Origin: Radiobacillus kanasensis
Lineage (GTDB): Bacteria > Bacillota > Bacilli > Bacillales > Amphibacillaceae
Direction of reading: 5' to 3'
NCBI RefSeq assembly: GCF_021049245.1
Contig: NZ_CP088020.1
Coordinates: forward strand, 998,001-1,062,000
Length of the DNA stretch: 64,000 nucleotides
Below are positions 1 to 64,000 of this stretch, in pieces. Under the pieces are notes generated by a model. That model worked only from the letters and a program-made list of their open reading frames with translations. It was not told the origin of the DNA and ran no database searches. A program made the position numbers and the translations under genes. Each line of letters begins with the position of its first letter. Position 1 is the first letter of the stretch.

Positions 1-162
1 GACGAAGTTGCCCTTATGGAAATCTCTCTTGAGGCATACCCGGATGACTTTAAACAGATCTTGTATGAGGCAATGGTCGAAGAATTAGAAGATCAAACCA
101 TTCCAACTACATGGCATACACAGTTTGACCGTACTCTAGTTGAAGTTGTCCCTACTCCCTAA
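1..162 (+). CDS. Phage major tail (tube) protein, C-terminal end (5' partial)
   Basis: The first frame is open from base 1 and encodes about 53 residues ending ...VEVVPTP before TAA at 160-162. It lies directly upstream of the tail chaperone and tape-measure genes, which is where siphophages place the major tail protein that polymerises into the tail tube. The visible fragment is acidic and too short for a family assignment by itself, so the call rests mainly on gene order and on the Fn3 domain encoded in the next frame. The last sense codon is CCC followed by TAA, a combination that allows a +1 slip onto an overlapping proline codon (see the next entry). Confidence 0.65.
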   Translation, partial: DEVALMEISLEAYPDDFKQILYEAMVEELEDQTIPTTWHTQFDRTLVEVVPTP

Positions 163-424
163 TGCGCCCTCTGGACTAGTAACATCCAATGTCACGGCTA
201 CAGGATTAACGTTGACATGGGATGCGGTTAGTTATGATGAGGGCATTTCAAATTATGAAATATATAGGGATGGAGTTTCAGTAGGGACAAGCGCGACAAC
301 AAGCTATTCGGATAGTGGGTTAACAGCTTCAACCACCTATTCGTATCAAGTAAAAGCTATTGGAGCAAACGGAAAAGAATCTGCACTAAGTACAGCGGTT
401 TCCGTTACTACATCAGCAGCATAA
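140..424 (+). CDS. Fn3 domain extension of the tail protein, probably made by +1 frameshift
   Basis: The +1 frame is open only from 140 (TAG at 137-139) and encodes one fibronectin type III/Ig-like domain: LTLTW, the YEIYRDG strand, then TTYSYQVKA. No ribosome binding site precedes the TTG at 140, so independent initiation is unlikely. Frames 1 and 2 meet at CCC-TAA (157-162): a ribosome slipping from CCC to CCT at 158-160 continues as PNAPSG into the domain. Phage Ig-like domains are known to be appended to major tail proteins by programmed frameshifting, and Listeria phage PSA uses overlapping proline codons with a shifty stop for +1 shifts. The extended product would decorate the virion surface in minor amounts. 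The domain is certain; the recoding is inference. Confidence 0.75.
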   Translation: MKLSLLPNAPSGLVTSNVTATGLTLTWDAVSYDEGISNYEIYRDGVSVGTSATTSYSDSGLTASTTYSYQVKAIGANGKESALSTAVSVTTSAA

Positions 425-450
425 AGAGTAGGGTAATCCCTACTCTTTTT
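423..450 (+). terminator. Intrinsic terminator/attenuator after the tail protein
   Basis: A perfect 11-bp stem (423-433 with 438-448) has a four-base loop and ends in a T run. It lies between the major tail protein and the chaperone. It would lower expression of the downstream tail genes relative to the abundant tube protein. Confidence 0.85.
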
Positions 451-473
451 CTGATGTTAAGGGAGTGTTTTGA

Positions 474-995
474 ATGGCAAAAATGGTATTTATTCGTATC
501 GGTGAAAAACTATATCCTTCAGCAATTACGAATTATTCATTGAGTGTTGGCCATAAGCTCGGTTTAATAGATGGATCCAATTTAAAGGATGTACTTGAAG
601 CCGATTCCGCATTGACAGTTGTTTATTTAGCTGCAATTGGCCCGAACAAAAATATTGATTTTTCATTTGATGAGTTTCTTTTTCTTTATAAAACAGATCA
701 AGAAGAACTGGAACAAAATTATACAGCGATTATTGATGCGTGTTTGGATGTCGTTCCTAATAAATTTGCGGAAGGTTTAAAGAAAAGTACTAACACTAAC
801 GTTGGAAAAGATCAAAAGAAAATTAAATACCCTAGATTAGAAATCGAATGTGTAGAGGACCGTTATGTTTTGTACTGTCTTGCATCAGGCATTGACAGTG
901 ATACATTCTGGCATCATCCGATACCTGATTTAGAAAGGATTTATGAAAGTAGACAGGCGTATAAAGCTTGGGATAACAATCCTAAAACGTATTAG
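474..995 (+). CDS. Putative tail assembly chaperone
   Basis: A 173-residue protein between the major tail protein and the tape measure, the position of the lambda gpG/gpGT chaperone. Residues 1-105 are mostly acidic/helical; a Lys-rich linker (about 103-118) leads to a second part with the Trp/His-rich segment DTFWHHPIPDL, similar in layout to the T extension. Unlike lambda, both parts are in one frame. A TTTAAAG heptamer at 776-782 sits in the correct phase for a -1 slip, and a -1 shift would stop at 791-793, giving a short form of about 106 residues. The start has a GGGAGTG ribosome site. The function is inferred from position; I did not recognise a specific family by sequence. Confidence 0.6.
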   Translation: MAKMVFIRIGEKLYPSAITNYSLSVGHKLGLIDGSNLKDVLEADSALTVVYLAAIGPNKNIDFSFDEFLFLYKTDQEELEQNYTAIIDACLDVVPNKFAEGLKKSTNTNVGKDQKKIKYPRLEIECVEDRYVLYCLASGIDSDTFWHHPIPDLERIYESRQAYKAWDNNPKTY

Positions 996-1006
996 GAGGT
1001 GAGAAC

Positions 1007-4000
1007 ATGGCGAAACAAAATGAAACACAGGTTAAGTTTAGTGTCTTTAATAAGGAGTTTAATGAAGGCATCAAAGAAATGGAAAAGGAAAGTACGAAGC
1101 TTCGAAAAGAATTTAGACTTCAATCGGAACAGATGAAAGATACAGCTAGTGCTACTGAGAAGTTGGAAGCAAGGGTTGAGTATCTAGGAAAAGAACAAAG
1201 CAATGTTAAAAATAGAATCAAATCAACCAGTGATCAACTGAAAAAAGCACAAGAAGTCTATGGCGAAAACTCTAACGAAGCAAACAAACTTTCCAACAAA
1301 CTTCTAGACTTGCGTATATCGGAACAAAAACTAGGTAATGCGATTAATCGTTCAAAGGCTGATATTGAACAGCAAAGTCAATCAATGACAGAGGCTAGAC
1401 AAGATGCACAAAAATACCAACAAGCGTTAGATGGTATTGCTGAAAAGGCTAATGAAACAGGTGATTCACTCTCAACAGGTCTGTCACTTCCGTTAGCAGG
1501 AATCGGTACAGTTGCAGGAATGAGTGCTATGGACATGGATGGTGCTCTGAGATTGATGACTGGTTCTTTAGGTGCAACTGGCGATGAAGCCAAGCAACTA
1601 GAATCAGATATGCGTGCTGTTTGGGAAGATGGTTTTGGTGACAATCCGGAACAAGTTGCTCGATCAATCGCACTCATTAAACAAAATATTAAGGACATTA
1701 ACAGTGGTGAAGATTTACAAAAGATAACTAAAAACATGTTAATCTTAGCAAACGCAACGGAAGCCGATATGAGTGAAGCTACTCGTGGTGTGAATCAGTT
1801 AATGCATAACTTCGGATTAACAGCCCAAGAATCAATGGATCTGTTTACCAAAGGGCAACAAGAAGGTTTGAATTTTTCACAGGAAATGTTCGATAACATA
1901 TCGGAATACGCTCCGTTGTTTAAGCAAATGGGATTCACAGCGCAAGAGTATTTCACAATTCTAGCAAATGGTACAGAGAACGGTGCATATAATCTAGATT
2001 ACATTAACGACCTAATGAAAGAGTTTAATATACGTGTTCAGGATGGTTCTGATACAACAGCAGATGCTTTTGGTCAGATGTCCAAGGAAACACAATCCGT
2101 ATTTAAAGCATTTGAGGATGGTAAAGCAACCACAGAGGATTTATTCAATGCTGTACTACCAGAGCTCGAAAAAATGGAAGACCAGGTGTTGGCCAATCAA
2201 ATTGGTGTAGAATTGTTCGGCAGTAAGTTTGAAGACCTTGAGAAAACGACTGTGTATTCGTTAGATAACGTTAATAACGCTTTTGAAGATACGGAAGGCG
2301 CTATGGATTCATTTGCGAAAACCCAGGAAGATGCTTTCGGTGTTAAATTTAAAAAGACAATGAGAGAGCTCTTGAGAGCGATTGAACCAATTGGCGAAGA
2401 ATTGCTTGATATGGCAGATGATGTAACACCTAAGATTGAAGAGATGGCAGAGTGGTTTGTTAACCTCGATGATGAAACGAAGGATTTCATTGCCACTTCA
2501 GGATTACTAGCAGTAGGATTAGGACCTGCATTAAAGATATTTGGCTCTTTAACCTCTCTAGTGGGTGGTTTTACAAAAGGTTTAGGCAGTAAGGGGTTAA
2601 GTGGCACGATCCTACGATTAGTGAGTAGAGCTGGCCCTATTGGGTTGGCTGTAGGCGCGCTTGGTGGATTAGGAATAGCTATTGGGCAAGCCATTGAAAA
2701 GAAAAACGAGCTTAACGAAGTCTCCTTGGAAACAACTAATGCCATGTTGAAAGAACATGAATCAACGAAAAAAATGATTGATGAGTTTGACAAACTAAGA
2801 GAAAGCTCAAAACTAACCAGAGATGAGTTTGCACGATACATTGATCTTCAAACAGAATTAAAAACGGCTACTGATCCAGGAGTTATCACAAACATAAAAG
2901 ATGAAATGGCAAGTCTGGAAGAAAAGTCCGGATTTACGAATGATGAACTTACGGACATGATTAAACTGAACAGCGATTTAGTGAAAGCCCTGCCTGAAGC
3001 ATCAGATGAAATAACAACACAAGGGAACAAAGTAGCTGGTACTACTGATGAGCTTAGGAAATATAATCAAGAGCTCGCACAAATGGCTACGGTGGAGATT
3101 GAGAAAGAGTTCTTTGAAGCACTGGAGAATCAAAATACTCTGCTTCAAGATAGAGCTGCACAACAGAGACAGATGAACGGGTATAAACAAAAGGAAGCCG
3201 AGATTAGCCAACTTTTAAATGATTATAGTGGTAGGGAGCTTGATGTTTTAAGAGAGCAGGTTGAGGAAGAACTCAAATCCCTACAGGCAAAACAAGCCAA
3301 AGTGAGAGCCGGTACAGCGGAATGGCAGGAATTACAGAAGCAAATAGATCCGTTACAGAAACAATACAATCTCATAAAAGATGGTGAACAAGGTCTACGG
3401 AATCAACTGTTAACGATTAAAAATCAGAGAACAGAACAACAGATAAAGATAGATAATACAACTAAGGAAATTGCCCAGCTTGAGCAGATATACCAAAGAC
3501 TACAACTTAACTATCTGACAAGCGCTGGTATAACGGAAGAAAAAGCACGTCAGGCTGTTCAAGATGGTACTGCAATACAAGCTATCGATACGAAAATAGC
3601 AAAGCTACAAAAGGAAAAGGAAACACTGAAAGAACAGACTCCTATAAACATGCGTAATACAGATGAATATCGAAATGCAGTAGGAGCAATTGATAATCAA
3701 ATCGGTAAGTTAAATACAACTAAAGGTAAGATTAGAGGTCTGGCCAGTGATGCACGTAATTACACAGATGAGCTTAGTAAAGATGTTACCAAAAACGTCA
3801 ATGCAATTTTAAATCCGAAGGCTAGCTCGTTAGATGATAGGTTATCAGAGACAGTTTGGAAGACTATATCATTAAAATATTCAAACGGAAACGGACACCA
3901 CGTTCCAGTGGGATATGCTGATGGAACTAACTTTCACCCAGGTGGTCCTGCAATTGTCGGTGAGGAGGGACCAGAGATAGTGAAAGAGGGCAATAAATTG

Positions 4001-4315
4001 TCACTGCGAAGCTTTGGTATTATTCCTGACCTTAAACGAGGAGCTCGAGTATTTACAGCAGAACAGACGTCCAAAATGTTATCTAAGTTACCTGGTTATG
4101 CAGGTGGTGTTGGGGTAAGTCCAGAGCTATCTAGAAGCTTAGATAATATGAGTTCTATGTTAACTACTACTCAAAATAATACTAACCGGATGAACGTTGA
4201 TGTAGGCGTGGGTGATGTTATCATCGATGGAAGATCTGTAGGGAGTATTGTTTGGAAACCCATTAAGGAATTCATTGATTTGGACAATAATATTAAATCA
4301 GAGTTTCAGGGGTGA
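1007..4315 (+). CDS. Phage tail tape measure protein
   Basis: A 1102-residue protein that sets tail length and probably helps DNA entry. The N-terminal 130 residues form a coiled coil rich in Lys, Glu and Gln, followed by a TP901-type tape-measure core (about 150-470) with repeated helices. Gly-rich hydrophobic segments lie near residues 490-565 (GLLAVGLGPALKIFG; GPIGLAVGALGGLGIAIG), and further coiled coils run from about 575 to 930. The C-terminal region has the GYADGTNFHPGGPAIVGEEG motif that commonly ends such proteins. An AGGAGGTGAG ribosome site precedes the ATG. It is the longest gene here, as expected for a tape measure, and its stop lies just before the distal tail gene. Confidence 0.93.
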   Translation: MAKQNETQVKFSVFNKEFNEGIKEMEKESTKLRKEFRLQSEQMKDTASATEKLEARVEYLGKEQSNVKNRIKSTSDQLKKAQEVYGENSNEANKLSNKLLDLRISEQKLGNAINRSKADIEQQSQSMTEARQDAQKYQQALDGIAEKANETGDSLSTGLSLPLAGIGTVAGMSAMDMDGALRLMTGSLGATGDEAKQLESDMRAVWEDGFGDNPEQVARSIALIKQNIKDINSGEDLQKITKNMLILANATEADMSEATRGVNQLMHNFGLTAQESMDLFTKGQQEGLNFSQEMFDNISEYAPLFKQMGFTAQEYFTILANGTENGAYNLDYINDLMKEFNIRVQDGSDTTADAFGQMSKETQSVFKAFEDGKATTEDLFNAVLPELEKMEDQVLANQIGVELFGSKFEDLEKTTVYSLDNVNNAFEDTEGAMDSFAKTQEDAFGVKFKKTMRELLRAIEPIGEELLDMADDVTPKIEEMAEWFVNLDDETKDFIATSGLLAVGLGPALKIFGSLTSLVGGFTKGLGSKGLSGTILRLVSRAGPIGLAVGALGGLGIAIGQAIEKKNELNEVSLETTNAMLKEHESTKKMIDEFDKLRESSKLTRDEFARYIDLQTELKTATDPGVITNIKDEMASLEEKSGFTNDELTDMIKLNSDLVKALPEASDEITTQGNKVAGTTDELRKYNQELAQMATVEIEKEFFEALENQNTLLQDRAAQQRQMNGYKQKEAEISQLLNDYSGRELDVLREQVEEELKSLQAKQAKVRAGTAEWQELQKQIDPLQKQYNLIKDGEQGLRNQLLTIKNQRTEQQIKIDNTTKEIAQLEQIYQRLQLNYLTSAGITEEKARQAVQDGTAIQAIDTKIAKLQKEKETLKEQTPINMRNTDEYRNAVGAIDNQIGKLNTTKGKIRGLASDARNYTDELSKDVTKNVNAILNPKASSLDDRLSETVWKTISLKYSNGNGHHVPVGYADGTNFHPGGPAIVGEEGPEIVKEGNKLSLRSFGIIPDLKRGARVFTAEQTSKMLSKLPGYAGGVGVSPELSRSLDNMSSMLTTTQNNTNRMNVDVGVGDVIIDGRSVGSIVWKPIKEFIDLDNNIKSEFQG

Positions 4316-4320
4316 GGGTT

Positions 4321-5769
4321 ATGAAAAGTAAATATAATTTTGTAATTAAGAAAAATAACCAAAACTTTGATATGCATGAACTCGGAATCTGGGTGGAATC
4401 ATTTCATATATATTCCCCTCACGCAGAGCGGAAGAAGCTTATAGTTCCAAATAGGGCAGGCTCCCTATTATCCTCTACAAGAATTGCAGAAAGAAGAGTA
4501 GCAATTACCATGCAAATTGAAGAGGAAAATGAAAATAATTATGAAACTATTAAGCATGACATTTTTGACTTATTTTTTTCTGAAAAAGAGTTTTCCATAG
4601 TTAGAGATATAAAACCAGATAGAGAGCTTTTTGTGATTCAAGAGGGAGAGTATGACATTGAAAACCTTACAACGACTGACGGTAAATTTTCTATAGATTT
4701 AACGATGCCAGACCCCTTTATTTATGGATTGCAGTTAGAAAAAGTATTTGAAAATGATTCTTTAGTTTTGACCAATCCAGGGACCGAAAAATCAAAACCA
4801 ATATTTGAATCTACTGTTCTGCAGGATACCTCTTTCGTACAGATTGTTAATGAGAATGGGGATTATATGATGGTTGGAAAGCCAGCACCTGCTGATCAAC
4901 CTGTTATTAGTCCTTATGATGAAATCTTAGTAGATGATTGTTCTTCTACCGTAGCGTGGGGAGCCGTTCCTTCGATTGAGTCAGGAGATGTAGCAGGGAG
5001 CATTGGGGTGTCAAACGGTAGGTTTGTACCTACAAGCTACGGTACTGGTACTGGTTGGCATGGTCCAGCTCTCAAGCAAAGCCTTTCTTCTCCTTTGCAA
5101 GACTTTAATATTCAAACATGGGTTGAATTTAATACAGCAGCTAATGAGTTGGGGCGAATCCAGATACATTTATTAGATGTTGATAACAATATTGTTGGCA
5201 TGTTATCAATCTTTGATTCTTATTCACAGTTTCAAGATGCAGTAGGACGTTTCAGAGTTGGTCCACTAAGTGGACCTTATAAATATGTCATGTCAGAAAG
5301 ACATCCTTATTGGATACCTAATTTCTATGGTCGGTTGGCCTTGCAACGACAGGGAACGCGGATATCGGCACAGATGGATTTTTATGATTCTAACACTGGT
5401 AGATACAAATTTAACCTAGCGGATGAATTCTATGATTATCAAGGTCAGTTTCAAACTCCTATTTCACAGGTTCAAATTCATTTTGGACAATATCGGTCTT
5501 ATGCTGTAGCAACAATGAATATGGATAAGGTTAGAGTTATACGCTTAAATGAAATCGGGGAAAATGAGATACCTATACTCGCTTATGCAGGTGATAACTT
5601 GGTATTCGACCATCAAAATGACATTGTTTATTTGAATGGTATGGACATAAAAATGGAGAAAGATTTTGGTGCATCTTACTTCAACATTATGTCAGGAACA
5701 AACAGGATTTTTACTTTCCCACAAGGAGCTTTAGATACTAAAGTGAAATGGAGGCCAGCGTATAAATGA
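4321..5769 (+). CDS. Distal tail protein (Dit-like)
   Basis: A protein of about 482 residues immediately after the tape measure. The first 150 residues match the siphophage tail-component (Dit) pattern: a beta-rich hub domain with the loop PNRAGSLLSSTRIAERRV and a conserved end DLTMPDPFIYG. Residues ~210-420 look like an added beta-sandwich, possibly carbohydrate binding, as in evolved Dit proteins; the last 60 residues return to the Dit fold (FDHQNDIVYLNG). I chose the ATG at 4321 because AGGGGTGAGG lies just upstream; a GTG at 4312 overlaps the tape-measure stop but has a poorer ribosome site. Dit joins the tail tube to the baseplate and tail-tip protein encoded next. Confidence 0.85.
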   Translation: MKSKYNFVIKKNNQNFDMHELGIWVESFHIYSPHAERKKLIVPNRAGSLLSSTRIAERRVAITMQIEEENENNYETIKHDIFDLFFSEKEFSIVRDIKPDRELFVIQEGEYDIENLTTTDGKFSIDLTMPDPFIYGLQLEKVFENDSLVLTNPGTEKSKPIFESTVLQDTSFVQIVNENGDYMMVGKPAPADQPVISPYDEILVDDCSSTVAWGAVPSIESGDVAGSIGVSNGRFVPTSYGTGTGWHGPALKQSLSSPLQDFNIQTWVEFNTAANELGRIQIHLLDVDNNIVGMLSIFDSYSQFQDAVGRFRVGPLSGPYKYVMSERHPYWIPNFYGRLALQRQGTRISAQMDFYDSNTGRYKFNLADEFYDYQGQFQTPISQVQIHFGQYRSYAVATMNMDKVRVIRLNEIGENEIPILAYAGDNLVFDHQNDIVYLNGMDIKMEKDFGASYFNIMSGTNRIFTFPQGALDTKVKWRPAYK

Positions 5770-8489
5770 CACAAATTCATATTTTGGATCATCAAACTGA
5801 TTCCATTCTAGATACAATGGATAATGAGGGAGTTAATCCGTTTTATCAAGATAATCATATTGAAGTATTAGATGGAGAAGAGACGTTTAGCTTTTCTACA
5901 CCGAAAGATATACGCGCTGCACAACATTTAAATAAACGTAACCGAGTCATTATTCCCGGGAATAATGGCTCTTTTCGTGAGTTTATTATTTATTATAATG
6001 ACACCATTAATAATGAAGTAGAGATACGTTCACTTGCATCCTATATTGAACTCAAGAAAAACAAGCCTATCGCTCCTGTTACACTTAACGGTCAAACCGT
6101 AAATTCTGCGACAGATTTTGTCCTATCCGGTACGGGATGGGAACGAGGTAAGACAGAGTATTCAGGCTCGTTAACGATTGCATTTGAAGAGCATATTAAC
6201 CCTTATGATGCCCTGAAAAAGATTGCTTCTGCATTTAGTTTAGAACTACAATTTCGGATCGTAACCGATGGGAATAAAGTTGTTGGTCGTTATGTGGATC
6301 TTCTTCAAAGGGTTGGTTCCTGGGAAGGGAAAGAAATCGAGTCCGGAAAAGACTTAATTGGGATGAAACGATTTGAAACTACACAACCGGTTGTTACAGC
6401 TTTAGTTGGAGTGGGTCCAGAAAAAAGTGATGGCACTTATGATATCGTTGAAGTAACAAATGAGGAAGCGCGTCAAGCATGGGGACGAATTGATCCTAGT
6501 TCAGGTGTTCCAGTTCATTTATGGGACATTTATATTCCAGAATCCACAGATCAGGATATGACAAGAGAGCGTCTTACTACCTTGACAGAGAATGAACTAC
6601 AAAAACGAATCAGTTCCTCGGTGAAATGGGAAATTGATGTAGCGACACTCGAAACCATTTTCGGCAGGGAGCACGAGAAAGTATCTTTAGGTGATACATC
6701 TCGTGTAAAAGTCACGGAGCATAATCCTCCTGTTTATTTGGATTCTCGCATTATCGCGAGAAAAGGTCCAATTACGGACGTATATCAGAAGAAACATACA
6801 TTAGGAGAAATCATTGAGCACAAAGAAGAAGACATCAACCAAATTAGAAAAGAACTACTTAAGAAGATTGCTAAAAAAATTTCCGAGGAACAGGTTTTAG
6901 GGATAACGTACACTAAGACTGAGGTTGATAGCAAGGATACCCAAACGGAAGCAAACGCTGAAAACTTTACAAGAGGATGGTCGCAACAAGGTGCAGATGT
7001 AACGAGCGAAAACACCGCAGCTGATACAGCTAAAGTCGGGGGAACAGCAGCAAACACTGTTCGTGATCAAGCAGCAAATTCTATTCAACAACAAACAGTT
7101 TATAATGGAGTGACCTTTAGTAAAGAAAAAGGGTTAGAAGTTGTTACAAGTGATAACTTGGTAAAAATCGTCCAAGATGCTACCCAAGGTTTTATGATAC
7201 AAAAGAGGGCAACAGTTAACGATCCATGGGTTAATTTCTTTTATGTCGATTTGAACGCAAAGGTAAATGCTAGAGACGGTGATTTTTACATTGTTGACGG
7301 TAAAACAGGAACTAAAAGTTCTATTGTATTTCGATCAAATTTACTAAAAGACCATTCCTTTGAAAGTGTGCGATCAGTAGGCTCGACCTATTACGGGGGA
7401 AATTCCCTTATCCGAGATATGCAGGTCACATCATCCAATGAATGGTCGGGTTGGATGGCTCAGGGTACACCAAGAGTTTTGTCTGTTTACCAAACGGATG
7501 CCCCTACCAGTTTGGCCATGTATGGTCTAAAGTCTGTTATATGTGGAAGAGGCGATTACGTCTGGCAGACTTTAAATGCTGAGAGCGCTGGAAAACAATA
7601 TACGTTTTCCTTTCATACACGAAAAGCACCTGGTCACGCTGCCGGACCTCCAAGGTTTCTAGTTCGCTATTACAGATGGAATCAAGATACATTAGAAAAA
7701 CTATCTGAAGAATACTTTGATTATCCTGCACCAACTAGCGAAAAAGATATATTAAGGTACAAGGCTACCTTTACCACTCCTCCTGAAACAGCAGTAGTGA
7801 GAATGTATCTTTTAACGACTGTGGATTGGGCTATGTTTGATGGGGTTCAACTTGTTGAGGGATCTGTTCCTGTTCCTTATAATCCAGAAGATGGTCTTCA
7901 CAATCTTATGTATGGTTTTCAAGATGCAGAAAGTTTACATGCATATTACCTTTATGGGAATCACATTAGATCCTATGGAGATTTAACTGGTCGATTAGTT
8001 CATAATGATCACTATTTTAAAATTTTCCCATTCAATAGTACCACTTATAATGACGGTAGTAGGACGCAAGGGTATTATGATGGTCCGAATAGAAGGTTGA
8101 ATGTATATGCAGCAACGGATTCCGGCTCTGGACCGGTAGAGGTCAATTTACCATACAGTGGTAGTGCGTTTACAGCTTACAACTTTAATAATGCTTCATC
8201 AGTGGAAAATAAAAACAACATTCGAGACATAAATACGGAAGATATGGCTAGTATTTTTGATTCCTTAAACTTCCGCAACTATACCTTAACTGGAAATGAA
8301 ACAAGGGTTAAGACAGGTATCGTTATAGAGGAGCTTGAATCATCTGCAGGGTATTATTTAATCAATGGTGATGGAAAATCAATAGACTTATACGGCCTAG
8401 TTTCTATGATGGCTGCAAAGGTAAAGCAACAAGATGATAAAATTTCAACATTGGAACAAAGAATTACAGCACTAGAAAGCGCCATATAA
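5766..8489 (+). CDS. Tail-tip/minor structural protein (Tal-like) with S74-like C-terminal chaperone
   Basis: A 907-residue protein overlapping the Dit gene by four bases. Residues 1-370 match the prophage tail endopeptidase/minor structural N-terminal module (IHILDHQTDSILDTM; VHLWDIYIPE). A coiled coil follows (~360-385), then repetitive Ala/Thr-rich sequence, and at ~515-700 a beta-sandwich resembling a carbohydrate-binding module (DHSFES; QTLNAESAGKQYTFSFHTR). The last ~90 residues resemble a peptidase S74 intramolecular chaperone: SSVENKNNIRDI, then GIVIEELESS, ending in a heptad coiled coil (KVKQQDDKISTLEQRITALE). In that family the chaperone trimerises the fibre and is cut off at the Ser. 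The protein probably contacts the cell surface. The N-terminal call is secure; the S74 call is moderate. Confidence 0.85.
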   Translation: MTQIHILDHQTDSILDTMDNEGVNPFYQDNHIEVLDGEETFSFSTPKDIRAAQHLNKRNRVIIPGNNGSFREFIIYYNDTINNEVEIRSLASYIELKKNKPIAPVTLNGQTVNSATDFVLSGTGWERGKTEYSGSLTIAFEEHINPYDALKKIASAFSLELQFRIVTDGNKVVGRYVDLLQRVGSWEGKEIESGKDLIGMKRFETTQPVVTALVGVGPEKSDGTYDIVEVTNEEARQAWGRIDPSSGVPVHLWDIYIPESTDQDMTRERLTTLTENELQKRISSSVKWEIDVATLETIFGREHEKVSLGDTSRVKVTEHNPPVYLDSRIIARKGPITDVYQKKHTLGEIIEHKEEDINQIRKELLKKIAKKISEEQVLGITYTKTEVDSKDTQTEANAENFTRGWSQQGADVTSENTAADTAKVGGTAANTVRDQAANSIQQQTVYNGVTFSKEKGLEVVTSDNLVKIVQDATQGFMIQKRATVNDPWVNFFYVDLNAKVNARDGDFYIVDGKTGTKSSIVFRSNLLKDHSFESVRSVGSTYYGGNSLIRDMQVTSSNEWSGWMAQGTPRVLSVYQTDAPTSLAMYGLKSVICGRGDYVWQTLNAESAGKQYTFSFHTRKAPGHAAGPPRFLVRYYRWNQDTLEKLSEEYFDYPAPTSEKDILRYKATFTTPPETAVVRMYLLTTVDWAMFDGVQLVEGSVPVPYNPEDGLHNLMYGFQDAESLHAYYLYGNHIRSYGDLTGRLVHNDHYFKIFPFNSTTYNDGSRTQGYYDGPNRRLNVYAATDSGSGPVEVNLPYSGSAFTAYNFNNASSVENKNNIRDINTEDMASIFDSLNFRNYTLTGNETRVKTGIVIEELESSAGYYLINGDGKSIDLYGLVSMMAAKVKQQDDKISTLEQRITALESAI

Positions 8490-8527
8490 GGCGTATTTTT
8501 TATGTCTGAAAACAGGGGGTGAAAAAA

Positions 8528-8695
8528 TTGAGTAGATATCTACAAGGCTTCATCGATGGGTATAGCAAAGCAAATGAAATAAAATCATCAACAAAGGTTA
8601 ATGTTGAATTAGGTGGCAGAATTATAGCCGAAGAAATCTATAAAAATGTCACAGAATTGCAAGAAAATGAAAAACAAATGGGAAATAATTTTTAG
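8528..8695 (+). CDS. Small phage protein of unknown function
   Basis: A TTG-started ORF of 55 residues with a good ribosome site (CAGGGGGTG) lies between the tail-tip gene and the holin. The product is soluble in character and has a helical C-terminal half (RIIAEEIYKNVTELQENEKQ). Small genes in this place are common in Bacillus prophages, but I do not recognise this family. The spacing to its neighbours (38 and 36 bases) fits membership of the late operon. Confidence 0.6.
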   Translation: MSRYLQGFIDGYSKANEIKSSTKVNVELGGRIIAEEIYKNVTELQENEKQMGNNF

Positions 8696-8731
8696 CTATA
8701 ACGCCAAGAAAATTTGAGAGGGGAATAACGA

Positions 8732-9142
8732 GTGGAAAACTTATTTAAAATCTTAATCGCAAGTGGAGGTACAATTGTCTCTTATTTATTCGGGGGGTGG
8801 TCGACATTGTTACAAATTCTAATGGTATTCATCGTAATCGACTACCTAACCGGATTAATGGCTGGGTGGGGTAAGTGGAATAGCAAGGTAGGTTTCAAAG
8901 GCATTGCTAAGAAAGTGATGATATTAGTTCTGGTAGCTGTTGGTCATGCAGTTGATACAGTTCTTGGAGGAGATAGCCATTTCATTCGTGATGCGGTTAT
9001 CTTCTTTTATTTGGCTAATGAATCTCTATCTATTATTGAAAATGCTGGACGAACAGGATTGCCTATCCCAAATGTATTGAAAAAAGCTGTAGAGACATTA
9101 AGTGAGAAGTCAGAATCAGAAGTTAAGAAGAAGGTTAAATAA
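8732..9142 (+). CDS. Phage holin (Cph1/holin_4 family type)
   Basis: A 136-residue membrane protein starting at GTG with a GAGAGGGG ribosome site. It has an N-terminal hydrophobic segment (~8-25), a second over ~27-45 with the family-typical VIDYLTGLMAGW, then GFKGIAKKVMILVLVAVGHAVD and a third segment, IRDAVIFFYLANESLSIIEN. These motifs match the toxin-secretion/phage-lysis holin family. It lies directly upstream of an amidase, forming a standard holin-endolysin lysis cassette: the holin opens the membrane so the amidase reaches the wall. The C-terminus is charged (SEKSESEVKKKVK). Confidence 0.93.
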   Translation: MENLFKILIASGGTIVSYLFGGWSTLLQILMVFIVIDYLTGLMAGWGKWNSKVGFKGIAKKVMILVLVAVGHAVDTVLGGDSHFIRDAVIFFYLANESLSIIENAGRTGLPIPNVLKKAVETLSEKSESEVKKKVK

Positions 9143-9170
9143 GGCGCTCAATGGAGTGCCTTTTTATTTT
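9143..9170 (+). terminator. Weak hairpin between holin and amidase
   Basis: GGCGCTC pairs with GAGTGCC (one G-T wobble) around a four-base loop and is followed by TTTTTATTTTT. It may partly terminate late transcription. Confidence 0.5.
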
Positions 9171-9189
9171 TGAAAAGGAGAGGATTAAT

Positions 9190-10146
9190 ATGCTTAAACT
9201 TTATATGGACCTAGGACATGGTGGTAGTGATCCGGGTGCAGTAGCTAACGGATTGCAGGAAAAGGATTTAACATTAAAGATTGGCAAAAAAATTCGGGAC
9301 CAACTGAAATACTACGAAGGTGTGCAAGTTCGATTAAGCAGGGATTCTGACAAGACACTTAGCCTCAGTCAGCGTACAAATGATGCCAATGCTTGGGGAG
9401 CTGATTACCTTTTATCTGTGCATATCAATGCAGGCGGTGGAACAGGTTTTGAATCCTATACCTACAACGGCAGTTATTCCGGAAAAGCAGAAACCAATCG
9501 TTTAAGAGGGATCGTTCATGATGAGATTATGGATGAGATCGGCGGAAGAGATAGAGGTAAGAAAGAAGCTAACTTCCACATGGTTCGAGAATCATCTATG
9601 CCAGCTGCATTAACGGAAAATCTATTTATCGATAATAAAGAAGATGCAGAAAAACTAAAATCTGATGCGTTTTTAGATACAGTTGCACGTGGTCATGTGA
9701 ATGGAATCGTTAAAGCTTTTGGTTTGAAGACAGCATCCAGTAAGCCTGTAAGTAAACCAGAACCTAAACCGGAATCTAATCATGACGATACCTTGTTAAA
9801 AGAAGGTAGCAGGGGTACAGCGGTTAAAGAACGTCAAAAACGCTTGAAGGAATTAGGATTCTACACAGGTCGTATCGACGGCATCTTTGGTCCGTTAACC
9901 GAAAAAGCTGTTATTGAGTTCCAAAAAGCAGAAGGTATCGGAGTAGATGGCATTATCGGTCCTGTTACTCTTGGTCGCTTGAAAAATCCTCAATCTACAA
10001 AAAAGAAATATTATACGGTAGAACGTGGAGATATTCTAAGTAGGATAGCACAAGAATTCAATTCTAGTGTTTCTGACATCGTAAAATGGAATAACATCAA
10101 AAATAAGAATCTCATTTATCCTGGACAAAAATTAAGAGTGAAGTAA
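9190..10146 (+). CDS. Endolysin: N-acetylmuramoyl-L-alanine amidase with PG-binding and LysM domains
   Basis: A protein of about 318 residues with three modules. Residues 1-180 form an Amidase_3 zinc hydrolase: DLGHGGSDPGA (first zinc His), LSVHINAGGG (second His) and the catalytic region ALTENLFIDN. A Pro/Lys/Glu linker (~190-205) leads to a peptidoglycan-binding type 1 domain (~212-272; LKELGFYTGRIDGIFGPLT) and one LysM domain (~275-318; YTVERGDILSRIAQEF). It cleaves the bond between muramic acid and the stem peptide to release phage. I chose ATG 9190 because AAAAGGAGAGG lies just upstream; an in-frame ATG at 9151 lies in the preceding hairpin and lacks a ribosome site. There is no signal peptide, consistent with holin-dependent release. 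Confidence 0.95.
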   Translation: MLKLYMDLGHGGSDPGAVANGLQEKDLTLKIGKKIRDQLKYYEGVQVRLSRDSDKTLSLSQRTNDANAWGADYLLSVHINAGGGTGFESYTYNGSYSGKAETNRLRGIVHDEIMDEIGGRDRGKKEANFHMVRESSMPAALTENLFIDNKEDAEKLKSDAFLDTVARGHVNGIVKAFGLKTASSKPVSKPEPKPESNHDDTLLKEGSRGTAVKERQKRLKELGFYTGRIDGIFGPLTEKAVIEFQKAEGIGVDGIIGPVTLGRLKNPQSTKKKYYTVERGDILSRIAQEFNSSVSDIVKWNNIKNKNLIYPGQKLRVK

Positions 10147-10198
10147 AATTAAACTATCGTATTCTTTTTTCAAAAAAGGACCATCTCCTTATTAAACT

Positions 10199-10250
10199 GT
10201 ACCCTATAAGGTAGACACCTAAAAAAAGTCTACCTATAGGGTACTTTTTT
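10199..10250 (+). terminator. Strong intrinsic terminator ending the phage late operon
   Basis: A 17-bp stem with one bulged A (10199-10216 with 10228-10244) has an A-rich loop and is followed by TTTTTT. It closes transcription after the endolysin. Confidence 0.85.
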
Positions 10251-10301
10251 GTATAATTAAGAAAATATGGGGATTGGGGAAAGGTCAAATGGGGATATTA
10301 T

Positions 10302-10613
10302 ATGAACAATTTATCAAAAGCTTTTTATACTGTAGGAGCTCTATGTATCGTAGGAGGAATCTTCTTGGGATTTAGTAACTATGAAATAGTAGTAGGCTAT
10401 GAAGATGATATTTTAGGGACGGGAAGTGATCCAATCACTGAAAAATCCTGGACCGCCTTTTTTACCTATTTTGGATATGGAGTAATTAGCGGATTATTCA
10501 TGTTTGGATTTGGGGAAGTAATATACCTTTTGAATAAAATTAGAGAAACCAGTGAAGAGCATCTAAATCTGTTAAAAGAAGAAACTAAGTCAAGAGAGAA
10601 CGAAATTGCTTAA
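10302..10613 (+). CDS. Small two-TM membrane protein of unknown function
   Basis: A 103-residue protein. Hydrophobic segments lie at about 8-26 (FYTVGALCIVGGIFLGF) and 50-77 (FFTYFGYGVISGLFMFGFGEVIYLL), with a charged C-terminal tail (EEHLNLLKEETKSRENE) likely to be cytoplasmic and helical. A GGGGATATT sequence serves as a poor ribosome site. Small membrane proteins of this layout occur widely in Bacillaceae, but I know no function. It follows the phage terminator and may be outside the prophage or a lysogenic cargo gene; the prophage boundary is not visible. Confidence 0.65.
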   Translation: MNNLSKAFYTVGALCIVGGIFLGFSNYEIVVGYEDDILGTGSDPITEKSWTAFFTYFGYGVISGLFMFGFGEVIYLLNKIRETSEEHLNLLKEETKSRENEIA

Positions 10614-10668
10614 TTTTTAATGGTTATAGGGTCTATAGTTGTACCAGTATAATAGGTACTCGTCCTTA

Positions 10669-10794
10669 ATGCAGGTGTACAAACAACTAGATGATCCAAA
10701 GTTAAAGCATTATGTATTAAAACGGAAAGCGGATGTGTTTCATGCGATGAAAACATTTTTTCATAAACAGGAAGAAAATATAGCTCTTTCCTAA
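10669..10794 (+). pseudogene. Short ORF or gene remnant (41 codons)
   Basis: An ATG at 10669 opens 41 codons encoding a basic, soluble-looking sequence ([20 protein letters not shown]). There is no ribosome site and the reading frame has no recognisable relative, so it could be the tail of a decayed gene or chance. It lies between the small membrane gene and the terminator of the minus-strand thiol module. Confidence 0.25.
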
Positions 10795-10827
10795 AAAATG
10801 AAGCTTCTCTATGAAGGAGAAGCTTCA
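10793..10827 (-). terminator. Terminator of the minus-strand permease/Cys-peptide operon
   Basis: An 11-bp perfect stem (10799-10809 with 10817-10827) is followed, on the minus strand, by a T run (A run at 10793-10798). It lies 15 bases after the stop of the Cys-rich peptide gene. Confidence 0.8.
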
Positions 10828-10841
10828 TAAGTGACTACAGG

Positions 10842-10970
10842 TTAACAGCAATGAGTGGTACCACCACAGCAAGCGGCATCCTCTTCACAACAATCCTCTT
10901 TCACTTCTGCAAATTGAATATCGCAACAAGAATTGTCTTTTGTTGTGAACAAATTTTTGAATACTGGCAT
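10842..10970 (-). CDS. 42-residue cysteine-rich peptide, probable metal/metalloid-binding
   Basis: A minus-strand ATG at 10970 with a perfect AAAGGAGGTGAT ribosome site encodes 42 residues. All eight cysteines fall in four adjacent Cys-Cys pairs (residues 15-16, 27-28, 34-35, 41-42), the last closing the protein. The rest is acidic (KEDCCEEDAACCGG). No signal peptide or membrane segment is present. It starts 15 bases after the DUF318 permease stop and shares its terminator, so the two are co-transcribed. Vicinal cysteines bind soft metals and trivalent arsenicals, so a buffering or delivery role for the permease substrate is plausible but is inference. I do not recognise a named family. Confidence 0.8.
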   Translation of the reverse strand: MPVFKNLFTTKDNSCCDIQFAEVKEDCCEEDAACCGGTTHCC

Positions 10971-10984
10971 GTTTATCACCTCCT

Positions 10985-11851
10985 TTAAAGAATATAGAAT
11001 AGAAACCCAGACATTGTAGACATCGTAAAAACAGAGCCTATAAAAGCAAATACTAGTCTTTTCTTAAAAATGCTATTTAAAAGGGTTATTTCCGGTAAGC
11101 TTGCACCTGCAGAACTAATCATTAATGCCATTACTGGGCCTAATGCCATACCTTTAGCAATCATCATTTGGCTAATGGGAATCATGGTAGATAGTCGAAT
11201 GTAAAGGGGAATCCCGATGATTGCTGCGATTGGGACAAGCCACCAATGATTATCTCCCATATAAGTAGTAATCCATTCTGTAGGAACAGCCCCATGAATG
11301 ATTGCTCCAATCCCAGCCCCAATGATTAAGAAAGGATACACGGTTTTCATTAGCTGAATAGTTTCCGCCAAAGCTAATTTGAAATCAAACCTTTGTACAG
11401 GTTGCTGGTAACCCTTCATGATTACTCTCTTCACTTGTGATTCAAATCCTAACTTCTCCAATGCAAATCCAATGAGAACGGAAAGTAAAGAAGTAGTGAT
11501 CGTATAAACCATTGCTACCTTAAAACCTAATACTGCTGTCATTAAGGTTAAGATGGTTGGATCCAAGACAGGAGATGCAAATAAGAAAATCATAACGATT
11601 CCAAATCGAACCTTTTTATGTAGAAGATTAACTACAATAGGAATAGTAGAGCATGAGCAAAACGGTGTAATAAAGGCAAATAAAATGGCAACTCCTGCAC
11701 TGACGAGGGGATGGCTAGTTTCCATTCGCTTCTCTAATCGCTCATAAGGTATGACACCCTGTAAAAGGTTAATCAAAAAGGATATTCCGACAAACAAAAG
11801 GGTTAACTCCAGGGCTATGTAAATAAAACTATTTAGTATATCAATCCACAT
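10985..11851 (-). CDS. DUF318/UPF0718 permease (ArsP-like efflux candidate)
   Basis: A 288-residue polytopic protein with about eight membrane segments. The family signature TPFCSCSTIPI gives a Cys-x-Cys at residues 65 and 67, and a second half mirrors the first (AGASLPEITLLNSIF). DUF318 permeases include ArsP, which exports trivalent organoarsenicals, and uncharacterised relatives such as YcgR and YraQ; the substrate here is unknown. It lies between a MarR-type regulator with paired cysteines and the Cys-rich peptide, all on the minus strand, so the module is probably induced by a thiol-reactive metal or metalloid. A 13-bp near-palindrome at 11872-11884 in its upstream region matches one in front of the regulator. 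Confidence 0.85.
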   Translation of the reverse strand: MWIDILNSFIYIALELTLLFVGISFLINLLQGVIPYERLEKRMETSHPLVSAGVAILFAFITPFCSCSTIPIVVNLLHKKVRFGIVMIFLFASPVLDPTILTLMTAVLGFKVAMVYTITTSLLSVLIGFALEKLGFESQVKRVIMKGYQQPVQRFDFKLALAETIQLMKTVYPFLIIGAGIGAIIHGAVPTEWITTYMGDNHWWLVPIAAIIGIPLYIRLSTMIPISQMMIAKGMALGPVMALMISSAGASLPEITLLNSIFKKRLVFAFIGSVFTMSTMSGFLFYIL

Positions 11852-11871
11852 TTCTATCGCCTCTCAATTAT

Positions 11872-11884
11872 TTGTATTTTGCAA
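11872..11884 (-). promoter_or_regulatory. Candidate MarR operator upstream of the permease
   Basis: TTGTATTTTGCAA differs at one base from the perfect palindrome TTGCATTTTGCAA in front of the marR-like gene (12404-12416). A shared site in both promoters suggests joint control by the regulator. Confidence 0.5.
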
Positions 11885-11921
11885 GTATTTATTTTGCATA
11901 AAGAGCAAGAGATTTCCTTGC

Positions 11922-12368
11922 TCATAATAATGGTTTACAACAAACGGTCGATTTTGCCATGGCGTTGTTTAAAACCTTAATGGACTGTAGGACAGCGTTT
12001 TTTTCGAACTCACTCATATGAGAGAAAACTTCGTTCAAGTACTCCTTCATTTGTGCATCAATGGAAGCTGCTACATAGGTTCCCTCTGTTGTTAAGGAGA
12101 GAATATGAATGCGTCGATCCTCTGGTAAAGGGGTCTTTTTTACGAGTCCCATTTTAACCAAGCTTTGAATTTGTCTACTAAACGTTGTGATATCCATACC
12201 AAGAATACTGGAGATGGTTTGAACGGAAGGGGATTGATGTTTATCGATCTCATATAGAATGTGACTCTGAACAACGGAAATATCAGCACCACCAACCGAA
12301 CAACAGTTTTTATTCAGAAAACCAAACCGTCTGGTCATTACTTGAAATAGTTCACGTGTATCTTCCAT
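11922..12368 (-). CDS. MarR family transcriptional regulator with vicinal cysteine pairs
   Basis: A winged-helix regulator of about 148 residues: an N-terminal helix, QSHILYEI, the HTH around QTISSILGMDITTFSRQIQ, and the wing PLPEDRRIHIL, all typical of MarR. Two Cys-Cys pairs lie outside the DNA-binding core: NCCS near residue 22 and VCCK near residue 143, close to the C-terminus. In MarR dimers N- and C-terminal helices pack together, so the pairs could form one thiol sensor site for a metal(loid). I placed the start at ATG 12368 because GAGGTGA lies just upstream; the in-frame GTG at 12377 overlaps that site. It lies 70 bases upstream of the permease and probably represses it and itself. 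Confidence 0.88.
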   Translation of the reverse strand: MEDTRELFQVMTRRFGFLNKNCCSVGGADISVVQSHILYEIDKHQSPSVQTISSILGMDITTFSRQIQSLVKMGLVKKTPLPEDRRIHILSLTTEGTYVAASIDAQMKEYLNEVFSHMSEFEKNAVLQSIKVLNNAMAKSTVCCKPLL

Positions 12369-12403
12369 TATTTTCACCTCTAACTATAGTTATAGCATAT
12401 TAC

Positions 12404-12416
12404 TTGCATTTTGCAA
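12404..12416 (-). promoter_or_regulatory. Palindromic operator candidate upstream of the marR-like gene
   Basis: TTGCATTTTGCAA is a perfect 5-bp inverted repeat with a three-base spacer. It lies about 35 bases upstream of the regulator start, next to a minus-strand TATAAC -10-like element, and is repeated with one change before the permease. Confidence 0.5.
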
Positions 12417-12573
12417 ATTATTTATTATATTTTCCATATTTATAAATCAACGAATTCAATATAAAGCTCAATAGCTATATAGAATAACCCCCTTTACTAC
12501 TTTTCTTGAAAGAAATGCAGATAAGTAAATATGTAACTTACTTATCCTATCGAAAACAAGATTCCTAAATAAC

Positions 12574-12600
12574 TAACTTTTTGTCGAATGATGTCGATAT
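12574..12600 (+). promoter_or_regulatory. SigD-like promoter for the chemoreceptor
   Basis: TAAC, 15 bases, then GTCGATAT closely match the B. subtilis SigD pattern (TAAA-N15-GCCGATAT). It lies about 40 bases upstream of the chemoreceptor start, a class of gene normally transcribed by SigD. Confidence 0.65.
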
Positions 12601-12641
12601 ATTAAAGAGAACTGTACTTCATCATGAAAGGGGCAAAATTT

Positions 12642-14657
12642 ATGAAAAAGTGGTTAGAGCATTTTAGAACAACGATAGGCACACTCAAGTTTAAAGTTAC
12701 AGCTTTTCTTTTACTATTAACAGTAATTCCGGTTGTCATCGTAGCATCTATTCTAATCAGTTTATTTACTGAAATTGTGGAGAAGGATTATAAAGATCAA
12801 CAGATGGTCATTGCATCCGCTAATTCTCAGGCACTAAACGGATTTCTGCAAGAAAAAGTCAATGCTATCGAAGGCTTTGTAGATACTTATAAAGTAGAGC
12901 TCCTCGAGGGGGACTCGGATAAGATAGTAGACCTTTTACAAGTAATGAAGGCAATGAGCCCAGATATACTCTCCTTTACTTATTCACTTGAGACTGGAAA
13001 AGCAATAAATGAATCAGGTCAAGAGCTTAATCTTTCGGAGTTTGATAATTTCAATCGAATTAAGAAAGAGAAAACGGTAGGGATATCCGATATTCTTATT
13101 GATAGTAATACCGGGGATAACATTATTATTATTGATATTCCAATTCTTGATGGTAATGAAAACTTTGGCGGACTTGTACAAGCAAAAGTTACCCCTGGAA
13201 ATATATTAGAAGATTTAAATCAAAACAAAATGGGAGAGAGTAGTTCTGCTTTCTTGATTTCAAAGGATGGTAAATACCTTGCCCATCAATTAGAAGATAG
13301 GGTTGGGAATGAAGTTAGTGCATATGAGACTAAAGAGGTTGCAGATTTGTATAAAGAGGAAGTATTACAAAAGAAAAAAGGAACAATAAATTATGTCGAT
13401 TCTGAAGATATCTCAAAGGTTGCGTCTTATGCAGAAGTTAATATTACTGGTTGGCGTGTTGTTGTTACTGGAGAAGAAGAAGAATTAATGAGCGGTGTCA
13501 AAAAAGCAAATGAGACTGGAATTGCTGTCATAATCATTTGTACGCTTCTAGTTTCTTTAATATCATTTTTATCATCCCGTTATATGTTGCGTCCAATCAT
13601 AGATATGACAAACCTTATGAAAAAAGTTGCTGATGGTGATTTAACTGGTAGATTAAAAACCAAAGGGCGCGATGAACTGCAACAGTTAATGAATAATATT
13701 AATGAAATGCTGAATTCGTTTAGTCTTACTTTAAACAAACTATCGGATGTCGTTCAGCATACGACTGTTTCTTCTACACAATTATCAACCATTGCAACAA
13801 ACTCTGTTATTGCTTCCGAAAACACTGCTAATTCCGCAGAACAAATTACAAAAGGTGCACAAGTTCAGTATGAAGGTTCAGAACAGTCTGCTACAGCAAT
13901 GGAAGAAATGGCCGTAGGTATTACACGAATTGCAGATTCTTCCGTTAGTGTGAGTGAAAGAGCCCACCAAGTTAGAAACCAAGTTCAACTTGGAGACAGA
14001 GACGTAAAAGGAGCAATTCACCAAATAATGAGAGTACAAGAGGTGGTGGAGAAATCCGCTAAGCAGGTTCAGGCGTTAGAATCAAAATCCTTAGAAGTTA
14101 ATAAAATTGTAGGATATATCTCTGAAATTGCGTCTCAAACGAACCTCTTATCTTTAAATGCTGCAATTGAAGCAGCTCGCGCTGGAGAACATGGTAAAGG
14201 ATTTGCAGTAGTCGCGGGTGAAGTCAAAAAACTGGCTGAACAAACAACGAAGGCAACCAGTAACATTTCTAGCATATTACGGGACATTCAGGAATCTACA
14301 ACTAATACTTCAGATTCGATTTCAGATGGTTTGCAAGAAGTACGTAAAAGTGTAAATTCGATAGAAAGTGTGGGAAATGTATTTGGTTCAATCGTCTTAG
14401 AAGTAGAGGGTGTATCAAGTCAAATCGAGGAAGTATCTGCCTCAACTGAACAACTATCCGCAAGTACGGAGGAAGTATCAGCTTCTATGAATGAAATTGT
14501 GGAAATTTCTAAGAGCTCTCTTGATGAACTAGAGAAAATATCTCTAGCCGCATATGATCAACATCGATCCATGGAAGAAATCTCTTCTTCCACTGAATCA
14601 TTAAATAAAATGGCATTGGAACTTGAGGAAATGCTGGCTAAATTTAAAATCGATTAA
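12642..14657 (+). CDS. Methyl-accepting chemotaxis protein
   Basis: A receptor of about 671 residues. A first membrane helix (~15-40; [17 protein letters not shown]) precedes an extracellular dCache-like sensor (~45-280), a second helix (~285-305), a HAMP domain ([21 protein letters not shown]) and a long cytoplasmic signalling coiled coil. The hairpin tip that contacts CheA/CheW is intact ([19 protein letters not shown] and [18 protein letters not shown]). The ligand is unknown. I chose the second ATG because GAAAGGGG lies ahead of it; the first ATG at 12624 would include the ribosome site. It is a single gene with its own SigD-like promoter; no other chemotaxis genes are nearby, as is usual for such receptors in Bacillaceae. 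Confidence 0.93.
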
Positions 14658-14725
14658 TGAAAATACCTCGAAAGAGTAATCAAGAAAAATCTAAAACTGT
14701 GCGTTTTAAAGGGAGAGTTTCCCAT

Positions 14726-14752
14726 TTAATGAATGTCGATTGATGTCGATAT
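14726..14752 (+). promoter_or_regulatory. Second SigD-like promoter sequence, downstream of the chemoreceptor
   Basis: TTAA, 15 bases, GTCGATAT closely repeat the element in front of the chemoreceptor. It lies inside the loop of a perfect 9-bp inverted repeat (14713-14721 with 14763-14771) and is followed only by a decayed gene. Confidence 0.4.
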
Positions 14753-14793
14753 AAATTAGGTTGAAACTCTCTTAACGCGGCCTTAGGCACATA

Positions 14794-15107
14794 CTAGCAC
14801 AACAAGACTTACAAAAAGGGAATTTCTTTGTTAGAAAAAATGAAGGTCAAGATGCTGAGTTAGAAGCAGTTAAAAGAATTGTAGAAGGAACACAGACCAT
14901 GACTGTTTATAAATCTATTCAATTATTGGCAACCAATGCAGCAGAGATGGCAATGAAGGTAGCAAATGGAGAAAAAATAGAAACAAATAGTACAGTAAAC
15001 AACGGACAGATAGATGTTCCTTCCGTTTTACTTGAACCTGTAAAAATATAGATGATACAATAATTAAAGATAATTACCTAACAAAAGAAGAAATATACGG
15101 TAAGTAA
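14794..15107 (+). pseudogene. Remnant of a sugar ABC transporter substrate-binding protein (XylF-like C-terminus)
   Basis: One frame encodes the typical end of a xylose-type periplasmic-binding protein: GQDAELEAVKRIVEGTQTMT, then VYKSIQLLATNAAEMAMKVA and DVPSVLLEPV. It stops at TAG near 15049, but the conserved ending (DDTIIKDNYLTKEEIYGK) continues in another frame to TAA at 15107, so there is a frameshift around the A-rich stretch near 15043. The N-terminal two thirds, lipoprotein signal and start are missing. A terminator follows, so the original operon end is preserved. No transport partners lie nearby. Confidence 0.8.
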
Positions 15108-15111
15108 TCTT

Positions 15112-15152
15112 GAAACAAGATCGCCTGTTTTGGGCGGTCTTGTTTCGTTTTT
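15112..15152 (+). terminator. Terminator after the decayed sugar-binding gene
   Basis: A 14-bp stem with a wobble (15112-15125 with 15133-15146) is followed by GTTTTT. Confidence 0.8.
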
Positions 15153-15269
15153 AAGGATGAGGTGATTTAGAGTATTTAAATGAAAACGTCGTAGAGAATA
15201 CCAAGACCAAGTTCGTTTTATGCTATAATCGTACCATTAGTTTAATTTAAACAAAGGATGAATAAAAAG

Positions 15270-16145
15270 TTGAAAACATATATGGCATTTGATATTGGTG
15301 GTTCATTTGTAAAGTACGGAATAGTTACCGAGCAAGCAGAAATCATAAAGCAAAGTAAAACACCTACACCGAAGGATTTAGATTCTTTAATTGAACTAAT
15401 CGCTGAGCTTACTCAAGTCTATCCAGAAGGAAAGATAGAAGGACTTGCGATAAGTGCCCCTGGAGCGGTATCTGATTCTGGAATTATTTATGGGTTTAGT
15501 GCTTTGCCGTACATACACGGACCGAATGTGAAAGAGCTAATTGTCGAGAAAACAGGATATCCTGTCTATATGGAGAACGATGCAAATGCTGCTGGTTATG
15601 CAGAAATTTGGAATGGAGCTGGGAAGGGCATGAAGGACGTGCTCCTCGTTATACTCGGAACGGGAGTAGGAGGAGCAGTTTTCAAGGATGGTGTCATTCA
15701 TAAAGGAGCCAACCTTCACGGTGGAGAGTTCGGTTATATGCTTGTCGACGGAAAACGGACTTGGAGTAGTACAGCAGCAACTGCTTCTTTATTAAGAAGA
15801 GTGGCGGAGAAAAAACAAGTGAATGTCGAGACCTTATCTGGAGAAGAAATTTTTGAACAAGCAGAAAAAGGAGATCCGGCTTGTCAGGAAGCCATTGAGG
15901 ATTTCTATCGCATGATTGCATTAGGTATTTACAATCTGCAATACATGTATGATCCAGAGGTCATTTTAATTGGTGGTGGCATCAGTGCCCGAGAAGACTT
16001 GGTCGCTCAAGTCGATAAAAGAGTGGATCAAATCCTAAAAGAAGTAGAAATTGCTAAAATCAAGCCAAGTATAGAAGTGTGTCAGCATAGGCAAAACGCG
16101 AATTTGTTAGGTGCTGTCTATGGATTTATTCACCACCTAAAGTAA
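15270..16145 (+). CDS. ROK family sugar kinase
   Basis: A protein of about 291 residues: the N-terminal ATP-binding DIGGSFVKYGI, the sugar-binding ENDANAAGYAEIW (catalytic Asp within), the ROK signature GTGVGGAVFKDG and HGGEFGYM. It lacks the CxCGxxGC zinc site of glucokinase-type ROK members, like several Bacillus and Listeria relatives, so the sugar (perhaps a hexose or amino sugar) cannot be told. Such kinases act in the cytoplasm on free sugars. I favour TTG at 15270 as start because AAAGGATG is then ten bases upstream; the ATG at 15258 directly abuts that site. It is a single gene between two terminators. Confidence 0.88.
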   Translation: MKTYMAFDIGGSFVKYGIVTEQAEIIKQSKTPTPKDLDSLIELIAELTQVYPEGKIEGLAISAPGAVSDSGIIYGFSALPYIHGPNVKELIVEKTGYPVYMENDANAAGYAEIWNGAGKGMKDVLLVILGTGVGGAVFKDGVIHKGANLHGGEFGYMLVDGKRTWSSTAATASLLRRVAEKKQVNVETLSGEEIFEQAEKGDPACQEAIEDFYRMIALGIYNLQYMYDPEVILIGGGISAREDLVAQVDKRVDQILKEVEIAKIKPSIEVCQHRQNANLLGAVYGFIHHLK

Positions 16146-16146
16146 A

Positions 16147-16186
16147 AGAAGGGCTCTTAATCCGATGATTAGGAGCCCTTCTTTCT
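16147..16186 (+). terminator. Terminator after the ROK kinase
   Basis: A stem of AGAAGGGCTC with GAGCCCTTCT, extended by TAATC/GATTA inside, is followed by a T-rich tail. Confidence 0.8.
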
Positions 16187-16275
16187 ATTATAAAAAATCC
16201 TATTTTTTTGAAACAATTCCGTACTCTCATTCGTCTATGTAAATAGAGAATCTTGTCGAATGGAGGGGTGGGATC

Positions 16276-16779
16276 GTGTCGAAACAAAAACTTGGATGGT
16301 TGATTATTTTTCTTATGAGTATGTGTTTGTTTGCGTGCCAACAAAAGCAGAGCTTACCAGATGGATACTTTCCCTATGATAAGGAGAAAGTAGAATCTGC
16401 TCTTCAAGCGCTTTCCTTCGAACCTAAAATCCCTTCTTATTTACCTTTGGAAACAGCTATCGTTGTTTCGGACCGATTTAAAACCTTGGAAACTCAAAAT
16501 GAAGCATTGGACGTTAGCTTTTACACGATGAGTAATGACTTACTCTCTATTCAAATGGTGGATGGGGAACTAGGACAAACGGAACAAGTTGGTGATTCTG
16601 CTGAGGTGAAAATTAGCGAGCAATTAGAAGGTAAATACGTCGAAAATAGATTTGCTCAAACCTTATATTGGGAAGAAGAGGGTATAACCTATAAAATGAT
16701 GTATCGAAATAATGATAATTCGGGCTCTCCTATTCCAAAGGATAAACTAATTAAGGTTGCACAATCATTTCATTCTTAA
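16276..16779 (+). CDS. Predicted lipoprotein of unknown function
   Basis: A 167-residue protein started by GTG behind a strong GGAGGGGTGGG site. Residues 1-20 form a lipoprotein signal ending in the lipobox LFAC (Cys 21). The mature part is acidic and beta-rich, with PSYLPLETAIVVSDRF near residue 55 and a C-terminal YKMMYRNNDNSG segment; the layout recalls DUF4367-type domains found on Bacillus anti-sigma and lipoproteins, but I cannot name a function. It is monocistronic, between the ROK gene and the nucleoside transporter. Confidence 0.75.
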   Translation: MSKQKLGWLIIFLMSMCLFACQQKQSLPDGYFPYDKEKVESALQALSFEPKIPSYLPLETAIVVSDRFKTLETQNEALDVSFYTMSNDLLSIQMVDGELGQTEQVGDSAEVKISEQLEGKYVENRFAQTLYWEEEGITYKMMYRNNDNSGSPIPKDKLIKVAQSFHS

Positions 16780-16902
16780 CCGAATATGGATTCAACCAAA
16801 CTCTTCATCTTAAAGGTGGGGAGTTTTCTTATGAATGAAATGAGGGAGGGAGCAAACTATAGATGTAGAATAAAAAAACCATAAATTTCTACATCTTTCT
16901 AC

Positions 16903-16932
16903 TTGCAAGACGTCTGACCTCTGTGATAAAAT
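16903..16932 (+). promoter_or_regulatory. SigA-type promoter of the nupC-like gene
   Basis: TTGCAA (16903-16908), an 18-base spacer and TAAAAT (16927-16932) form a reasonable vegetative promoter about 60 bases ahead of the transporter start. Confidence 0.5.
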
Positions 16933-16945
16933 CCTACATGTTGAC

Positions 16946-16959
16946 TGAAAGCACTTTCA
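16946..16959 (+). promoter_or_regulatory. cre-like catabolite control site
   Basis: TGAAAGCACTTTCA is a perfect palindrome apart from its central CA and differs from the ideal CcpA cre by one base (CA for CG). It lies just downstream of the predicted promoter start, where CcpA binding would block transcription, fitting repression of a nucleoside uptake gene on good carbon sources. Confidence 0.55.
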
Positions 16960-16992
16960 TATCATATAGAAGACACCTTAGGAGGTAAACAA

Positions 16993-18183
16993 ATGGAAAT
17001 TTTATTAGGATTAGTGGCCATTATAGTTGTGCTTGGTCTTTCTTACTTAATGTCCAATGATCGTACAAACATTAACTTCATTGGTATCGGTGTTATGTTA
17101 TTACTTCAAATTTTAACGACATGGTTCATGTTTGATACGAGTATCGGACGGCTAATTATTACAAAAATCTCGGATGGGTTTAATAAATTAATAGAATTTG
17201 GAACAGCGGGGGTTAACTTTGTTGTTGGAGGGATTGCTGTCAACGAAGGGGGCAGTGTGTTCTTCTTTAACGTATTACTGTTAATCATCTTCTTTGCAAC
17301 CATTCTCTCTGTTTTAACTCATTTAAAAATTCTTCCGGTTATTATTAAGTATATTGGTGGTGCCTTATCCAAGATAACAGGGTTACCTAAAGTAGAATCG
17401 TTTAATGCCGTGAATAGTATCTTTTTTGGGCAATCAGAAGCACTATTAGCCATTAAATCTCAGTTCCATCATTTAAACCAAAATCGATTGTATATCGTTA
17501 GTGCTTCGGCTATGGGGTCGGTTTCTGCTTCCATCGTTGGTGCTTATATGCAAATGCTACCACCGGAATATGTCCTTGTTGCGTTACCGTTAAACATGTT
17601 TAGCTCCTTGATTGTCGCTTCTATTATTTCGCCAGTAAAAGTGAAACCAGAGGATGACCATGTTGATATTCGCGAAGTTTCTGAATCGAAAAGTATCTTT
17701 GAAGCGATGGGAAATGGTGCTTTAGATGGTGGGAAAATTGCTCTAATTGTGGCAGCTATGTTGATTGCATTTATTGCCTCACTAGAATTAGTAAACTGGA
17801 TTATTCAAGCCGTGTTTGCTGGTGTCACTTTACAACAAATTCTAGGTTACGTGTTCGCACCATTTGGTTTCTTGATGGGTATTGCTCCTGAAGAACTGAT
17901 TCAAGCGGGTGGAATAATGGGTACGAAAATCGTAACAAACGAATTTGTTGCGATGCTTGAATTAGCGCCATTAATTGGACAGCTTTCTAACGAAACAGTC
18001 GGAATCGTAGCCGTGTTCTTAACGAGCTTTGCGAACTTCTCCTCTATTGGGATTATTGCTGGTACAGTGCAAGGGATCGATGGAGAAAAAGGAAAAGTTG
18101 TTTCCAAGTTTGGTTTGAAGCTATTGATTGGAGCAACACTTGGTTCTATCTTATCCGCAACGATGGCAGGGTTGTTCTTGTAA
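16993..18183 (+). CDS. nupC: Concentrative nucleoside transporter, NupC family
   Basis: A 396-residue inner-membrane symporter with about ten hydrophobic segments. Family features are visible: FFNVLLLIIFFATILSVL, the GQSEALLAIKSQF motif involved in nucleoside and cation binding, SASIVGAYMQML, and the late EFVAMLELAPL and FANFSSIGIIAGTVQG motifs. It imports nucleosides with protons or sodium. An AGGAGGTAAAC ribosome site precedes the ATG. Upstream lie a SigA-type promoter and a cre-like site, so catabolite control is likely. It stands alone, without pdp or deo genes. Confidence 0.92.
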   Translation: MEILLGLVAIIVVLGLSYLMSNDRTNINFIGIGVMLLLQILTTWFMFDTSIGRLIITKISDGFNKLIEFGTAGVNFVVGGIAVNEGGSVFFFNVLLLIIFFATILSVLTHLKILPVIIKYIGGALSKITGLPKVESFNAVNSIFFGQSEALLAIKSQFHHLNQNRLYIVSASAMGSVSASIVGAYMQMLPPEYVLVALPLNMFSSLIVASIISPVKVKPEDDHVDIREVSESKSIFEAMGNGALDGGKIALIVAAMLIAFIASLELVNWIIQAVFAGVTLQQILGYVFAPFGFLMGIAPEELIQAGGIMGTKIVTNEFVAMLELAPLIGQLSNETVGIVAVFLTSFANFSSIGIIAGTVQGIDGEKGKVVSKFGLKLLIGATLGSILSATMAGLFL

Positions 18184-18195
18184 AAATATATATAG

Positions 18196-18232
18196 AAAAA
18201 ATCGACTACTTGTGTTGGTAGTCGATTTTTTT
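18196..18232. terminator. Bidirectional terminator between nupC and the convergent gene
   Basis: A 14-bp perfect stem (18196-18209 with 18218-18231) carries A and T runs on its two flanks, so it can end transcription of both converging genes. Confidence 0.85.
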
Positions 18233-18258
18233 ATGATTTCTCTTTTAACTGGATGGCG

Positions 18259-18699
18259 TCACTGGTAGTCAATCTTTTCCTTCATGTAGTCTGCATCGCT
18301 CTTATCAATTCGGAAGTATTCCACTTGGTCCCAGTTTTCTCCTTTACGCTCCCCAATAACGGCACCATCTTCTGTAAACCACATTCTGGAATTGATTAGG
18401 CGAACGGATTGTTTAGGACTCCCCATCTCAAAATAAATATCAGGGTTATCTACATCTATGTTTACATTGCCTACCTTTTCTTTGTGTATATAGATCATCA
18501 AAAAGTTGTCCACGATACTTTGGTTTTCAGTGTCTGTGAAAACCATTTTGTAATCAATTCGATTTGGATTATCGGCGTTTTGATAACCAATTCTTATTTC
18601 TCTGAATGCCTCCTTATTATGGAGATGTCCAGTCCAATACCCGGCTAGAAATAGGACAATAAGTAGAGCGAGCAAACCTATTCTTTTTCTCAGTTTCAA
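18259..18699 (-). CDS. Membrane-anchored protein of unknown function
   Basis: A 146-residue protein with a basic start (MKLRKR) and one hydrophobic segment at about 7-22 (LLALLIVLFLAGYWTG), probably an uncleaved anchor, followed by a ~120-residue extracellular domain. The outer part is acidic and beta-rich (IYFEMGSPKQSVRLINSRMWF), ending in SDADYMKEKIDYQ. AAGGAGGTGTC precedes the ATG. I do not recognise a family. It is convergent with nupC and monocistronic. Confidence 0.7.
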   Translation of the reverse strand: MKLRKRIGLLALLIVLFLAGYWTGHLHNKEAFREIRIGYQNADNPNRIDYKMVFTDTENQSIVDNFLMIYIHKEKVGNVNIDVDNPDIYFEMGSPKQSVRLINSRMWFTEDGAVIGERKGENWDQVEYFRIDKSDADYMKEKIDYQ

Positions 18700-18769
18700 G
18701 ACACCTCCTTCTAATTAATAGGCTGTTTGCTATAAGTTGGTTGTTTTTAATAATCAATAATCACCGGTG

Positions 18770-18880
18770 CCGCTACGGAAATACACTACTCTTTCCGCGG
18801 GCTCGCATAGAACGCTCCCTGTCGGGTCTAAGCGTCTTCGGCTTTCCCGCAGAGTCTTCGCGTATTTCCTCCGCTTAAGG
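18770..18880. repeat. GC-rich Bacillaceae-type intergenic repeat with imperfect long inverted arms
   Basis: This stretch is clearly more GC-rich than its surroundings. The left arm (18775-18800, containing GGAAATACAC and CTTTCCGCGGG) pairs imperfectly with the right arm (18846-18873, CCCGCAGAGTCTTCGCGTA then TTTCC). Pieces such as TTTCCGCGGGC and CCCGCAGAGTCTTCGC resemble a dispersed intergenic repeat I remember from many Bacillus and Oceanobacillus genomes. Both strands carry short ORFs only because of composition. The element's function is unknown. Confidence 0.6.
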
Positions 18881-19283
18881 TTGCTTTCTATTCTAGTGAG
18901 CAGAACTCCAACAAACTGGATTAATATGTGTTTAATCCTGGCTTCCATCAGATAGTCATCTATGATGAAGTATTAAACCGGAGCGGATTCTGACACATAA
19001 CTAATTTAGAAAGGAAGCTGAATTTTTTGAGGCGAGGTGTTAAAAAATGTGTGACTTAAGAAGCAACAGTACTTACAAAAAGAGCATATTCAAATAACAT
19101 GAACTAGTTTAAAAGATTTAACCACTTAAAGGTATGTATATTTATATTGTATGCTTCTGTTTGATGATTGTAAAAGAACATTTTGCACGAGAACTGTCTT
19201 ATGCTAGCCCCATCCTATTTAACAGTTTGTCAGTTCATTCCTATGCTAGTTTTACAGTACAATAGACGTGGAATGTAACCTTT
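18881..19283. other. Intergenic region upstream of the aldehyde dehydrogenase
   Basis: Between the GC-rich repeat and the aldehyde dehydrogenase I see no ORF with a ribosome site and no clear RNA fold. The sequence is AT-rich; the segment TACAGTACAAT near 19250 could be a -10 region, but no convincing -35 element is spaced correctly. Confidence 0.4.
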
Positions 19284-19299
19284 AAGGAGGCGTTTGAAT

Positions 19300-20724
19300 A
19301 TGACGCAGCATTATAAGCTATACATTAATGGACAGTGGATAGATACGAACGAAACAGTAGATGTATTGGATAAATATTCACAGGACGTATACGCAACAGT
19401 AGCGAAAGCGGGTGAGGCCGAAGTCGACAAAGCGATCTCTAGTGCAGAAATAGCTTTTCAAACAACTCAGCTTTCCGCTTATAAACGGTACGAAATTTTA
19501 AAAAGGGTTAGTGAATTGATGCTGGAGCAACAGGATGAACTCGCATTAGGCATTGTAAAAGAAGCTGGAAAACCTTTAAAACAAGCCAAGGGTGAGATTG
19601 TTCGCTCTGCTCAAACCTTTGAATGGGCTGCAGAGGAAGCGAAGCGGATAACTGGAGAAGGTGTTCCAGTTGAAGCAGCACCAGGATCTGAAAACAGAAT
19701 GGCTTTTACGATTAAGGTTCCCGTAGGAGTAATCGGCGCGATAAGTCCGTTTAACTTTCCACTCAATCTCGTTTCTCACAAAGTGGCACCAGCAATTGCA
19801 GCAGGAAATACGGTTGTGCTCAAACCTGCAAGTACAACACCGACTACAGCAATCAAACTAGCGGAAATTTTTGAAAAGGCTGGACTTCCTAATGGTTTCT
19901 TTAACGTTGTCGTTGGTTCTGGTTCAACGGTCGGGAATCAAATGATGAAAGACAATCGAATTAAGCTATATACCTTTACGGGGAGTGCGGAGGTTGGCTT
20001 AAAGCTTAAGCAAAACACCGGTTTAAATAAGTTGATTTTAGAGCTAGGGAATAATTCTCCTGTTATTATCGATAAAGAGGCTGATATAGCCAAAGCATCT
20101 CAACTTACTGCAGAAAAGAGCTTTGCTTTTGCTGGACAGGTTTGCATTTCCGTACAACGGGTTTATGTGCATGAGGATGTACGTGATGAATTTCAAAGGA
20201 AGTTTATGGAGGCCGTTCAAACCTTAAAGGTGGGGGATCCGAATGATTCGGATACAGACGTTGGTCCGATGATCTCTGAAAAGGAAGCAATACGGGCGGA
20301 AGAATGGATTTTGGAAGCGAAGGAACAAGGTGCAAAACTTTTGTGTGGTGGTACGAGAAAAGGTCCTTTATTAGAACCAACAGTTCTTGTGGATGTACAC
20401 AAAACGATGCGAGTGGTGTGTGAAGAAGTGTTTGCGCCAATCGTAAGTATTATTCCATACCGAGATTTGGATGCATGTATTGATGAAATAAACGAATCGC
20501 CATATGGCTTGCAAGGAGGTATTTTCACCCAAAATATTAACACTGCTTTCTATGCAGCTAAAAAAGTGGAAGTGGGAGGCATGATGATTAATGATGCTTC
20601 TCAATATCGGGTGGACTTGATGCCGTATGGCGGTGTGAAAGATAGTGGATCTGGTAAGGAAGGGCCGAAGTATTCGATAGATGAAATGACCGAGGAACGG
20701 TTGGTTGTGTTAAACTTAGAGTAA
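19300..20724 (+). CDS. NAD(P)-dependent aldehyde dehydrogenase
   Basis: A protein of about 474 residues with all family motifs: SPFNFPLNLVSHKVAPAIAAG, VLKPAS (cofactor Lys), FTGSAEVG, the general-base Glu 248 in LELGNNSP and the catalytic Cys 282 in GQVCISVQR. It oxidises an aldehyde to its acid in the cytoplasm; the sequence is closest in style to lactaldehyde/semialdehyde-type enzymes, but the substrate is not clear. I chose ATG 19300 because AAGGAGG ends nine bases ahead; a TTG six bases earlier is in frame. It is monocistronic with its own terminator. Confidence 0.92.
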   Translation: MTQHYKLYINGQWIDTNETVDVLDKYSQDVYATVAKAGEAEVDKAISSAEIAFQTTQLSAYKRYEILKRVSELMLEQQDELALGIVKEAGKPLKQAKGEIVRSAQTFEWAAEEAKRITGEGVPVEAAPGSENRMAFTIKVPVGVIGAISPFNFPLNLVSHKVAPAIAAGNTVVLKPASTTPTTAIKLAEIFEKAGLPNGFFNVVVGSGSTVGNQMMKDNRIKLYTFTGSAEVGLKLKQNTGLNKLILELGNNSPVIIDKEADIAKASQLTAEKSFAFAGQVCISVQRVYVHEDVRDEFQRKFMEAVQTLKVGDPNDSDTDVGPMISEKEAIRAEEWILEAKEQGAKLLCGGTRKGPLLEPTVLVDVHKTMRVVCEEVFAPIVSIIPYRDLDACIDEINESPYGLQGGIFTQNINTAFYAAKKVEVGGMMINDASQYRVDLMPYGGVKDSGSGKEGPKYSIDEMTEERLVVLNLE

Positions 20725-20733
20725 GATTCAGGA

Positions 20734-20764
20734 GGCAGCTACTTTTGCGTAGCTGCCTTATTGT
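20734..20764 (+). terminator. Terminator after the aldehyde dehydrogenase
   Basis: A 9-bp perfect stem, GGCAGCTAC with GTAGCTGCC, is followed by TTATTGTTA. Confidence 0.75.
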
Positions 20765-20843
20765 TATGGGAGCAGGAATTTTGGTTTTTATCACGAAATG
20801 GTAATATAAGAAATTTAGGTAATAAGTGGAAAAGGGGTGTATC

Positions 20844-21404
20844 ATGAAATCAGAAAAGGAAAAGATGATGGCCGGTGAATATTACGATGCTTCAGACCAT
20901 GAGTTAATACAGGATCGGCTTCATGCGCGTCTCCAGACGATGGTGTATAACAAAACGTCAGGGATGGAAGAGAAGAAAAGGAAGGAGATTATAAAATCCC
21001 TTTTTGGAAGTACAGGAAACGAATTTTATATAGAACCTACTTTTCGTTGCGACTACGGCTATAACATTATTGTCGGGGATAGCTTCTATGCCAATTTTGA
21101 TTGTGTCATGCTTGATGTAGCGGAAATAAAAATTGGAAATCATTGTTTTCTTTCTCCTGGAGTCCATCTATATACGGCAACCCATCCTATTGACCCGGAG
21201 GAACGGAACGCAGGCATGGAATATGGAAAGCCCATTACGATCGGGAATAGTGTATGGATTGGGGGAAGAGCGATTATTAATCCGGGCATTACAATAGGAG
21301 ATAACGTGGTGATTGCATCAGGATCGGTAGTTACCAAGGATGTGCCAGATAATGTTGTAGTAGGAGGCAATCCAGCACGTGTTCTAAAGCAAATCGTTGT
21401 ATGA
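20844..21404 (+). CDS. maa: Maltose O-acetyltransferase
   Basis: A protein of about 186 residues in the NodL/LacA/Maa acetyltransferase family, close to the length of B. subtilis Maa. The N-terminal cap ([20 protein letters not shown]) is followed by a left-handed beta-helix of hexapeptide repeats. [20 protein letters not shown], the catalytic His region [20 protein letters not shown] and [20 protein letters not shown] are typical. It transfers acetyl from acetyl-CoA to maltose, glucose or related sugars. ATG 20844 has AAAAGGGGTG upstream; the in-frame GTG at 20826 overlaps that site. A hairpin terminator follows immediately. Confidence 0.93.
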
Positions 21405-21405
21405 A

Positions 21406-21435
21406 AAAAACGGATGTCTAAGGCATCCGTTTTTA
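21406..21435. terminator. Bidirectional terminator between maa and the MATE gene
   Basis: A stem of AAAAACGGATG with CATCCGTTTTT has A and T tracts on both sides; it overlaps the end of the converging MATE gene. Confidence 0.8.
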
Positions 21436-22797
21436 TGTGGTAGGAGAGTATTGTTTTAATAATCTCTTTTGTAGATAGATTAGGCGGAAAAATAGCGTGA
21501 CGGCACCTGCACTTAATCCAATAATGAGTCCCATCCAATAGCCATATGCTTCAAGCGCCGTGAAGTTAGCTAGCAACCAGCCACTTGGTAGCCCGATCAA
21601 CCAATAGCTGATGAGTGACATGATAAACGTGATATTCACATCTTTATAGCCTCTCAAGGTTCCTTGTAAAGGTGCACCAAACGCATCAGCAAACTGGAAA
21701 AAGATAGCGTAAAAAATAAAATTAGTTGTTAACTCGACGACCTCAGGATTGGTATTATATAGTCGTGCAACTGGCTCATCAAATGCATATAAAATGAATC
21801 CAGAGACAAATGCAATGAAGACCCCAAAACTAATCCCCATATAAGCGTACACCTTTGCATCGCGAATACGCTTCGCTCCTACTTCATAGCCTACGACAAT
21901 CGTAAGGGTTAGGGCAATGCTAAATGGAACCATGTATAAGAAGGAAGCGAAGTTAATCGCTGCTTGGTGGGCCGCAATCGTGTACGTACTATACACACTC
22001 ATAAACAACGTAACCGCTGAAAAAATACTCACTTCAAAAAAGATGGAAAACCCAGTAGGAACTCCTATTTTTAACTGCTCGATCCAAGTTGACAAGGAAG
22101 GACTATGCCAGCTTGTAAAGATTCGATCCTCAGAAAAAGGATGGACACGGGCGATGATGAACAACGTGATACCACAAATGAACCAATACGTTAAGGAAGA
22201 AGCAACACCAGCCCCAATGCCGCCAAGTGCAGGGACACCGAATTTGCCGAAAATAAATACGTAGTTAAACAATATATTCAATGGCAAGGATAAGAGTATA
22301 ATGACCATGGACGTTCTCGTTTGTCCTAATGCGTCCATATAACATCTTAACAGGTTAAAAATGAACAACGGAATGATACCTGTTCCGATTCCGATTAAAT
22401 AGTATTTAGCAATATAGCGAACGTGATTTTCTAGGTCCATCACGTTCAAGATAGGGTCTATTAAAAATAAGCCGATTACGGTAACTAATAATGCCATGAG
22501 AATAGATAAGTAAATACCTTGGCGAACCTGTTCTGGTACGTCTTTCTTTTGGTTTGCACCGAGTAACTGCGCTACAATAGGGGATAGGGCAAGAAGAATA
22601 CCGTTAATCCCGGTTGATATAGGAACCCAAAGGCTAGAACCGATAGCCACCCCTGCTAAATCTCCAGCGCCAGCTCGGCCTGACATAACCGTATCAAAGA
22701 AATTCATCGCATACATACTCAACTGGGTAATGAGAATAGGTATAAGGATAACAGAAAATAATTTTAGTTTTTGTTGAAAGGTATAAGTTGGATACAT
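21433..22797 (-). CDS. MATE family multidrug/toxin efflux transporter
   Basis: A 454-residue protein with twelve hydrophobic segments in two homologous halves. Typical motifs are ITQLSMYAMNFFDTVMSGRAG near the N-terminus, GIIPLFIFNLLRCYMDALGQ and GAPLQGTLRGYKDV in the second half. Members export cationic compounds in exchange for Na+ or H+ across the cytoplasmic membrane. The C-terminus is charged and short. It is monocistronic and divergent from murG; AAAGGAAGACTCCC before the ATG serves as the ribosome site. Confidence 0.92.
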   Translation of the reverse strand: MYPTYTFQQKLKLFSVILIPILITQLSMYAMNFFDTVMSGRAGAGDLAGVAIGSSLWVPISTGINGILLALSPIVAQLLGANQKKDVPEQVRQGIYLSILMALLVTVIGLFLIDPILNVMDLENHVRYIAKYYLIGIGTGIIPLFIFNLLRCYMDALGQTRTSMVIILLSLPLNILFNYVFIFGKFGVPALGGIGAGVASSLTYWFICGITLFIIARVHPFSEDRIFTSWHSPSLSTWIEQLKIGVPTGFSIFFEVSIFSAVTLFMSVYSTYTIAAHQAAINFASFLYMVPFSIALTLTIVVGYEVGAKRIRDAKVYAYMGISFGVFIAFVSGFILYAFDEPVARLYNTNPEVVELTTNFIFYAIFFQFADAFGAPLQGTLRGYKDVNITFIMSLISYWLIGLPSGWLLANFTALEAYGYWMGLIIGLSAGAVTLFFRLIYLQKRLLKQYSPTT

Positions 22798-22910
22798 GGG
22801 AGTCTTCCTTTTTCAATGAATTTCCATTAGGATAGAGAGGATTATAACACAATTTTATTGGGGAAGAGAACCTAACTTGCTTGTGAAGTACAGATAGAGA
22901 GGGCGTCATT

Positions 22911-23981
22911 ATGAAGGAGAAACGAATTTTATTTACTGGTGGAGGTACAGCTGGCCATGTCATGGTTAATTTGGCTGTCATCCCATCTTTTCAAAAAGAA
23001 GGTTGGACTATAGATTATATTGGATCACATGAGGGAATCGAGCGCGAATTAATAGAACCGTTAGAGGGTGTTACCTACCACCCGATTTCTACTGGAAAGC
23101 TAAGGCGATACTTTTCTAAAGAAAACTTCAAGGATCCGTTTAAAGTATTAAAAGGAACGTTACAAGCTCACCGTATTATTGGGAAAACAAAACCAGCAGT
23201 CATTTTTTCAAAAGGTGGTTTTGTATCTGTTCCTGTCCTTGTTGCAGCCAGGATGAGACGTGTCCCAGCGGTTATCCATGAATCGGATATTACCCCAGGA
23301 TTGGCGAATAAAATCGCAATTCCATTTTCTAAAAAAGTACTGACTACTTTTCCAGAAACAGTTCAATACCTGCCGGAAAACAAGGCTGAGTGGATTGGCG
23401 CTGTGATTAGGGATGAGTTATATGTAGGGAGTAAAACGAAGGGCTTAAGATTTACTGGGTTACCCGGAAAAAAATCAGTTCTTTTAATCATGGGAGGCAG
23501 CGGTGGCGCTAGAAAGATTAACGAAGCGGTGCGAAATCAACTGGATACTCTATTAAAGGAATTTGAAATCATTCATTTATGCGGGAAAGAAAATGTAGAT
23601 ACTTCGATTCAACGAGAAGGATATGTGCAGTACGAATACGTGAAAGATGAGTTATCGGATTTGTTTGCCACTACGGATTTCGTCTTGTCGCGGGCGGGCT
23701 CGAATGCGATTTTTGAATTTTTAGCACTGCGTAAGCCGATGCTTCTTATTCCACTGTCACGGAATGCGAGTCGAGGGGATCAAATTTTAAATGCTAAATC
23801 CTTTGAAAAACAAGGGTATGCCCGTATGGTCGAGGAAGAAGAACTTACAGAGGAACGTTTAGTTCAAGAACTGAAAAGTTTGAAGGAAGGAAAAAACAGC
23901 GTGATTACGAAAATGCGCTCGTTTGAAAGTAGAGAAGCGAAACAAAAGGTTATTAATATCATAAAACAATCAGCACGATAG
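22911..23981 (+). CDS. murG: MurG-type UDP-GlcNAc:lipid I N-acetylglucosaminyltransferase
   Basis: A 356-residue two-domain glycosyltransferase. The N-domain has the glycine-rich GGGTAGHVMVNLAV and SKGGFVSVPVLVAARM motifs; the C-domain has MGGSGGARKINEAV and SRAGSNAIFEFLALRKPMLLIPL for UDP-GlcNAc. It makes lipid II at the inner face of the membrane. The gene is not in a dcw cluster here; it is next to an AAC(3)-like gene, and several Bacillaceae carry murG or a second copy outside dcw. Whether this is the only copy cannot be judged. The ribosome site is GAGAGGGCG. Confidence 0.92.
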   Translation: MKEKRILFTGGGTAGHVMVNLAVIPSFQKEGWTIDYIGSHEGIERELIEPLEGVTYHPISTGKLRRYFSKENFKDPFKVLKGTLQAHRIIGKTKPAVIFSKGGFVSVPVLVAARMRRVPAVIHESDITPGLANKIAIPFSKKVLTTFPETVQYLPENKAEWIGAVIRDELYVGSKTKGLRFTGLPGKKSVLLIMGGSGGARKINEAVRNQLDTLLKEFEIIHLCGKENVDTSIQREGYVQYEYVKDELSDLFATTDFVLSRAGSNAIFEFLALRKPMLLIPLSRNASRGDQILNAKSFEKQGYARMVEEEELTEERLVQELKSLKEGKNSVITKMRSFESREAKQKVINIIKQSAR

Positions 23982-23994
23982 GTGGAAAAGATAG

Positions 23995-24819
23995 ATGGAA
24001 AACGTAATAAAAGCAGCTGTGAGACCTAGAACAAGACATTCCTTGAAAGCTGATTTAGATGCTCTAGGAGTACAAAAAGGAATGACGGTTATTGTGCATT
24101 CCTCCTTGTCCTCGTTAGGATGGGTGAATGGGGGCGAGGTTGCAGTTATTCAAGCTTTACAAGATGTTATTACTGACGAAGGCACGATTGTTATGCCAGC
24201 GCAAACTCCAACTCTGTCTGACCCAGCTGAATGGGGCAATCCTCCTGTTCCGGAGGACTGGTGGGACGAAATTAAAGAGACGATGCCAGCCTACGAGGAG
24301 GGTTATACACCTACTTATGGAATGGGTAAAATTGTAGAAGCATTTCGTTCTTTTCCGAGTGTCAAACGGAGTAGTCATCCGATGTATTCATTTCTAGCCT
24401 GGGGAAAAAATCGAGATACGATCCTGGCGAACCATTCCTTAGAAAACGGGTTAGGGGAAGAATCTCCCTTGAAAAAACTCTATGACATGGAAGCTTCCGT
24501 TTTACTGATTGGTGTAGGATATGACAGCAACACGAGCTTTCATTTGGCGGAGTATCGTATCCAAAATCAACAGTTAGTTCCAAAAGGCTCGCCTATGATG
24601 GAGAACGGAATGCGTGTTTGGAAAAACTATATGGATATTGAATTTAGAGAAGAGCTATTTGAAGACTTAGGGAATGACTTTGAAAACGAATTGCCTGTCA
24701 AAAAAGGATATATTGGCTCAGGTTTGACGAAGTTATTTTCCGTTCGAGAAGCGGTCGATTACGCGGCAGAATGGCTAGAAAACTATGATGATAAAATAAA
24801 GGAGCACAAGGGTTCATGA
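23995..24819 (+). CDS. Aminoglycoside N(3)-acetyltransferase family protein
   Basis: A 274-residue protein of the AAC(3)/YokD family. Visible motifs are VIVHSSLSSLGWVNGG (acetyl-CoA site), GTIVMPAQTPTLSDPAEWG, RSSHPMYSFLAWGKN (catalytic His region) and LLIGVGYDSNTSFHLAEY. The enzymes acetylate the 3-amino group of deoxystreptamine aminoglycosides; chromosomal Bacillus members often have other or unknown natural substrates, so resistance should not be assumed. It follows murG by 13 bases and may be co-transcribed. A bidirectional terminator follows. Confidence 0.9.
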   Translation: MENVIKAAVRPRTRHSLKADLDALGVQKGMTVIVHSSLSSLGWVNGGEVAVIQALQDVITDEGTIVMPAQTPTLSDPAEWGNPPVPEDWWDEIKETMPAYEEGYTPTYGMGKIVEAFRSFPSVKRSSHPMYSFLAWGKNRDTILANHSLENGLGEESPLKKLYDMEASVLLIGVGYDSNTSFHLAEYRIQNQQLVPKGSPMMENGMRVWKNYMDIEFREELFEDLGNDFENELPVKKGYIGSGLTKLFSVREAVDYAAEWLENYDDKIKEHKGS

Positions 24820-24836
24820 CCTTGTGCTCCTTTTCT
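24801..24836. terminator. Bidirectional terminator between the AAC(3)-like gene and ydgH
   Basis: An 11-bp perfect stem, GGAGCACAAGG with CCTTGTGCTCC, is followed by TTTTCTC on the plus strand and is also positioned to stop the converging MMPL gene. Confidence 0.8.
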
Positions 24837-24839
24837 CTA

Positions 24840-27800
24840 TTACTCTTTATTGTGGCTAAATGGCCACCAATTCAATTTTCCGAAGAACCTAACCATGACT
24901 GGGATGAATAGTGGTAGCATAATTAAGGCGTATAAGAATAAGCCAATTAATACAACCGTTGCAATCTGTAAAAGCGATAGGACGCCAGATGGAAGCATAG
25001 CTGCGAATGTTCCACCTAAAATAACCGCTGCAGAGATGATCACTGTACCCATGTTTTTCATTGCATGGAGTAATCCATCTCGTATCGACATTGCTTTGTT
25101 CTCGTTAAATCGATCCATTAAGAAAATACTATAGTCTATTCCTAAGGCAACGAGAATAACAAAAGCGAAGAATGGAACCGCCCAGCTTAATCCTTCATAG
25201 CCCATGATATTAACAAAGATAATCTCTGCTAATCCCATAGCTGTAAAGTACGTTAGAACGAGCGACCCAATCAAGTATATCGGCATAATGAGGGAACGTA
25301 GCAAAATGATTAGGATAATGAAAATCCCGCTAAGCATTAAGACAACCGTTCTAGAGTAATCCTCATCCGATATGCTTTGCAAGTCGTGGTTCGTACTACT
25401 AATTCCACCAATTGCGTATTTAGCATCTTCATAAGACGTACCTTGAATGGCATCTTCCACTGTTTTTTCAACCGTATCGATTAATTCAACAGATTCTGTT
25501 GAATAAGGGTTATCTTCAAGTACTACTTCTAATTTCGTGATTGTTTTATCATCCGATAGATAGGGTTGAATTCCTTCCAAGAATTCTTCATTTTCTAGCG
25601 CTTCGTCTGGGATGCTTACATAAGATGTTGTTTCATTGCTAGAGAATGTGTCTAGGTAGTTTTGCACCTCGGTTAAACCATCAGAAATTTGTACTAAACC
25701 TTCCGAGCTTTGCGTTAAGCCGTCAGATAGTTGACCAAGTTGATCTTGCATATCACTAAATGCCTGCTTCAACTCTTCCTGACCACCGTAGATTTGCGTT
25801 AAGCCATTTTGTAATGCTGGGATGTTCTGAACGACTTGTTGCTGTCCATCTGCGGCTTGATTCAACCCGTTTTGGAGTTGATCGACTGCATTTATAAGAT
25901 CGGTTAGTCCGGCTGATAGTTGTTCTTGGCCGGAGATGGATTTTTGAAAGCCTGTGTTAGCTTCGGACATTCCGCCTAGGATGTCTTTTTGGAGCGTGTT
26001 GGTTAAACCAGATGTCCCATCGATAACAGATTTAATCTGCCCTTTCGCTTCATCGAACTTTTCTTGGTCTTCAGGTTCAACGTCTACATCATTGAGTGTA
26101 TTTAGGGAACCACTCAGTACATTTGTATATTGAATGTATCCTTGCACAATAGGACTTAATCCATTTTCAATTTCTTGATACCCAGCTAAAACATCCTTAT
26201 TCCCATCAATAGTTGCTTGCAAGTTCTTCTGAATCTCTTGCAACCCTGCTTTAATCTCACCAGCACCACTCGCACCGGACTCGATTCCATTCTGAATCTC
26301 AGAAAGTCCGTTTTTCATGTCGCCGATTCCATTGTTCGCTTGTTGTGTACCTTGGAGCAACTGTTCTACGCCGCTTTCTGCTTCTTTTAATTGAGGCTGA
26401 GATTCTTTTAACTGGCTTGCACCATCTGCTAAACCGGATTGAATTTGATCAATTCCATCAATACTTTTTCCAATGCCTTCGCCTAGTTGGCCGGTTTGAC
26501 TTGTGATGGTAAAGTCTTCGAGCAACTCACCTGTCGGACGTGTTGCACTTCGAACGGATTTGACACCATCGATATTTGCTAATTCCTTAGAAATTAATTC
26601 GATGTCCTCAAACTCTTGCGAGGAGTCTATTTTCCCTTTGGTTTCTAGCACGACCGTTGTTGGCATGGCTTCCCCTGGCCCCACACTATCTGAGATCCAG
26701 TCAAATGCTTTTACGGAACCGTACTCGTCACCAATTTCTTCTAAAGAGTTGTAGGATTTTGACCCGTCATAGGTTACGAGACTTGGTACAACAAATGCTA
26801 GAACAATAAGCAATGCGATTAAAGGACGAGTCCATGCAAAGCTCCCAACAGATCCCCAAAGCTTACTTTCACTATGTGATACGTTTTTATCAAATGGCCA
26901 GAATAGCTTTTTCCCTAAGACTACAAGGAAAAATGGAACGAGTGTGGCCAAAGCAATCAGTACGACTGCAACCCCTACAGCAACTGCCACAGCGGATTGG
27001 TAAAGGGAGAATGTCGATAGCCCGATTGTAGAGAAACCGATTAGTACAGCAAGACCTGAAAAGAACACCGTTTTTCCAGCTGCTTTATACGTAGCAATGA
27101 CAGCTTCTCCTACCGATTCGTGGTGAGCAAGTTCTTCCTTAAATCTACTAATTAATAAAATACAGTAATCTGTTCCAATCCCGAACATAACCGCAACCAT
27201 GAATATTTGCGTGAACGTGGAAAGTGGAAAATCGATGGTATCTGCTAGAATGGATACCACACCTTGTGCCGCTAAGTAACTGATCCCTACTGTTAATAAT
27301 GGGATGAATGGAGCAACTAAGGAACGGAACACGATAAATAGGATTAATAGAATAAATCCTACTGTAATGTATTCTGTTTTCTTTAATCCCTCTTCTGAGT
27401 TAATAACAACGTCTTGAGAAATAAATGCTTCTCCTGTTAGAAGATGGTCAACTTCAACATCTTCCACAGCCTCATTAATTTCATCGCGTGCTTTTTCAAT
27501 TTCTCGATCTTCTAATGATACTTCAAACGGCACTAGTATCGTTGTGTTGTCTTCAGAAACTACTTGTTCTTCAATCCGTGGATCGTCCTGAAAGGAGAGG
27601 ATTTCTGAAAGCCCCAGTTTGTCGGATTGATCTTGTAAAGTTTCAATCGCATCCCCGACTTCTGATTTTTCAGCGTCTGTTAGAGCTTCATCCTCATGAA
27701 ATACCATAACGGCACTAATGGTATCCTTGTTGTTATTCTCCGACATCCGCTCAATCATCTGAGCTGCTTCCGTAGAAGAATAACCATCTGGAACGCCGAT

Positions 27801-27914
27801 TTGTCCTTTTTCCCGAACGAGCTCTTGCAGGTTTGGAGAAAATATAAACAAGCAAGCAGCTACTACAATCCAAGCTGCAAGGACTACCCAGCGAAAGCGT
27901 ATAATTTGTTTCAC
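24840..27914 (-). CDS. ydgH: MMPL/RND family exporter (YdgH-like)
   Basis: A 1024-residue inner-membrane protein with twelve membrane segments in two halves. MMPL motifs GIGTDYCILLISRFKEE (first half) and ALGIDYSIFLMDRFNEN (second half) carry the Asp-Tyr pair used for proton coupling. The second extracellular loop (~460-750) is a long Gln-, Gly- and Leu-rich repetitive segment (IQSGLADGASQLKES; LQNGLNQAADGQQQV) like the YhgE/Pip-type coiled repeats. It starts with GTG behind AGGGAGGCA. It lies 13 bases after the MarR-type gene, the same arrangement as ydgG-ydgH in B. subtilis, and is probably repressed by that regulator. The substrate is unknown. Confidence 0.9.
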   Translation of the reverse strand: MKQIIRFRWVVLAAWIVVAACLFIFSPNLQELVREKGQIGVPDGYSSTEAAQMIERMSENNNKDTISAVMVFHEDEALTDAEKSEVGDAIETLQDQSDKLGLSEILSFQDDPRIEEQVVSEDNTTILVPFEVSLEDREIEKARDEINEAVEDVEVDHLLTGEAFISQDVVINSEEGLKKTEYITVGFILLILFIVFRSLVAPFIPLLTVGISYLAAQGVVSILADTIDFPLSTFTQIFMVAVMFGIGTDYCILLISRFKEELAHHESVGEAVIATYKAAGKTVFFSGLAVLIGFSTIGLSTFSLYQSAVAVAVGVAVVLIALATLVPFFLVVLGKKLFWPFDKNVSHSESKLWGSVGSFAWTRPLIALLIVLAFVVPSLVTYDGSKSYNSLEEIGDEYGSVKAFDWISDSVGPGEAMPTTVVLETKGKIDSSQEFEDIELISKELANIDGVKSVRSATRPTGELLEDFTITSQTGQLGEGIGKSIDGIDQIQSGLADGASQLKESQPQLKEAESGVEQLLQGTQQANNGIGDMKNGLSEIQNGIESGASGAGEIKAGLQEIQKNLQATIDGNKDVLAGYQEIENGLSPIVQGYIQYTNVLSGSLNTLNDVDVEPEDQEKFDEAKGQIKSVIDGTSGLTNTLQKDILGGMSEANTGFQKSISGQEQLSAGLTDLINAVDQLQNGLNQAADGQQQVVQNIPALQNGLTQIYGGQEELKQAFSDMQDQLGQLSDGLTQSSEGLVQISDGLTEVQNYLDTFSSNETTSYVSIPDEALENEEFLEGIQPYLSDDKTITKLEVVLEDNPYSTESVELIDTVEKTVEDAIQGTSYEDAKYAIGGISSTNHDLQSISDEDYSRTVVLMLSGIFIILIILLRSLIMPIYLIGSLVLTYFTAMGLAEIIFVNIMGYEGLSWAVPFFAFVILVALGIDYSIFLMDRFNENKAMSIRDGLLHAMKNMGTVIISAAVILGGTFAAMLPSGVLSLLQIATVVLIGLFLYALIMLPLFIPVMVRFFGKLNWWPFSHNKE

Positions 27915-27927
27915 CCTGTGTGCCTCC

Positions 27928-28368
27928 CTATCTTTCTCTAAGTATAGTAACGAGTTTTTCTAAAGAATGAACGAAAGTCGTTACTTCTTCTTTACTAAAT
28001 TGTGTCAAAATATCCCCAAGTACTTCATATAATCTTTCTGTTCCTTCTTCTACAAGCGCTTTTCCTTTTTCAGTGAGCTGTAAATACACAATACGTCGAT
28101 CCTCTTCGTCACGACGACGATCAATTAGCCCTCTTTCAAAAAGACGGTTAACCTGAGCTGTGACTGCGCTCTTCCCAATGGAGAATTCATTAGCGATTTC
28201 CGTGCTGGTCGTTGGTTGGTGCTTGTCAAGAAATCGTAAGGTTCCGAATTGGTCGGTTGTTAGCTCCTGATGTACTTTATCATTCATGATCACATTAACT
28301 CTACGGTTTACTTCATTCATCGTTGAGGTGTAAAGCTCAATGAGTTCATGTAGCTCGAGCTTGTTCAT
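27928..28368 (-). CDS. ydgG: MarR family regulator (YdgG-like)
   Basis: A winged-helix repressor of about 146 residues. The helices VHQELTTDQFGTLRFLDKH and the recognition region TEIANEFSIGKSAVTAQVNR precede the wing RRDEEDRRIVYLQLTEKG, all MarR hallmarks. ATG 28368 follows AGGAGTGAC; six upstream codons in frame lack a site. It heads an operon with the MMPL exporter, and a perfect inverted repeat lies 34 bases upstream, so autoregulation released by a small ligand is likely. Confidence 0.9.
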   Translation of the reverse strand: MNKLELHELIELYTSTMNEVNRRVNVIMNDKVHQELTTDQFGTLRFLDKHQPTTSTEIANEFSIGKSAVTAQVNRLFERGLIDRRRDEEDRRIVYLQLTEKGKALVEEGTERLYEVLGDILTQFSKEEVTTFVHSLEKLVTILRER

Positions 28369-28401
28369 ATTGTCACTCCTGTCCAATTGGTTTCACAAAT
28401 G

Positions 28402-28424
28402 AATAGTTCAATAAGTGAACTATT
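28402..28424 (-). promoter_or_regulatory. Palindromic MarR-type operator upstream of ydgG
   Basis: AATAGTTCA and TGAACTATT form a perfect 9-bp inverted repeat with a five-base spacer. It lies in the likely promoter of ydgG-ydgH and has the size of a MarR dimer site. Confidence 0.7.
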
Positions 28425-28551
28425 ATAAAATAGCATGACTGATTACGAAAATCAAGTAGGATAACATGAAAAGTTATTCCATGGTAAACTAGACAAAGAA
28501 TGGACTTACATAATATAAAATGATTTTTTAATAGAGGAAGGGAAGAAGACC

Positions 28552-28884
28552 ATGAATGCACATATTTGTAGATACTGTAGAAAAGAAATAAAAAATCGAG
28601 ATCAATTACTAACTGGGGTAAGTTGGTTTCGGATTCGACCTTTTCACTATGTCTGCTTTCAAAAATTAATAGGGGATGCGGGAGTTATTTGGAATACGTG
28701 GAGGCCGATTAATACACAAGGTGGAACAATTAGTGCTTTGCTCATGTTAGCTCTCGTAATTTGGATGGCCGTTAGTGACTTTAGAGGAATTTGGGGTGAT
28801 TTGTTAGGACTCGTTGCCTTCTATCCTGTTTTAGTTCGAGTGTTATCGTTTGCTTTATATGAAAGAAAGTTACCAAAGATATAG
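28552..28884 (+). CDS. Small zinc-ribbon-like membrane protein of unknown function
   Basis: A 110-residue protein. The N-terminal CRYCRKEIKNRDQLL with a later HYVCF gives a CxxC...HxxxC pattern that could bind zinc. Two hydrophobic segments follow (~62-77, TISALLMLALVIWMAVSD; ~84-103, LLGLVAFYPVLVRVLSFAL). I do not recognise a named family. GGAAGGGAAGAAG precedes the ATG. It is divergent from ydgG and ends in a wobble-containing terminator. Confidence 0.7.
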   Translation: MNAHICRYCRKEIKNRDQLLTGVSWFRIRPFHYVCFQKLIGDAGVIWNTWRPINTQGGTISALLMLALVIWMAVSDFRGIWGDLLGLVAFYPVLVRVLSFALYERKLPKI

Positions 28885-28910
28885 CTGTTTTCTGAACGGC
28901 TATTTTTTTA
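28882..28910 (+). terminator. Terminator after the zinc-ribbon membrane gene
   Basis: An 8-bp stem with one wobble (TAGCTGTT with AACGGCTA) is followed by seven Ts. Confidence 0.7.
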
Positions 28911-29323
28911 GGTTTAAATTTTTAAAAAGAGGGAAAGTAGGTTATTAGCACGGTGTTTGTCAGTTTTTCCTTCTTTTTCTAGATGAGTTAGGAAAACAGA
29001 GGTATTAGGACAATAAGTACATATGGACAAGTTAAAACACTAATAAACATTAGTCACTCGAATTAAAAGGGGAATATCAAGAGGGAGTAGGTTTGGGTAA
29101 AGTGTTTAATCTGTAGTAAAATGTATGTTGTTGTCGCATTTTAGCGAAACCCTCTTTTCCTCATGCACTATTGTTTCATTTCTTGCTAATTCTCCGGCGA
29201 ATGATTTTCATTTTCACATTGATATTGTGTCTTACCGGATATTGAACTGACTACTAAGTTCAGAATATTGGGATTATTTGTGCGGAGGAAGGGGAAGAGT
29301 TTTAAATAAAAGGGGAGAGATAT
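28911..29323 (+). promoter_or_regulatory. Long upstream region of the betaine transporter operon
   Basis: No gene is seen in these ~410 bases. An inverted repeat TGAACT-N8-AGTTCA (29243-29262) lies about 60 bases ahead of the coding start and could bind a regulator. A single CCGGCGAATGATTTTCATTT segment near 29196 resembles the CGGCG motifs of the array at 33935. Promoter elements cannot be chosen with confidence. Confidence 0.4.
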
Positions 29324-30325
29324 ATGAAGAAGGTATTTGTAGGTGTTTCATTATTATTGTTGTTTATTCTTGCTGCCTGCGGTGGGTCAGGAGGTGGAGA
29401 TGGCGAAGAGTCTTTGGATAAAATTGTACTAGCTGATGCGGGTTGGGATAGCATCCGTTTTCACAACGCTGTAGCGCAAACCATCATGGAAGAAGGATAT
29501 GGGTACGAGACAGAAGTGAAACCTGGATCAACTGCTGCAACAATTCAAGGCTTACGTGAAGGTGACATAAATGTGTACATGGAAGTATGGACAGACAATA
29601 TTAAAGAAGTGTACAACGAAGCAATTGAAGCTGGGGATTTTGAAAATGTGTCTACGAACTTCGATGACAACACACAAGGACTTTATGTTCCAACGTATGT
29701 GATTGAAGGAGATGAGGAGCGTGGTATTGAACCAATGGCTCCAGATTTGAAAACAGTTGCTGATTTAAAAAACTATCCAGAACTATTTGAAGATCCGGAA
29801 GATCCTGGTAAAGGTCGTTTAATCAATGCTCCAAGTGGTTGGGCGGTAGCTGAAACAATCACACAAAAATTTGAAACGTATGGACTTGGAGAAACGTTTA
29901 ACAACTTTATGCCAGGTTCTGATGCTGCAATCGTGACTTCTTTGGCGGATGCGTATGATTCTGGAGAAGCTTGGGTTGGATACTATTGGTCTCCAACAGC
30001 AGTAACTGCTATGTACGACTTAACATTACTAGAAGAGCCTCCATATGATGAGGAAACCTGGAAAGAAAATAAAGGGACTGAGTTCCCTCCAAATGATGTA
30101 ATAGTAGCCACACACAAGGACTTCAAAGACCAAGCACCAGAGGTCTACGAATTTCTGAAGAACTATGAAACGAGCAGCGCGTTAACAGAAGAAGCGCTTG
30201 TTTATATGAACGAAAATGAAGCTTCTGCAGAAGATGCTGCTGTTTGGTGGATAAAAGAACACGAGGATCTATGGACAAAGTGGGTTCCCGAAGACATTGC
30301 AACTAAAGTAAAAGATTCTCTATAA
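29324..30325 (+). CDS. opuAC: Glycine betaine-type ABC transporter substrate-binding lipoprotein
   Basis: A 333-residue lipoprotein: signal (residues 1-18) ending in the lipobox LAAC, then a glycine-rich tether. The OpuAC/ProX-type binding fold follows, with IVLADAGWDSIRFHNAVAQ and PGSTAATIQGLREGDINVYM; the aromatic residues (WDSIRF, VYMEVWTDN, GYYWSPTA) would form a cage for a quaternary amine. It captures betaine or a related osmolyte outside the cell. It is first in the operon, unlike B. subtilis opuA where it is last. AAAGGGGAGAG precedes the ATG. A stem-loop after the gene could give it an expression surplus. Confidence 0.88.
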   Translation: MKKVFVGVSLLLLFILAACGGSGGGDGEESLDKIVLADAGWDSIRFHNAVAQTIMEEGYGYETEVKPGSTAATIQGLREGDINVYMEVWTDNIKEVYNEAIEAGDFENVSTNFDDNTQGLYVPTYVIEGDEERGIEPMAPDLKTVADLKNYPELFEDPEDPGKGRLINAPSGWAVAETITQKFETYGLGETFNNFMPGSDAAIVTSLADAYDSGEAWVGYYWSPTAVTAMYDLTLLEEPPYDEETWKENKGTEFPPNDVIVATHKDFKDQAPEVYEFLKNYETSSALTEEALVYMNENEASAEDAAVWWIKEHEDLWTKWVPEDIATKVKDSL

Positions 30326-30337
30326 GATTCATAGAGG

Positions 30338-30366
30338 GTAGCTGGCTGCTACAGTCAGCTACTTTC
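30338..30366 (+). terminator. Intra-operon hairpin (attenuator or RNA-processing stop)
   Basis: GTAGCTG pairs with CAGCTAC around an 11-base loop, followed by TTTCTC. It sits between the binding-protein gene and the permease and would favour a surplus of binding protein. Confidence 0.45.
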
Positions 30367-30422
30367 TCATTTAATCAGATTCTATTAAAAGGTGAGGTGA
30401 ACAAGCTGTATTCCGTACAGCG

Positions 30423-31286
30423 TTGCCTATGATGAATTTTCCTGACATTCAAAGTAACTTAGGTAAGTATGTAGAAGAATTCGTTGAATTCCTGGACGAA
30501 TCATTAGCTGGTTTATTTGATTTTATCTTTTTTATTGCTTCACGTTCCATTAACGGAATCGAAGCATTTCTAAACATGATTCCTTGGTGGGTATTTATTT
30601 TATTAATCGTTTTACTTGGGTGGTATTTCCGCTCCTTAACATCCGGTATTATTTACGGTATCTTTATTTTCTTAATTGGCACGTTCGGTTTGTGGGAAGA
30701 GATGATGATGACGATATCTGTTGTGATGACGGCTGTTATCATATCTTTACTCATCGGGATTCCTCTAGGTATTTGGATGGCGTTTAGTAAAAAATTCTCA
30801 ATGGTTATGAGACCGTTACTCGATGCCATGCAAACCATGCCTAGTTTCGTGTATCTAATCCCTGCTATCTTTTTCTTCGGACTGGGAAATGTCTCGGCAA
30901 TCTTCGCAACTTTAATCTACGCACTACCTCCAGTTATTCGTTTAACGGAATTAGCGATCAGAGGGGTCGATCCAGAAGTGATTGAATCGGCACAATCTTT
31001 TGGTTCCTCTAAATGGCAAATGCTGAAAAAGGTTCAATTGCCACAAGCATTACCAACTATTATGGCGGGTGTAAACCAAACGACGATGATGGCATTAGCT
31101 ATGGTCGTTATTGCTTCCATGGTTGGGGCACAAGGACTTGGAGAACAAGTGCTTATCTCGATTAACCGAATTGACATTGCGTTAGGGTTTGAAGCAGGTA
31201 TTAGTATCGTATTTTTAGCCATTATCATTGATCGAATCTCCGGCGGTGTAGCGGATCGATTCCAAAAGCATAGGAGGGCTAAATAA
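30423..31286 (+). CDS. opuAB: Glycine betaine-type ABC transporter permease
   Basis: A protein of 287 residues with an amphipathic N-terminus (~1-45) and about seven membrane segments. The ABC permease motif that contacts the ATPase is clear: ESAQSFGSSKWQMLKKVQLPQALPTIMAG. The start is unusual: the only good ribosome site (AGGTGAGG, 30390-30397) is 25 bases before a TTG at 30423 and 31 before ATG 30429, but a perfect hairpin (30405-30421) lies between and would bring the site within eight bases of the TTG. It forms an importer with the preceding lipoprotein and the following ATPase, whose start overlaps its stop by one base. Confidence 0.92.
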   Translation: MPMMNFPDIQSNLGKYVEEFVEFLDESLAGLFDFIFFIASRSINGIEAFLNMIPWWVFILLIVLLGWYFRSLTSGIIYGIFIFLIGTFGLWEEMMMTISVVMTAVIISLLIGIPLGIWMAFSKKFSMVMRPLLDAMQTMPSFVYLIPAIFFFGLGNVSAIFATLIYALPPVIRLTELAIRGVDPEVIESAQSFGSSKWQMLKKVQLPQALPTIMAGVNQTTMMALAMVVIASMVGAQGLGEQVLISINRIDIALGFEAGISIVFLAIIIDRISGGVADRFQKHRRAK

Positions 31287-32527
31287 TGAGTAACGAAAAG
31301 ATAAAAATAGACCATGTATCAAAAATATTTGGTCCGAAGCCAAAGTCGGTTATTAATCTAGTAGAACAAGGCATGACAAAAGCAGAAATTTTAGAAGAAA
31401 CTGGACATACGGTAGGAGTTTATGATGCTTCGATGGAAATCAATGAAGGTGAAATTTTTGTTATCATGGGGCTTTCCGGAAGTGGGAAATCTACATTAAT
31501 CCGTTGCTTTAATTTATTAAATAAGCCAACAGGTGGGGCGATTTATGTAGATGGAGAGAATATCGTAGAATATAACCCTACAAAACTTAAAAAATTTCGT
31601 CAAGACAAGATTGCGATGGTGTTCCAACACTTTGGATTATTTGATCATAGAACTGTTCTAGGTAATATTGAGTATGGCTTAGAAATTAAAGGTATTCCTA
31701 AGGAAGAACGAGAAAAAATTGCCAGAGAAAACCTTGAAATCGTAGGGTTGAAAGGGTATGAGGACAAATACCCTGATGAACTTTCTGGTGGAATGCAGCA
31801 ACGGGTTGGACTTGCTAGAGCATTGACTAATGACCCGGATATTTTGCTGATGGATGAACCTTTTAGTGCCCTGGATCCGTTGATTCGCCGTGATATGCAG
31901 CTTGAACTTTTGGATATTCAAGAACGCCTCAAAAAAACGATTATCTTTATTACACATGATGTGAATGAAGCATTTAAGCTTGGGGATCGCGTCGCTGTCA
32001 TGAAGGATGGAAAAGTCGTTCAAGTCGGTTCTCCAGAGGAAATTATTGCAGAACCAGCTAATGATTATATTTCTAATTTCATTAAAGATATCGATCGCTC
32101 CAAAGTACTTCAAGCCGACCATGTAATGAGCAATCTTTCCGCATTAGTTTCGTTGAAAGATGGCTTGAATGTGGCGGTCAAGGAAATGGAGCAAAATGGG
32201 ATTTCTAGTGTTTTTGTTGTCGATCGTAGTCGGCGCTTACAAGGAATTGTGACCATTGATCAAGCAATTCAAGGTATTAAAAACAAACAAAGCTTAGAGG
32301 ATGTTCTTGATACGAATGTTACAAAGGTCACCAGAGATGAGTATGTTAACGACTTAATTCCAAAAGCATTGGAATCCAAATTCCCACTGGCCGTAGTAGG
32401 TGAGGATAACCGCTTAGAAGGTTACATCCTGCGTGTTCACGTTCTTTCTGGTCTTGTAGCAGAGGACGTAGAGGAAAGTAAAGAGTATCATGGGTATTAT
32501 CAGCCTAGCGATACGACGAATATATAA
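31286..32527 (+). CDS. opuAA: Glycine betaine-type ABC transporter ATP-binding protein with CBS domains
   Basis: A 413-residue ATPase. Walker A is GLSGSGKST, the signature LSGGMQQRVGLARAL, and Walker B ILLMDEPFSALDP; the N-terminal extension KIDHVSKIFGPKP is typical of OpuAA/ProV. Two CBS domains occupy about residues 270-395 (GISSVFVVDRSRRLQGIVT) and would sense ionic strength or c-di-AMP, as known in OpuA. The ATG overlaps the permease stop, indicating translational coupling. It powers osmolyte uptake, suiting a bacterium exposed to variable salinity. A terminator follows. Confidence 0.93.
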   Translation: MSNEKIKIDHVSKIFGPKPKSVINLVEQGMTKAEILEETGHTVGVYDASMEINEGEIFVIMGLSGSGKSTLIRCFNLLNKPTGGAIYVDGENIVEYNPTKLKKFRQDKIAMVFQHFGLFDHRTVLGNIEYGLEIKGIPKEEREKIARENLEIVGLKGYEDKYPDELSGGMQQRVGLARALTNDPDILLMDEPFSALDPLIRRDMQLELLDIQERLKKTIIFITHDVNEAFKLGDRVAVMKDGKVVQVGSPEEIIAEPANDYISNFIKDIDRSKVLQADHVMSNLSALVSLKDGLNVAVKEMEQNGISSVFVVDRSRRLQGIVTIDQAIQGIKNKQSLEDVLDTNVTKVTRDEYVNDLIPKALESKFPLAVVGEDNRLEGYILRVHVLSGLVAEDVEESKEYHGYYQPSDTTNI

Positions 32528-32534
32528 GACTTGT

Positions 32535-32562
32535 AAGGGGTGCGTAGAAGCACTCCTTTTTT
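32535..32562 (+). terminator. Terminator of the betaine transporter operon
   Basis: AAGGGGTGC pairs with GCACTCCTT (one G-T wobble) around a six-base loop, followed by a T run. Confidence 0.75.
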
Positions 32563-33037
32563 ATGGACTAATCACTTATATGGAAAAATATGCCAATATA
32601 GAAATGTATATTTAATAAAAGGGGCAAGGGGATGAGTGGTCTTGAATTCAATCAGATAATTAGATTCCGTCGCCCCACATCATATTATAGATGATAGGAT
32701 TTAAAATAGGCTTTTGAAATCTTAGACCAGAAGTAACCATTCTCTGAGGAGGTATTTCATGTCCTTTCTATCCTGTCTGGACTCCTCGCCCTCCATGGCC
32801 AGTTTCATTCTTCATGGAATAATTTAATGACGGGCATAGCCATTTTCAATATTTTCAATTTATATGTACGATTATTCCCATTAAATATCCTTCGTGGTGG
32901 GGGAGCTATGCAGGGAAGCCATCAGATGGTTATCAGATTTTAGCCCAACTTAGGTATAGAGGATAGTGATAATAACAATTGTAGTTCACATTTCTTTTAA
33001 AAGTTTAGCTGCTTGATTACAATAAAAGGAAGAGTAT
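32563..33037. other. Gene-free stretch, possibly decayed sequence
   Basis: About 475 bases without a supported gene. Short open pieces occur (for example one encoding a hydrophobic stretch around 32835-32910) but none has a ribosome site, start and length together. GAGGAGGTATTTCATG at 32747 resembles a translation start, but the frame closes after 22 codons. Decay of a former gene is possible and unproven. Confidence 0.35.
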
Positions 33038-33052
33038 AAAGGAGTGTTCATG

Positions 33053-33877
33053 ATGGGTTTAGCTAATTCTGTGCAAACATTACATAATGGAGTGAAAATC
33101 CCTTCTGTCGGTTTAGGTGTGTACAAAATTGAGGGGAATGGGGTATATGATGCTGTAAAATCAGCAATTGATCTTGGCTATCGTCATATCGATACAGCTT
33201 CCTTTTATGAAAATGAAGAAGGTGTGGGTCGTGCCGTGAAGGATAGTGGAGTTGAACGTGAAGAGCTCTTTATTACAACGAAGGTTTGGAACGATCAACA
33301 AGGCTATGAAAATACGATGGAAGCATTTGATTTAAGTTTAAATAAGCTGGGATTGGACTATGTCGATCTTTATTTAGTGCACTGGCCAGTTCCGGGGAAA
33401 TATAAAGAAACGTGGAAAGCACTGGAGGATATTTATCGAAGTGGAAAGGCCAAAGCAATAGGGGTAAGTAATTTTCTACCACACCATTTGGAAGACCTTT
33501 TAAAAAGTGCGGAGATTAAACCAATGGCCAATCAAATCGAACTGCATCCACAATTGTCCCAATTGGAAACGCGTGAATACTGCAAGAAACATGATATTAT
33601 CGTGGAAGCATGGGCCCCATTAGGGAAAGCATCTTATTTTGATCACCCAGTTCTACAGCAACTTTCGGAAAAGCATGGAAAAACTCCAGCTCAAATCATT
33701 GTAAGATGGGATTATCAGCACGGGATCGTGACCATTCCAAAATCAACGAAAGCAGAACGTCAAAAAGAGAATGCGGATATCTTTGATTTTGAACTTTCAG
33801 GAGAAGATATGGAATTAATAGATGGTATGAATGAAGATAAACGAATTGGAGCACACCCAGATAAATTTAATTATTGA
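33053..33877 (+). CDS. Aldo/keto reductase (YvgN/YtbE type)
   Basis: A protein of about 274 residues with the AKR barrel motifs: LGVYKIEGN, GYRHIDTASFYENEEGVG (catalytic Asp and Tyr), the catalytic Lys in FITTKVWND, LYLVHWPVPG (catalytic His), GVSNFLPHHLE and the NADPH-binding IPKSTKAERQKENADIF. It reduces aldehydes such as methylglyoxal with NADPH, resembling B. subtilis YvgN and YtbE. Three starts are close together; ATG 33053 has the best spacing to AAAGGAG (33038-33044). It is monocistronic with a strong terminator. Confidence 0.92.
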   Translation: MGLANSVQTLHNGVKIPSVGLGVYKIEGNGVYDAVKSAIDLGYRHIDTASFYENEEGVGRAVKDSGVEREELFITTKVWNDQQGYENTMEAFDLSLNKLGLDYVDLYLVHWPVPGKYKETWKALEDIYRSGKAKAIGVSNFLPHHLEDLLKSAEIKPMANQIELHPQLSQLETREYCKKHDIIVEAWAPLGKASYFDHPVLQQLSEKHGKTPAQIIVRWDYQHGIVTIPKSTKAERQKENADIFDFELSGEDMELIDGMNEDKRIGAHPDKFNY

Positions 33878-33909
33878 AAAAAGGCAAGGAGCTGCTCCTT
33901 GCCTTTTTG
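33878..33909 (+). terminator. Terminator after the aldo/keto reductase
   Basis: A 10-bp perfect stem, GGCAAGGAGC with GCTCCTTGCC around a single T, is flanked by A and T runs. Confidence 0.85.
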
Positions 33910-33934
33910 TATTCGGGTTGGCCCGACTGATGAT

Positions 33935-34213
33935 ATTCGGCGTTTACGCCCAAGAATCCGGCGATTCATTTCATAATTCGGCGCTCAGTCCACGTTTTCC
34001 GGCGAAAAAATCCATAATCCGGCGGTTTCAAATTATTCGGCGTTTACGCCCAAGAAACCGGCGATTCATTTCATAATTCGGCGTTCGGTCCACATTTTCC
34101 GGCGAAAAAATCCATAATCCGGCGATTTCAATTTATCCGGCGTTTTTACGCCCAAGAATACGGCGGTTCATTTCGTAATTCGGCGCTCGGTCCACATTTC
34201 CGGCGAACGAAAC
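33935..34213. repeat. Tandem array of 100-bp repeats with CGGCG every ~20 bp
   Basis: Three units start at 33935, 34035 and 34135, exactly 100 bases apart; the third is cut short near 34213. Each unit holds the same sequence of sub-motifs, with CGGCG at 33938, 33959, 33979, 34000 and 34020, then 34038, 34059, 34079, 34100 and 34120, then 34138, 34161, 34181 and 34201. Most are preceded by AT or TT plus TC/CC, giving TTCGGCG or TCCGGCG. The array lies between a terminator and the end of the converging carbonic anhydrase gene. No ORF is supported across it. Confidence 0.85.
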
Positions 34214-34274
34214 GCCGCTCACACCAAAAACAAAAGCCTTGTCCTCATTTGCCGAGCTCCTATTTCACAGCCTA

Positions 34275-34829
34275 TTAATATCCGCGCTCTACCAAATCAA
34301 GCTTCCCAGTCTTCGGATCAATAACTAGTCCGTGAACCGGTGTACCTGCTGGAAGCAGAGGGTGGTTCCGTAAAATCTCCACACTATTTTGTACAGACGC
34401 TTCAACTGTGTCAAAACCTTTTAACCACTGTTTTAAATCTAGTCCAGCATGCTCCAATGTTTGCACCTTTTCTTCGGAAACACCGCGTTTTTTCATGCGA
34501 TCTAGTACAGCTTCTCCTTCTAATTTACCCATTCCGCAACGGTGATGTCCGATAATGAAGACTTCATCTGCTTCTAGCATATAAAGCGCGATAAGAATAC
34601 TGCGAACGACACTATCAAAAGGGCTCGTAATGATTCCGCCGGCGTTTTTTACCATTTTAACGTCCCCGTTTTTAATGTTCATTGCGTTTGGTAGAAGTTC
34701 GATGAGTCGTGTATCCATGCAGCTTAATACAACTGCTCGTTTTTTCGGCAGCCCTTCCACCTCATATGGAACATACAATTCCTCTTCTACAAATTTCTGG
34801 TTAAAGGATAATACATCATCTAATAACAT
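34275..34829 (-). CDS. Beta-class carbonic anhydrase
   Basis: A 184-residue enzyme that interconverts CO2 and bicarbonate in the cytoplasm. The zinc ligands are visible: Cys 37 in LSCMDTRL (with the Asp-Arg dyad 39/41), His 95 and Cys 98 in GHHRCGMG. The C-terminal VHGLVIDPKTGKLDLVERGY is typical of the Bacillus group, and the length and N-terminus resemble B. subtilis YtiB. The gene is monocistronic, divergent from the bmr leader and convergent to the repeat array. Confidence 0.92.
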   Translation of the reverse strand: MLLDDVLSFNQKFVEEELYVPYEVEGLPKKRAVVLSCMDTRLIELLPNAMNIKNGDVKMVKNAGGIITSPFDSVVRSILIALYMLEADEVFIIGHHRCGMGKLEGEAVLDRMKKRGVSEEKVQTLEHAGLDLKQWLKGFDTVEASVQNSVEILRNHPLLPAGTPVHGLVIDPKTGKLDLVERGY

Positions 34830-34962
34830 AGTTTCTACTCCCCTATCTTCATTTGTTCTCTATATTAAAATACCAGAAATTTTTAATTAATGAAAATATC
34901 CCATTGACTTTGAAAATCGGAAAGCATACTATAGAGGAAATTTATGAGAGGAGGTCACCAAA

Positions 34963-35052
34963 ATGGAAAAAGTTATCGCAGTGAAACAATACCAGATTGT
35001 AGGATACTACAACTTCATATCGAACGTGACCTTCGCTGAACGTGTATTCTAA
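34963..35052 (+). CDS. 29-residue leader peptide upstream of bmrCD
   Basis: An ATG at 34963 with a strong GAGAGGAGGT site opens 29 codons rich in aromatic and hydrophobic residues (QYQIVGYYNFISNV). Codons near its end (35024-35032) are perfectly complementary to 35111-35119, just before an intrinsic terminator. That layout suits a translated leader whose ribosome position decides whether the terminator forms, as in antibiotic-induced attenuators. No function as a protein is expected. Confidence 0.6.
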   Translation: MEKVIAVKQYQIVGYYNFISNVTFAERVF

Positions 35053-35154
35053 TATTCGTGCATAAATTGGGATAGAAGTATATTTCGTACAGGTTTATAG
35101 GAAGTAATGTAGGTCACGTGAAAAGAGTCCGTGGCTATTTTTGTGCGTTTTTTT

Positions 35155-35190
35155 AACCGCATGCGTCTAGGGACGTATGCGGTTTTTTTA
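35155..35190 (+). terminator. Intrinsic terminator/attenuator in the bmrCD leader
   Basis: A 13-bp stem with one wobble (35155-35167 with 35172-35184) and a seven-T tail lies between the first leader peptide and the transporter genes. A preceding TTTGTGCGTTTTTTT can compete for the CCGCA strand. Confidence 0.8.
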
Positions 35191-35258
35191 ATTCTTATGT
35201 TAGTTTGCAAGGGTTCTATCCTTTGCTTTCTATATAAAAAATTTGGAGGGATGATTTT

Positions 35259-35318
35259 ATGCTAATCACAAAAATGAAAAATGAAAAGTTGTTCGACGGA
35301 AGGAACGAGAGCGGATAG
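35259..35318 (+). CDS. 19-residue micro-ORF in the bmrCD leader
   Basis: An ATG preceded by GGAGGGATGA encodes 19 charged residues (KMKNEKLFDGRNESG). It has a convincing ribosome site but no recognisable product. It may be a second upstream ORF. Confidence 0.35.
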   Translation: MLITKMKNEKLFDGRNESG

Positions 35319-35352
35319 TAAAACAAGTTCAAATGTAAAAGAAGGTGGCAGC

Positions 35353-35499
35353 ATGTTTAACATTTTTATACGATTTAATGGAAAATTTAACCAGTACTTT
35401 AGAAGATACACATTCGTATTTATTATTAAATTTAAAATGAAATATAAACTTCCTATGGTTGATCGTACGGTGTTAATCGTTTCTAGAAACCATAGCTAA
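35353..35499 (+). CDS. bmrB: 48-residue leader peptide (BmrB-like) imitating the BmrC N-terminus
   Basis: The ATG at 35353 follows AAGGTGG. The first 21 residues align without gaps to the start of BmrC encoded 255 bases downstream: nine of 21 match, including MF, the RYTF block and spaced Phe/Tyr. The rest is basic and hydrophobic (FVFIIKFKMKYKLPMV). In B. subtilis the equivalent place holds BmrB, a leader peptide whose translation governs read-through into bmrCD. An 8-bp inverted repeat (35453-35460 with 35488-35495) covers the last codons. The gene symbol rests on position and not on sequence comparison. Confidence 0.6.
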   Translation: MFNIFIRFNGKFNQYFRRYTFVFIIKFKMKYKLPMVDRTVLIVSRNHS

Positions 35500-35520
35500 A
35501 AAAATGAAGGAGGAAATGAA

Positions 35521-35577
35521 ATGGCTTTGACAAGATCTGAGATTGCAAAAAATGAAGAATGGAAAGAAAGTGGCTAG
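35521..35577 (+). CDS. 18-residue micro-ORF immediately before bmrC
   Basis: An ATG after GAAGGAGGAAATGAA encodes 18 residues (MALTRSEIAKNEEWKESG). It ends 30 bases before bmrC. The ribosome site is strong, so it is probably translated; function unknown. Confidence 0.35.
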   Translation: MALTRSEIAKNEEWKESG

Positions 35578-35607
35578 TGGAACGAATAAAAAGAAGTAGG
35601 TGAATGC

Positions 35608-37356
35608 ATGTTTCAAGTGTTTAAGAAGTTAGATTGGTTTTTTAAAAAATATTGGAAAAGATACACATTTGCGATAACCGCACTTATAATTGGAAGCTTG
35701 ATTGAGATAATCCCACCTCGATTAATTGGAATGGCGATTGATGAAATTCAATTTAATACGCTAACGATGGATCGTATAGTGGAGATTTTACTTATCTTCG
35801 GTGGGCTTATCATCGCAAGCTATTCTATCAATTTTTTATGGGATTATACATTATTTAGTGGAGCAATGATTATGGAGCGCACCATGCGCTCCCGTTTAAT
35901 GGGGCACTTTTTACGGATGACCCCAACCTTTTTTGGAAAGAACCGGACAGGAGATTTAATGGCCAGATCTACCAATGATTTAAAAGCCATTTCCTTAACT
36001 ACAGGCTTTGGTGTTTTAACATTAGTAGATTCTAGTGTCTTTATGTTGATGATTATTGCCATGATGGGCTTTTCAATTAGCTGGAAGTTAACAATTGCAG
36101 CACTCATTCCACTTCCAATTATGGCAGTGGTCATGCATAAGTATGGGAATGTGATCCATAATCGCTTTACGAAAGCACAAGCAGCTTTCGGGGAAATGAA
36201 TAACGATGTGCTGGAATCCATTCGAGGAGTTCGCGTTTTACGGGCATTCGCACAAGAGACTCATGATAGTGATAGATTTCAAGTGATGACGGAAGATGTT
36301 TATGAGAAAAATATTGCGGTTGCCAAGATTGATGCGCTTTTCGAACCAACGATGAAAATATTAGTAGGCTTATCTTATACAATAGGTCTAGGATACGGGG
36401 CAACCTTAGTGTTTCAAAATACGTTAACACTTGGGGAACTCGTATCCTTCAACGTGTACCTAGGGATGTTAATTTGGCCAATGTTTGCAGTGGGCGAGCT
36501 AATCAACGTCATGCAAAGGGGAAATGCTTCCCTTGATCGTGTGAATGAAACTTTAGACTATAAAGCTGATGTGGAAGATCCGCAGCATCCACAGTTAGTT
36601 GGTAGTTTGAATTCCATAGAATTTGAGGGTGTGAGTTTCCAATATCCGGACACGGAGGAACCACAGCTGTCTCATATTAACTTGAAAGTGGAACAAGGAG
36701 AGACGATTGGAGTAGTAGGAAAAACTGGGTCTGGAAAAACAACCTTATTCCGATTACTGCTACGTGAATATCCAGGAGTAACTGGCTCTCTTCGTTTGTC
36801 TGGAGTCTCGATTGATGAACTTCCATTAGAAGTAACGAGAGGTTGGATTGGATATGTACCGCAGGAACAAATTATGTTCTCGCGTACCATTCGAGAAAAC
36901 ATTCAGTTTGGAAAAAGTGAGGCAACGGATGAAGAGATTTATCGTGTGATGGAGATGGCTCATTTTCTAGACGATATTAAAAATTTGCCTAAGGGATTGG
37001 ACACAAAAGTCGGAGAGAGCGGGGTCACTCTTTCCGGTGGTCAAAAACAACGTGTTGCCTTGGCACGTGCATTTATTAAAGACCCAAACCTATTGTTGCT
37101 TGATGATGCCTTATCAGCCGTAGATGGAAAAACAGAAACATTGATCATTAACCATCTCAAGCAAGAGAGAAAAGGAAAAACAACCTTTATTACAGCTCAT
37201 CGAATGTCAGCTGTTCAGCATGCTGACCAGATTATTGTACTCGATGATGGAAAAATTGTAGAGCGTGGTACGCATGACGAACTCATGAAGACAGAGGGTT
37301 GGTATTGTGAGCAGTATAAACTGCAGCAGTTAGAGGAACAGGAGGTGAGCTCCTAA
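35608..37356 (+). CDS. bmrC: Heterodimeric multidrug ABC exporter subunit BmrC
   Basis: A 582-residue half-transporter: six membrane helices (~20-320) and a nucleotide-binding domain. Walker A is GKTGSGKTT, the signature is intact (LSGGQKQRVALARA), and Walker B ends in Asp-Asp (LLLLDDALSAVD), so the catalytic Glu is replaced by Asp. With BmrD this makes one weak and one active ATP site, known for heterodimeric exporters such as BmrCD. The length matches B. subtilis BmrC. Its stop overlaps the bmrD start. A long leader with small ORFs and an attenuator precedes it, so induction by ribosome-targeting drugs is plausible. Confidence 0.92.
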   Translation: MFQVFKKLDWFFKKYWKRYTFAITALIIGSLIEIIPPRLIGMAIDEIQFNTLTMDRIVEILLIFGGLIIASYSINFLWDYTLFSGAMIMERTMRSRLMGHFLRMTPTFFGKNRTGDLMARSTNDLKAISLTTGFGVLTLVDSSVFMLMIIAMMGFSISWKLTIAALIPLPIMAVVMHKYGNVIHNRFTKAQAAFGEMNNDVLESIRGVRVLRAFAQETHDSDRFQVMTEDVYEKNIAVAKIDALFEPTMKILVGLSYTIGLGYGATLVFQNTLTLGELVSFNVYLGMLIWPMFAVGELINVMQRGNASLDRVNETLDYKADVEDPQHPQLVGSLNSIEFEGVSFQYPDTEEPQLSHINLKVEQGETIGVVGKTGSGKTTLFRLLLREYPGVTGSLRLSGVSIDELPLEVTRGWIGYVPQEQIMFSRTIRENIQFGKSEATDEEIYRVMEMAHFLDDIKNLPKGLDTKVGESGVTLSGGQKQRVALARAFIKDPNLLLLDDALSAVDGKTETLIINHLKQERKGKTTFITAHRMSAVQHADQIIVLDDGKIVERGTHDELMKTEGWYCEQYKLQQLEEQEVSS

Positions 37357-39386
37357 TGAAGAAGACAACGGAACGTCGTTTATTTGATTATGCGATGCAG
37401 TTTAAAAAGATTATTATGATAGGCTTAGTTTGCCTTATCATAGCCGTAGGACTGGAGCTTGCTGGTCCGCTGATTGCAAAGCGAGTCATTGACGAACATA
37501 TTACAGGGGTAGAAACTACGTGGTTTCAAGTAGAAGAAAACGATGATCGATACACGGTTGCCTTTGCAGGGAACTTTTATAAACGGTCAGATCGTATGGA
37601 AGCAAGCGATGAAAAGGTAGCAGAAGCGACCGTTTTACAAGTGAAGCGATCCTATTACTTCATTCATGAGAAAGTTCCTTTAGAAGGACAACGAAATGTA
37701 AACGATGGAACAATTACGATTCAAACACAGGATAAAGAAGTCAAGACACAAGGAGAACGCTTGTCATTGTCGGAGCTTTATTCGTTCTTCCAGCCAGAGC
37801 AACGACCTATTATGTATTTGCTCGGCTTGTATGTTGCGCTGTTGCTGATTGCATCTGTCTTCCAATTTGGAAAAACATATAACTTGCAGAAGGCGAGTAA
37901 TCGGATTGTACAGCAAATGAGAAATGATATCTTTGCTCATACCCAAAAGGTACCAATCGATTATTACATCAATCGACCAGCTGGGAAAATCGTAGCTCGC
38001 ATTACAAATGATACGGAAGCAATTAGAGATCTCTATGAACGAGTTCTATCCGTATTCATTACGAGCTTTATTTACATGGCAGGGATTTACATTGCCTTGT
38101 TCATCTTAGATATCCGATTAGCTTTATTCTGCTTATTGCTTATTCCGATTATCTATGTCTGGATGAAAGTATATAAGTATTTTGGATCTAAATACAACAA
38201 AGTAGTCCGATCTACGATTAGTGAAATCAATGGAAATATTAACGAATCCATTCAGGGCATGCCAATCATTCAAGCTTTTCGTAAAGAAAAGCAGATTAAT
38301 GAGGAATTTGAAGTGCTCAATACAAGGCATTTCACGTATCAAAGAAAGCTTGTTAAATTAAGCGCCTTAACCTCCCATAATCTAGTAAACGTCCTTCGTA
38401 ACATAGCGTTCGTTGCGTTTATTTGGTACTTTGGATCGCAATCACTAGGCGTTGGAAGTATCGTGACCGTTGGGGTATTGTATGCATTCGTCGACTATTT
38501 AACCAGGTTATTCGAACCTGTCACAAATATGGTGAACCAATTACCACTATTGGAACAGGCTCGTGTAGGAGCAGGAAGAGTGTTTGAATTGTTAGATGAG
38601 GATGGAGAAGAACCGATCCATTCCCCGATTGACAAATACCAAGGGCTTGTGAAGTTTGAGAAGGTTTCCTTTTCCTATGACGGTGAAGAATATGTTTTAA
38701 AGGATATCGATTTTAATATATTTCCCGGACAGACCGCTGCGTTTGTTGGGCATACTGGATCAGGAAAAAGCTCGATTATGAATCTATTGTTCCGTTTTTA
38801 TGACCCTCAAAGAGGGAGAATTACCATAGATGGAATCGACACGAAAAGCCTGTCTCGACAACAAATACGAAGTCATATGGGGATTGTATTACAGGATCCA
38901 TTCCTATTTACCGGAACGATTTTGTCGAATGTCACGATGAATGACCCGGATATTTCCCGGGAAATGGCGATTTCTGCTTTAGAAGCAGTTGGCGCTGACA
39001 AATTTATCAACAAACTGCCTGAGAAGTACGATGAACCAGTTAAAGAAGGCGGTTCGACATTATCCATGGGAGAGCGTCAGTTGATCTCCTTTGCTAGAGC
39101 CTTAGCCTTCAATCCGTCTATTTTAATATTAGATGAGGCTACTGCGAACATTGATACAGAAACAGAATCGATCATTCAACGAGCACTTGAGGTCTTGAAA
39201 AAAGGAAGAACAACGCTTGTTATTGCACACCGGCTATCAACGATTCAACAAGCTGACCAAATTCTTGTATTAGATCATGGTGTCATTAAGGAAAGAGGAA
39301 ATCATGAGCAACTAATAGAAGAAAAAGGCTTGTATTATCAGATGTATCAGATGCAAAAAGGAAAAATGAACCGAAAAGCAATGTGA
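37356..39386 (+). CDS. bmrD: Heterodimeric multidrug ABC exporter subunit BmrD
   Basis: A 676-residue half-transporter, longer than BmrC because of an insert of ~100 residues after the first helix (~45-140, YTVAFAGNFYKRSDRMEA) that is typical of the BmrD/YheH group and should lie outside the membrane. The nucleotide-binding domain has Walker A GHTGSGKSS and a full Walker B (ILILDEATANID) but a degenerate signature, LSMGERQLISFARAL. Its Walker A/B pairs with the intact signature of BmrC to form the active site. AGGAGGTGAG inside the end of bmrC serves as its ribosome site. A strong terminator follows. Confidence 0.92.
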   Translation: MKKTTERRLFDYAMQFKKIIMIGLVCLIIAVGLELAGPLIAKRVIDEHITGVETTWFQVEENDDRYTVAFAGNFYKRSDRMEASDEKVAEATVLQVKRSYYFIHEKVPLEGQRNVNDGTITIQTQDKEVKTQGERLSLSELYSFFQPEQRPIMYLLGLYVALLLIASVFQFGKTYNLQKASNRIVQQMRNDIFAHTQKVPIDYYINRPAGKIVARITNDTEAIRDLYERVLSVFITSFIYMAGIYIALFILDIRLALFCLLLIPIIYVWMKVYKYFGSKYNKVVRSTISEINGNINESIQGMPIIQAFRKEKQINEEFEVLNTRHFTYQRKLVKLSALTSHNLVNVLRNIAFVAFIWYFGSQSLGVGSIVTVGVLYAFVDYLTRLFEPVTNMVNQLPLLEQARVGAGRVFELLDEDGEEPIHSPIDKYQGLVKFEKVSFSYDGEEYVLKDIDFNIFPGQTAAFVGHTGSGKSSIMNLLFRFYDPQRGRITIDGIDTKSLSRQQIRSHMGIVLQDPFLFTGTILSNVTMNDPDISREMAISALEAVGADKFINKLPEKYDEPVKEGGSTLSMGERQLISFARALAFNPSILILDEATANIDTETESIIQRALEVLKKGRTTLVIAHRLSTIQQADQILVLDHGVIKERGNHEQLIEEKGLYYQMYQMQKGKMNRKAM

Positions 39387-39427
39387 GAAAAAGCCCTTTG
39401 GTCTGTAATGATCAAAGGGCTTTTTCA
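39387..39427 (+). terminator. Terminator of the bmrCD operon
   Basis: A 14-bp perfect stem, GAAAAAGCCCTTTG with CAAAGGGCTTTTTC, closes the operon. Confidence 0.85.
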
Positions 39428-39488
39428 AAATGGATAATTAAAAGTATGCTAGTATAGGACTAACTAGATGCAAGCTCGAGGTGACGAG

Positions 39489-40301
39489 ATGAAGGAACAA
39501 GATCACGATGTGATTGATAAAGACTTACATGAAGATTTAAGCGATGAAGAAATGCTTGAAATATTAGAAGAAGAAAAAAAGCGTGGGAAAGAGACTCCAT
39601 CAAAAGGGCCGGCATCGAAAAGTCCTACCCTAAAATGGGCGATTTGGCTTATTGCAATTGCTATGTTTATCCAAGTCATTGCGATCATTCCGAAAGCATT
39701 TCCTGTCGCAGCTTTTGATTTTCTTTCTACTTCTGCTCGGCTTATGACCAATCCGGAAATTGACCAATACCAGGAGGCAGTTGTTGTCGTGGAGGCAGGA
39801 GAGTCAAGAGGAACCGGATTCTCTTTCACAAAAGATGGGCTTGTTTTAACGAATTATCATGTCATTGACGAAACGCTAGAAGAACAAATTTACGTTGCCT
39901 ATCCGGAAGAAGGACTAAAAGATGCAACTGTAGTGGCAGAATACCCCGAGATTGATTTAGCCGTTCTTCAAGTAGAATCAAAAGAGTCGTTGCCTTATCT
40001 TCCCTTAGCGGAACAAAAGAATCATAAAAATCAAGAGCATATATACTTTATTGGAAATCCACTGCGTTTTGAAGGAATTGCCAATGAAGGAGAAGTAATT
40101 GGCTATACGTCTTTAGATGACTGGGATCAAGATGTCCTTATGCTAGATGCTCCGGTCTATCATGGGAACAGTGGTAGTCCTGTTATAAACAAAGACGGCA
40201 AAGTCATTGCCGTGATCTTTGCCACACTTGATCACCAGGAGCATGGCAGAGTAGGGTTGGCAGTTCCTATCGATTTGTTTCATGAAGTTTATAAGAATTA
40301 G
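39489..40301 (+). CDS. Membrane-anchored trypsin-like serine protease
   Basis: A protein of about 270 residues. An acidic N-terminal cytoplasmic tail (~1-50, DLSDEEMLEILEEEKKRGKE) precedes one membrane helix (~58-78, WAIWLIAIAMFIQVIAIIP) and an external trypsin-fold domain. The catalytic triad is visible: His 124 (LTNYHVID), Asp 156 (EIDLAVLQ) and Ser 228 (HGNSGSPVI). It lacks a PDZ domain, unlike HtrA. Such proteases act in surface protein quality control, though the substrate is unknown. ATG 39489 follows GAGGTGACGAG; an earlier in-frame ATG at 39468 would contain that site. Confidence 0.88.
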   Translation: MKEQDHDVIDKDLHEDLSDEEMLEILEEEKKRGKETPSKGPASKSPTLKWAIWLIAIAMFIQVIAIIPKAFPVAAFDFLSTSARLMTNPEIDQYQEAVVVVEAGESRGTGFSFTKDGLVLTNYHVIDETLEEQIYVAYPEEGLKDATVVAEYPEIDLAVLQVESKESLPYLPLAEQKNHKNQEHIYFIGNPLRFEGIANEGEVIGYTSLDDWDQDVLMLDAPVYHGNSGSPVINKDGKVIAVIFATLDHQEHGRVGLAVPIDLFHEVYKN

Positions 40302-40860
40302 TTGGTAATACTGTCTCAATGATAATAAGATCCGAACTATGGTTCCGAAATCCACTAAAACTCGAATTAGTTCGAATTTTTCTTTTAGGTGCTTGTGAGG
40401 GGATTGAGGCCAAAGTGAAAACAAGTTAAGTCGCTGTTATCCAGCTCTTGAGCGCCGATATAAATTCTTTCTTTGATTTCAAAAAAACACTGATACCGAA
40501 AAAAATCTCCTACAAAAATATCTAAGCAGATATTCAGACAGAGTAAACGAAAACAAAAGCAATTTTCAAAACCAAAAAGGAGCCCTTAGGATGAAGTCTT
40601 CCTACGATTAGCGGATTAGTTGTACTGTTTCCACAGAAAGTGGCTATCCGCAACGGAAAACAATCTAGTCTGGGTTCCTTTTTTTATGAAGAGAAAGTGA
40701 TCTGGGTTTTTCATATATTAAGAAATTTTACCGTTCTTCTAACAATTAGATTAAAATATAGGACAAAAGCAGTAGATTTTGACAAACTTTTTAAAGAAAA
40801 TGTAATCATCCTGTCCTCGTTTATAAGAGGAAAGTCGGGTATTGTATACATAGTATAAAC
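40302..40860. other. Intergenic region with a foldable element
   Basis: No gene with a ribosome site is supported. Between 40574 and 40685 the sequence can fold into one long hairpin: AAAAAGGAGCCC pairs with GGGTTCCTTTTT at the ends (one mismatch) and GCGGATTAG with CTATCCGC inside. The rest is AT-rich. Weak ORFs across it are judged spurious. Confidence 0.4.
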
Positions 40861-41246
40861 TAATGATTATTGGAGACTATTGTGATGTTTAGTGTCTTTA
40901 TCTATAAGTGCTTGTACAAAAAGGAGGATGAAAATCGCAAAGACATTCAAGGCGGCCCAGCTTTGAGTACCGGAATGTATGTTTATGGATACATGAGGAA
41001 GGCAACTTCAGCGAATGCACTTCTTTTGCTGCCTTTTAACGAGGTATCTTACTTCCTTGAATTGCTTGGAGACAAGGGTGCACCGTTCTTCAGAGAAGCA
41101 AGCAAACGCAGAATTTCAAAGCGATTTTCACCGGACTTTTTGAACATCTTATATAAATTTTGTAAGTTTTATCTAATCGAACGCCTAGAAACACCCATAA
41201 ACAATCTCTCAAGTTCGAAATATATAACAGCTGGAGGGGATGACAG
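40861..41246 (+). promoter_or_regulatory. Upstream region of sigI
   Basis: A 126-codon frame crosses this stretch but has no ribosome site and an odd composition, so I treat the stretch as regulatory. It contains small inverted repeats (ATGTAT-N8-ATACAT near 40978 and AAGGCA with TGCCTT over 40998-41037). An AAAAAGGAGGATGAAAATCGC start-like sequence at 40918 opens only 12 codons. The SigI-like promoter lies at the 3' end. Confidence 0.35.
41191..41219 (+). promoter_or_regulatory. Candidate SigI autoregulatory promoter
   Basis: ACACCC (41191-41196) and CGAA (41216-41219) resemble the -35 and -10 elements reported for SigI promoters. It ends about 28 bases ahead of the sigI start, where autoregulation would be expected. 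Confidence 0.4.
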
Positions 41247-41984
41247 TTGATTACGAACCGGTTCCGAAAAACTAGCAATGATTCCCTAGCTAGCCAGGTT
41301 CATCTTGTCCAGCAAGGTGATACAGAGCTTCAAAATCAGCTGATTGATGCTTATAAGCCATTTATTGCTAAAGCCGTCTCGGAAGTTTGTAAACGATATA
41401 TAGATCCTACAATAGACGATGAGTTTAGCATCGGTTTATCTGCGTTTAATGAGGCAATGCTCGCCTATTCCTCTGATAAGGGAAGCGCTTTTCTTTCCTT
41501 TGCTAAATTAGTCATCAAACGAAAAGTGATAGACTACATTAGGCACGACCAAACTAGACTAGTGGCTGCATCTTTGGATGAAACCTATGATGAAGAGCAG
41601 ATGGATAATCCATTAGAGATTAGCGCAGCGAAAGCCATTCATCAGGAGGAAATCGATCAATGGCATAGAAGAGAGGAATTACTGGAGTTAGAGCTTAAGT
41701 TAAGAGAGTACAAAATTTCCTTTAAAGAATTAACGGTTATTTCACCGAAACACCAAGATGCTCGAGAATCTGCTATTGAAGTTGCTAGACTTTTGTATGA
41801 GGATTCTGAGTTAAGGGAGTATGTTTATAAGAAAAGGAAGATTCCAATTAAGTCCCTTGTAGATCGAGTAAAAGTAAGTAAAAAAACGCTAGAGCGAAAT
41901 AGAAAGTACATTCTAGCCATTTTCATCATATTAAGCGAGGATTTTCTTTATCTCCGTGACTATTTGAAGGGGGTGGGGCAGTGA
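41247..41984 (+). CDS. sigI: RNA polymerase sigma factor SigI
   Basis: A 245-residue sigma-70-related factor. Region 2 is visible as AYKPFIAKAVSEVCKRYIDPTIDDEFSIG and FLSFAKLVIKRKVIDYIRHD; the C-terminal half has RLLYEDSELREYVYKKRKIPIKSLVDRV and a helix-turn-helix VSKKTLERNRKYI specific to the SigI group. It starts at TTG behind GGAGGGGATGA. In Bacillus SigI responds to heat and envelope stress and is held at the membrane by RsgI, the next gene, which it overlaps by four bases. Confidence 0.93.
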   Translation: MITNRFRKTSNDSLASQVHLVQQGDTELQNQLIDAYKPFIAKAVSEVCKRYIDPTIDDEFSIGLSAFNEAMLAYSSDKGSAFLSFAKLVIKRKVIDYIRHDQTRLVAASLDETYDEEQMDNPLEISAAKAIHQEEIDQWHRREELLELELKLREYKISFKELTVISPKHQDARESAIEVARLLYEDSELREYVYKKRKIPIKSLVDRVKVSKKTLERNRKYILAIFIILSEDFLYLRDYLKGVGQ

Positions 41985-43183
41985 AAAAAGGCGTTGTCAT
42001 CAAGCACCATCTTAGGTACACCATTGTCCTTAGGCGAGATGGTTCCTTTGTAAAAGCGAAACCAATTAAAGAAAAAAGAGTTGGAGCCGAGGTTACTTAT
42101 GAAGAAAAGGAAGCTCATAAGCTGGGCTCCCTTTTGCATGATAAGCCTGCAACCGGCTTTAGGCTCGTTGCAATGGTCATGGTTCTCTTACTAATCGCGT
42201 CGCCTCTTTATTTATGGAACACCCAAAATCGTGCTTATGCCTATGTGAGTATCGATATTAATCCGAGTGTGGAGTTGGAAGTAAATAAAGATATGGAAGT
42301 AATCGGTATTCATGCGGTTAATGAAGATGCGAAAACTTTAATTACCATGCTTGGAGAATGGGAAGATAAACCGGTCGACCAGATTACCGGTCAGATTGTC
42401 CAAATTAGTAAAAAAGAAGACTGGTTATCAGAAGAGAAAACAGTGCTTATCGGAATTTCTTATGAAGAAAGTGGAAAAAAGGAAGCATACGTGACAAAAG
42501 TGTTGGATGATTATTTTAAGAAAACAGAGAATCAGGTATTAACTGTTGCTATTTTCGAGGTTCCAAAAGAAATTCGAGTCCAGGCTCAAGAACAAAAAAA
42601 ATCCATGAACGAAGTTATGGCTGCATCCTTACCTAGTATGGCAAAATCAGCTTTATTGGACCAGGTGGATGATCAAGAAAGAGAAGTTATTCGAACTTAT
42701 TTTAATTATAAAAAGCAAACGGTAGAGAAAGAGAAGGCGATCCAAACGAAAAAGGACATTAAAAAGAATCAAGAAAAATCGACTTCTACTGAAAAGAAAC
42801 AGGATCAAAACATAGAACATTCATCAAGTAAGCAAGAGACAAATAAAGCCAAAAAAACACCAAGTCAGGATACAAAGAATTCATCCAACCCGAAACAAGA
42901 TCAAAAGAAGAAAGAAAAAACAAAACAAAAACAAGAAAAGAAACAGGAGAAGAAATCCACTCCTCCAGCTTCTGAGAAAGATCGTCATTCTGTCATACCA
43001 GAATTAGATATTGATGAAGAAGCCATTCGTAAAGCCATACTGGAATGGCAAAAAAATCCGAATGTCATTCCACCTATATTAGAGCAATTGCCGGAACAAA
43101 TTAGAAAAGAATTGGGAATTGAATTAGATTCGAAAATAGATTCAGATTCTCTGGATGATTTATTCGATTTAATAGATCGATAG
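41981..43183 (+). CDS. rsgI: Anti-sigma-I factor RsgI
   Basis: A 400-residue membrane protein. The N-terminal RsgI_N domain (~1-55, KHHLRYTIVLRRDGSFVKA) binds SigI in the cytoplasm. One membrane helix (~60-80, LVAMVMVLLLIASPLYLW) is followed by the conserved external segment AYVSIDINPSVELEVNKDM. Residues ~250-330 are an extremely Lys/Gln/Glu-rich low-complexity linker, and a small acidic C-terminal domain ends in DSDSLDDLFDLIDR. It carries no recognisable carbohydrate-binding domain, unlike clostridial RsgI. A GTG start overlaps the end of sigI, indicating coupled translation. A terminator follows. Confidence 0.92.
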   Translation: MKKGVVIKHHLRYTIVLRRDGSFVKAKPIKEKRVGAEVTYEEKEAHKLGSLLHDKPATGFRLVAMVMVLLLIASPLYLWNTQNRAYAYVSIDINPSVELEVNKDMEVIGIHAVNEDAKTLITMLGEWEDKPVDQITGQIVQISKKEDWLSEEKTVLIGISYEESGKKEAYVTKVLDDYFKKTENQVLTVAIFEVPKEIRVQAQEQKKSMNEVMAASLPSMAKSALLDQVDDQEREVIRTYFNYKKQTVEKEKAIQTKKDIKKNQEKSTSTEKKQDQNIEHSSSKQETNKAKKTPSQDTKNSSNPKQDQKKKEKTKQKQEKKQEKKSTPPASEKDRHSVIPELDIDEEAIRKAILEWQKNPNVIPPILEQLPEQIRKELGIELDSKIDSDSLDDLFDLIDR

Positions 43184-43216
43184 CTTCTGTCCAATGTGGG
43201 CGGGAGCTTTTTTTTT
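43182..43216 (+). terminator. Terminator of sigI-rsgI
   Basis: A nine-pair stem with three wobbles (AGCTTCTGT with GCGGGAGCT) is followed by nine Ts. Confidence 0.65.
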
Positions 43217-43450
43217 ACCTATAAATGTGAATGTTGATAAAATGACTTGAGCGTCGGTAAATGGTTTTGAACAGATAAATTAAAATGAACACGGATAACA
43301 TGACTCAACGCTCGCTGATTTCAGTAACGAAGACCGATACAACTTGTGATACCATATTCAGCTAAGAGCCCGTTGCACACCTAAAACTAAAGAGAGTGTC
43401 TAATAAAAAATCTAGAAATTAGACAAATTGACAAAATAATCTGAAACAAT
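43217..43450. other. Intergenic region between rsgI and the oxidoreductase
   Basis: No gene is seen. ATGACTTGAGCG (43242) and ATGACTCAACGCTCG (43300) are related pieces about 60 bases apart. No known RNA motif is recognised. Confidence 0.35.
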
Positions 43451-43479
43451 TTGTTGATTGTATGGCATTGCAGTACAAT
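43451..43479 (+). promoter_or_regulatory. SigA-type promoter of the oxidoreductase gene
   Basis: TTGTTG, a 17-base spacer and TACAAT (43474-43479) form a good vegetative promoter 40 bases before the coding start. Confidence 0.6.
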
Positions 43480-43518
43480 AAAATTAAGGTTAAACAAAAC
43501 ACGTTATGAGGTGAAAGC

Positions 43519-44442
43519 ATGAACCAACCCCGAATTGGAATTGTTGGTTTAGGGGGGATTGCGCAAAAGGCGTACTTACCAACCCTTACAAAAGAAACAA
43601 AATGGAAGCTAGTAGGAGCTTTTTCTCCAAATAAAGAGAAGAGGGATCGCATATGTGCGGAATATAGGATGACTAGCCTAGACAGCTTAGAAGCTCTAAG
43701 TCAACAGGTCGATGCTGCTTTTGTACATAGTTCCACATCTACTCACCATTCCATCGTTAAATATTTATTAGAGCAAGGGGTGGATGTGTATGTCGATAAG
43801 CCTCTTGCCGCTACGGTTGAAGAAGCGGAAGAGCTAGTTGAAATTAGTGAACGATTAAATCGAAAGCTTATGGTAGGTTTTAACCGCCGTTTTGCACCAC
43901 TTTATCGGAAAGCGAAGGGGCTTGCGCCAGATTATGTGTGGGTCCATATGGAAAAGCATCGCATGAATGGCGTAGGTCCAAATGATGTATCCTTTACAAT
44001 GCTTGATGATTATCTTCATCTTGTCGATACACTCCGTTGGTTAGGTCAAAGTGAATTACAGATTGCAAATCACTTTGTTCAAACCAATGAGAAGGATCAG
44101 CTTGTCTTTGCCAAACATACGTATCAAAATGAACATGCTATATTTTCTTCAGCTATGCATCGGGAGTCTGGTTCAGGTTTAGAAAAGTTAGAGATATTCG
44201 GGATGAATCAGATTGTCCGTGTTGAAAACTTAACTCGGTTAGAAGTAGAACGAAACAATCAAGTCCACGTAACGGAACCAGGGTCTTGGGACACGTTATT
44301 AAAGGTTCGAGGATTCGAAGATAGTGTCCTTCATTTCATCGACAGTATCACGAACAACAAGAAACCAATAGTGGATGGCCAGGAAGCTCTTCGATCTCAG
44401 CAACTGCTTCATCAATTAGTAACTGAATTGGTGCATCACTAA
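43519..44442 (+). CDS. Gfo/Idh/MocA family oxidoreductase
   Basis: A 307-residue protein with an N-terminal NAD(P)-binding Rossmann fold (RIGIVGLGGIAQKAYLP), the family motif VDVYVDKPLAATVEEAEEL (catalytic Lys in DKP) and GFNRRFAPLYRKAK, then a beta-sheet substrate domain. DYLHLVDTLRWLGQ carries the expected catalytic His. Members oxidise or reduce sugars, inositols and related compounds; the substrate is not deducible. GAGGTGAAAGC precedes the ATG. yhcX follows after 14 bases, so the two are probably one operon. Confidence 0.9.
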   Translation: MNQPRIGIVGLGGIAQKAYLPTLTKETKWKLVGAFSPNKEKRDRICAEYRMTSLDSLEALSQQVDAAFVHSSTSTHHSIVKYLLEQGVDVYVDKPLAATVEEAEELVEISERLNRKLMVGFNRRFAPLYRKAKGLAPDYVWVHMEKHRMNGVGPNDVSFTMLDDYLHLVDTLRWLGQSELQIANHFVQTNEKDQLVFAKHTYQNEHAIFSSAMHRESGSGLEKLEIFGMNQIVRVENLTRLEVERNNQVHVTEPGSWDTLLKVRGFEDSVLHFIDSITNNKKPIVDGQEALRSQQLLHQLVTELVHH

Positions 44443-44456
44443 GGAGAGGGATAAAG

Positions 44457-46007
44457 ATGGCAAAACTAGACTTATCACAATTTGAGAAAAAACTAATTGT
44501 GCGAAATATTGAAGAAAAAGATATTAATCAAATCATTGCACTCCAGCTTATTTGTTTTCCGAATATGGAGCCATGGAAAGAAGAGCACCTCCATAGTCAT
44601 TTAAAGCACTTTCCAGAAGGACAATTTTGTGTGGAGTATGATGGGAAAATCATCGGAAGCTGTTCGAGCCTTATTGTGAACTTTGATGAGTATGATGATA
44701 AACATACATGGGATGACATTACCGATGGAGGTTATATAACCAATCATAATTCAGAGGGGTACAACATGTATGGCATTGAAGTCATGGTTGACCCGAATTT
44801 CCAAGGGATGAAGATCGGGAAGCGTCTTTATGAGGCAAGAAAGAAGTTAGCGAGAGAACTGAACTTGAAAAGTATTATTATCGGGGGAAGAATTCCGAAC
44901 TATCATAAATATGAGGAGAAGCTGACACCGAGGGAATATGTAGAAGAGGTTAGTAACAAAAACATCTTTGACCCTGTGTTAACGTTCCAAATTATGAATG
45001 GATTCTCGGTAATGAGAATCAATCCAGGTTATTTACCCGATGATCGTCAGTCTGCTAAATATGCAACCTTGATGGAATGGAACAATATAGATTATCAAGC
45101 GCTGACAAAGCGGCACTTCAAAACAGCGTTTCCTGTTCGAATCACCGTCATTCAATACATGATGAAGGATATTGAATCGTTTGAGGAATTCGCTAGACAA
45201 GTGGAATACTACGTGGATGTAGCGTATGATTTCGGATCAGATTTTGCCGTATTTCCTGAAATTTTCACAACTCAGCTCATGTCTTTCTTAGAGGAAAAAG
45301 TACCTTCCAAGGCCGTTCGAAAGCTATCCGAATACACGGAGGAATATATTGAATTGTTCACAAAGCTTGCGGTCAAATACAACGTGAATATAATTGGTGG
45401 TTCTCATTTCGTAGAAGAGGATGATCATATGTATAATATTGCTTATCTTTTCCGACGAGATGGAACAATCGAAAAACAATATAAGTTACATGTTACCCCG
45501 AATGAAAAAATGTGGTGGGGCATCCAACCTGGTGATGCGGTTAGGGTGTTTGATACAGATTGTGGAAAAATTGCGATTCAGGTTTGTTATGACATCCAGT
45601 TCCCAGAATTGTCACGTTATGCGGCAGATCAAGGTGCAAACATTATATTTGTTCCTTTCTGTACAGATGACCGTCAAGGGTATTTACGCGTTCGCTACTG
45701 TGCTCAGGCAAGAGCGATTGAAAATCAAGTTTATACGGTAATTGCTGGAACAGTAGGGAACCTTACTCAAGTGGAAAACATGGACATTCAGTATGCGCAG
45801 TCCGGTATTTTTACACCTTCTGATTTTGAATTTGCCAGAGACGGTATTGTTGGGGAATGTCATCCAAATATCGAGACGGTAGTTGTAGGAGATGTGGACT
45901 TAGAAATTTTGCGTCGACAACGCAAAACCGGTACCGTTCGTCAACAGCGTGATCGGAGAAAAGACTTGTTTGAGCTACGATACAAAAAAGCTCGTAAGAA
46001 TGAATAG
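44457..46007 (+). CDS. yhcX: Fusion of GNAT acetyltransferase and nitrilase-type hydrolase (YhcX-like)
   Basis: A 516-residue two-domain protein with the size and order of B. subtilis YhcX. Residues ~12-200 are a GNAT domain (YGIEVMVDPNFQGMKIGKRL binds acetyl-CoA). Residues ~225-505 are a carbon-nitrogen hydrolase with the triad Glu ~268 (FPEIF), Lys ~343 (YKLHVTP) and Cys ~378 (QVCYDIQFPEL). Nitrilase-type domains cut amides or nitriles; the fused enzyme's reaction is not known to me. It is encoded behind the oxidoreductase and followed by a terminator, then the yhcY-yhcZ pair, echoing the gene neighbourhood in B. subtilis. Confidence 0.92.
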   Translation: MAKLDLSQFEKKLIVRNIEEKDINQIIALQLICFPNMEPWKEEHLHSHLKHFPEGQFCVEYDGKIIGSCSSLIVNFDEYDDKHTWDDITDGGYITNHNSEGYNMYGIEVMVDPNFQGMKIGKRLYEARKKLARELNLKSIIIGGRIPNYHKYEEKLTPREYVEEVSNKNIFDPVLTFQIMNGFSVMRINPGYLPDDRQSAKYATLMEWNNIDYQALTKRHFKTAFPVRITVIQYMMKDIESFEEFARQVEYYVDVAYDFGSDFAVFPEIFTTQLMSFLEEKVPSKAVRKLSEYTEEYIELFTKLAVKYNVNIIGGSHFVEEDDHMYNIAYLFRRDGTIEKQYKLHVTPNEKMWWGIQPGDAVRVFDTDCGKIAIQVCYDIQFPELSRYAADQGANIIFVPFCTDDRQGYLRVRYCAQARAIENQVYTVIAGTVGNLTQVENMDIQYAQSGIFTPSDFEFARDGIVGECHPNIETVVVGDVDLEILRRQRKTGTVRQQRDRRKDLFELRYKKARKNE

Positions 46008-46013
46008 GGACTG

Positions 46014-46043
46014 AGAACCGAGTCAAAGGAGGCTCGGTTTTTC
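46014..46043 (+). terminator. Terminator after yhcX
   Basis: AACCGAG pairs with CTCGGTT around a ten-base loop, followed by TTTCTC. Confidence 0.7.
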
Positions 46044-46127
46044 TCTGCTTTTAGAAGTGGAATATTCTAACTTTTTCTTCTTAGAATCGTGATATAATGG
46101 GGAAAAAGATCGTAGGGGTTAAGAACG

Positions 46128-47546
46128 ATGATTGATGAGACAAGACGCCTTAAAACACTAAAAACGATAGCAGAACTATTAAATCAATCGACTAATAAAA
46201 GTGATATGGTCCATGAAGTACTTCGACAATTAATAGAGATTACTCATTTTGAAGCAGGCTGGTTTTTTCTAGAAGAAGATCAACATGTGAAGTATGCAGC
46301 ATCTCATCAGCTGCCGGCAGCTTTGAGCCATCGTCAGTACGAACCGATGTGCAGTGAGGATTGCTACTGTATTTCTCGATATAAAAGAGGAGCCTTAACG
46401 AAGGCTACAAGTATTATTGGCTGTAAACGACTTGAAAAGGCACGACAAGAGGGAAGAACGGATACTAATGGAATCTCCCATCACGCAACCGTTCCATTGC
46501 GAACGAATAAACGATCATATGGTCTTCTAAATGTTGCATCACCCAACCAAACAACTTATAACGAACAGGAGCTTGACTTGTTGGAAGGATTAGCCCTACA
46601 AATTGGGACGGCGCTGGAACGAATTGAACGATTTGAAGAAGAGGAAAAGCGTGTTGCGCAACTGACCCATTTACATACGGTTATTCAAGAGCTGCAGAAA
46701 GCAAGAACGAGAAAAGAGCTTTTGAAAGCATTAGAAACACAATTATTTCTAATGCTTCCACATATTCAGATTCACTGGACTAAACCACAGGAAGCGGAAT
46801 ATTTGGAAGGCGAATTTGGTGCTTCTCAAAAAGTCTGGATCGTTCGGGAGAGCGCTTTTACGCAAATTGAAAAAGAAGTCTTTACACTCTTCATGGAATA
46901 TGTGGACGTCATTTATTTACACATTCAGCTGGAAGAAAAGGAAAGAGAAATTGTGAAAGGACAAGAGCGATCAAAGCTGGCACAGGATTTACACGATTCG
47001 GTTAATCAGCTTTTGTTTTCTGTAGCCTTAACTTCAAAAGCCACTTTAATGCAGGTGGAGGATGAAAAAATAAAAGAACAAGTGGAGTACGTTCATCAGT
47101 TAGCCTCCCAGGCGCTAACGGAAATGCGGGAGGTCGTAGCCAACCAGAGACCACAAGCGCTAGAAAAAGGACTCGTTCATGCACTGGTCAAATATGGAAA
47201 AGGAATTGGAATCGATATCGAATGTGAAACAGTTGGAACAAGTTCTATTCCATACATTGTAGAAGAAACCTTATGGAGAGTGGGGCAAGAAGCGATCCAT
47301 AATATTAACAAACATGCTGATGTAAAAGAGGCAAGGATTTATATGGCACGTAAAGAAGCGGCTGTACGTTTACATATCATCGATGAAGGGAGAGGGATGA
47401 GTCTAGACCACGCTTATCAGCTTTCCTTTGGTTTACAAGGGATGAAAGATCGGATTGAAATGCTTGGGGGATCGATGCAATTGGAAAGCAAAATTGGGGA
47501 AGGGACAACCATAAATGTTTATATCCCATTGGAGGAACAATCATGA
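46128..47546 (+). CDS. yhcY: Sensor histidine kinase (YhcY-like)
   Basis: A 472-residue soluble kinase of the NarL/DegS class. A GAF domain spans ~15-170 and holds a cluster of cysteines (MCSEDCYC, then SIIGCKR) that could be a redox or ligand site. A coiled coil leads to the HisKA_3 domain, whose phosphorylated His is in RSKLAQDLHDSVNQLLFS, and an HATPase domain (DEGRGMSLDHAY; FGLQGMKDRIEMLGG). There is no membrane segment, so it senses a cytoplasmic signal. Its stop overlaps the start of the partner regulator. Confidence 0.9.
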   Translation: MIDETRRLKTLKTIAELLNQSTNKSDMVHEVLRQLIEITHFEAGWFFLEEDQHVKYAASHQLPAALSHRQYEPMCSEDCYCISRYKRGALTKATSIIGCKRLEKARQEGRTDTNGISHHATVPLRTNKRSYGLLNVASPNQTTYNEQELDLLEGLALQIGTALERIERFEEEEKRVAQLTHLHTVIQELQKARTRKELLKALETQLFLMLPHIQIHWTKPQEAEYLEGEFGASQKVWIVRESAFTQIEKEVFTLFMEYVDVIYLHIQLEEKEREIVKGQERSKLAQDLHDSVNQLLFSVALTSKATLMQVEDEKIKEQVEYVHQLASQALTEMREVVANQRPQALEKGLVHALVKYGKGIGIDIECETVGTSSIPYIVEETLWRVGQEAIHNINKHADVKEARIYMARKEAAVRLHIIDEGRGMSLDHAYQLSFGLQGMKDRIEMLGGSMQLESKIGEGTTINVYIPLEEQS

Positions 47547-48187
47547 CGATAAAATTATTATTAGCAGACGACCATCAGGTTGTCCGAAAAGGACTCGTGT
47601 TCTTCTTTCAAACACAAAATGATATGGAAGTGTTAGGCGAAGTATCAAGCGGAAAAGAGGTTATTACTTTTCTTGAATCCCAAGAGGTTGATGTCCTGTT
47701 ATTAGATATTCAAATGCCGGAAATGGACGGGATTGAAGCAGCCAGTCAAATCAAACAACAGTTCCCGGAAGTGAAAATTGTAATCCTGACAAGTTTCTCT
47801 GATTATGATACGGTCATTCCAGCCGTTAAAGCAGGAGTGGAAGGCTACCAGTTAAAGACGATTGACCCGGATGATTTAGCGGATGTGATTCGTGCTGTGC
47901 ATAATGGAGAAAATGCAATCGATCCTCAAGCTGCTAAAGAATTGATTCGACATGTTAGCACGGGAAATGCTTCTGAGGAACAGCATCGTTTGCAAGAACT
48001 AACAAATCGGGAGTTAGATGTTCTAAAAGAGATTATGAAAGGCAAGAGTAACAAAGAAATTGCATCTTCTTTATTTATTACCGAAAAAACAGTCAAAACG
48101 CATGTGTCCAATGTGTTAGCGAAACTAGAGGTGCATGACCGAACACAAGCTGCACTTTTTGGAATTAAATATGTAAGCAATAAATAG
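47543..48187 (+). CDS. yhcZ: LuxR-type response regulator (YhcZ-like)
   Basis: A 214-residue regulator. The receiver domain has the acidic pocket (LADDHQ), the phosphorylation Asp in VLLLDIQMPEMDG and the conserved Lys in YQLKTIDPDD. The C-terminal LuxR/NarL helix-turn-helix is KGKSNKEIASSLFITEKTVK. It overlaps the kinase gene by four bases and is surely its partner. Target genes are unknown. A strong terminator starts within the stop region. Confidence 0.92.
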   Translation: MTIKLLLADDHQVVRKGLVFFFQTQNDMEVLGEVSSGKEVITFLESQEVDVLLLDIQMPEMDGIEAASQIKQQFPEVKIVILTSFSDYDTVIPAVKAGVEGYQLKTIDPDDLADVIRAVHNGENAIDPQAAKELIRHVSTGNASEEQHRLQELTNRELDVLKEIMKGKSNKEIASSLFITEKTVKTHVSNVLAKLEVHDRTQAALFGIKYVSNK

Positions 48188-48214
48188 AGCGTGACGCATC
48201 ACGCTCTATTTTTC
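48183..48214 (+). terminator. Terminator of yhcY-yhcZ
   Basis: A 12-bp perfect stem, AATAGAGCGTGA with TCACGCTCTATT around four bases, is followed by TTTT. Confidence 0.85.
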
Positions 48215-48262
48215 ATTTCATAAACCAGGTGAATGCCGAAGTCACGACTCACCATGGTCTCT

Positions 48263-48502
48263 CTATACCTCCATAATGGCAGCAGGCGTTATATTGGCCA
48301 TGGCATGATCGATGTAATGAAGTAGATCTTCATGTGCCCCCATAATTTCCTGCTCTCTCGTTCCATAATGAAAGGCGTGTAAGAAAATTTCTATTTTCTT
48401 GGATAGCATGTCATCCTGTGTACGAACCATAAGGACTAACAAATCATCCCATTGGCCCCACAGTGTAAAATATAACGCTTTGTCGTAATCTGCTATATAC
48501 AA
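48263..48502 (-). CDS. yhdB: YhdB-like small protein of unknown function
   Basis: A 79-residue soluble protein, MYIADYDKALYFTLWGQWDD..., with the helical core LLVLMVRTQDDMLSKKIEIF. Its size and its place beside yhcZ fit B. subtilis YhdB, which is encoded in the same neighbourhood; the function is unknown. It is on the minus strand, convergent with yhcZ, with AAAGGGGCGA as ribosome site. The name is tentative. Confidence 0.6.
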   Translation of the reverse strand: MYIADYDKALYFTLWGQWDDLLVLMVRTQDDMLSKKIEIFLHAFHYGTREQEIMGAHEDLLHYIDHAMANITPAAIMEV

Positions 48503-48745
48503 CGTAATCGCCCCTTTCCTAAAGGGTTATTTATAGTATTTCCGACTAAGGCATTGTCATGATAGAAGTTTATAACAATACTTCCACTTCCCTTTATCTT
48601 ATGTTTGTATGGGAAGTTGGTTCCTTCGCTAGTGTTTTCGAAAAAACGATCATTTCATTCGGAATTTTAGCTGTTTTTTCTTTCCAAGAAGGTGCATAAA
48701 TAAAGGAACTTGCAGCAAACTAAAAGTACTAAAGGAGGGATTTTC

Positions 48746-49342
48746 ATGGGATTTAAAGCATGGACAGTAGCGGTTATTTCCGCCTTGGCTTTAGTTGGTT
48801 GTCAAAATAATACAGATCAAGATTTTGGGCAAAATGATAACATTGGTGTCGAGCAAACCAGGTTTGGTTCCTACACGGATTATCCTACATCTGAAGGGGA
48901 CAATGATGTTTTACGACATGATAATGGTTTAGATTATGAAACCGATAATACGAATTATAATAATCAAGCCGTTCCGGAGCGTCGTCTCGATGAAAATGGC
49001 AATAATAATAATCAGTATGATGTAAGCGAACGTGCAGCAGAACGAATTACAAGACAACTTCAATCCGTAGATAACGCGTATGTGCTGACATTAGAGGAAA
49101 ATGCCTTCGTAGCTGTAGAGGGTGATAAGCAACAAAACGGAGAAGAGCGAGTGGAGAACCAGATTAGAGACCTGGTAAGGGCGACAGACCGCAACATAAA
49201 CAATGTTTATATATCCATGAACCCGGATTTCGTGGACTTAGCAAAAAACTATACGGAAAACGTTCGGGATGGAGAACCAATTGCCGGTTTCTTTGAACAA
49301 TTCGGTTCGATGATGGAGCGGATTTTCCCGGAAGCTCATTAG
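48746..49342 (+). CDS. yhcN: Spore lipoprotein, YhcN/YlaJ family
   Basis: A protein of about 198 residues with a lipoprotein signal (~1-16) and lipobox ALVGC. An Asn/Asp-rich linker (~20-90) is followed by the YhcN/YlaJ domain: AAERITRQLQSVDNAYVLTL, NAFVAVEG and RATDRNINNVYISMNPDFVDL. Homologues sit in the inner spore membrane and influence germination or outgrowth. The true start is ATG 48746 behind AAAGGAGGGA; the frame is open further upstream without a ribosome site. It supports an endospore-forming host. Confidence 0.9.
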   Translation: MGFKAWTVAVISALALVGCQNNTDQDFGQNDNIGVEQTRFGSYTDYPTSEGDNDVLRHDNGLDYETDNTNYNNQAVPERRLDENGNNNNQYDVSERAAERITRQLQSVDNAYVLTLEENAFVAVEGDKQQNGEERVENQIRDLVRATDRNINNVYISMNPDFVDLAKNYTENVRDGEPIAGFFEQFGSMMERIFPEAH

Positions 49343-49441
49343 CAAAAAGCGTAGGCTTTCGGTTAGGTGGACAGGAGCTGGACGTGGCACCCCTGATTGA
49401 TAGACAAACCAGGCTAATTTTATAATTCGTAATAAGTTAAA

Positions 49442-49476
49442 AAAGGCTATCAATCGTGTGATTGGTAGCCTTTTTA
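49442..49476 (+). terminator. Terminator downstream of yhcN
   Basis: A 14-bp stem with one wobble (AAAGGCTATCAATC with GATTGGTAGCCTTT) is followed by TT and an A-rich stretch; it lies 100 bases after the yhcN stop. Confidence 0.75.
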
Positions 49477-49489
49477 CAAATTCAATAAA

Positions 49490-49557
49490 TTGCTACAACA
49501 CCCATTCTGTGTTATATTAATGTCACTAATCCCGATAAAACATAGTGTAATACTATG
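49490..49557 (+). promoter_or_regulatory. Promoter and palindrome of the yrrT-luxS-mccAB operon
   Basis: TTGCTA (49490-49495), a 17-base spacer and TATATT (49513-49518) form a good promoter. Just downstream, CATAGT-GTAAT-ACTATG (49541-49557) is a perfect inverted repeat placed where a repressor would block elongation. In B. subtilis the related operon is repressed by CymR; I cannot confirm that this is a CymR box. Confidence 0.55.
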
Positions 49558-49566
49558 AATTAAAAA

Positions 49567-50229
49567 ATGGGGAGAGGAGCACATATAATGGGCCGTGAAT
49601 TTATCGACTTGTTTAATGATTGGGCAGAATCTTATGATCAAACCGTTACCGGTCACGATCCACAGTATCGTGACGTCTTTGATAAATATGATACAATATT
49701 GGAAGAGGTTGCTTCACAAGCGGATGGAAACGTATTGGAGTTTGGAGTTGGAACCGGAAATCTTTCAAAGAAGCTGATGGATAAAGGTCATTATGTAATT
49801 GGTGTCGAGCCTTCTCGTGCAATGAGAGAGGAAGCGAGTGCCAAATATCCAAATCTAACGATACATGATGGTGATTTTTTATCTTTTCCTAAACTAGAAG
49901 AACCTATTTCTACTATTGTTAGTACGTATGCCTTTCATCATCTAACAGATGAGGAAAAAGGAAAGGCGTTAGCAGGGTTTAGAGAGCTCTTACCAATCGG
50001 TGGAAAAGTTGTGTTTGCAGACACTGCCTATGAGTCAGAGGAAACCAAACAGACAATCTTTGAAGAAGCAAAGGAACAAGGGTTTAAAGATTTGCTTTAC
50101 GATCTTTCAACGGAGTACTACCCGATGCTATCTGTACTAGAGGAGCTTTTCGAATCGAATGGATTCAACGTTTCCTTCCAAAAAATGAACAAATTCGTTT
50201 GGCTTATGGTAGCCGAGAAAATTTCGTAA
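49567..50229 (+). CDS. yrrT: SAM-dependent methyltransferase YrrT
   Basis: A 220-residue class I methyltransferase with the SAM motif [19 protein letters not shown], the acidic ribose contact [10 protein letters not shown] and [19 protein letters not shown]. It matches B. subtilis YrrT, which heads the operon converting methionine to cysteine; the substrate is uncertain. GGGGAGAGGAGC precedes the ATG. luxS follows after 13 bases. Confidence 0.88.
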
Positions 50230-50242
50230 GGGAGAGGTTTGC

Positions 50243-50710
50243 ATGGTACAAAAAATGAACGTAGAAAGCTTTAACCTAGATCATACAAAAGTAAAAGCAC
50301 CTTATGTCAGACTAGTGGGCGTAACGACTGGTCAAAGTGGAGATAAAGTATATAAATATGATATTCGTTTCAGTCAACCAAATAAAGAACACATGGATAT
50401 GCCTGGACTGCATTCTATTGAACACCTGATGGCAGAAAATATTCGTAATCATATTGATGACGTTTTAGACATTGGACCTATGGGCTGTCAAACAGGCTTT
50501 TATTTAGCCATTTTGAACAATGATAGCTACGACGATATTCTAGAAGCATTGGAAAAAACATTAAACGATGTATTGGAAGCTACAGAAGTTCCAGCATGTA
50601 ATGAAGTACAATGCGGCTGGGCTGCTAACCACAGTTTAGAAGGTGCCAAAGATATTGCCGCACGTATGCTAGAAGGTAAAGACGAATGGCATATCGTATT
50701 TGCGGAGTAG
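50243..50710 (+). CDS. luxS: S-ribosylhomocysteine lyase LuxS
   Basis: A 155-residue enzyme that splits S-ribosylhomocysteine into homocysteine and the autoinducer-2 precursor. The metal ligands are in [16 protein letters not shown] (two His) and the Cys of [17 protein letters not shown] carries the catalytic Cys. It lies in the place where B. subtilis has mtnN (yrrT-mtnN-mccA-mccB), feeding homocysteine to the next enzyme. GGGAGAGG precedes the ATG. Confidence 0.95.
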
Positions 50711-50722
50711 AGGGATAACCAT

Positions 50723-51646
50723 ATGGCTGTTTATAAAAATGCTCAACAGTTAATCGGAAATACGCCGTTAGTGGAATTAACAAAGTTCCCCCTTCCTGAG
50801 GGGGTTCGTTTGTTTGCAAAGCTAGAGTTTTATAATCCAGGTGGTAGTGTGAAGGATCGTCTTGGCCAGGAATTAATTCAAGATGCGCTTGATACAGGAA
50901 AACTTTCCCCAGGGGGGACGATCATTGAACCAACCGCAGGAAATACAGGAATCGGACTGGCACTTGCTGCTATCGATAAAAATGTGTCGGTTATTTTTTG
51001 CGTACCGGAGCAATTTAGTAAAGAGAAACAAGAGTTGATGAAAGCGTTAGGAGCCCAAATTGTTCATACGCCAACTAGTCAAGGAATGCGTGGAGCGATT
51101 GCAAAGGCCGAAGAGCTCGTAAAAGAAATTCCAAATAGCTATTCGCCTCAACAATTTGGTAATCCTGCAAACCCTAGAACGTATTACAAAACACTCGGAC
51201 CAGAAATCTGGAATGATTTAAATGGGGAAGTAGATGTATTCCTTGCTGGAGCTGGTACAGGCGGAACGTTTATGGGTACCGCCACGTATCTAAAAGAAAT
51301 GAATCCGAATGTGAAAACAGCAATCGTGGAGCCTGAAGGTTCTGTAATCGCTGGTGGGGAGTCTGGACCGCATAAAACCGAGGGAATTGGAATGGAATTT
51401 TTACCAGACTATATGGATCGCTCTTATTTCGATGAAATTCATACGATTACCGATGAAGACGCATTTGACATGGTAAAAGAACTGGCGAAACGAGAAGGAC
51501 TTCTAGTAGGAAGTTCATCAGGCGCAGCTTGTGTAGCCGCATTAAAAGAAGCGGAAACAGCGAAGCCAGGAACTACGATTGTAACGATTTTCCCAGATTC
51601 AAGTGAACGATATTTGAGTAAGCAGATTTATCAAGGAGGGATTTAA
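50723..51646 (+). CDS. mccA: Cystathionine beta-synthase, O-acetylserine-dependent (MccA)
   Basis: A 307-residue PLP enzyme of the CysK/CBS group. The PLP lysine is in NPGGSVKDRLGQ, the phosphate-binding loop GAGTGGTFMG, and the substrate loop PTAGNTGIGLALA. Its place between luxS and a cystathionine gamma-lyase identifies it as MccA, which condenses homocysteine with O-acetylserine (or serine) to cystathionine; on sequence alone cysteine synthase is an alternative. AGAGGGATAACC precedes the ATG. It ends directly at the next gene's GTG. Confidence 0.9.
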   Translation: MAVYKNAQQLIGNTPLVELTKFPLPEGVRLFAKLEFYNPGGSVKDRLGQELIQDALDTGKLSPGGTIIEPTAGNTGIGLALAAIDKNVSVIFCVPEQFSKEKQELMKALGAQIVHTPTSQGMRGAIAKAEELVKEIPNSYSPQQFGNPANPRTYYKTLGPEIWNDLNGEVDVFLAGAGTGGTFMGTATYLKEMNPNVKTAIVEPEGSVIAGGESGPHKTEGIGMEFLPDYMDRSYFDEIHTITDEDAFDMVKELAKREGLLVGSSSGAACVAALKEAETAKPGTTIVTIFPDSSERYLSKQIYQGGI

Positions 51647-52783
<1,137 letters not shown>

Positions 52784-52791
52784 TTGACTTG

Positions 52792-52818
52792 GCAGTACCT
52801 CGATAGGTACTGCTTTTT
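52792..52818 (+). terminator. Terminator of the yrrT-luxS-mccAB operon
   Basis: A 9-bp perfect stem, GCAGTACCT with AGGTACTGC, is followed by TTTTTCT. Confidence 0.8.
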
Positions 52819-52878
52819 CTATCTATATAAGATTATGATAAAATAACGACGTTAAGGAAATTTTAGGAGGAATGACGA

Positions 52879-54249
52879 ATGTCTAAGCAAGCACTAGAGT
52901 ATTTGCAGTCTAACCGAGATGATTTGTTAACAAAGCTAAATGAATTTTTATCGATTCCGAGTGTGAGTACCGATAAAGTACATAAACAAGATGTGGAGAA
53001 AGCGGCCCAGTTCGTCTCCGATTATTTGAACGACATAGGTTTTGAAAAGGTGGAAGTACAACAAACGAAAGGTCATCCATTAGTGTATGGGGAATGGATG
53101 GGAGCAGGTTCTAATGCTCCAACTGTTTTGCTTTATGGTCACTATGACGTCCAACCAGCTGATCCATTAGAACTGTGGGACAGTGAGCCATTCCAGCCCG
53201 AGGTAAGAGATGGTCGCTTATATGCACGTGGTTCTAGTGATGACAAAGGACAAGTGTTCATGCACTTAGCAGTGTTTGAAGCTTATATGAAAACAGAAGG
53301 AAAACTTCCGATTAATGTGAAGGTATGCATAGAAGGAGAAGAAGAAATCGGTAGTGAAAATCTATACGAGATTCTTCAAGAGAAACAGGAGCAATTCTCT
53401 GCAGATTTTGCCGTTATCTCTGACTCAGGGATGGTTGCGAAAGGGCAACCGACAATTCTTTACGGATTAAAAGGATTCACAGGATTAGAATTCACGGTAC
53501 ATGGACCGTCTAGTGACCTTCATTCTGGCATGTATGGGGGAGCGGTTAAAAATCCATTAATGGCCATGTCCCATATTCTTACTTCTATGAAAAGTGAGGA
53601 CGAAGTAGTACTAGTAGAAGGTTTCTACGATGGAGTGGATGAGCTTTCTGATGAAGAAAGGAAGCTGATTGCGGAAGTACCGGGAGAAGATTTTGTTCAG
53701 TCTACGGGAATTCCTGAGGTAACACCGGAGAAGGGCTACACGGCTAAAGAACATACGATGGCCCGTCCAACACTTGAGATTAATGGAATGTTTGGTGGTT
53801 ATCAAGGAGAAGGAACGAAAACGATTATTCCTTCCTACGCAACAGCCAAACTAACTTCCCGCCTCGTACCAGGACAGGATCCAGAGCATGTGCAACAGCT
53901 TTTAATTGACCATATTCACAAACATACACCTAAAGGGGTTACAGTGGACATTAAGAAAGAACCACTATCGGCTAAAGCGTATAAAGTAGATCCGAATCAT
54001 CCGTTAGTAGAAAAAGCTGCGCAAAGTTTTACAAAAGCGTTTGGTAAGGAAACCGTGTACGTTCGCATGGGTGGCTCAATCCCAGTTGTGGAATGGATTG
54101 AAGCGGTTTATAAAATGCCAATTGTATTATTGGGATTCGGTACACCTGAGGATCGTCTACATTCCCCCAATGAGAGCTTTCCACTCGAAAACTTTGATAA
54201 AGGGATGGAGACACTTGTTTATTATTGGCAACAAGTTCAAGAAGGTTAA
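52879..54249 (+). CDS. M20 family metallodipeptidase
   Basis: A 456-residue cytoplasmic zinc peptidase. Metal-binding motifs are TVLLYGHYDVQPADP (His and Asp), YARGSSDDKGQ, and the catalytic Glu pair in CIEGEEEIGSENL; the lid domain spans ~205-365 and holds DLHSGMYGGAVKNP. RMGGSIPVVEWIE and the final DRLHSPNESFPLENFDKGME complete the site. It resembles carnosinase-like and succinyl-diaminopimelate-type dipeptidases. TTTAGGAGGAATGACGA precedes the ATG. It is monocistronic. Confidence 0.92.
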   Translation: MSKQALEYLQSNRDDLLTKLNEFLSIPSVSTDKVHKQDVEKAAQFVSDYLNDIGFEKVEVQQTKGHPLVYGEWMGAGSNAPTVLLYGHYDVQPADPLELWDSEPFQPEVRDGRLYARGSSDDKGQVFMHLAVFEAYMKTEGKLPINVKVCIEGEEEIGSENLYEILQEKQEQFSADFAVISDSGMVAKGQPTILYGLKGFTGLEFTVHGPSSDLHSGMYGGAVKNPLMAMSHILTSMKSEDEVVLVEGFYDGVDELSDEERKLIAEVPGEDFVQSTGIPEVTPEKGYTAKEHTMARPTLEINGMFGGYQGEGTKTIIPSYATAKLTSRLVPGQDPEHVQQLLIDHIHKHTPKGVTVDIKKEPLSAKAYKVDPNHPLVEKAAQSFTKAFGKETVYVRMGGSIPVVEWIEAVYKMPIVLLGFGTPEDRLHSPNESFPLENFDKGMETLVYYWQQVQEG

Positions 54250-54356
54250 AACAGTTTGTAGAGTTTGTTAAATCAAGCATTTGTGATTGACACGATGTGT
54301 GTCCACGTTATAGGATAAGGATTGCTAAAGAATCTACGAAGTAAGGAGTTGTTCTT

Positions 54357-54707
54357 ATACTTAGTTTCGCAGTAGTTCTTATTCTATTATTGTTTATTAT
54401 TCTTTACTCACGAACTTTTCCGATATCGGGGATTCCTTGTATCGATATAAATAAAGATCCACATACTCCTCACCGTGTAATGGTGGATATTCGCGACTAT
54501 AATGTTGCTTCTAATGATATGATTAATGGTTCTATCTCTATACCTTTAGCGTATTTGAAACGATACCATCATGAAATTCCACGGGAAGAAGTGCATGTTA
54601 TCGCATCCGACAAAATAGAACGAAATCTTGGAGTTCGAGTCTTAAGAAGTAAAGGCTTTAAGGTAACCGGTTATACATTAACGGAATGTGGATGTCAGCA
54701 AAAATAG
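54357..54707 (+). CDS. Membrane-anchored rhodanese-like protein lacking the catalytic Cys
   Basis: The frame encodes an N-terminal hydrophobic helix (LSFAVVLILLLFIILYS) and a small rhodanese-like domain: VMVDIRDYNVASNDMINGSI (the VDIRD signature) and SIPLAYLKRYHHEIP. The active-site position reads VIASDKIERNLGVRVL, without Cys, so it cannot transfer sulfur; a C-terminal CGC might bind something else. Initiation is unclear. TAAGGAG (54342-54348) points to the ATA codon at 54357, which covers the whole helix, whereas the first standard codon in frame is TTG 54390, within the helix. The frame upstream is open. Confidence 0.65.
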   Translation: MLSFAVVLILLLFIILYSRTFPISGIPCIDINKDPHTPHRVMVDIRDYNVASNDMINGSISIPLAYLKRYHHEIPREEVHVIASDKIERNLGVRVLRSKGFKVTGYTLTECGCQQK

Positions 54708-54714
54708 TTTAGTT

Positions 54715-54753
54715 AGCCTTTGAACGCTTCGATGTTCAGGGGCTTATTTTTTT
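54715..54753 (+). terminator. Terminator after the rhodanese-like gene
   Basis: AGCCTTTGAAC pairs with GTTCAGGGGCT (two wobbles) around an eight-base loop, followed by TATTTTTTT. Confidence 0.75.
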
Positions 54754-54829
54754 GCATTGAGCTCGCCTTCATCATTAATCCTTTCTGAACATATAGTAAT
54801 AGTACTATATGAAAAGGAGAGGTCGCCCT

Positions 54830-56236
54830 TTGAAACAAGCGGATCATCTTGCCTTAGAGAAATCCATTGCCGAGATTACCGAGATAGCCAAAGGATTTGG
54901 CTTAGATTTTTATCCGATGCGTTATGAAATATGTCCACCTGAAATTATTTACACATTCGGTGCCTACGGGATGCCGACTCGCTTTTCACACTGGAGCTTT
55001 GGCAAGCAATTTCATAAAATGAAGCTTCAATATGACCTTGGTCTAAGCAAAATCTACGAACTTGTCATCAACTCCAACCCTTGTTATGCCTTTCTGCTTA
55101 ACTCCAATTCTCTTATCCAAAACAAATTAATTGTGGCGCACGTCCTAGCCCATTGTGACTTTTTTAAAAACAATGCTAGATTTCAAAATACCAATCAAGA
55201 CATGGTGGAAAGTATGTCAGCGACAGCAGAGCGAATTGCTGCTTATGAAAAAGAATATGGAATAGACGAGGTAGAATCGTTTTTAGATGCCATTTTAGCG
55301 ATTCAGGAGCACATTGATCCAACTTTATTAAAGCCGCAACTAGAGTGGGAGGATGAAGAAGAGGAAGTTGATAAACAGGATGCTGGACCTTATGCAGACT
55401 TATGGGCACTTGATGAAACCAACGAAAAACCAACGAAGCCAAAACGACGTAAAAAGAAGTTTCCGCCTCACCCCGAAAAAGATTTGTTACTCTTTATCGA
55501 GGAACATAGCCGTCATCTAGAAAACTGGCAACGAGACATACTCACCATGATGCGTGAGGAGATGCTGTATTTTTGGCCACAGTTGGAAACGAAAATCATG
55601 AACGAAGGCTGGGCTTCCTACTGGCATCAACGGATCCTCCGTGAAATGGATCTGACAAGCGATGAATCTATTGAGTTTGCGAGTTTAAATGCAGGGGTCG
55701 TGCAGCCCTCCAAAACACAAATAAATCCGTACTACCTTGGAGTCAAAATGTTTGAAGACATTGAAGAGCGGTTTAACAACCCAACTGAAGAAATGAAACG
55801 ATGGGGAGTGGAACCAGGGTCAGGAAGAGAAAAGATATTTGAAGTAAGAGAAATAGAATCCGATATTTCCTTCTTACGTAATTATTTGACGAAGGATTTT
55901 GTAGAACGAGAGGACCTTTACTTATTTGAAAAACAAGGGAATGAGTATAAGGTGACCGATAAAAGTTGGGAAAATGTCCGTGATCAACTCATTGCAATGC
56001 GTGTGAATGGTGGATTCCCATTTATTACAGTTCAAAATGGGGATTACTTGTTTAATGGGGAGCTTTACTTGAAGCACCACTTTGAAGGAGTGGAACTGGA
56101 TCTCACTTATTTAGAAAAAACATTGCCTTACATTTATCAGCTCTGGGGAAGAACTGTTCATATGGAAACGGTTATTGAGGAGCGGGAAGCGTTGTTTACG
56201 TATGATGGGAATAAAGTGATGAAGCAATACTTGTAA
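54830..56236 (+). CDS. spoVR: Stage V sporulation protein R
   Basis: A 468-residue protein, the same length as B. subtilis SpoVR. Family motifs are visible: [48 protein letters not shown] and [16 protein letters not shown]; an acidic and basic low-complexity hinge lies near residues 165-215. [18 protein letters not shown] is the most conserved stretch. SpoVR is needed for normal spore cortex. The start is TTG 54830 behind AAAAGGAGAGG; the ATG at 54809 contains that ribosome site. The terminator is shared with the converging antiporter gene. Confidence 0.95.
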
Positions 56237-56241
56237 AAATG

Positions 56242-56270
56242 GGAGCAGACTATTCGGTCTGCTCCTTTTT
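56242..56270. terminator. Terminator between spoVR and the antiporter gene
   Basis: A 9-bp perfect stem, GGAGCAGAC with GTCTGCTCC, is followed by TTTTT on the plus strand. It overlaps the end of the antiporter coding sequence. Confidence 0.8.
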
Positions 56271-57719
56271 CTGTGTTTGAATTTTTCTCATAAATATATG
56301 ATTGACTTGCTTGCGTTTGGATTTTGGTGCCAAGACATAGACGATGTCCCCTTCTTGGAGGGTAGTGGTACCAGTTGGAGTCACTACATTATCACCTCGT
56401 ATGACGGCAGATATCAGCGTATCCCTCGGCAGTTTAATTTCAGATAACATCTTATTTAGCACAACGGAATGATCCTTTATAGCGATTTCGGATATTTCCG
56501 ATGATGATTTTCCAATAGAAACTAATTCTAAGGTATGGGGAGAGGAAAACTTCTCCTGGCCAGATAATCCGAGATAGTCTGCTAAAGGAGAGATTGCTGC
56601 TCCTTGGACTAAGGCTGATGTGAACACGACGAAAAATACGACATTAAATAGGAGCTGGCTATTTTCTAATCCAGCAATCATCGGATACGTCGCTAGCACA
56701 ATTGGTACAGCCCCTTTTAAGCCTGATATCGATAAGAAAATTTTATCCGCTACGGAAAATTTCATGTTTATCGTACTTAAGAAGACCCCGATAGGTCTTG
56801 CTACCAAAATGAGTAGTAAGGAAAGAATAATCCCTTGCCAAAATATGTCTAGCAATTGACTTGGGAAAACTAATAGACCTAATAAAATGAACATAAGAAT
56901 CTGCATCATCCAAGCGAAGCCTTCATTAAATCGGAATATGGAATGACGGTAGGTCAGATCAGAATTTCCGACTAATAAAGCCATGATATAGACCGCTAAA
57001 AAGCCACTACCTTGGAGGAAACTTGTGAGGCTATAGGTTAGGATAGCGAATCCTAAAGCTAAAATAGGATAAAGACCAGAGGAATCTAAGTTAATTTTAT
57101 TAATGCTCCATACGGTAACTTTCCCCATTATTAAGCCCATTGCTAACCCGAATCCCATTTGCCATAAAAATCTTAGAGTAATCCCAAGAATGTTTAGCTC
57201 AGGAGATTGGATCAAGGAAATGAAGGAAACGGTTAGGAATATAGCCATCGGATCATTGGTCCCGGACTCTGCCTCAAGTGTTGATCCTAGTTTCTGTTTT
57301 ATATTTTTATTCCCGATTACTGCAAATACTGCAGCTGCATCGGTTGAGCCTACAATCGCTCCAAATAGAAGTCCTTCTAACCATGGTAGGTCCAAAATGT
57401 ACTTGGCAAATACTCCGATGACTACGGTAGTGACAAGCACACCGATAGTCGCTAGAGAAAGGGAGGGTTTAATCACCTTTCTAATATTCGGCCAATTGCT
57501 TTGCATTCCACCTTCGAAGAGGATAACAACTAGTGCAAGGATCCCAAATAATTGAGTAAGTAAGGCATTGTCATAGTAAATGAAATTAGAAAGAATCATG
57601 CCAACCATGATGTAAAAAACAAGAGAAGGGAGACCGAGTCGTGAGGAGAATTTTGTAGTCAAGACACCAATAATAAGCAAAATAGAGATAAGTATAAAGG
57701 AATTATTTATGTTTTCCAC
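56250..57719 (-). CDS. CPA1-type K+(Na+)/H+ antiporter with C-terminal RCK_C (TrkA-C) domain
   Basis: A 489-residue protein with about twelve membrane segments and the NhaP2/CvrA layout: LGLPSLVFYIMVGMILSN, the ion-binding GAIVGSTDAAAVFAVIG and LEAESGTNDPMAIFLTV (Asn-Asp pair), and SISGLKGAVPIVLATYP. Residues ~395-470 form a regulatory RCK_C domain (IKDHSVVLNKMLSEIKLPRDT; LQEGDIVYVLAP), where ligands such as c-di-AMP bind in relatives. It exchanges K+ or Na+ for protons, useful under salt or alkaline stress. AAGGGGTGATAACA precedes the ATG. It is convergent with spoVR. Confidence 0.9.
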   Translation of the reverse strand: MENINNSFILISILLIIGVLTTKFSSRLGLPSLVFYIMVGMILSNFIYYDNALLTQLFGILALVVILFEGGMQSNWPNIRKVIKPSLSLATIGVLVTTVVIGVFAKYILDLPWLEGLLFGAIVGSTDAAAVFAVIGNKNIKQKLGSTLEAESGTNDPMAIFLTVSFISLIQSPELNILGITLRFLWQMGFGLAMGLIMGKVTVWSINKINLDSSGLYPILALGFAILTYSLTSFLQGSGFLAVYIMALLVGNSDLTYRHSIFRFNEGFAWMMQILMFILLGLLVFPSQLLDIFWQGIILSLLLILVARPIGVFLSTINMKFSVADKIFLSISGLKGAVPIVLATYPMIAGLENSQLLFNVVFFVVFTSALVQGAAISPLADYLGLSGQEKFSSPHTLELVSIGKSSSEISEIAIKDHSVVLNKMLSEIKLPRDTLISAVIRGDNVVTPTGTTTLQEGDIVYVLAPKSKRKQVNHIFMRKIQTQKKEQTE

Positions 57720-57804
57720 TTCGTGTTATCACCCCTTTTCCTTAGGAACTTACTACTTTATTATATCAAATTGAAATTTCAAAGAGTAATATTACACCTT
57801 GTTC

Positions 57805-58101
57805 TCATCGACCATTTCGTTTTCGTTCATTGGACTTTCTTATTTTCATTATCCTTGTCGGTGGCTGTTTACGAATCCACTTTATGAAGCGAGAAAGCTG
57901 ATCATCTTGCCGCAAATCTTCTAACGATGTTAAGCGAATGGCAATTTCATCATTTGTATAAAGGGCATGAATTTGCTTATGGCAAGGAATGCAGAGGTTT
58001 GCTGTAGCTCCAAATGTTCCTCCTTTTTCTTTTGGAAGTAGATGGTGTACAGTCGTTTTCACTTCATCACGTCCACAAAGTTCACAATAGTCTTTCTTCA
58101 A
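57805..58101 (-). CDS. HNH endonuclease family protein
   Basis: A 98-residue protein with a full HNH zinc-finger nuclease pattern: CELCGRDE, VHHLLPKEKGG and ATANLCIPCHKQIH, with four Cys for zinc and the catalytic His pair. The C-terminal part is strongly basic (KIRKSNERKRNGR). Free-standing HNH proteins of this size occur on Bacillaceae chromosomes with unknown role; no phage or restriction genes flank it here. It is monocistronic; AAAGGGGATAGC precedes the ATG. Confidence 0.85.
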   Translation of the reverse strand: MKKDYCELCGRDEVKTTVHHLLPKEKGGTFGATANLCIPCHKQIHALYTNDEIAIRLTSLEDLRQDDQLSRFIKWIRKQPPTRIMKIRKSNERKRNGR

Positions 58102-58222
58102 TATGCTATCCCCTTTCCAACATTCACCTAAGAAAAAAATGAAGTAACATAACTCTAATCTGAATGGTAGACGGTCCTCTTGTAAAAACTACTCTACATG
58201 TAAATCTTCAAGAGGTGCTTCT

Positions 58223-59008
58223 ATGAAATCAAATCAAAGCAATCAGAATCGGAATAAGATTGCACAAATTAGTGTTTTTGGAACAACCCAAATCCATTTA
58301 AGGAATCCCTATATAATTGCACTTTGGTCCGTTGCTTTTCCTGGATATGGTCATTTGTTGTTATCCAAGTATTTACGTGGTTATAGTTTAGTTCTATGGG
58401 AGATTTTTATTAATCAAAGCACGCATTTAAATCTTGCCATGGTCTATTCGTTTACAGGTGACATTGAATCCGCCAAAGAAGTATTAAATCTTCGATATAT
58501 GCATCTATATATTCCCGTTTATATATTTGCCATTTGGGACAGCTATCGTACGACAGTGGATTTAAATAAAATTTATCTGCTTGGTGAGAAGGAAGTATCG
58601 TCTATGCAAAAAGTAATACTTAAACCGTTTGAAATCAATTACCTCGATAAAAGAAGACCACTTGTCGCAACGCTTTGGGCTATGACTATCCCTAGTGTGG
58701 GGCAGTTATATAACCATAGAATATTTGGGGCTATTTTCACCCTCGCCATTACAGTAGTATTTATGCACTTTTCACATTTTCTTGAGGGTTTTCATTATTT
58801 ACTCCTAGGAGATGTACAAAAATCTACGGAGGTATTAAGAGCCCAATGGCTTCTCTATCTCCCTTCGTTTTACTTTTTTACAATCTATGATTCCTATATG
58901 AATACGGTTGAAAACAATAAGCTTTTTGAAGTGGAACAAAAAAAATACTTGAAAAATTGTTATCAACCAAAAGGATTCACCGTTAAGAAAGGTGTGAAAG
59001 TAAATTAA
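58223..59008 (+). CDS. Membrane protein made of two repeated halves, unknown function
   Basis: A 261-residue protein. Residues ~27-118 and ~143-236 are clearly related to each other: RNPYIIALWSVAFPGYGHLL matches RRPLVATLWAMTIPSVGQLY, GDIESAKEVLNLRYMHLYIP matches GDVQKSTEVLRAQWLLYLPS, and IWDSYRTTVDLNK matches IYDSYMNTVENNK. Each half has two hydrophobic segments, the last in each preceding the DSY motif. An N-terminal Asn/Gln-rich tail precedes. The proline-glycine motif recalls TM2-type proteins. I do not know a function. GAGGTGC precedes the ATG. The next gene starts two bases after its stop. Confidence 0.8.
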   Translation: MKSNQSNQNRNKIAQISVFGTTQIHLRNPYIIALWSVAFPGYGHLLLSKYLRGYSLVLWEIFINQSTHLNLAMVYSFTGDIESAKEVLNLRYMHLYIPVYIFAIWDSYRTTVDLNKIYLLGEKEVSSMQKVILKPFEINYLDKRRPLVATLWAMTIPSVGQLYNHRIFGAIFTLAITVVFMHFSHFLEGFHYLLLGDVQKSTEVLRAQWLLYLPSFYFFTIYDSYMNTVENNKLFEVEQKKYLKNCYQPKGFTVKKGVKVN

Positions 59009-59009
59009 T

Positions 59010-59468
59010 ATGCAGGTTTTTGCAACCTTTGACCATTCCGACTATGTAGAACTTGCCATTCGAAAACTTGAACAAGAGGGATTCTGTGACATTTTTGCAG
59101 TTCCGTTAGATAAACGAACAGAGGGTGCAAAAATCTTTGATACGCTCCACCAATCAGATGGGATTTCTCTTATTAATAAAGGAATGTTTCTTGCTGTCAT
59201 TTTTTCCGTGATTTTATCTAGTAGAGGTTTTGAATTGGATTGGGGACCCATTATTTGGGGCTTGATTGGTGCTGGTGGAGGGTTTGTTTTAGGTTTTTTG
59301 ATTGATTTCATTATCGTGGCTATAAAGAGAAGGAACAAAAAGACGACAAAAGGAAAGCAAGCTGACTTAATTCTTATTGTTACTTGTGAGGACATACAAG
59401 GAAAACAAGTGGAAGAAATTTTATGGGATTATCTAGCGTTGGGCGTTGCCAAGGTAAAACAGCAGTAA
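59010..59468 (+). CDS. Small membrane protein of unknown function
   Basis: A 152-residue protein. A soluble N-terminal ~55 residues (FDHSDYVELAIRKLEQEGF) resemble the first beta-alpha unit of stress-related DUF1269/flavodoxin-like proteins. Hydrophobic segments at ~59-75 (GMFLAVIFSVILSS) and ~82-108 (PIIWGLIGAGGGFVLGFLID) follow, then a basic loop and a C-terminal alpha/beta element (LILIVTCEDIQGKQVEEIL). It is probably co-transcribed with the two-half membrane protein. The ribosome site is weak, suggesting translational coupling. No function is known to me. Confidence 0.75.
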   Translation: MQVFATFDHSDYVELAIRKLEQEGFCDIFAVPLDKRTEGAKIFDTLHQSDGISLINKGMFLAVIFSVILSSRGFELDWGPIIWGLIGAGGGFVLGFLIDFIIVAIKRRNKKTTKGKQADLILIVTCEDIQGKQVEEILWDYLALGVAKVKQQ

Positions 59469-59523
59469 AACTCCCTTATGGACACTTGATAAAAGGAATA
59501 AATAAGAACGAAGGAGGGAAACC

Positions 59524-60561
59524 ATGCGAAGGTTATCGGTATTGATATCCTTATTTTTACTTTTGATAGGAAGTGGATGCACGAATGAAAATGTAGATGT
59601 TGATCAAATCATGAATCAAGTTACAGAGGCACAGGAAAATCTATCCGCGTATCATGCGATTGTATCTTCAACTAGTAATTATGATGGGGAAGAAGAAACT
59701 ATTCGATATGAGGAATGGATAGAGAAGCCGAACAAAAGTCGAATGGAATACGAAGATGGGTACTTAATTGTGAGTAATGGAGAGAGTACATGGATTTATA
59801 ATGAACAAGCAAATGAAGTCATTGTCGAAGAAGAAATGGCTACTGGGGACATGAATCAGACAGATTTTCTAAAAGACATGATTCAAGAAATGGTCGACAA
59901 TAATACCGTAGAGATCATGGGTTCTGAAGAAGTATCTGGGCGAGACGCGTATCATGTAATGTTAACTCCAAAAGACACAAAGCTTTATCAAGACAAAATG
60001 GAATTTTGGTTTGACAAAGAAACGTGGCTTCCGCTGAAGATTCATACGGGCATGGAAGGCTTTGAGACGACGATTGTATATGAAAGCATAAAGTTTAGCG
60101 AGGACCAAGATGATTCCTTATTTACCTTTGAAATACCCGATGGAACGAATGTATTAACTTCCGATGATTTTGAGGTCGAAAGTCAGTCCCCTGAAGAAAT
60201 TATAGAACTAGCAACTTTTCCCGTCCCTGAAATAACCAAACTCCCTGAAAACTACGAGCTCGGTGACAGCTACTACGATCAGGAATATAGTATGGCAAAC
60301 TTTGTCTATTACGATAAAGAGAACGAGTATGAGAGCATTGCTCTGATGGTAAGTGCAGACCCAGACGGTGAAATGTTACATGAAATTCCATATGAAGACG
60401 GAGAAACTGTCACGATAGATGGCAAAGAAATGACCTATATTGCCTACGAAGAGATGCAAAGCTTTATTTGGGGGGTAAATGGGATGTTGTATGATGTTAC
60501 GATTATGAGCCAAGATATTTCGAAAGAAGAAGCAATGGACATTGTGAAATCTGTCGAATGA
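59524..60561 (+). CDS. LolA-like/DUF4367 lipoprotein
   Basis: A 345-residue lipoprotein with lipobox GSGC (Cys ~19). Residues ~30-215 resemble the LolA-like fold of bacterial lipoprotein-sorting proteins, with SAYHAIVSSTSNYDG, WIEKPNKSRMEY and FWFDKETWLPLKI, and the C-terminal ~100 residues (LPENYELGDSYYDQEYSM) resemble DUF4367. In Gram-positives this pair of domains occurs on surface lipoproteins and anti-sigma-like proteins with no settled function. GAAGGAGGGAAACC precedes the ATG. It follows the small membrane gene by 55 bases. Confidence 0.8.
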   Translation: MRRLSVLISLFLLLIGSGCTNENVDVDQIMNQVTEAQENLSAYHAIVSSTSNYDGEEETIRYEEWIEKPNKSRMEYEDGYLIVSNGESTWIYNEQANEVIVEEEMATGDMNQTDFLKDMIQEMVDNNTVEIMGSEEVSGRDAYHVMLTPKDTKLYQDKMEFWFDKETWLPLKIHTGMEGFETTIVYESIKFSEDQDDSLFTFEIPDGTNVLTSDDFEVESQSPEEIIELATFPVPEITKLPENYELGDSYYDQEYSMANFVYYDKENEYESIALMVSADPDGEMLHEIPYEDGETVTIDGKEMTYIAYEEMQSFIWGVNGMLYDVTIMSQDISKEEAMDIVKSVE

Positions 60562-60645
60562 TTGGGACTTGTATCCAATTTACTTTTTGATTTTAATAGT
60601 GATATACTAACATTACTATAATGAAAGGGAGTGTTATCTTCATAC

Positions 60646-60831
60646 ATGGGCGACGACGATGGTAAACAGGTCTCCAAGTTGTATCGTAAGGTGATGACTT
60701 CAAATGAAATGAAGGCTTTTTTGATTCTCGAGAAATGTGACGAGGAAATCAAAAGGAAATTGAAGCTAAAACTACAACGTAACGGATCAACTAGAGCAAA
60801 AGACATGCTTGAAAGATTGCAAAATATTTAA
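60646..60831 (+). CDS. Small basic protein of unknown function
   Basis: A protein of about 61 residues with mixed charge and predicted helices (KQVSKLYRKVMTSNEMKAF, then KRKLKLKLQRNGSTRAKDML). GAAAGGGAG lies 14 bases before the ATG, a longer gap than usual; an in-frame GTG at 60631 overlaps that site. The frame ends at a clear terminator, supporting a real gene. I do not recognise a family. Confidence 0.6.
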   Translation: MGDDDGKQVSKLYRKVMTSNEMKAFLILEKCDEEIKRKLKLKLQRNGSTRAKDMLERLQNI

Positions 60832-60834
60832 AAG

Positions 60835-60873
60835 GAAAATGACTGACCTATGGATGGTTCAGTCATTTTCTTG
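60835..60873 (+). terminator. Terminator after the small basic protein gene
   Basis: A 12-bp perfect stem, GAAAATGACTGA with TCAGTCATTTTC, is followed by TTG. Confidence 0.75.
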
Positions 60874-60924
60874 TTTAGTATAGGAAATTATAAAATTTGC
60901 CTGGTGTGGATAAACATACTGCAA

Positions 60925-61215
60925 CAGCCACGTCCAGCTTCAGCACCCAGCAACTAGCGAGACTTCCCTCACCTCTGTACGATAACTGTTCGACGATAGT
61001 CGAATTTCCTTAACCTTTATTAACTAAGGAAGGCCAACTAAACCCGGGCTTTGCGCCCAACGTTGGCATACCCCTTTGAAGGGGCATGTTTCCTTTATCT
61101 CCGACGGTTCAGTCCAGTCCGTACGTGGCCCCGGCAAGGGGTCTGCAGACGTTGTCCGCAAAGGATGGTCTTAGTCTGTAATCCTTAAACCCGGGCGCTT
61201 GCGCTTTTGTTCTTT
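60925..61215. repeat. Multi-hairpin Bacillaceae-type repeat element
   Basis: About 290 bases of higher GC content with consecutive perfect stems: TTCGAC/GTCGAA (60989-61004), TTCCTTA/TAAGGAA (61006-61031), GCCAAC/GTTGGC (61033-61067) enclosing GGGC/GCCC, and CCCCTT/AAGGGG (61071-61084). Its start (GTCCAGCTTCAGCACCCAGC) and end (GGGCGCTTGCGCTTTTGTTC) resemble a dispersed intergenic repeat that I remember from Bacillus and Oceanobacillus genomes. No ORF is supported. It lies between a terminator and the GNAT gene. Confidence 0.6.
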
Positions 61216-61279
61216 AGTATAAATTCTTTATGACATCGCTGTGGTACAATGAACAAAAACAGCACGGAGGTCAAACAGG

Positions 61280-61768
61280 TTGAAACCAATAATAGTAGAA
61301 GCGGTAACCCGCCAAGAAGAAAATATTTTACATAATTTGATGCAATTCTATATTTATGAATTTACGAGGTTTCAACATTCTATTAAGTTAGAAGAGAACG
61401 GTGCTTTTAAGCCATTTAATCTTAAGGATTATTGGGAAAATCCTCATTTACATGCCTTTTTCTTCAAAGTAGATGGAGAACAAATGGGGTTTGCACTGGT
61501 CGAAAGTGCTCATGAAGAGGAGCCAAATACAATGCAGGAGTTTTTTATCATGGCGAAATATGGCGGGAAAGGGTACGGCCAGAAAGCGGCTTCCCAGCTT
61601 TTTCAAAGGTTTCCCGGTAAATGGCACATTGTTCAAATCGAAAAAAACTATCCTGCACAAGCATTTTGGAGAAGCTTAACTTACCGAATGACGAATGGGG
61701 CCGTTTCAGAGCGGTATGAAAATCGGAAGTCTATTCAGGAATTCCATACAGATGATATGATTTCATAG
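61280..61768 (+). CDS. GNAT family N-acetyltransferase
   Basis: A 162-residue acetyltransferase starting at TTG behind CACGGAGGTC. Residues 1-45 (IVEAVTRQEENILHNLMQFYIYEF) form the N-terminal helices, GFALVESAHEE and MQEFFIMAKYGGKGYGQKAAS give strand 4 and the acetyl-CoA-binding loop (GGKGYG), and NYPAQAFWRSL lies in the last helices. The substrate cannot be predicted. It is monocistronic, followed by a small terminator and the cad operon. Confidence 0.85.
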   Translation: MKPIIVEAVTRQEENILHNLMQFYIYEFTRFQHSIKLEENGAFKPFNLKDYWENPHLHAFFFKVDGEQMGFALVESAHEEEPNTMQEFFIMAKYGGKGYGQKAASQLFQRFPGKWHIVQIEKNYPAQAFWRSLTYRMTNGAVSERYENRKSIQEFHTDDMIS

Positions 61769-61805
61769 TTCAAGAGGTTAATTGGGAACAAGGGCATACG
61801 AATAT

Positions 61806-61830
61806 AAGGCAGACTTAGGTCTGTCTTTTT
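61806..61830 (+). terminator. Terminator after the GNAT gene
   Basis: GCAGAC pairs with GTCTGT (one wobble) around TTAG, followed by CTTTTT. Confidence 0.6.
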
Positions 61831-61850
61831 GCATGGATAAATTTCTAATA

Positions 61851-61912
61851 TTCAAATCTTCATTTGAACATTTTAATAGGAACATGTATATTATATTCAA
61901 ATGGATATTTGA
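61851..61912 (+). promoter_or_regulatory. cadCA promoter with two CadC-type operators
   Basis: TTGAAC (61864-61869), a 17-base spacer and TATATT (61887-61892) form the promoter. TTCAAAT-CTTC-ATTTGAA (61851-61868) is a perfect inverted repeat overlapping the -35; TCAAAT-GGAT-ATTTGA (61897-61912) lies just past the -10. Both have the TCAAAT half-site pattern of ArsR/SmtB-family operators. Confidence 0.75.
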
Positions 61913-61930
61913 TTAATGGAGGGTAATCGG

Positions 61931-62299
61931 ATGACTCGAATAGATACTTGCGATATTTATTGTTATAACGAAGAGAAGGTGCAAAGTGTTCGAAAGGCGA
62001 TGGAGCAAGAAAATTTAAATAGTGTTTCCAAGATGTTCAAAGTGTTAGCAGATGAAAATAGGGCTAAGATTGCCTATGCGTTGTCCCAAGACGGTGAATT
62101 ATGTGTGTGTGATATCGCTAATATCATTGGTGCAACGGTGGCGACTGCTTCTCATCACTTACGTACATTAAGTAAACAAGGAATGGTTCGCTCACGCAAG
62201 GAGGGGAAGCTTGTTTTCTATTCCATGGTGAATCCACAACTGAACATGCTGATCCAAACGGCTTTAGCCTATTCCAAAGGGGCTGAAGTTTATGCCTGA
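61931..62299 (+). CDS. cadC: ArsR/SmtB family metal-sensing repressor CadC
   Basis: A 122-residue repressor, the same length as S. aureus CadC. The N-terminal metal ligands are in [13 protein letters not shown] and the metal-box cysteines in [12 protein letters not shown]; the recognition helix is [19 protein letters not shown], followed by the wing [11 protein letters not shown]. Binding of Cd, Pb or Zn releases it from DNA. ATG 61931 follows GGAGGGTAATCGG; the in-frame ATG at 61916 would contain that site. Two palindromic operators lie in its promoter. Its end overlaps cadA by eight bases. Confidence 0.94.
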
Positions 62300-64000
62300 A
62301 CAAACATCCAAAACGTATCGTGTACAAGGTTTTTCCTGCGCAGGTTGTGCGAATACATTTGAACAAAACGTGAAACGGCTGGACGGAGTTACGGAAGCTA
62401 GTGTGAACTTTGGTGCATCGAAAATCACGGTATATGGTCTAACATCTAGAGAAGCACTGGAAAAAGCAGGATCCTTCGAGAATTTAAAAATACTAGATGA
62501 AAAAGAAAAACAAGAGAAGCAACTTCCTTTTTGGAAACAGAAAGAAACGATAAAGGTCTATGTTTCTGCCATTTTATTGCTAGCGAGCTGGTATGTAAGT
62601 AGTGTTCTAGAAGATAGCTGGATACCGACAATTGGATATGGAGCTTCTATCGTAATAGGAGGCTATACCCTTTTCCGAAAAGGGTTGAAAAATCTATCTC
62701 GATTACAATTTGATATGAGTACCTTAATGACGATTGCCATCCTCGGAGCCGCAGCCATTGGGGAATGGGGAGAAGGAGCGACCGTTGTTATATTGTTTGC
62801 GATAAGTGAAGCACTTGAAACCTATTCGATGGATAAAGCGAGACAATCGATTGCTTCCTTAATGGATATCGCACCTAATGAAGCTTTGGTTCGCAGAAAT
62901 GAGAAGGAGATTGTGCTTCGAGTTGAAGATATTCGGCTAGGCGACATAATGATCGTAAAGCCTGGTCAGAAATTAGCTATGGATGGAAAAGTTGTACGAG
63001 GAGCTTCTACTATAAATCAGGCAGCGATTACTGGTGAAAGTATTCCCGTTGCTAAAACCGTTGCGGACGAAGTGTATGCAGGTACACTGAATGAAGAAGG
63101 CCTGCTAGAGGTCGAAGTAACCAAACGAGTTGAAGATACAACATTAGCTAAAATCATTCACTTAGTAGAAGAAGCACAAGCGGAAAGAGCTCCATCTCAA
63201 GCATTTGTTGATAAATTCGCTAAGTACTATACGCCAGTAATTATTGTGATCGCCTTTCTCATAGCGACTTTACCTCCCTTGTTCACTGGTAACTGGGTGG
63301 ATTGGATTTATCAGGGCTTAGCAGTTCTCGTCGTAGGCTGCCCATGTGCATTAGTCGTTTCTACTCCTGTTGCGATTGTAACCGCTATTGGAAATGCAGC
63401 AAAGAATGGAGTTTTAATTAAAGGTGGGATTCATCTTGAAACGGCCGGAGCGCTTAAAGCAATCGCTTTTGATAAGACGGGTACTTTGACGAAAGGGATA
63501 CCGGTAGTAACGGAAATGGAACCGTTTGGATCTAATCGTGAGGACGTCCTTCGTATCGCTGCTTTACTAGAGAAGGGATCTCAGCACCCACTTGCTTCCG
63601 CTATTATCAGAAAAGCGGAACAGGAAAAGGTCTTAGAAATCGGTGAGGTTAAGGACTTTCAATCCGTTACGGGTAAAGGAGTTCAAGGGAATCTCGACAA
63701 TATTCGTTATACATTAGGAAGTCCTAGCTTTTTGGAAACGGTACTTGGAAGAATGTCATCTAGTCAAAAATCCATTATTCAAGACCTTGAAGAGAAAGGC
63801 AATACGGTTATTGTATTAGGCTCGCAAAAGGAAATACTAGGCTGTCTTGCTATAGCTGATGAGGTAAGGGAATCCTCGAAAAGAGTTATTCAGAAGCTTT
63901 ATCAAGTAGGAATAGAAAAAACAATTATGCTAACTGGAGATAATCCACGAGCGGCTCAGGCTATTGGAAATCAAATTGGTGTAACAGATATCCAAGCAGA
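62292..64000 (+). CDS. cadA: Heavy-metal P1B-type ATPase CadA (3' end beyond the window)
   Basis: The first 569 codons of a metal-exporting P-type ATPase. A heavy-metal-associated domain at the N-terminus has GFSCAGCA (Cys 16 and 19). Membrane helices follow, then the phosphatase motif ITGESIPV, the ion-path VGCPCALV near residue 350, the phosphorylated Asp in [10 protein letters not shown] near 395, the class-specific SQHPLASAI, and [12 protein letters not shown] at the edge. Together with CadC it confers export of Cd, Zn or Pb across the membrane. It is cut off at base 64000; the final helices should lie outside the window. Confidence 0.95.

Follow-up and report, generated by a model that had tools for sequence, protein, structure and literature searches.

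The DNA analysed here, a stretch of 64,000 nucleotides from Radiobacillus kanasensis referred to below as the window, opens inside a prophage major tail protein (MTP) gene (G000:C1:998001 onward) whose 3′ end very probably carries a programmed +1 frameshift of the SPP1 type, with a downstream hairpin that probably raises the slip rate. On most ribosomes, termination at CCC-UAA would complete the major tail protein. On others, with the stop codon still unread in the A site, the peptidyl-tRNA-Pro, whose pairing with the rare CCC codon is poor, would shift one base forward onto the overlapping CCU, and +1 translation would then add an 88-residue Fn3 domain, leaving a fraction of the tail subunits, not all of them, decorated. 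P-site re-pairing from CCC to CCT 158-160 is thus the mechanism we propose, and the hairpin, six bases after CCC, would probably slow the ribosome or termination and thereby increase slipping. The features on which this reading is built are as follows, in window positions.

1..162, + strand: 3′ end of the MTP gene (195 aa whole; L003:12575-13162; start 426 bases before the window)
157..162, + strand: slip site CCC-TAA (CCC 157-159, TAA 160-162)
158..424, + strand: 88-aa extension in the +1 frame, consisting of one Fn3 domain (Pfam fn3 E 9.8e-11), and its stop codon
166..244, + strand: hairpin 3′ of the slip site, starting six bases after CCC; proposed stimulator
166-171 with 239-244: outer stem, GCCCTC/GAGGGC
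about 176-187 with 220-231: inner stem
425..451, + strand: terminator-like hairpin and T-run directly 3′ of the Fn3 stop, read from sequence
474..995, + strand: next gene, in the tail assembly chaperone position (PHROG 5802, function unknown; putative role)
1007..4315, + strand: tape measure protein gene (Pfam PhageMin_Tail E 1e-22; position and length)

The tail protein belongs to PHROG 117 (major tail protein, E 2.5e-13), an identity with which the order of the surrounding tail genes agrees. Only the window edge hides the start of the gene, as the original prediction had supposed: it was located at L003:12575, preceded by GAGGAGG, a strong ribosome site. In frame 0 the gene ends CCT ACT CCC TAA (VVPTP-stop), and the CCC directly before the stop overlaps CCU in the +1 frame (CCT 158-160). 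The +1 frame is open from position 140 and runs from CCT 158 for 88 codons to TAA 422-424. The original prediction had described both a zero frame ending in CCC-TAA at 157-162 and an Fn3 domain in the +1 frame open from 140; the former is read directly from the sequence and the latter is recovered by the Pfam match. Codon-level comparison with a relative (L063) showed that substitutions in the Fn3 segment fall 15/9/47 by +1-frame codon position, and that the codons that differ comprise 41 synonymous and 14 non-synonymous changes. In these patterns the +1 frame behaves as a translated, selected coding sequence, and the Fn3 extension appears to be under purifying selection in that frame. Further downstream, the gene in the chaperone position (window 474-1007) encodes 173 aa and lies 11 bases before the tape measure gene, a gap in which a separate −1 extension of the SPP1 17.5* kind would hardly fit.

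CCC accounts for 33 of the 557 proline codons in 44 window ORFs. Among 59 tRNA genes found, one is a tRNA-Pro, with anticodon UGG (150 of 300 scan candidates were scored, and a missed gene is possible); a similarity search for a second tRNA-Pro returned none. CCC is prone to slippage when the tRNA that decodes it has the anticodon UGG.

Relatives of the tail protein were sought by tblastn among 50,697 phage records, of which 17 match; identity to Tsh of Listeria phage PSA is 45.6% over 98% of the query (E 2e-48). A scan of viral contigs with the MTP returned no relatives. The 3′ ends were compared in 30 rows, one of which (L037) duplicates the L040 junction. Four MTPs have CCC-TAA followed by an Fn3 extension: that of the window and those of G148 (77% identity), Piscibacillus (74%) and L063 (73%). 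PSA and LP-030-2 end in CCC-TGA (ACA CCC TGA in PSA) with extensions of 25 and 34 aa, and LWP01 ends in CCC AGC TGA, with a 428-aa +1 extension that holds Fn3 domains. Twelve proline-ending MTPs carry no extension, 2 with CCC (both terminating CCC-TAA) and 10 with CCA, CCT or CCG; the remaining ten rows have other endings, among them that of an E. cecorum phage whose MTP, at 274 aa, is longer and all in one frame. Among proline-ending Tsh-type MTPs, CCC-stop was thus found in 6/6 with an extension vs. 2/12 without (Fisher p 0.0015, kinship ignored). LWP01, whose last sense codon is AGC, stands outside this test; when it is included, CCC-stop is found in 6/7 extended MTPs.

One relative (L102, MTP 59% identical) has no Fn3 domain, and its CCC-TAA stop is followed at once by AAGAGTAGG..CCTACTCTTTTT, a hairpin near-identical to the window hairpin at 425-451 after the Fn3 stop (both terminator-like hairpins were read from the sequence). 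Because this junction is bare, the Fn3 segment looks inserted between MTP stop and terminator. In a search of 5.8 billion proteins, 47 MTP homologues were listed from 201 candidates, the window's own entry included; 44 of them are 190-201 aa long and three are shorter. A relative with the two parts in one frame would have counted against the original prediction, and none of the 47 listed homologues has the length of an in-frame MTP-Fn3 fusion (about 280 aa), with proteins up to 341 aa eligible.

The original prediction had pointed to related prophages as the place to look for the same junction. It recurs there, and in other genera as well, which excludes a chance junction. In the same genome, another prophage (L004) carries an MTP of PHROG 88 ending CCTACTCCCTAATGCGCCC, 19 bases identical to the window, with another Fn3 domain in +1. 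The junction pattern was found at 29 loci in viral contigs, of which 14 have a long upstream frame that is continued in +1 by an Fn3-like sequence (L010-L012, L015, L016, L018, L019, L023, L024, L026, L029-L031 and L037; L016 with just 21 codons), while the other 15 were judged to be chance (L013, L014, L017, L020-L022, L025, L027, L028, L032-L036 and L038). In genome contigs 5/9 loci were real and four were judged to be chance (L039, L043, L044 and L046). When loci were fetched with the window's Fn3 protein alone, ignoring the junction, 5/6 proved to be +1 and one −1. Of 12 loci that a second Fn3 query returned from viral contigs, 11 have the domain in frame, and those of their Fn3s that passed profile and redundancy filters entered the controls; the one +1 locus is on the L030 contig, already known. 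A class-level Fn3 search (398 genomes) added, among the matches listed, new places in long open frames only, and these were kept out of the in-frame controls.

At ten cassette sites in nine loci, the upstream proteins are MTPs of PHROGs 88, 238 and 820 and major capsid proteins of PHROGs 10, 2263 and 247; overall, four MTP families (PHROGs 117, 88, 238 and 820) and three capsid families (10, 2263 and 247) bear the junction. For four SPP1-like phages the joined products are already annotated. Taken together, the junction, the Fn3 domain and their conservation in relatives leave the +1 programmed frameshift at CCC-TAA, as originally predicted, the best reading.

The downstream hairpin had no place in the original prediction and was found in the follow-up analysis. 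Segment 163-262 folds at −34 kcal/mol, with a z of −4.2 against dinucleotide shuffles. Because protein and codon effects had to be removed, codons were then shuffled synonymously within each Fn3, with amino acids and codons held fixed; the window cassette scored −4.35, and −4.05 to −4.67 when other edges were set for the folded segment. The Fn3s compared were profile matches in the collected loci, including 30 loci from a 299-genome order-level search and 20 further stretches. Cassettes more than 90% alike, profile-truncated matches and those less than 200 bases from a locus end were dropped, and L001, L002, L005, L013, L014, L031, L037, L069, L081, L082 and L125 were skipped as duplicate or chance loci.

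Strong folding was associated with the +1 arrangement, and the hairpin recurs in +1 Fn3 cassettes attached to more than one MTP and capsid family. The 25 rows of +1 Fn3s had a mean z of −2.57, with 20 below −1.645; one of these rows (L173) is a spurious short frame, and without it the mean over 24 rows is −2.76, again with 20 below −1.645. In-frame Fn3s (67 rows) had a mean z of −0.31 with 7 below −1.645, and the two −1 Fn3s a mean of 0.18. The difference between the 25 +1 and 67 in-frame rows gave a Mann-Whitney p of 4.5e-9, kinship ignored. Of the 24 +1 rows, 7 come from junction-pattern loci, where the pattern itself fixes some bases of the 5′ arm, and 17 do not. L030 scored −3.39. Among +1 cassettes left out of the set and scored separately, L041, L018 and L042 gave −2.26, −3.06 and −1.85, and the second Fn3 of L010 gave 0.30. 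Three later cassettes (049ML003, Ray17 and L185) scored −2.65, −2.47 and −3.81 and are not fully independent, as the RNA model led to L185 and the Fn3 of Ray17 resembles that of L010. Since the RNA model (R1) also weakly scores some in-frame Fn3s, it is not specific by itself.

The same prophage provides a natural control, with a related Fn3 in frame on its major capsid protein beside the +1 tail Fn3. The capsid Fn3 (L003:9325-10713; G000:C1:994325-995713; PHROG 10) has neither stop nor hairpin and folds at −11.7 kcal/mol with a z of +0.79, against −31.7 kcal/mol and −4.35 for the tail Fn3. Between 150 and 240 bases into the cassettes the mean z is −0.22, which indicates that strong folding is confined to the vicinity of the slip site. 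PSA and LP-030-2, with CCC-UGA and short extensions, showed no hairpin (z −0.06 and 0.23), so the hairpin is an added element, not one required at every +1 site.

A search restricted to offsets of 6-8 bases after CCC recovered an outer stem (5 bp or longer, 4 or more of the pairs G-C) in 22/25 +1 rows, 12/67 in-frame rows and 0/2 −1 rows. Its offset in the 22 +1 rows is 6 in 14, 7 in 6 and 8 in 2; the three rows that miss it are L134 (4 bp), L067 (site mis-set) and L173. In L067 (CCC TCC TAA) a TCCCCC/GGGGGA stem does start six bases after CCC, with a z of −1.3 to −1.7 in folding segments that cover the stem and were chosen after it was seen. In LWP01 (CCC AGC TGA) the stop comes one codon later and the stem still begins six bases after CCC, with a z of −5.95. 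L041 (Enterococcus innesii) and L018 have at that distance a compact 7-bp hairpin, not the long one, and +1 extensions of 114-115 aa; the extension of L029 is the same as that of L018.

The two arms vary jointly between cassettes (CCCTC/GAGGG, CCCGC/GCGGG, CCGTCA/TGACGG and CCGACA/TGTCGG), and compensatory base changes were detected in two of three cassette groups by shuffles that ignore kinship, on structures drawn from the same sequences. In group A6 (6 cassettes), 8 pairs are changed on both sides, and 0/500 shuffles match this count or the covariation score; pairing stands at 85.1%, against at most 54.4% when the partner is slid. In group A4 (9 SPP1-like capsid and tail cassettes), 97.0% of cells pair and 7 are changed on both sides (0/500), while the 2 pairs with both sides changed were reached by 307/500 shuffles. 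The window's own group, A5 (9 cassettes), pairs at 83.6%, against at most 50.3% with the partner slid, and its covariation is weak, the score being reached by 11/500 shuffles and the number of both-side pairs by 150/500. The synonymous shuffles, pair counts and in-frame controls together rule out a chance hairpin.

A tree of 50 Fn3s, built on few columns and with many forks open, contains a supported clade (98/90) of 13 Fn3s: ten +1, two in-frame and one −1. Of the ten +1 members, nine score −1.6 or lower; the three members that are not +1 have z values of 0.8, −0.2 and 0.9. Fold scores, pair counts and stem search together show the hairpin to be structured and conserved and to stand at a nearly fixed distance from the slip, with weaker support in A5.

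Several arrangements among the relatives are described here in their own right. Two +1 Fn3 cassettes on different upstream frames of one phage occur in L047, L010, L011, L024 and L045; in L047 (Bacillus safensis) they are attached to a major capsid protein of PHROG 247 and a major tail protein of PHROG 238. In a tandem form, a frame ends CCC-TAA, its +1 Fn3 also ends CCC-TAA and a second Fn3 follows in a further +1 frame, an arrangement that would require two consecutive slips. Tandems were seen by sequence in L010 (reverse strand, from 4998) and L134 (G431), and by coordinates alone in G267 and G294. The second slip has no hairpin, folding no better than shuffles in L010 (z 0.30) and L134 (z −0.46). 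The extension of the Listeria phage LWP01 (L060:2045-3334) contains two Fn3 domains in its 428 aa, has the most negative z of the Fn3 comparison and is in part annotated as a separate hypothetical protein. In L128 (G328), a same-clade Fn3 without a hairpin lies in the −1 frame after a 404-codon frame.

The alternative that survives best accepts the +1 slip and takes the hairpin to be a DNA inverted repeat for the recombination that moves Fn3 cassettes, with no effect on the ribosome. Such a repeat would suit the equal fold strength of the reverse strand (mean z −2.38 against −2.72, p 0.25), the bare stop-terminator junction of the Fn3-less relative and the presence of cassettes on different MTP and capsid families. 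It fits poorly with the Fn3s, in-frame and −1, that lack the hairpin within the supported clade, and with LWP01, where the stem keeps its six-base distance from CCC despite the displaced stop. We regard it as unlikely. A hairpin that acts in the RNA as a 3′ stimulator of the +1 slip is what we infer from where it lies and from the in-frame and −1 relatives, which lack it; slipping at the window CCC-TAA, and its rate, are likewise predictions from sequence.

Separate translation of the Fn3 ORF, by reinitiation or from its own start, to yield a decoration protein, was also considered and appears very improbable. Upstream of the slip, the open Fn3 frame includes TTG codons at 140 and 146, but neither has a ribosome site, with anti-SD energies of 0.3 and −0.9 kcal/mol; three real genes gave −12.1, −9.1 and −14.5 kcal/mol and the local median is −3.0. 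A further TTG at 212 (−4.1 kcal/mol) is inside the Fn3 domain. By these energies none of these in-frame start codons of the Fn3 ORF is a usable start with a ribosome site, in agreement with the original prediction, which had named a ribosome site of its own as the finding that would speak against it, and an independent Fn3 start was rejected on this ground. The MTP stop does overlap an ATG (TAATG), as reinitiation might use, but the reading from ATG 162-164, in the third frame, stops after five codons, and CCC is retained where an extension exists.

That a single-base frameshift mutation recently broke an in-frame MTP-Fn3 fusion is hardly credible: the two parts do occupy adjacent frames and abut directly, and one capsid Fn3 of the same prophage is in frame, but the +1 arrangement is kept at 73-77% MTP identity and on other protein families, fusion-length proteins are missing from the listed homologues, the +1 frame is under selection, and conservation of the junction in relatives rules such a pseudogene out.

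Beyond the single gene, we consider it reasonably likely that CCC, a six-base spacer and a hairpin within the Fn3 coding sequence form a mobile recoding module in phages of Bacillales and relatives, which is swapped between tail and capsid families and sets the decorated fraction. If so, the module would define, in bacteria, a class of +1 frameshifts in which a 3′ hairpin is the driver, would contradict the general view of 3′ structures in +1 shifts and may also operate in the SPP1 model system. A stimulatory hairpin would mean that bacteria have a defined, portable +1 recoding element, and would supply a mechanism for the 3:1 ratio of SPP1. The element would also help to find such genes, as the extensions of LWP01 and LP-030-2 are annotated as another gene.

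PRFect describes 3′ structures as generally held irrelevant to +1 shifts, with antizyme an exception (PMC10885494). Eukaryotic ornithine decarboxylase antizyme resembles the window in combining a +1 slip with a 3′ structure (PMC10885494) and in slipping beside a stop codon (PMC5009743), but it is eukaryotic, uses UCC-UGA in most cases and has a pseudoknot; the likeness is convergence only. In phage T3 gene 10 and other phage Ig-domain frameshifts, a fraction of the subunits similarly gains a C-terminal Ig-like domain, although T3 and Lactobacillus A2 use −1 slips (PMC5009743).

Listeria phage PSA, the precedent named in the original prediction, has +1 frameshifts on a proline codon in both tsh and cps (Atkins et al., PMC5009743). 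The likeness to Tsh stands in so far as the tail proteins are homologous (46% identity) and the PSA slip, like the one predicted here, is +1 at CCC just before the stop (PMC5009743). It does not extend to the stop, which is CCC-UGA in PSA, or to the 25-aa extension, too short for an Fn3 domain and with no downstream hairpin found; SPP1 gp17.1*, which the original prediction did not name, is the closer match. PSA Cps also slips +1 at CCC, and the RNA structure 3′ of its slip is described as a stimulatory pseudoknot (PMC5009743), but this is a capsid gene and the slip is at CCC-UCC.

In SPP1, a +1 shift at CCCUAA yields gp17.1*, 87 aa longer than gp17.1, at a ratio of 3:1 (PMC6316719), and the extension is an Fn3 domain that is dispensable for infection and viability (PMC8718954). 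The window shares with gp17.1/gp17.1* the CCCUAA at the end of the MTP gene, the Fn3 domain in +1 and the order of MTP, chaperone and tape measure genes; in SPP1 the +1 product has been seen in tails at 3:1, whereas here it is predicted from sequence. By analogy with SPP1, the Fn3 domain may face outward and bind surfaces. The SPP1-like phage 049ML003 is similar in having the hairpin (z −2.65), an MTP of 177 aa and an annotated joined product. The tail proteins are of different families, PHROG 238 in SPP1-like 268TH003 and PHROG 117 in the window. The accessible text of PMC6316719 makes no mention of a hairpin in gene 17.1, its stem-loops being terminators. We found no published description of the hairpin in the accessible open-licence PMC literature; the primary SPP1 and PSA papers lie outside it, and priority is uncertain. 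The frameshift itself is a known phage device, of which the window holds a further SPP1-type case, and the downstream hairpin would be the new part.
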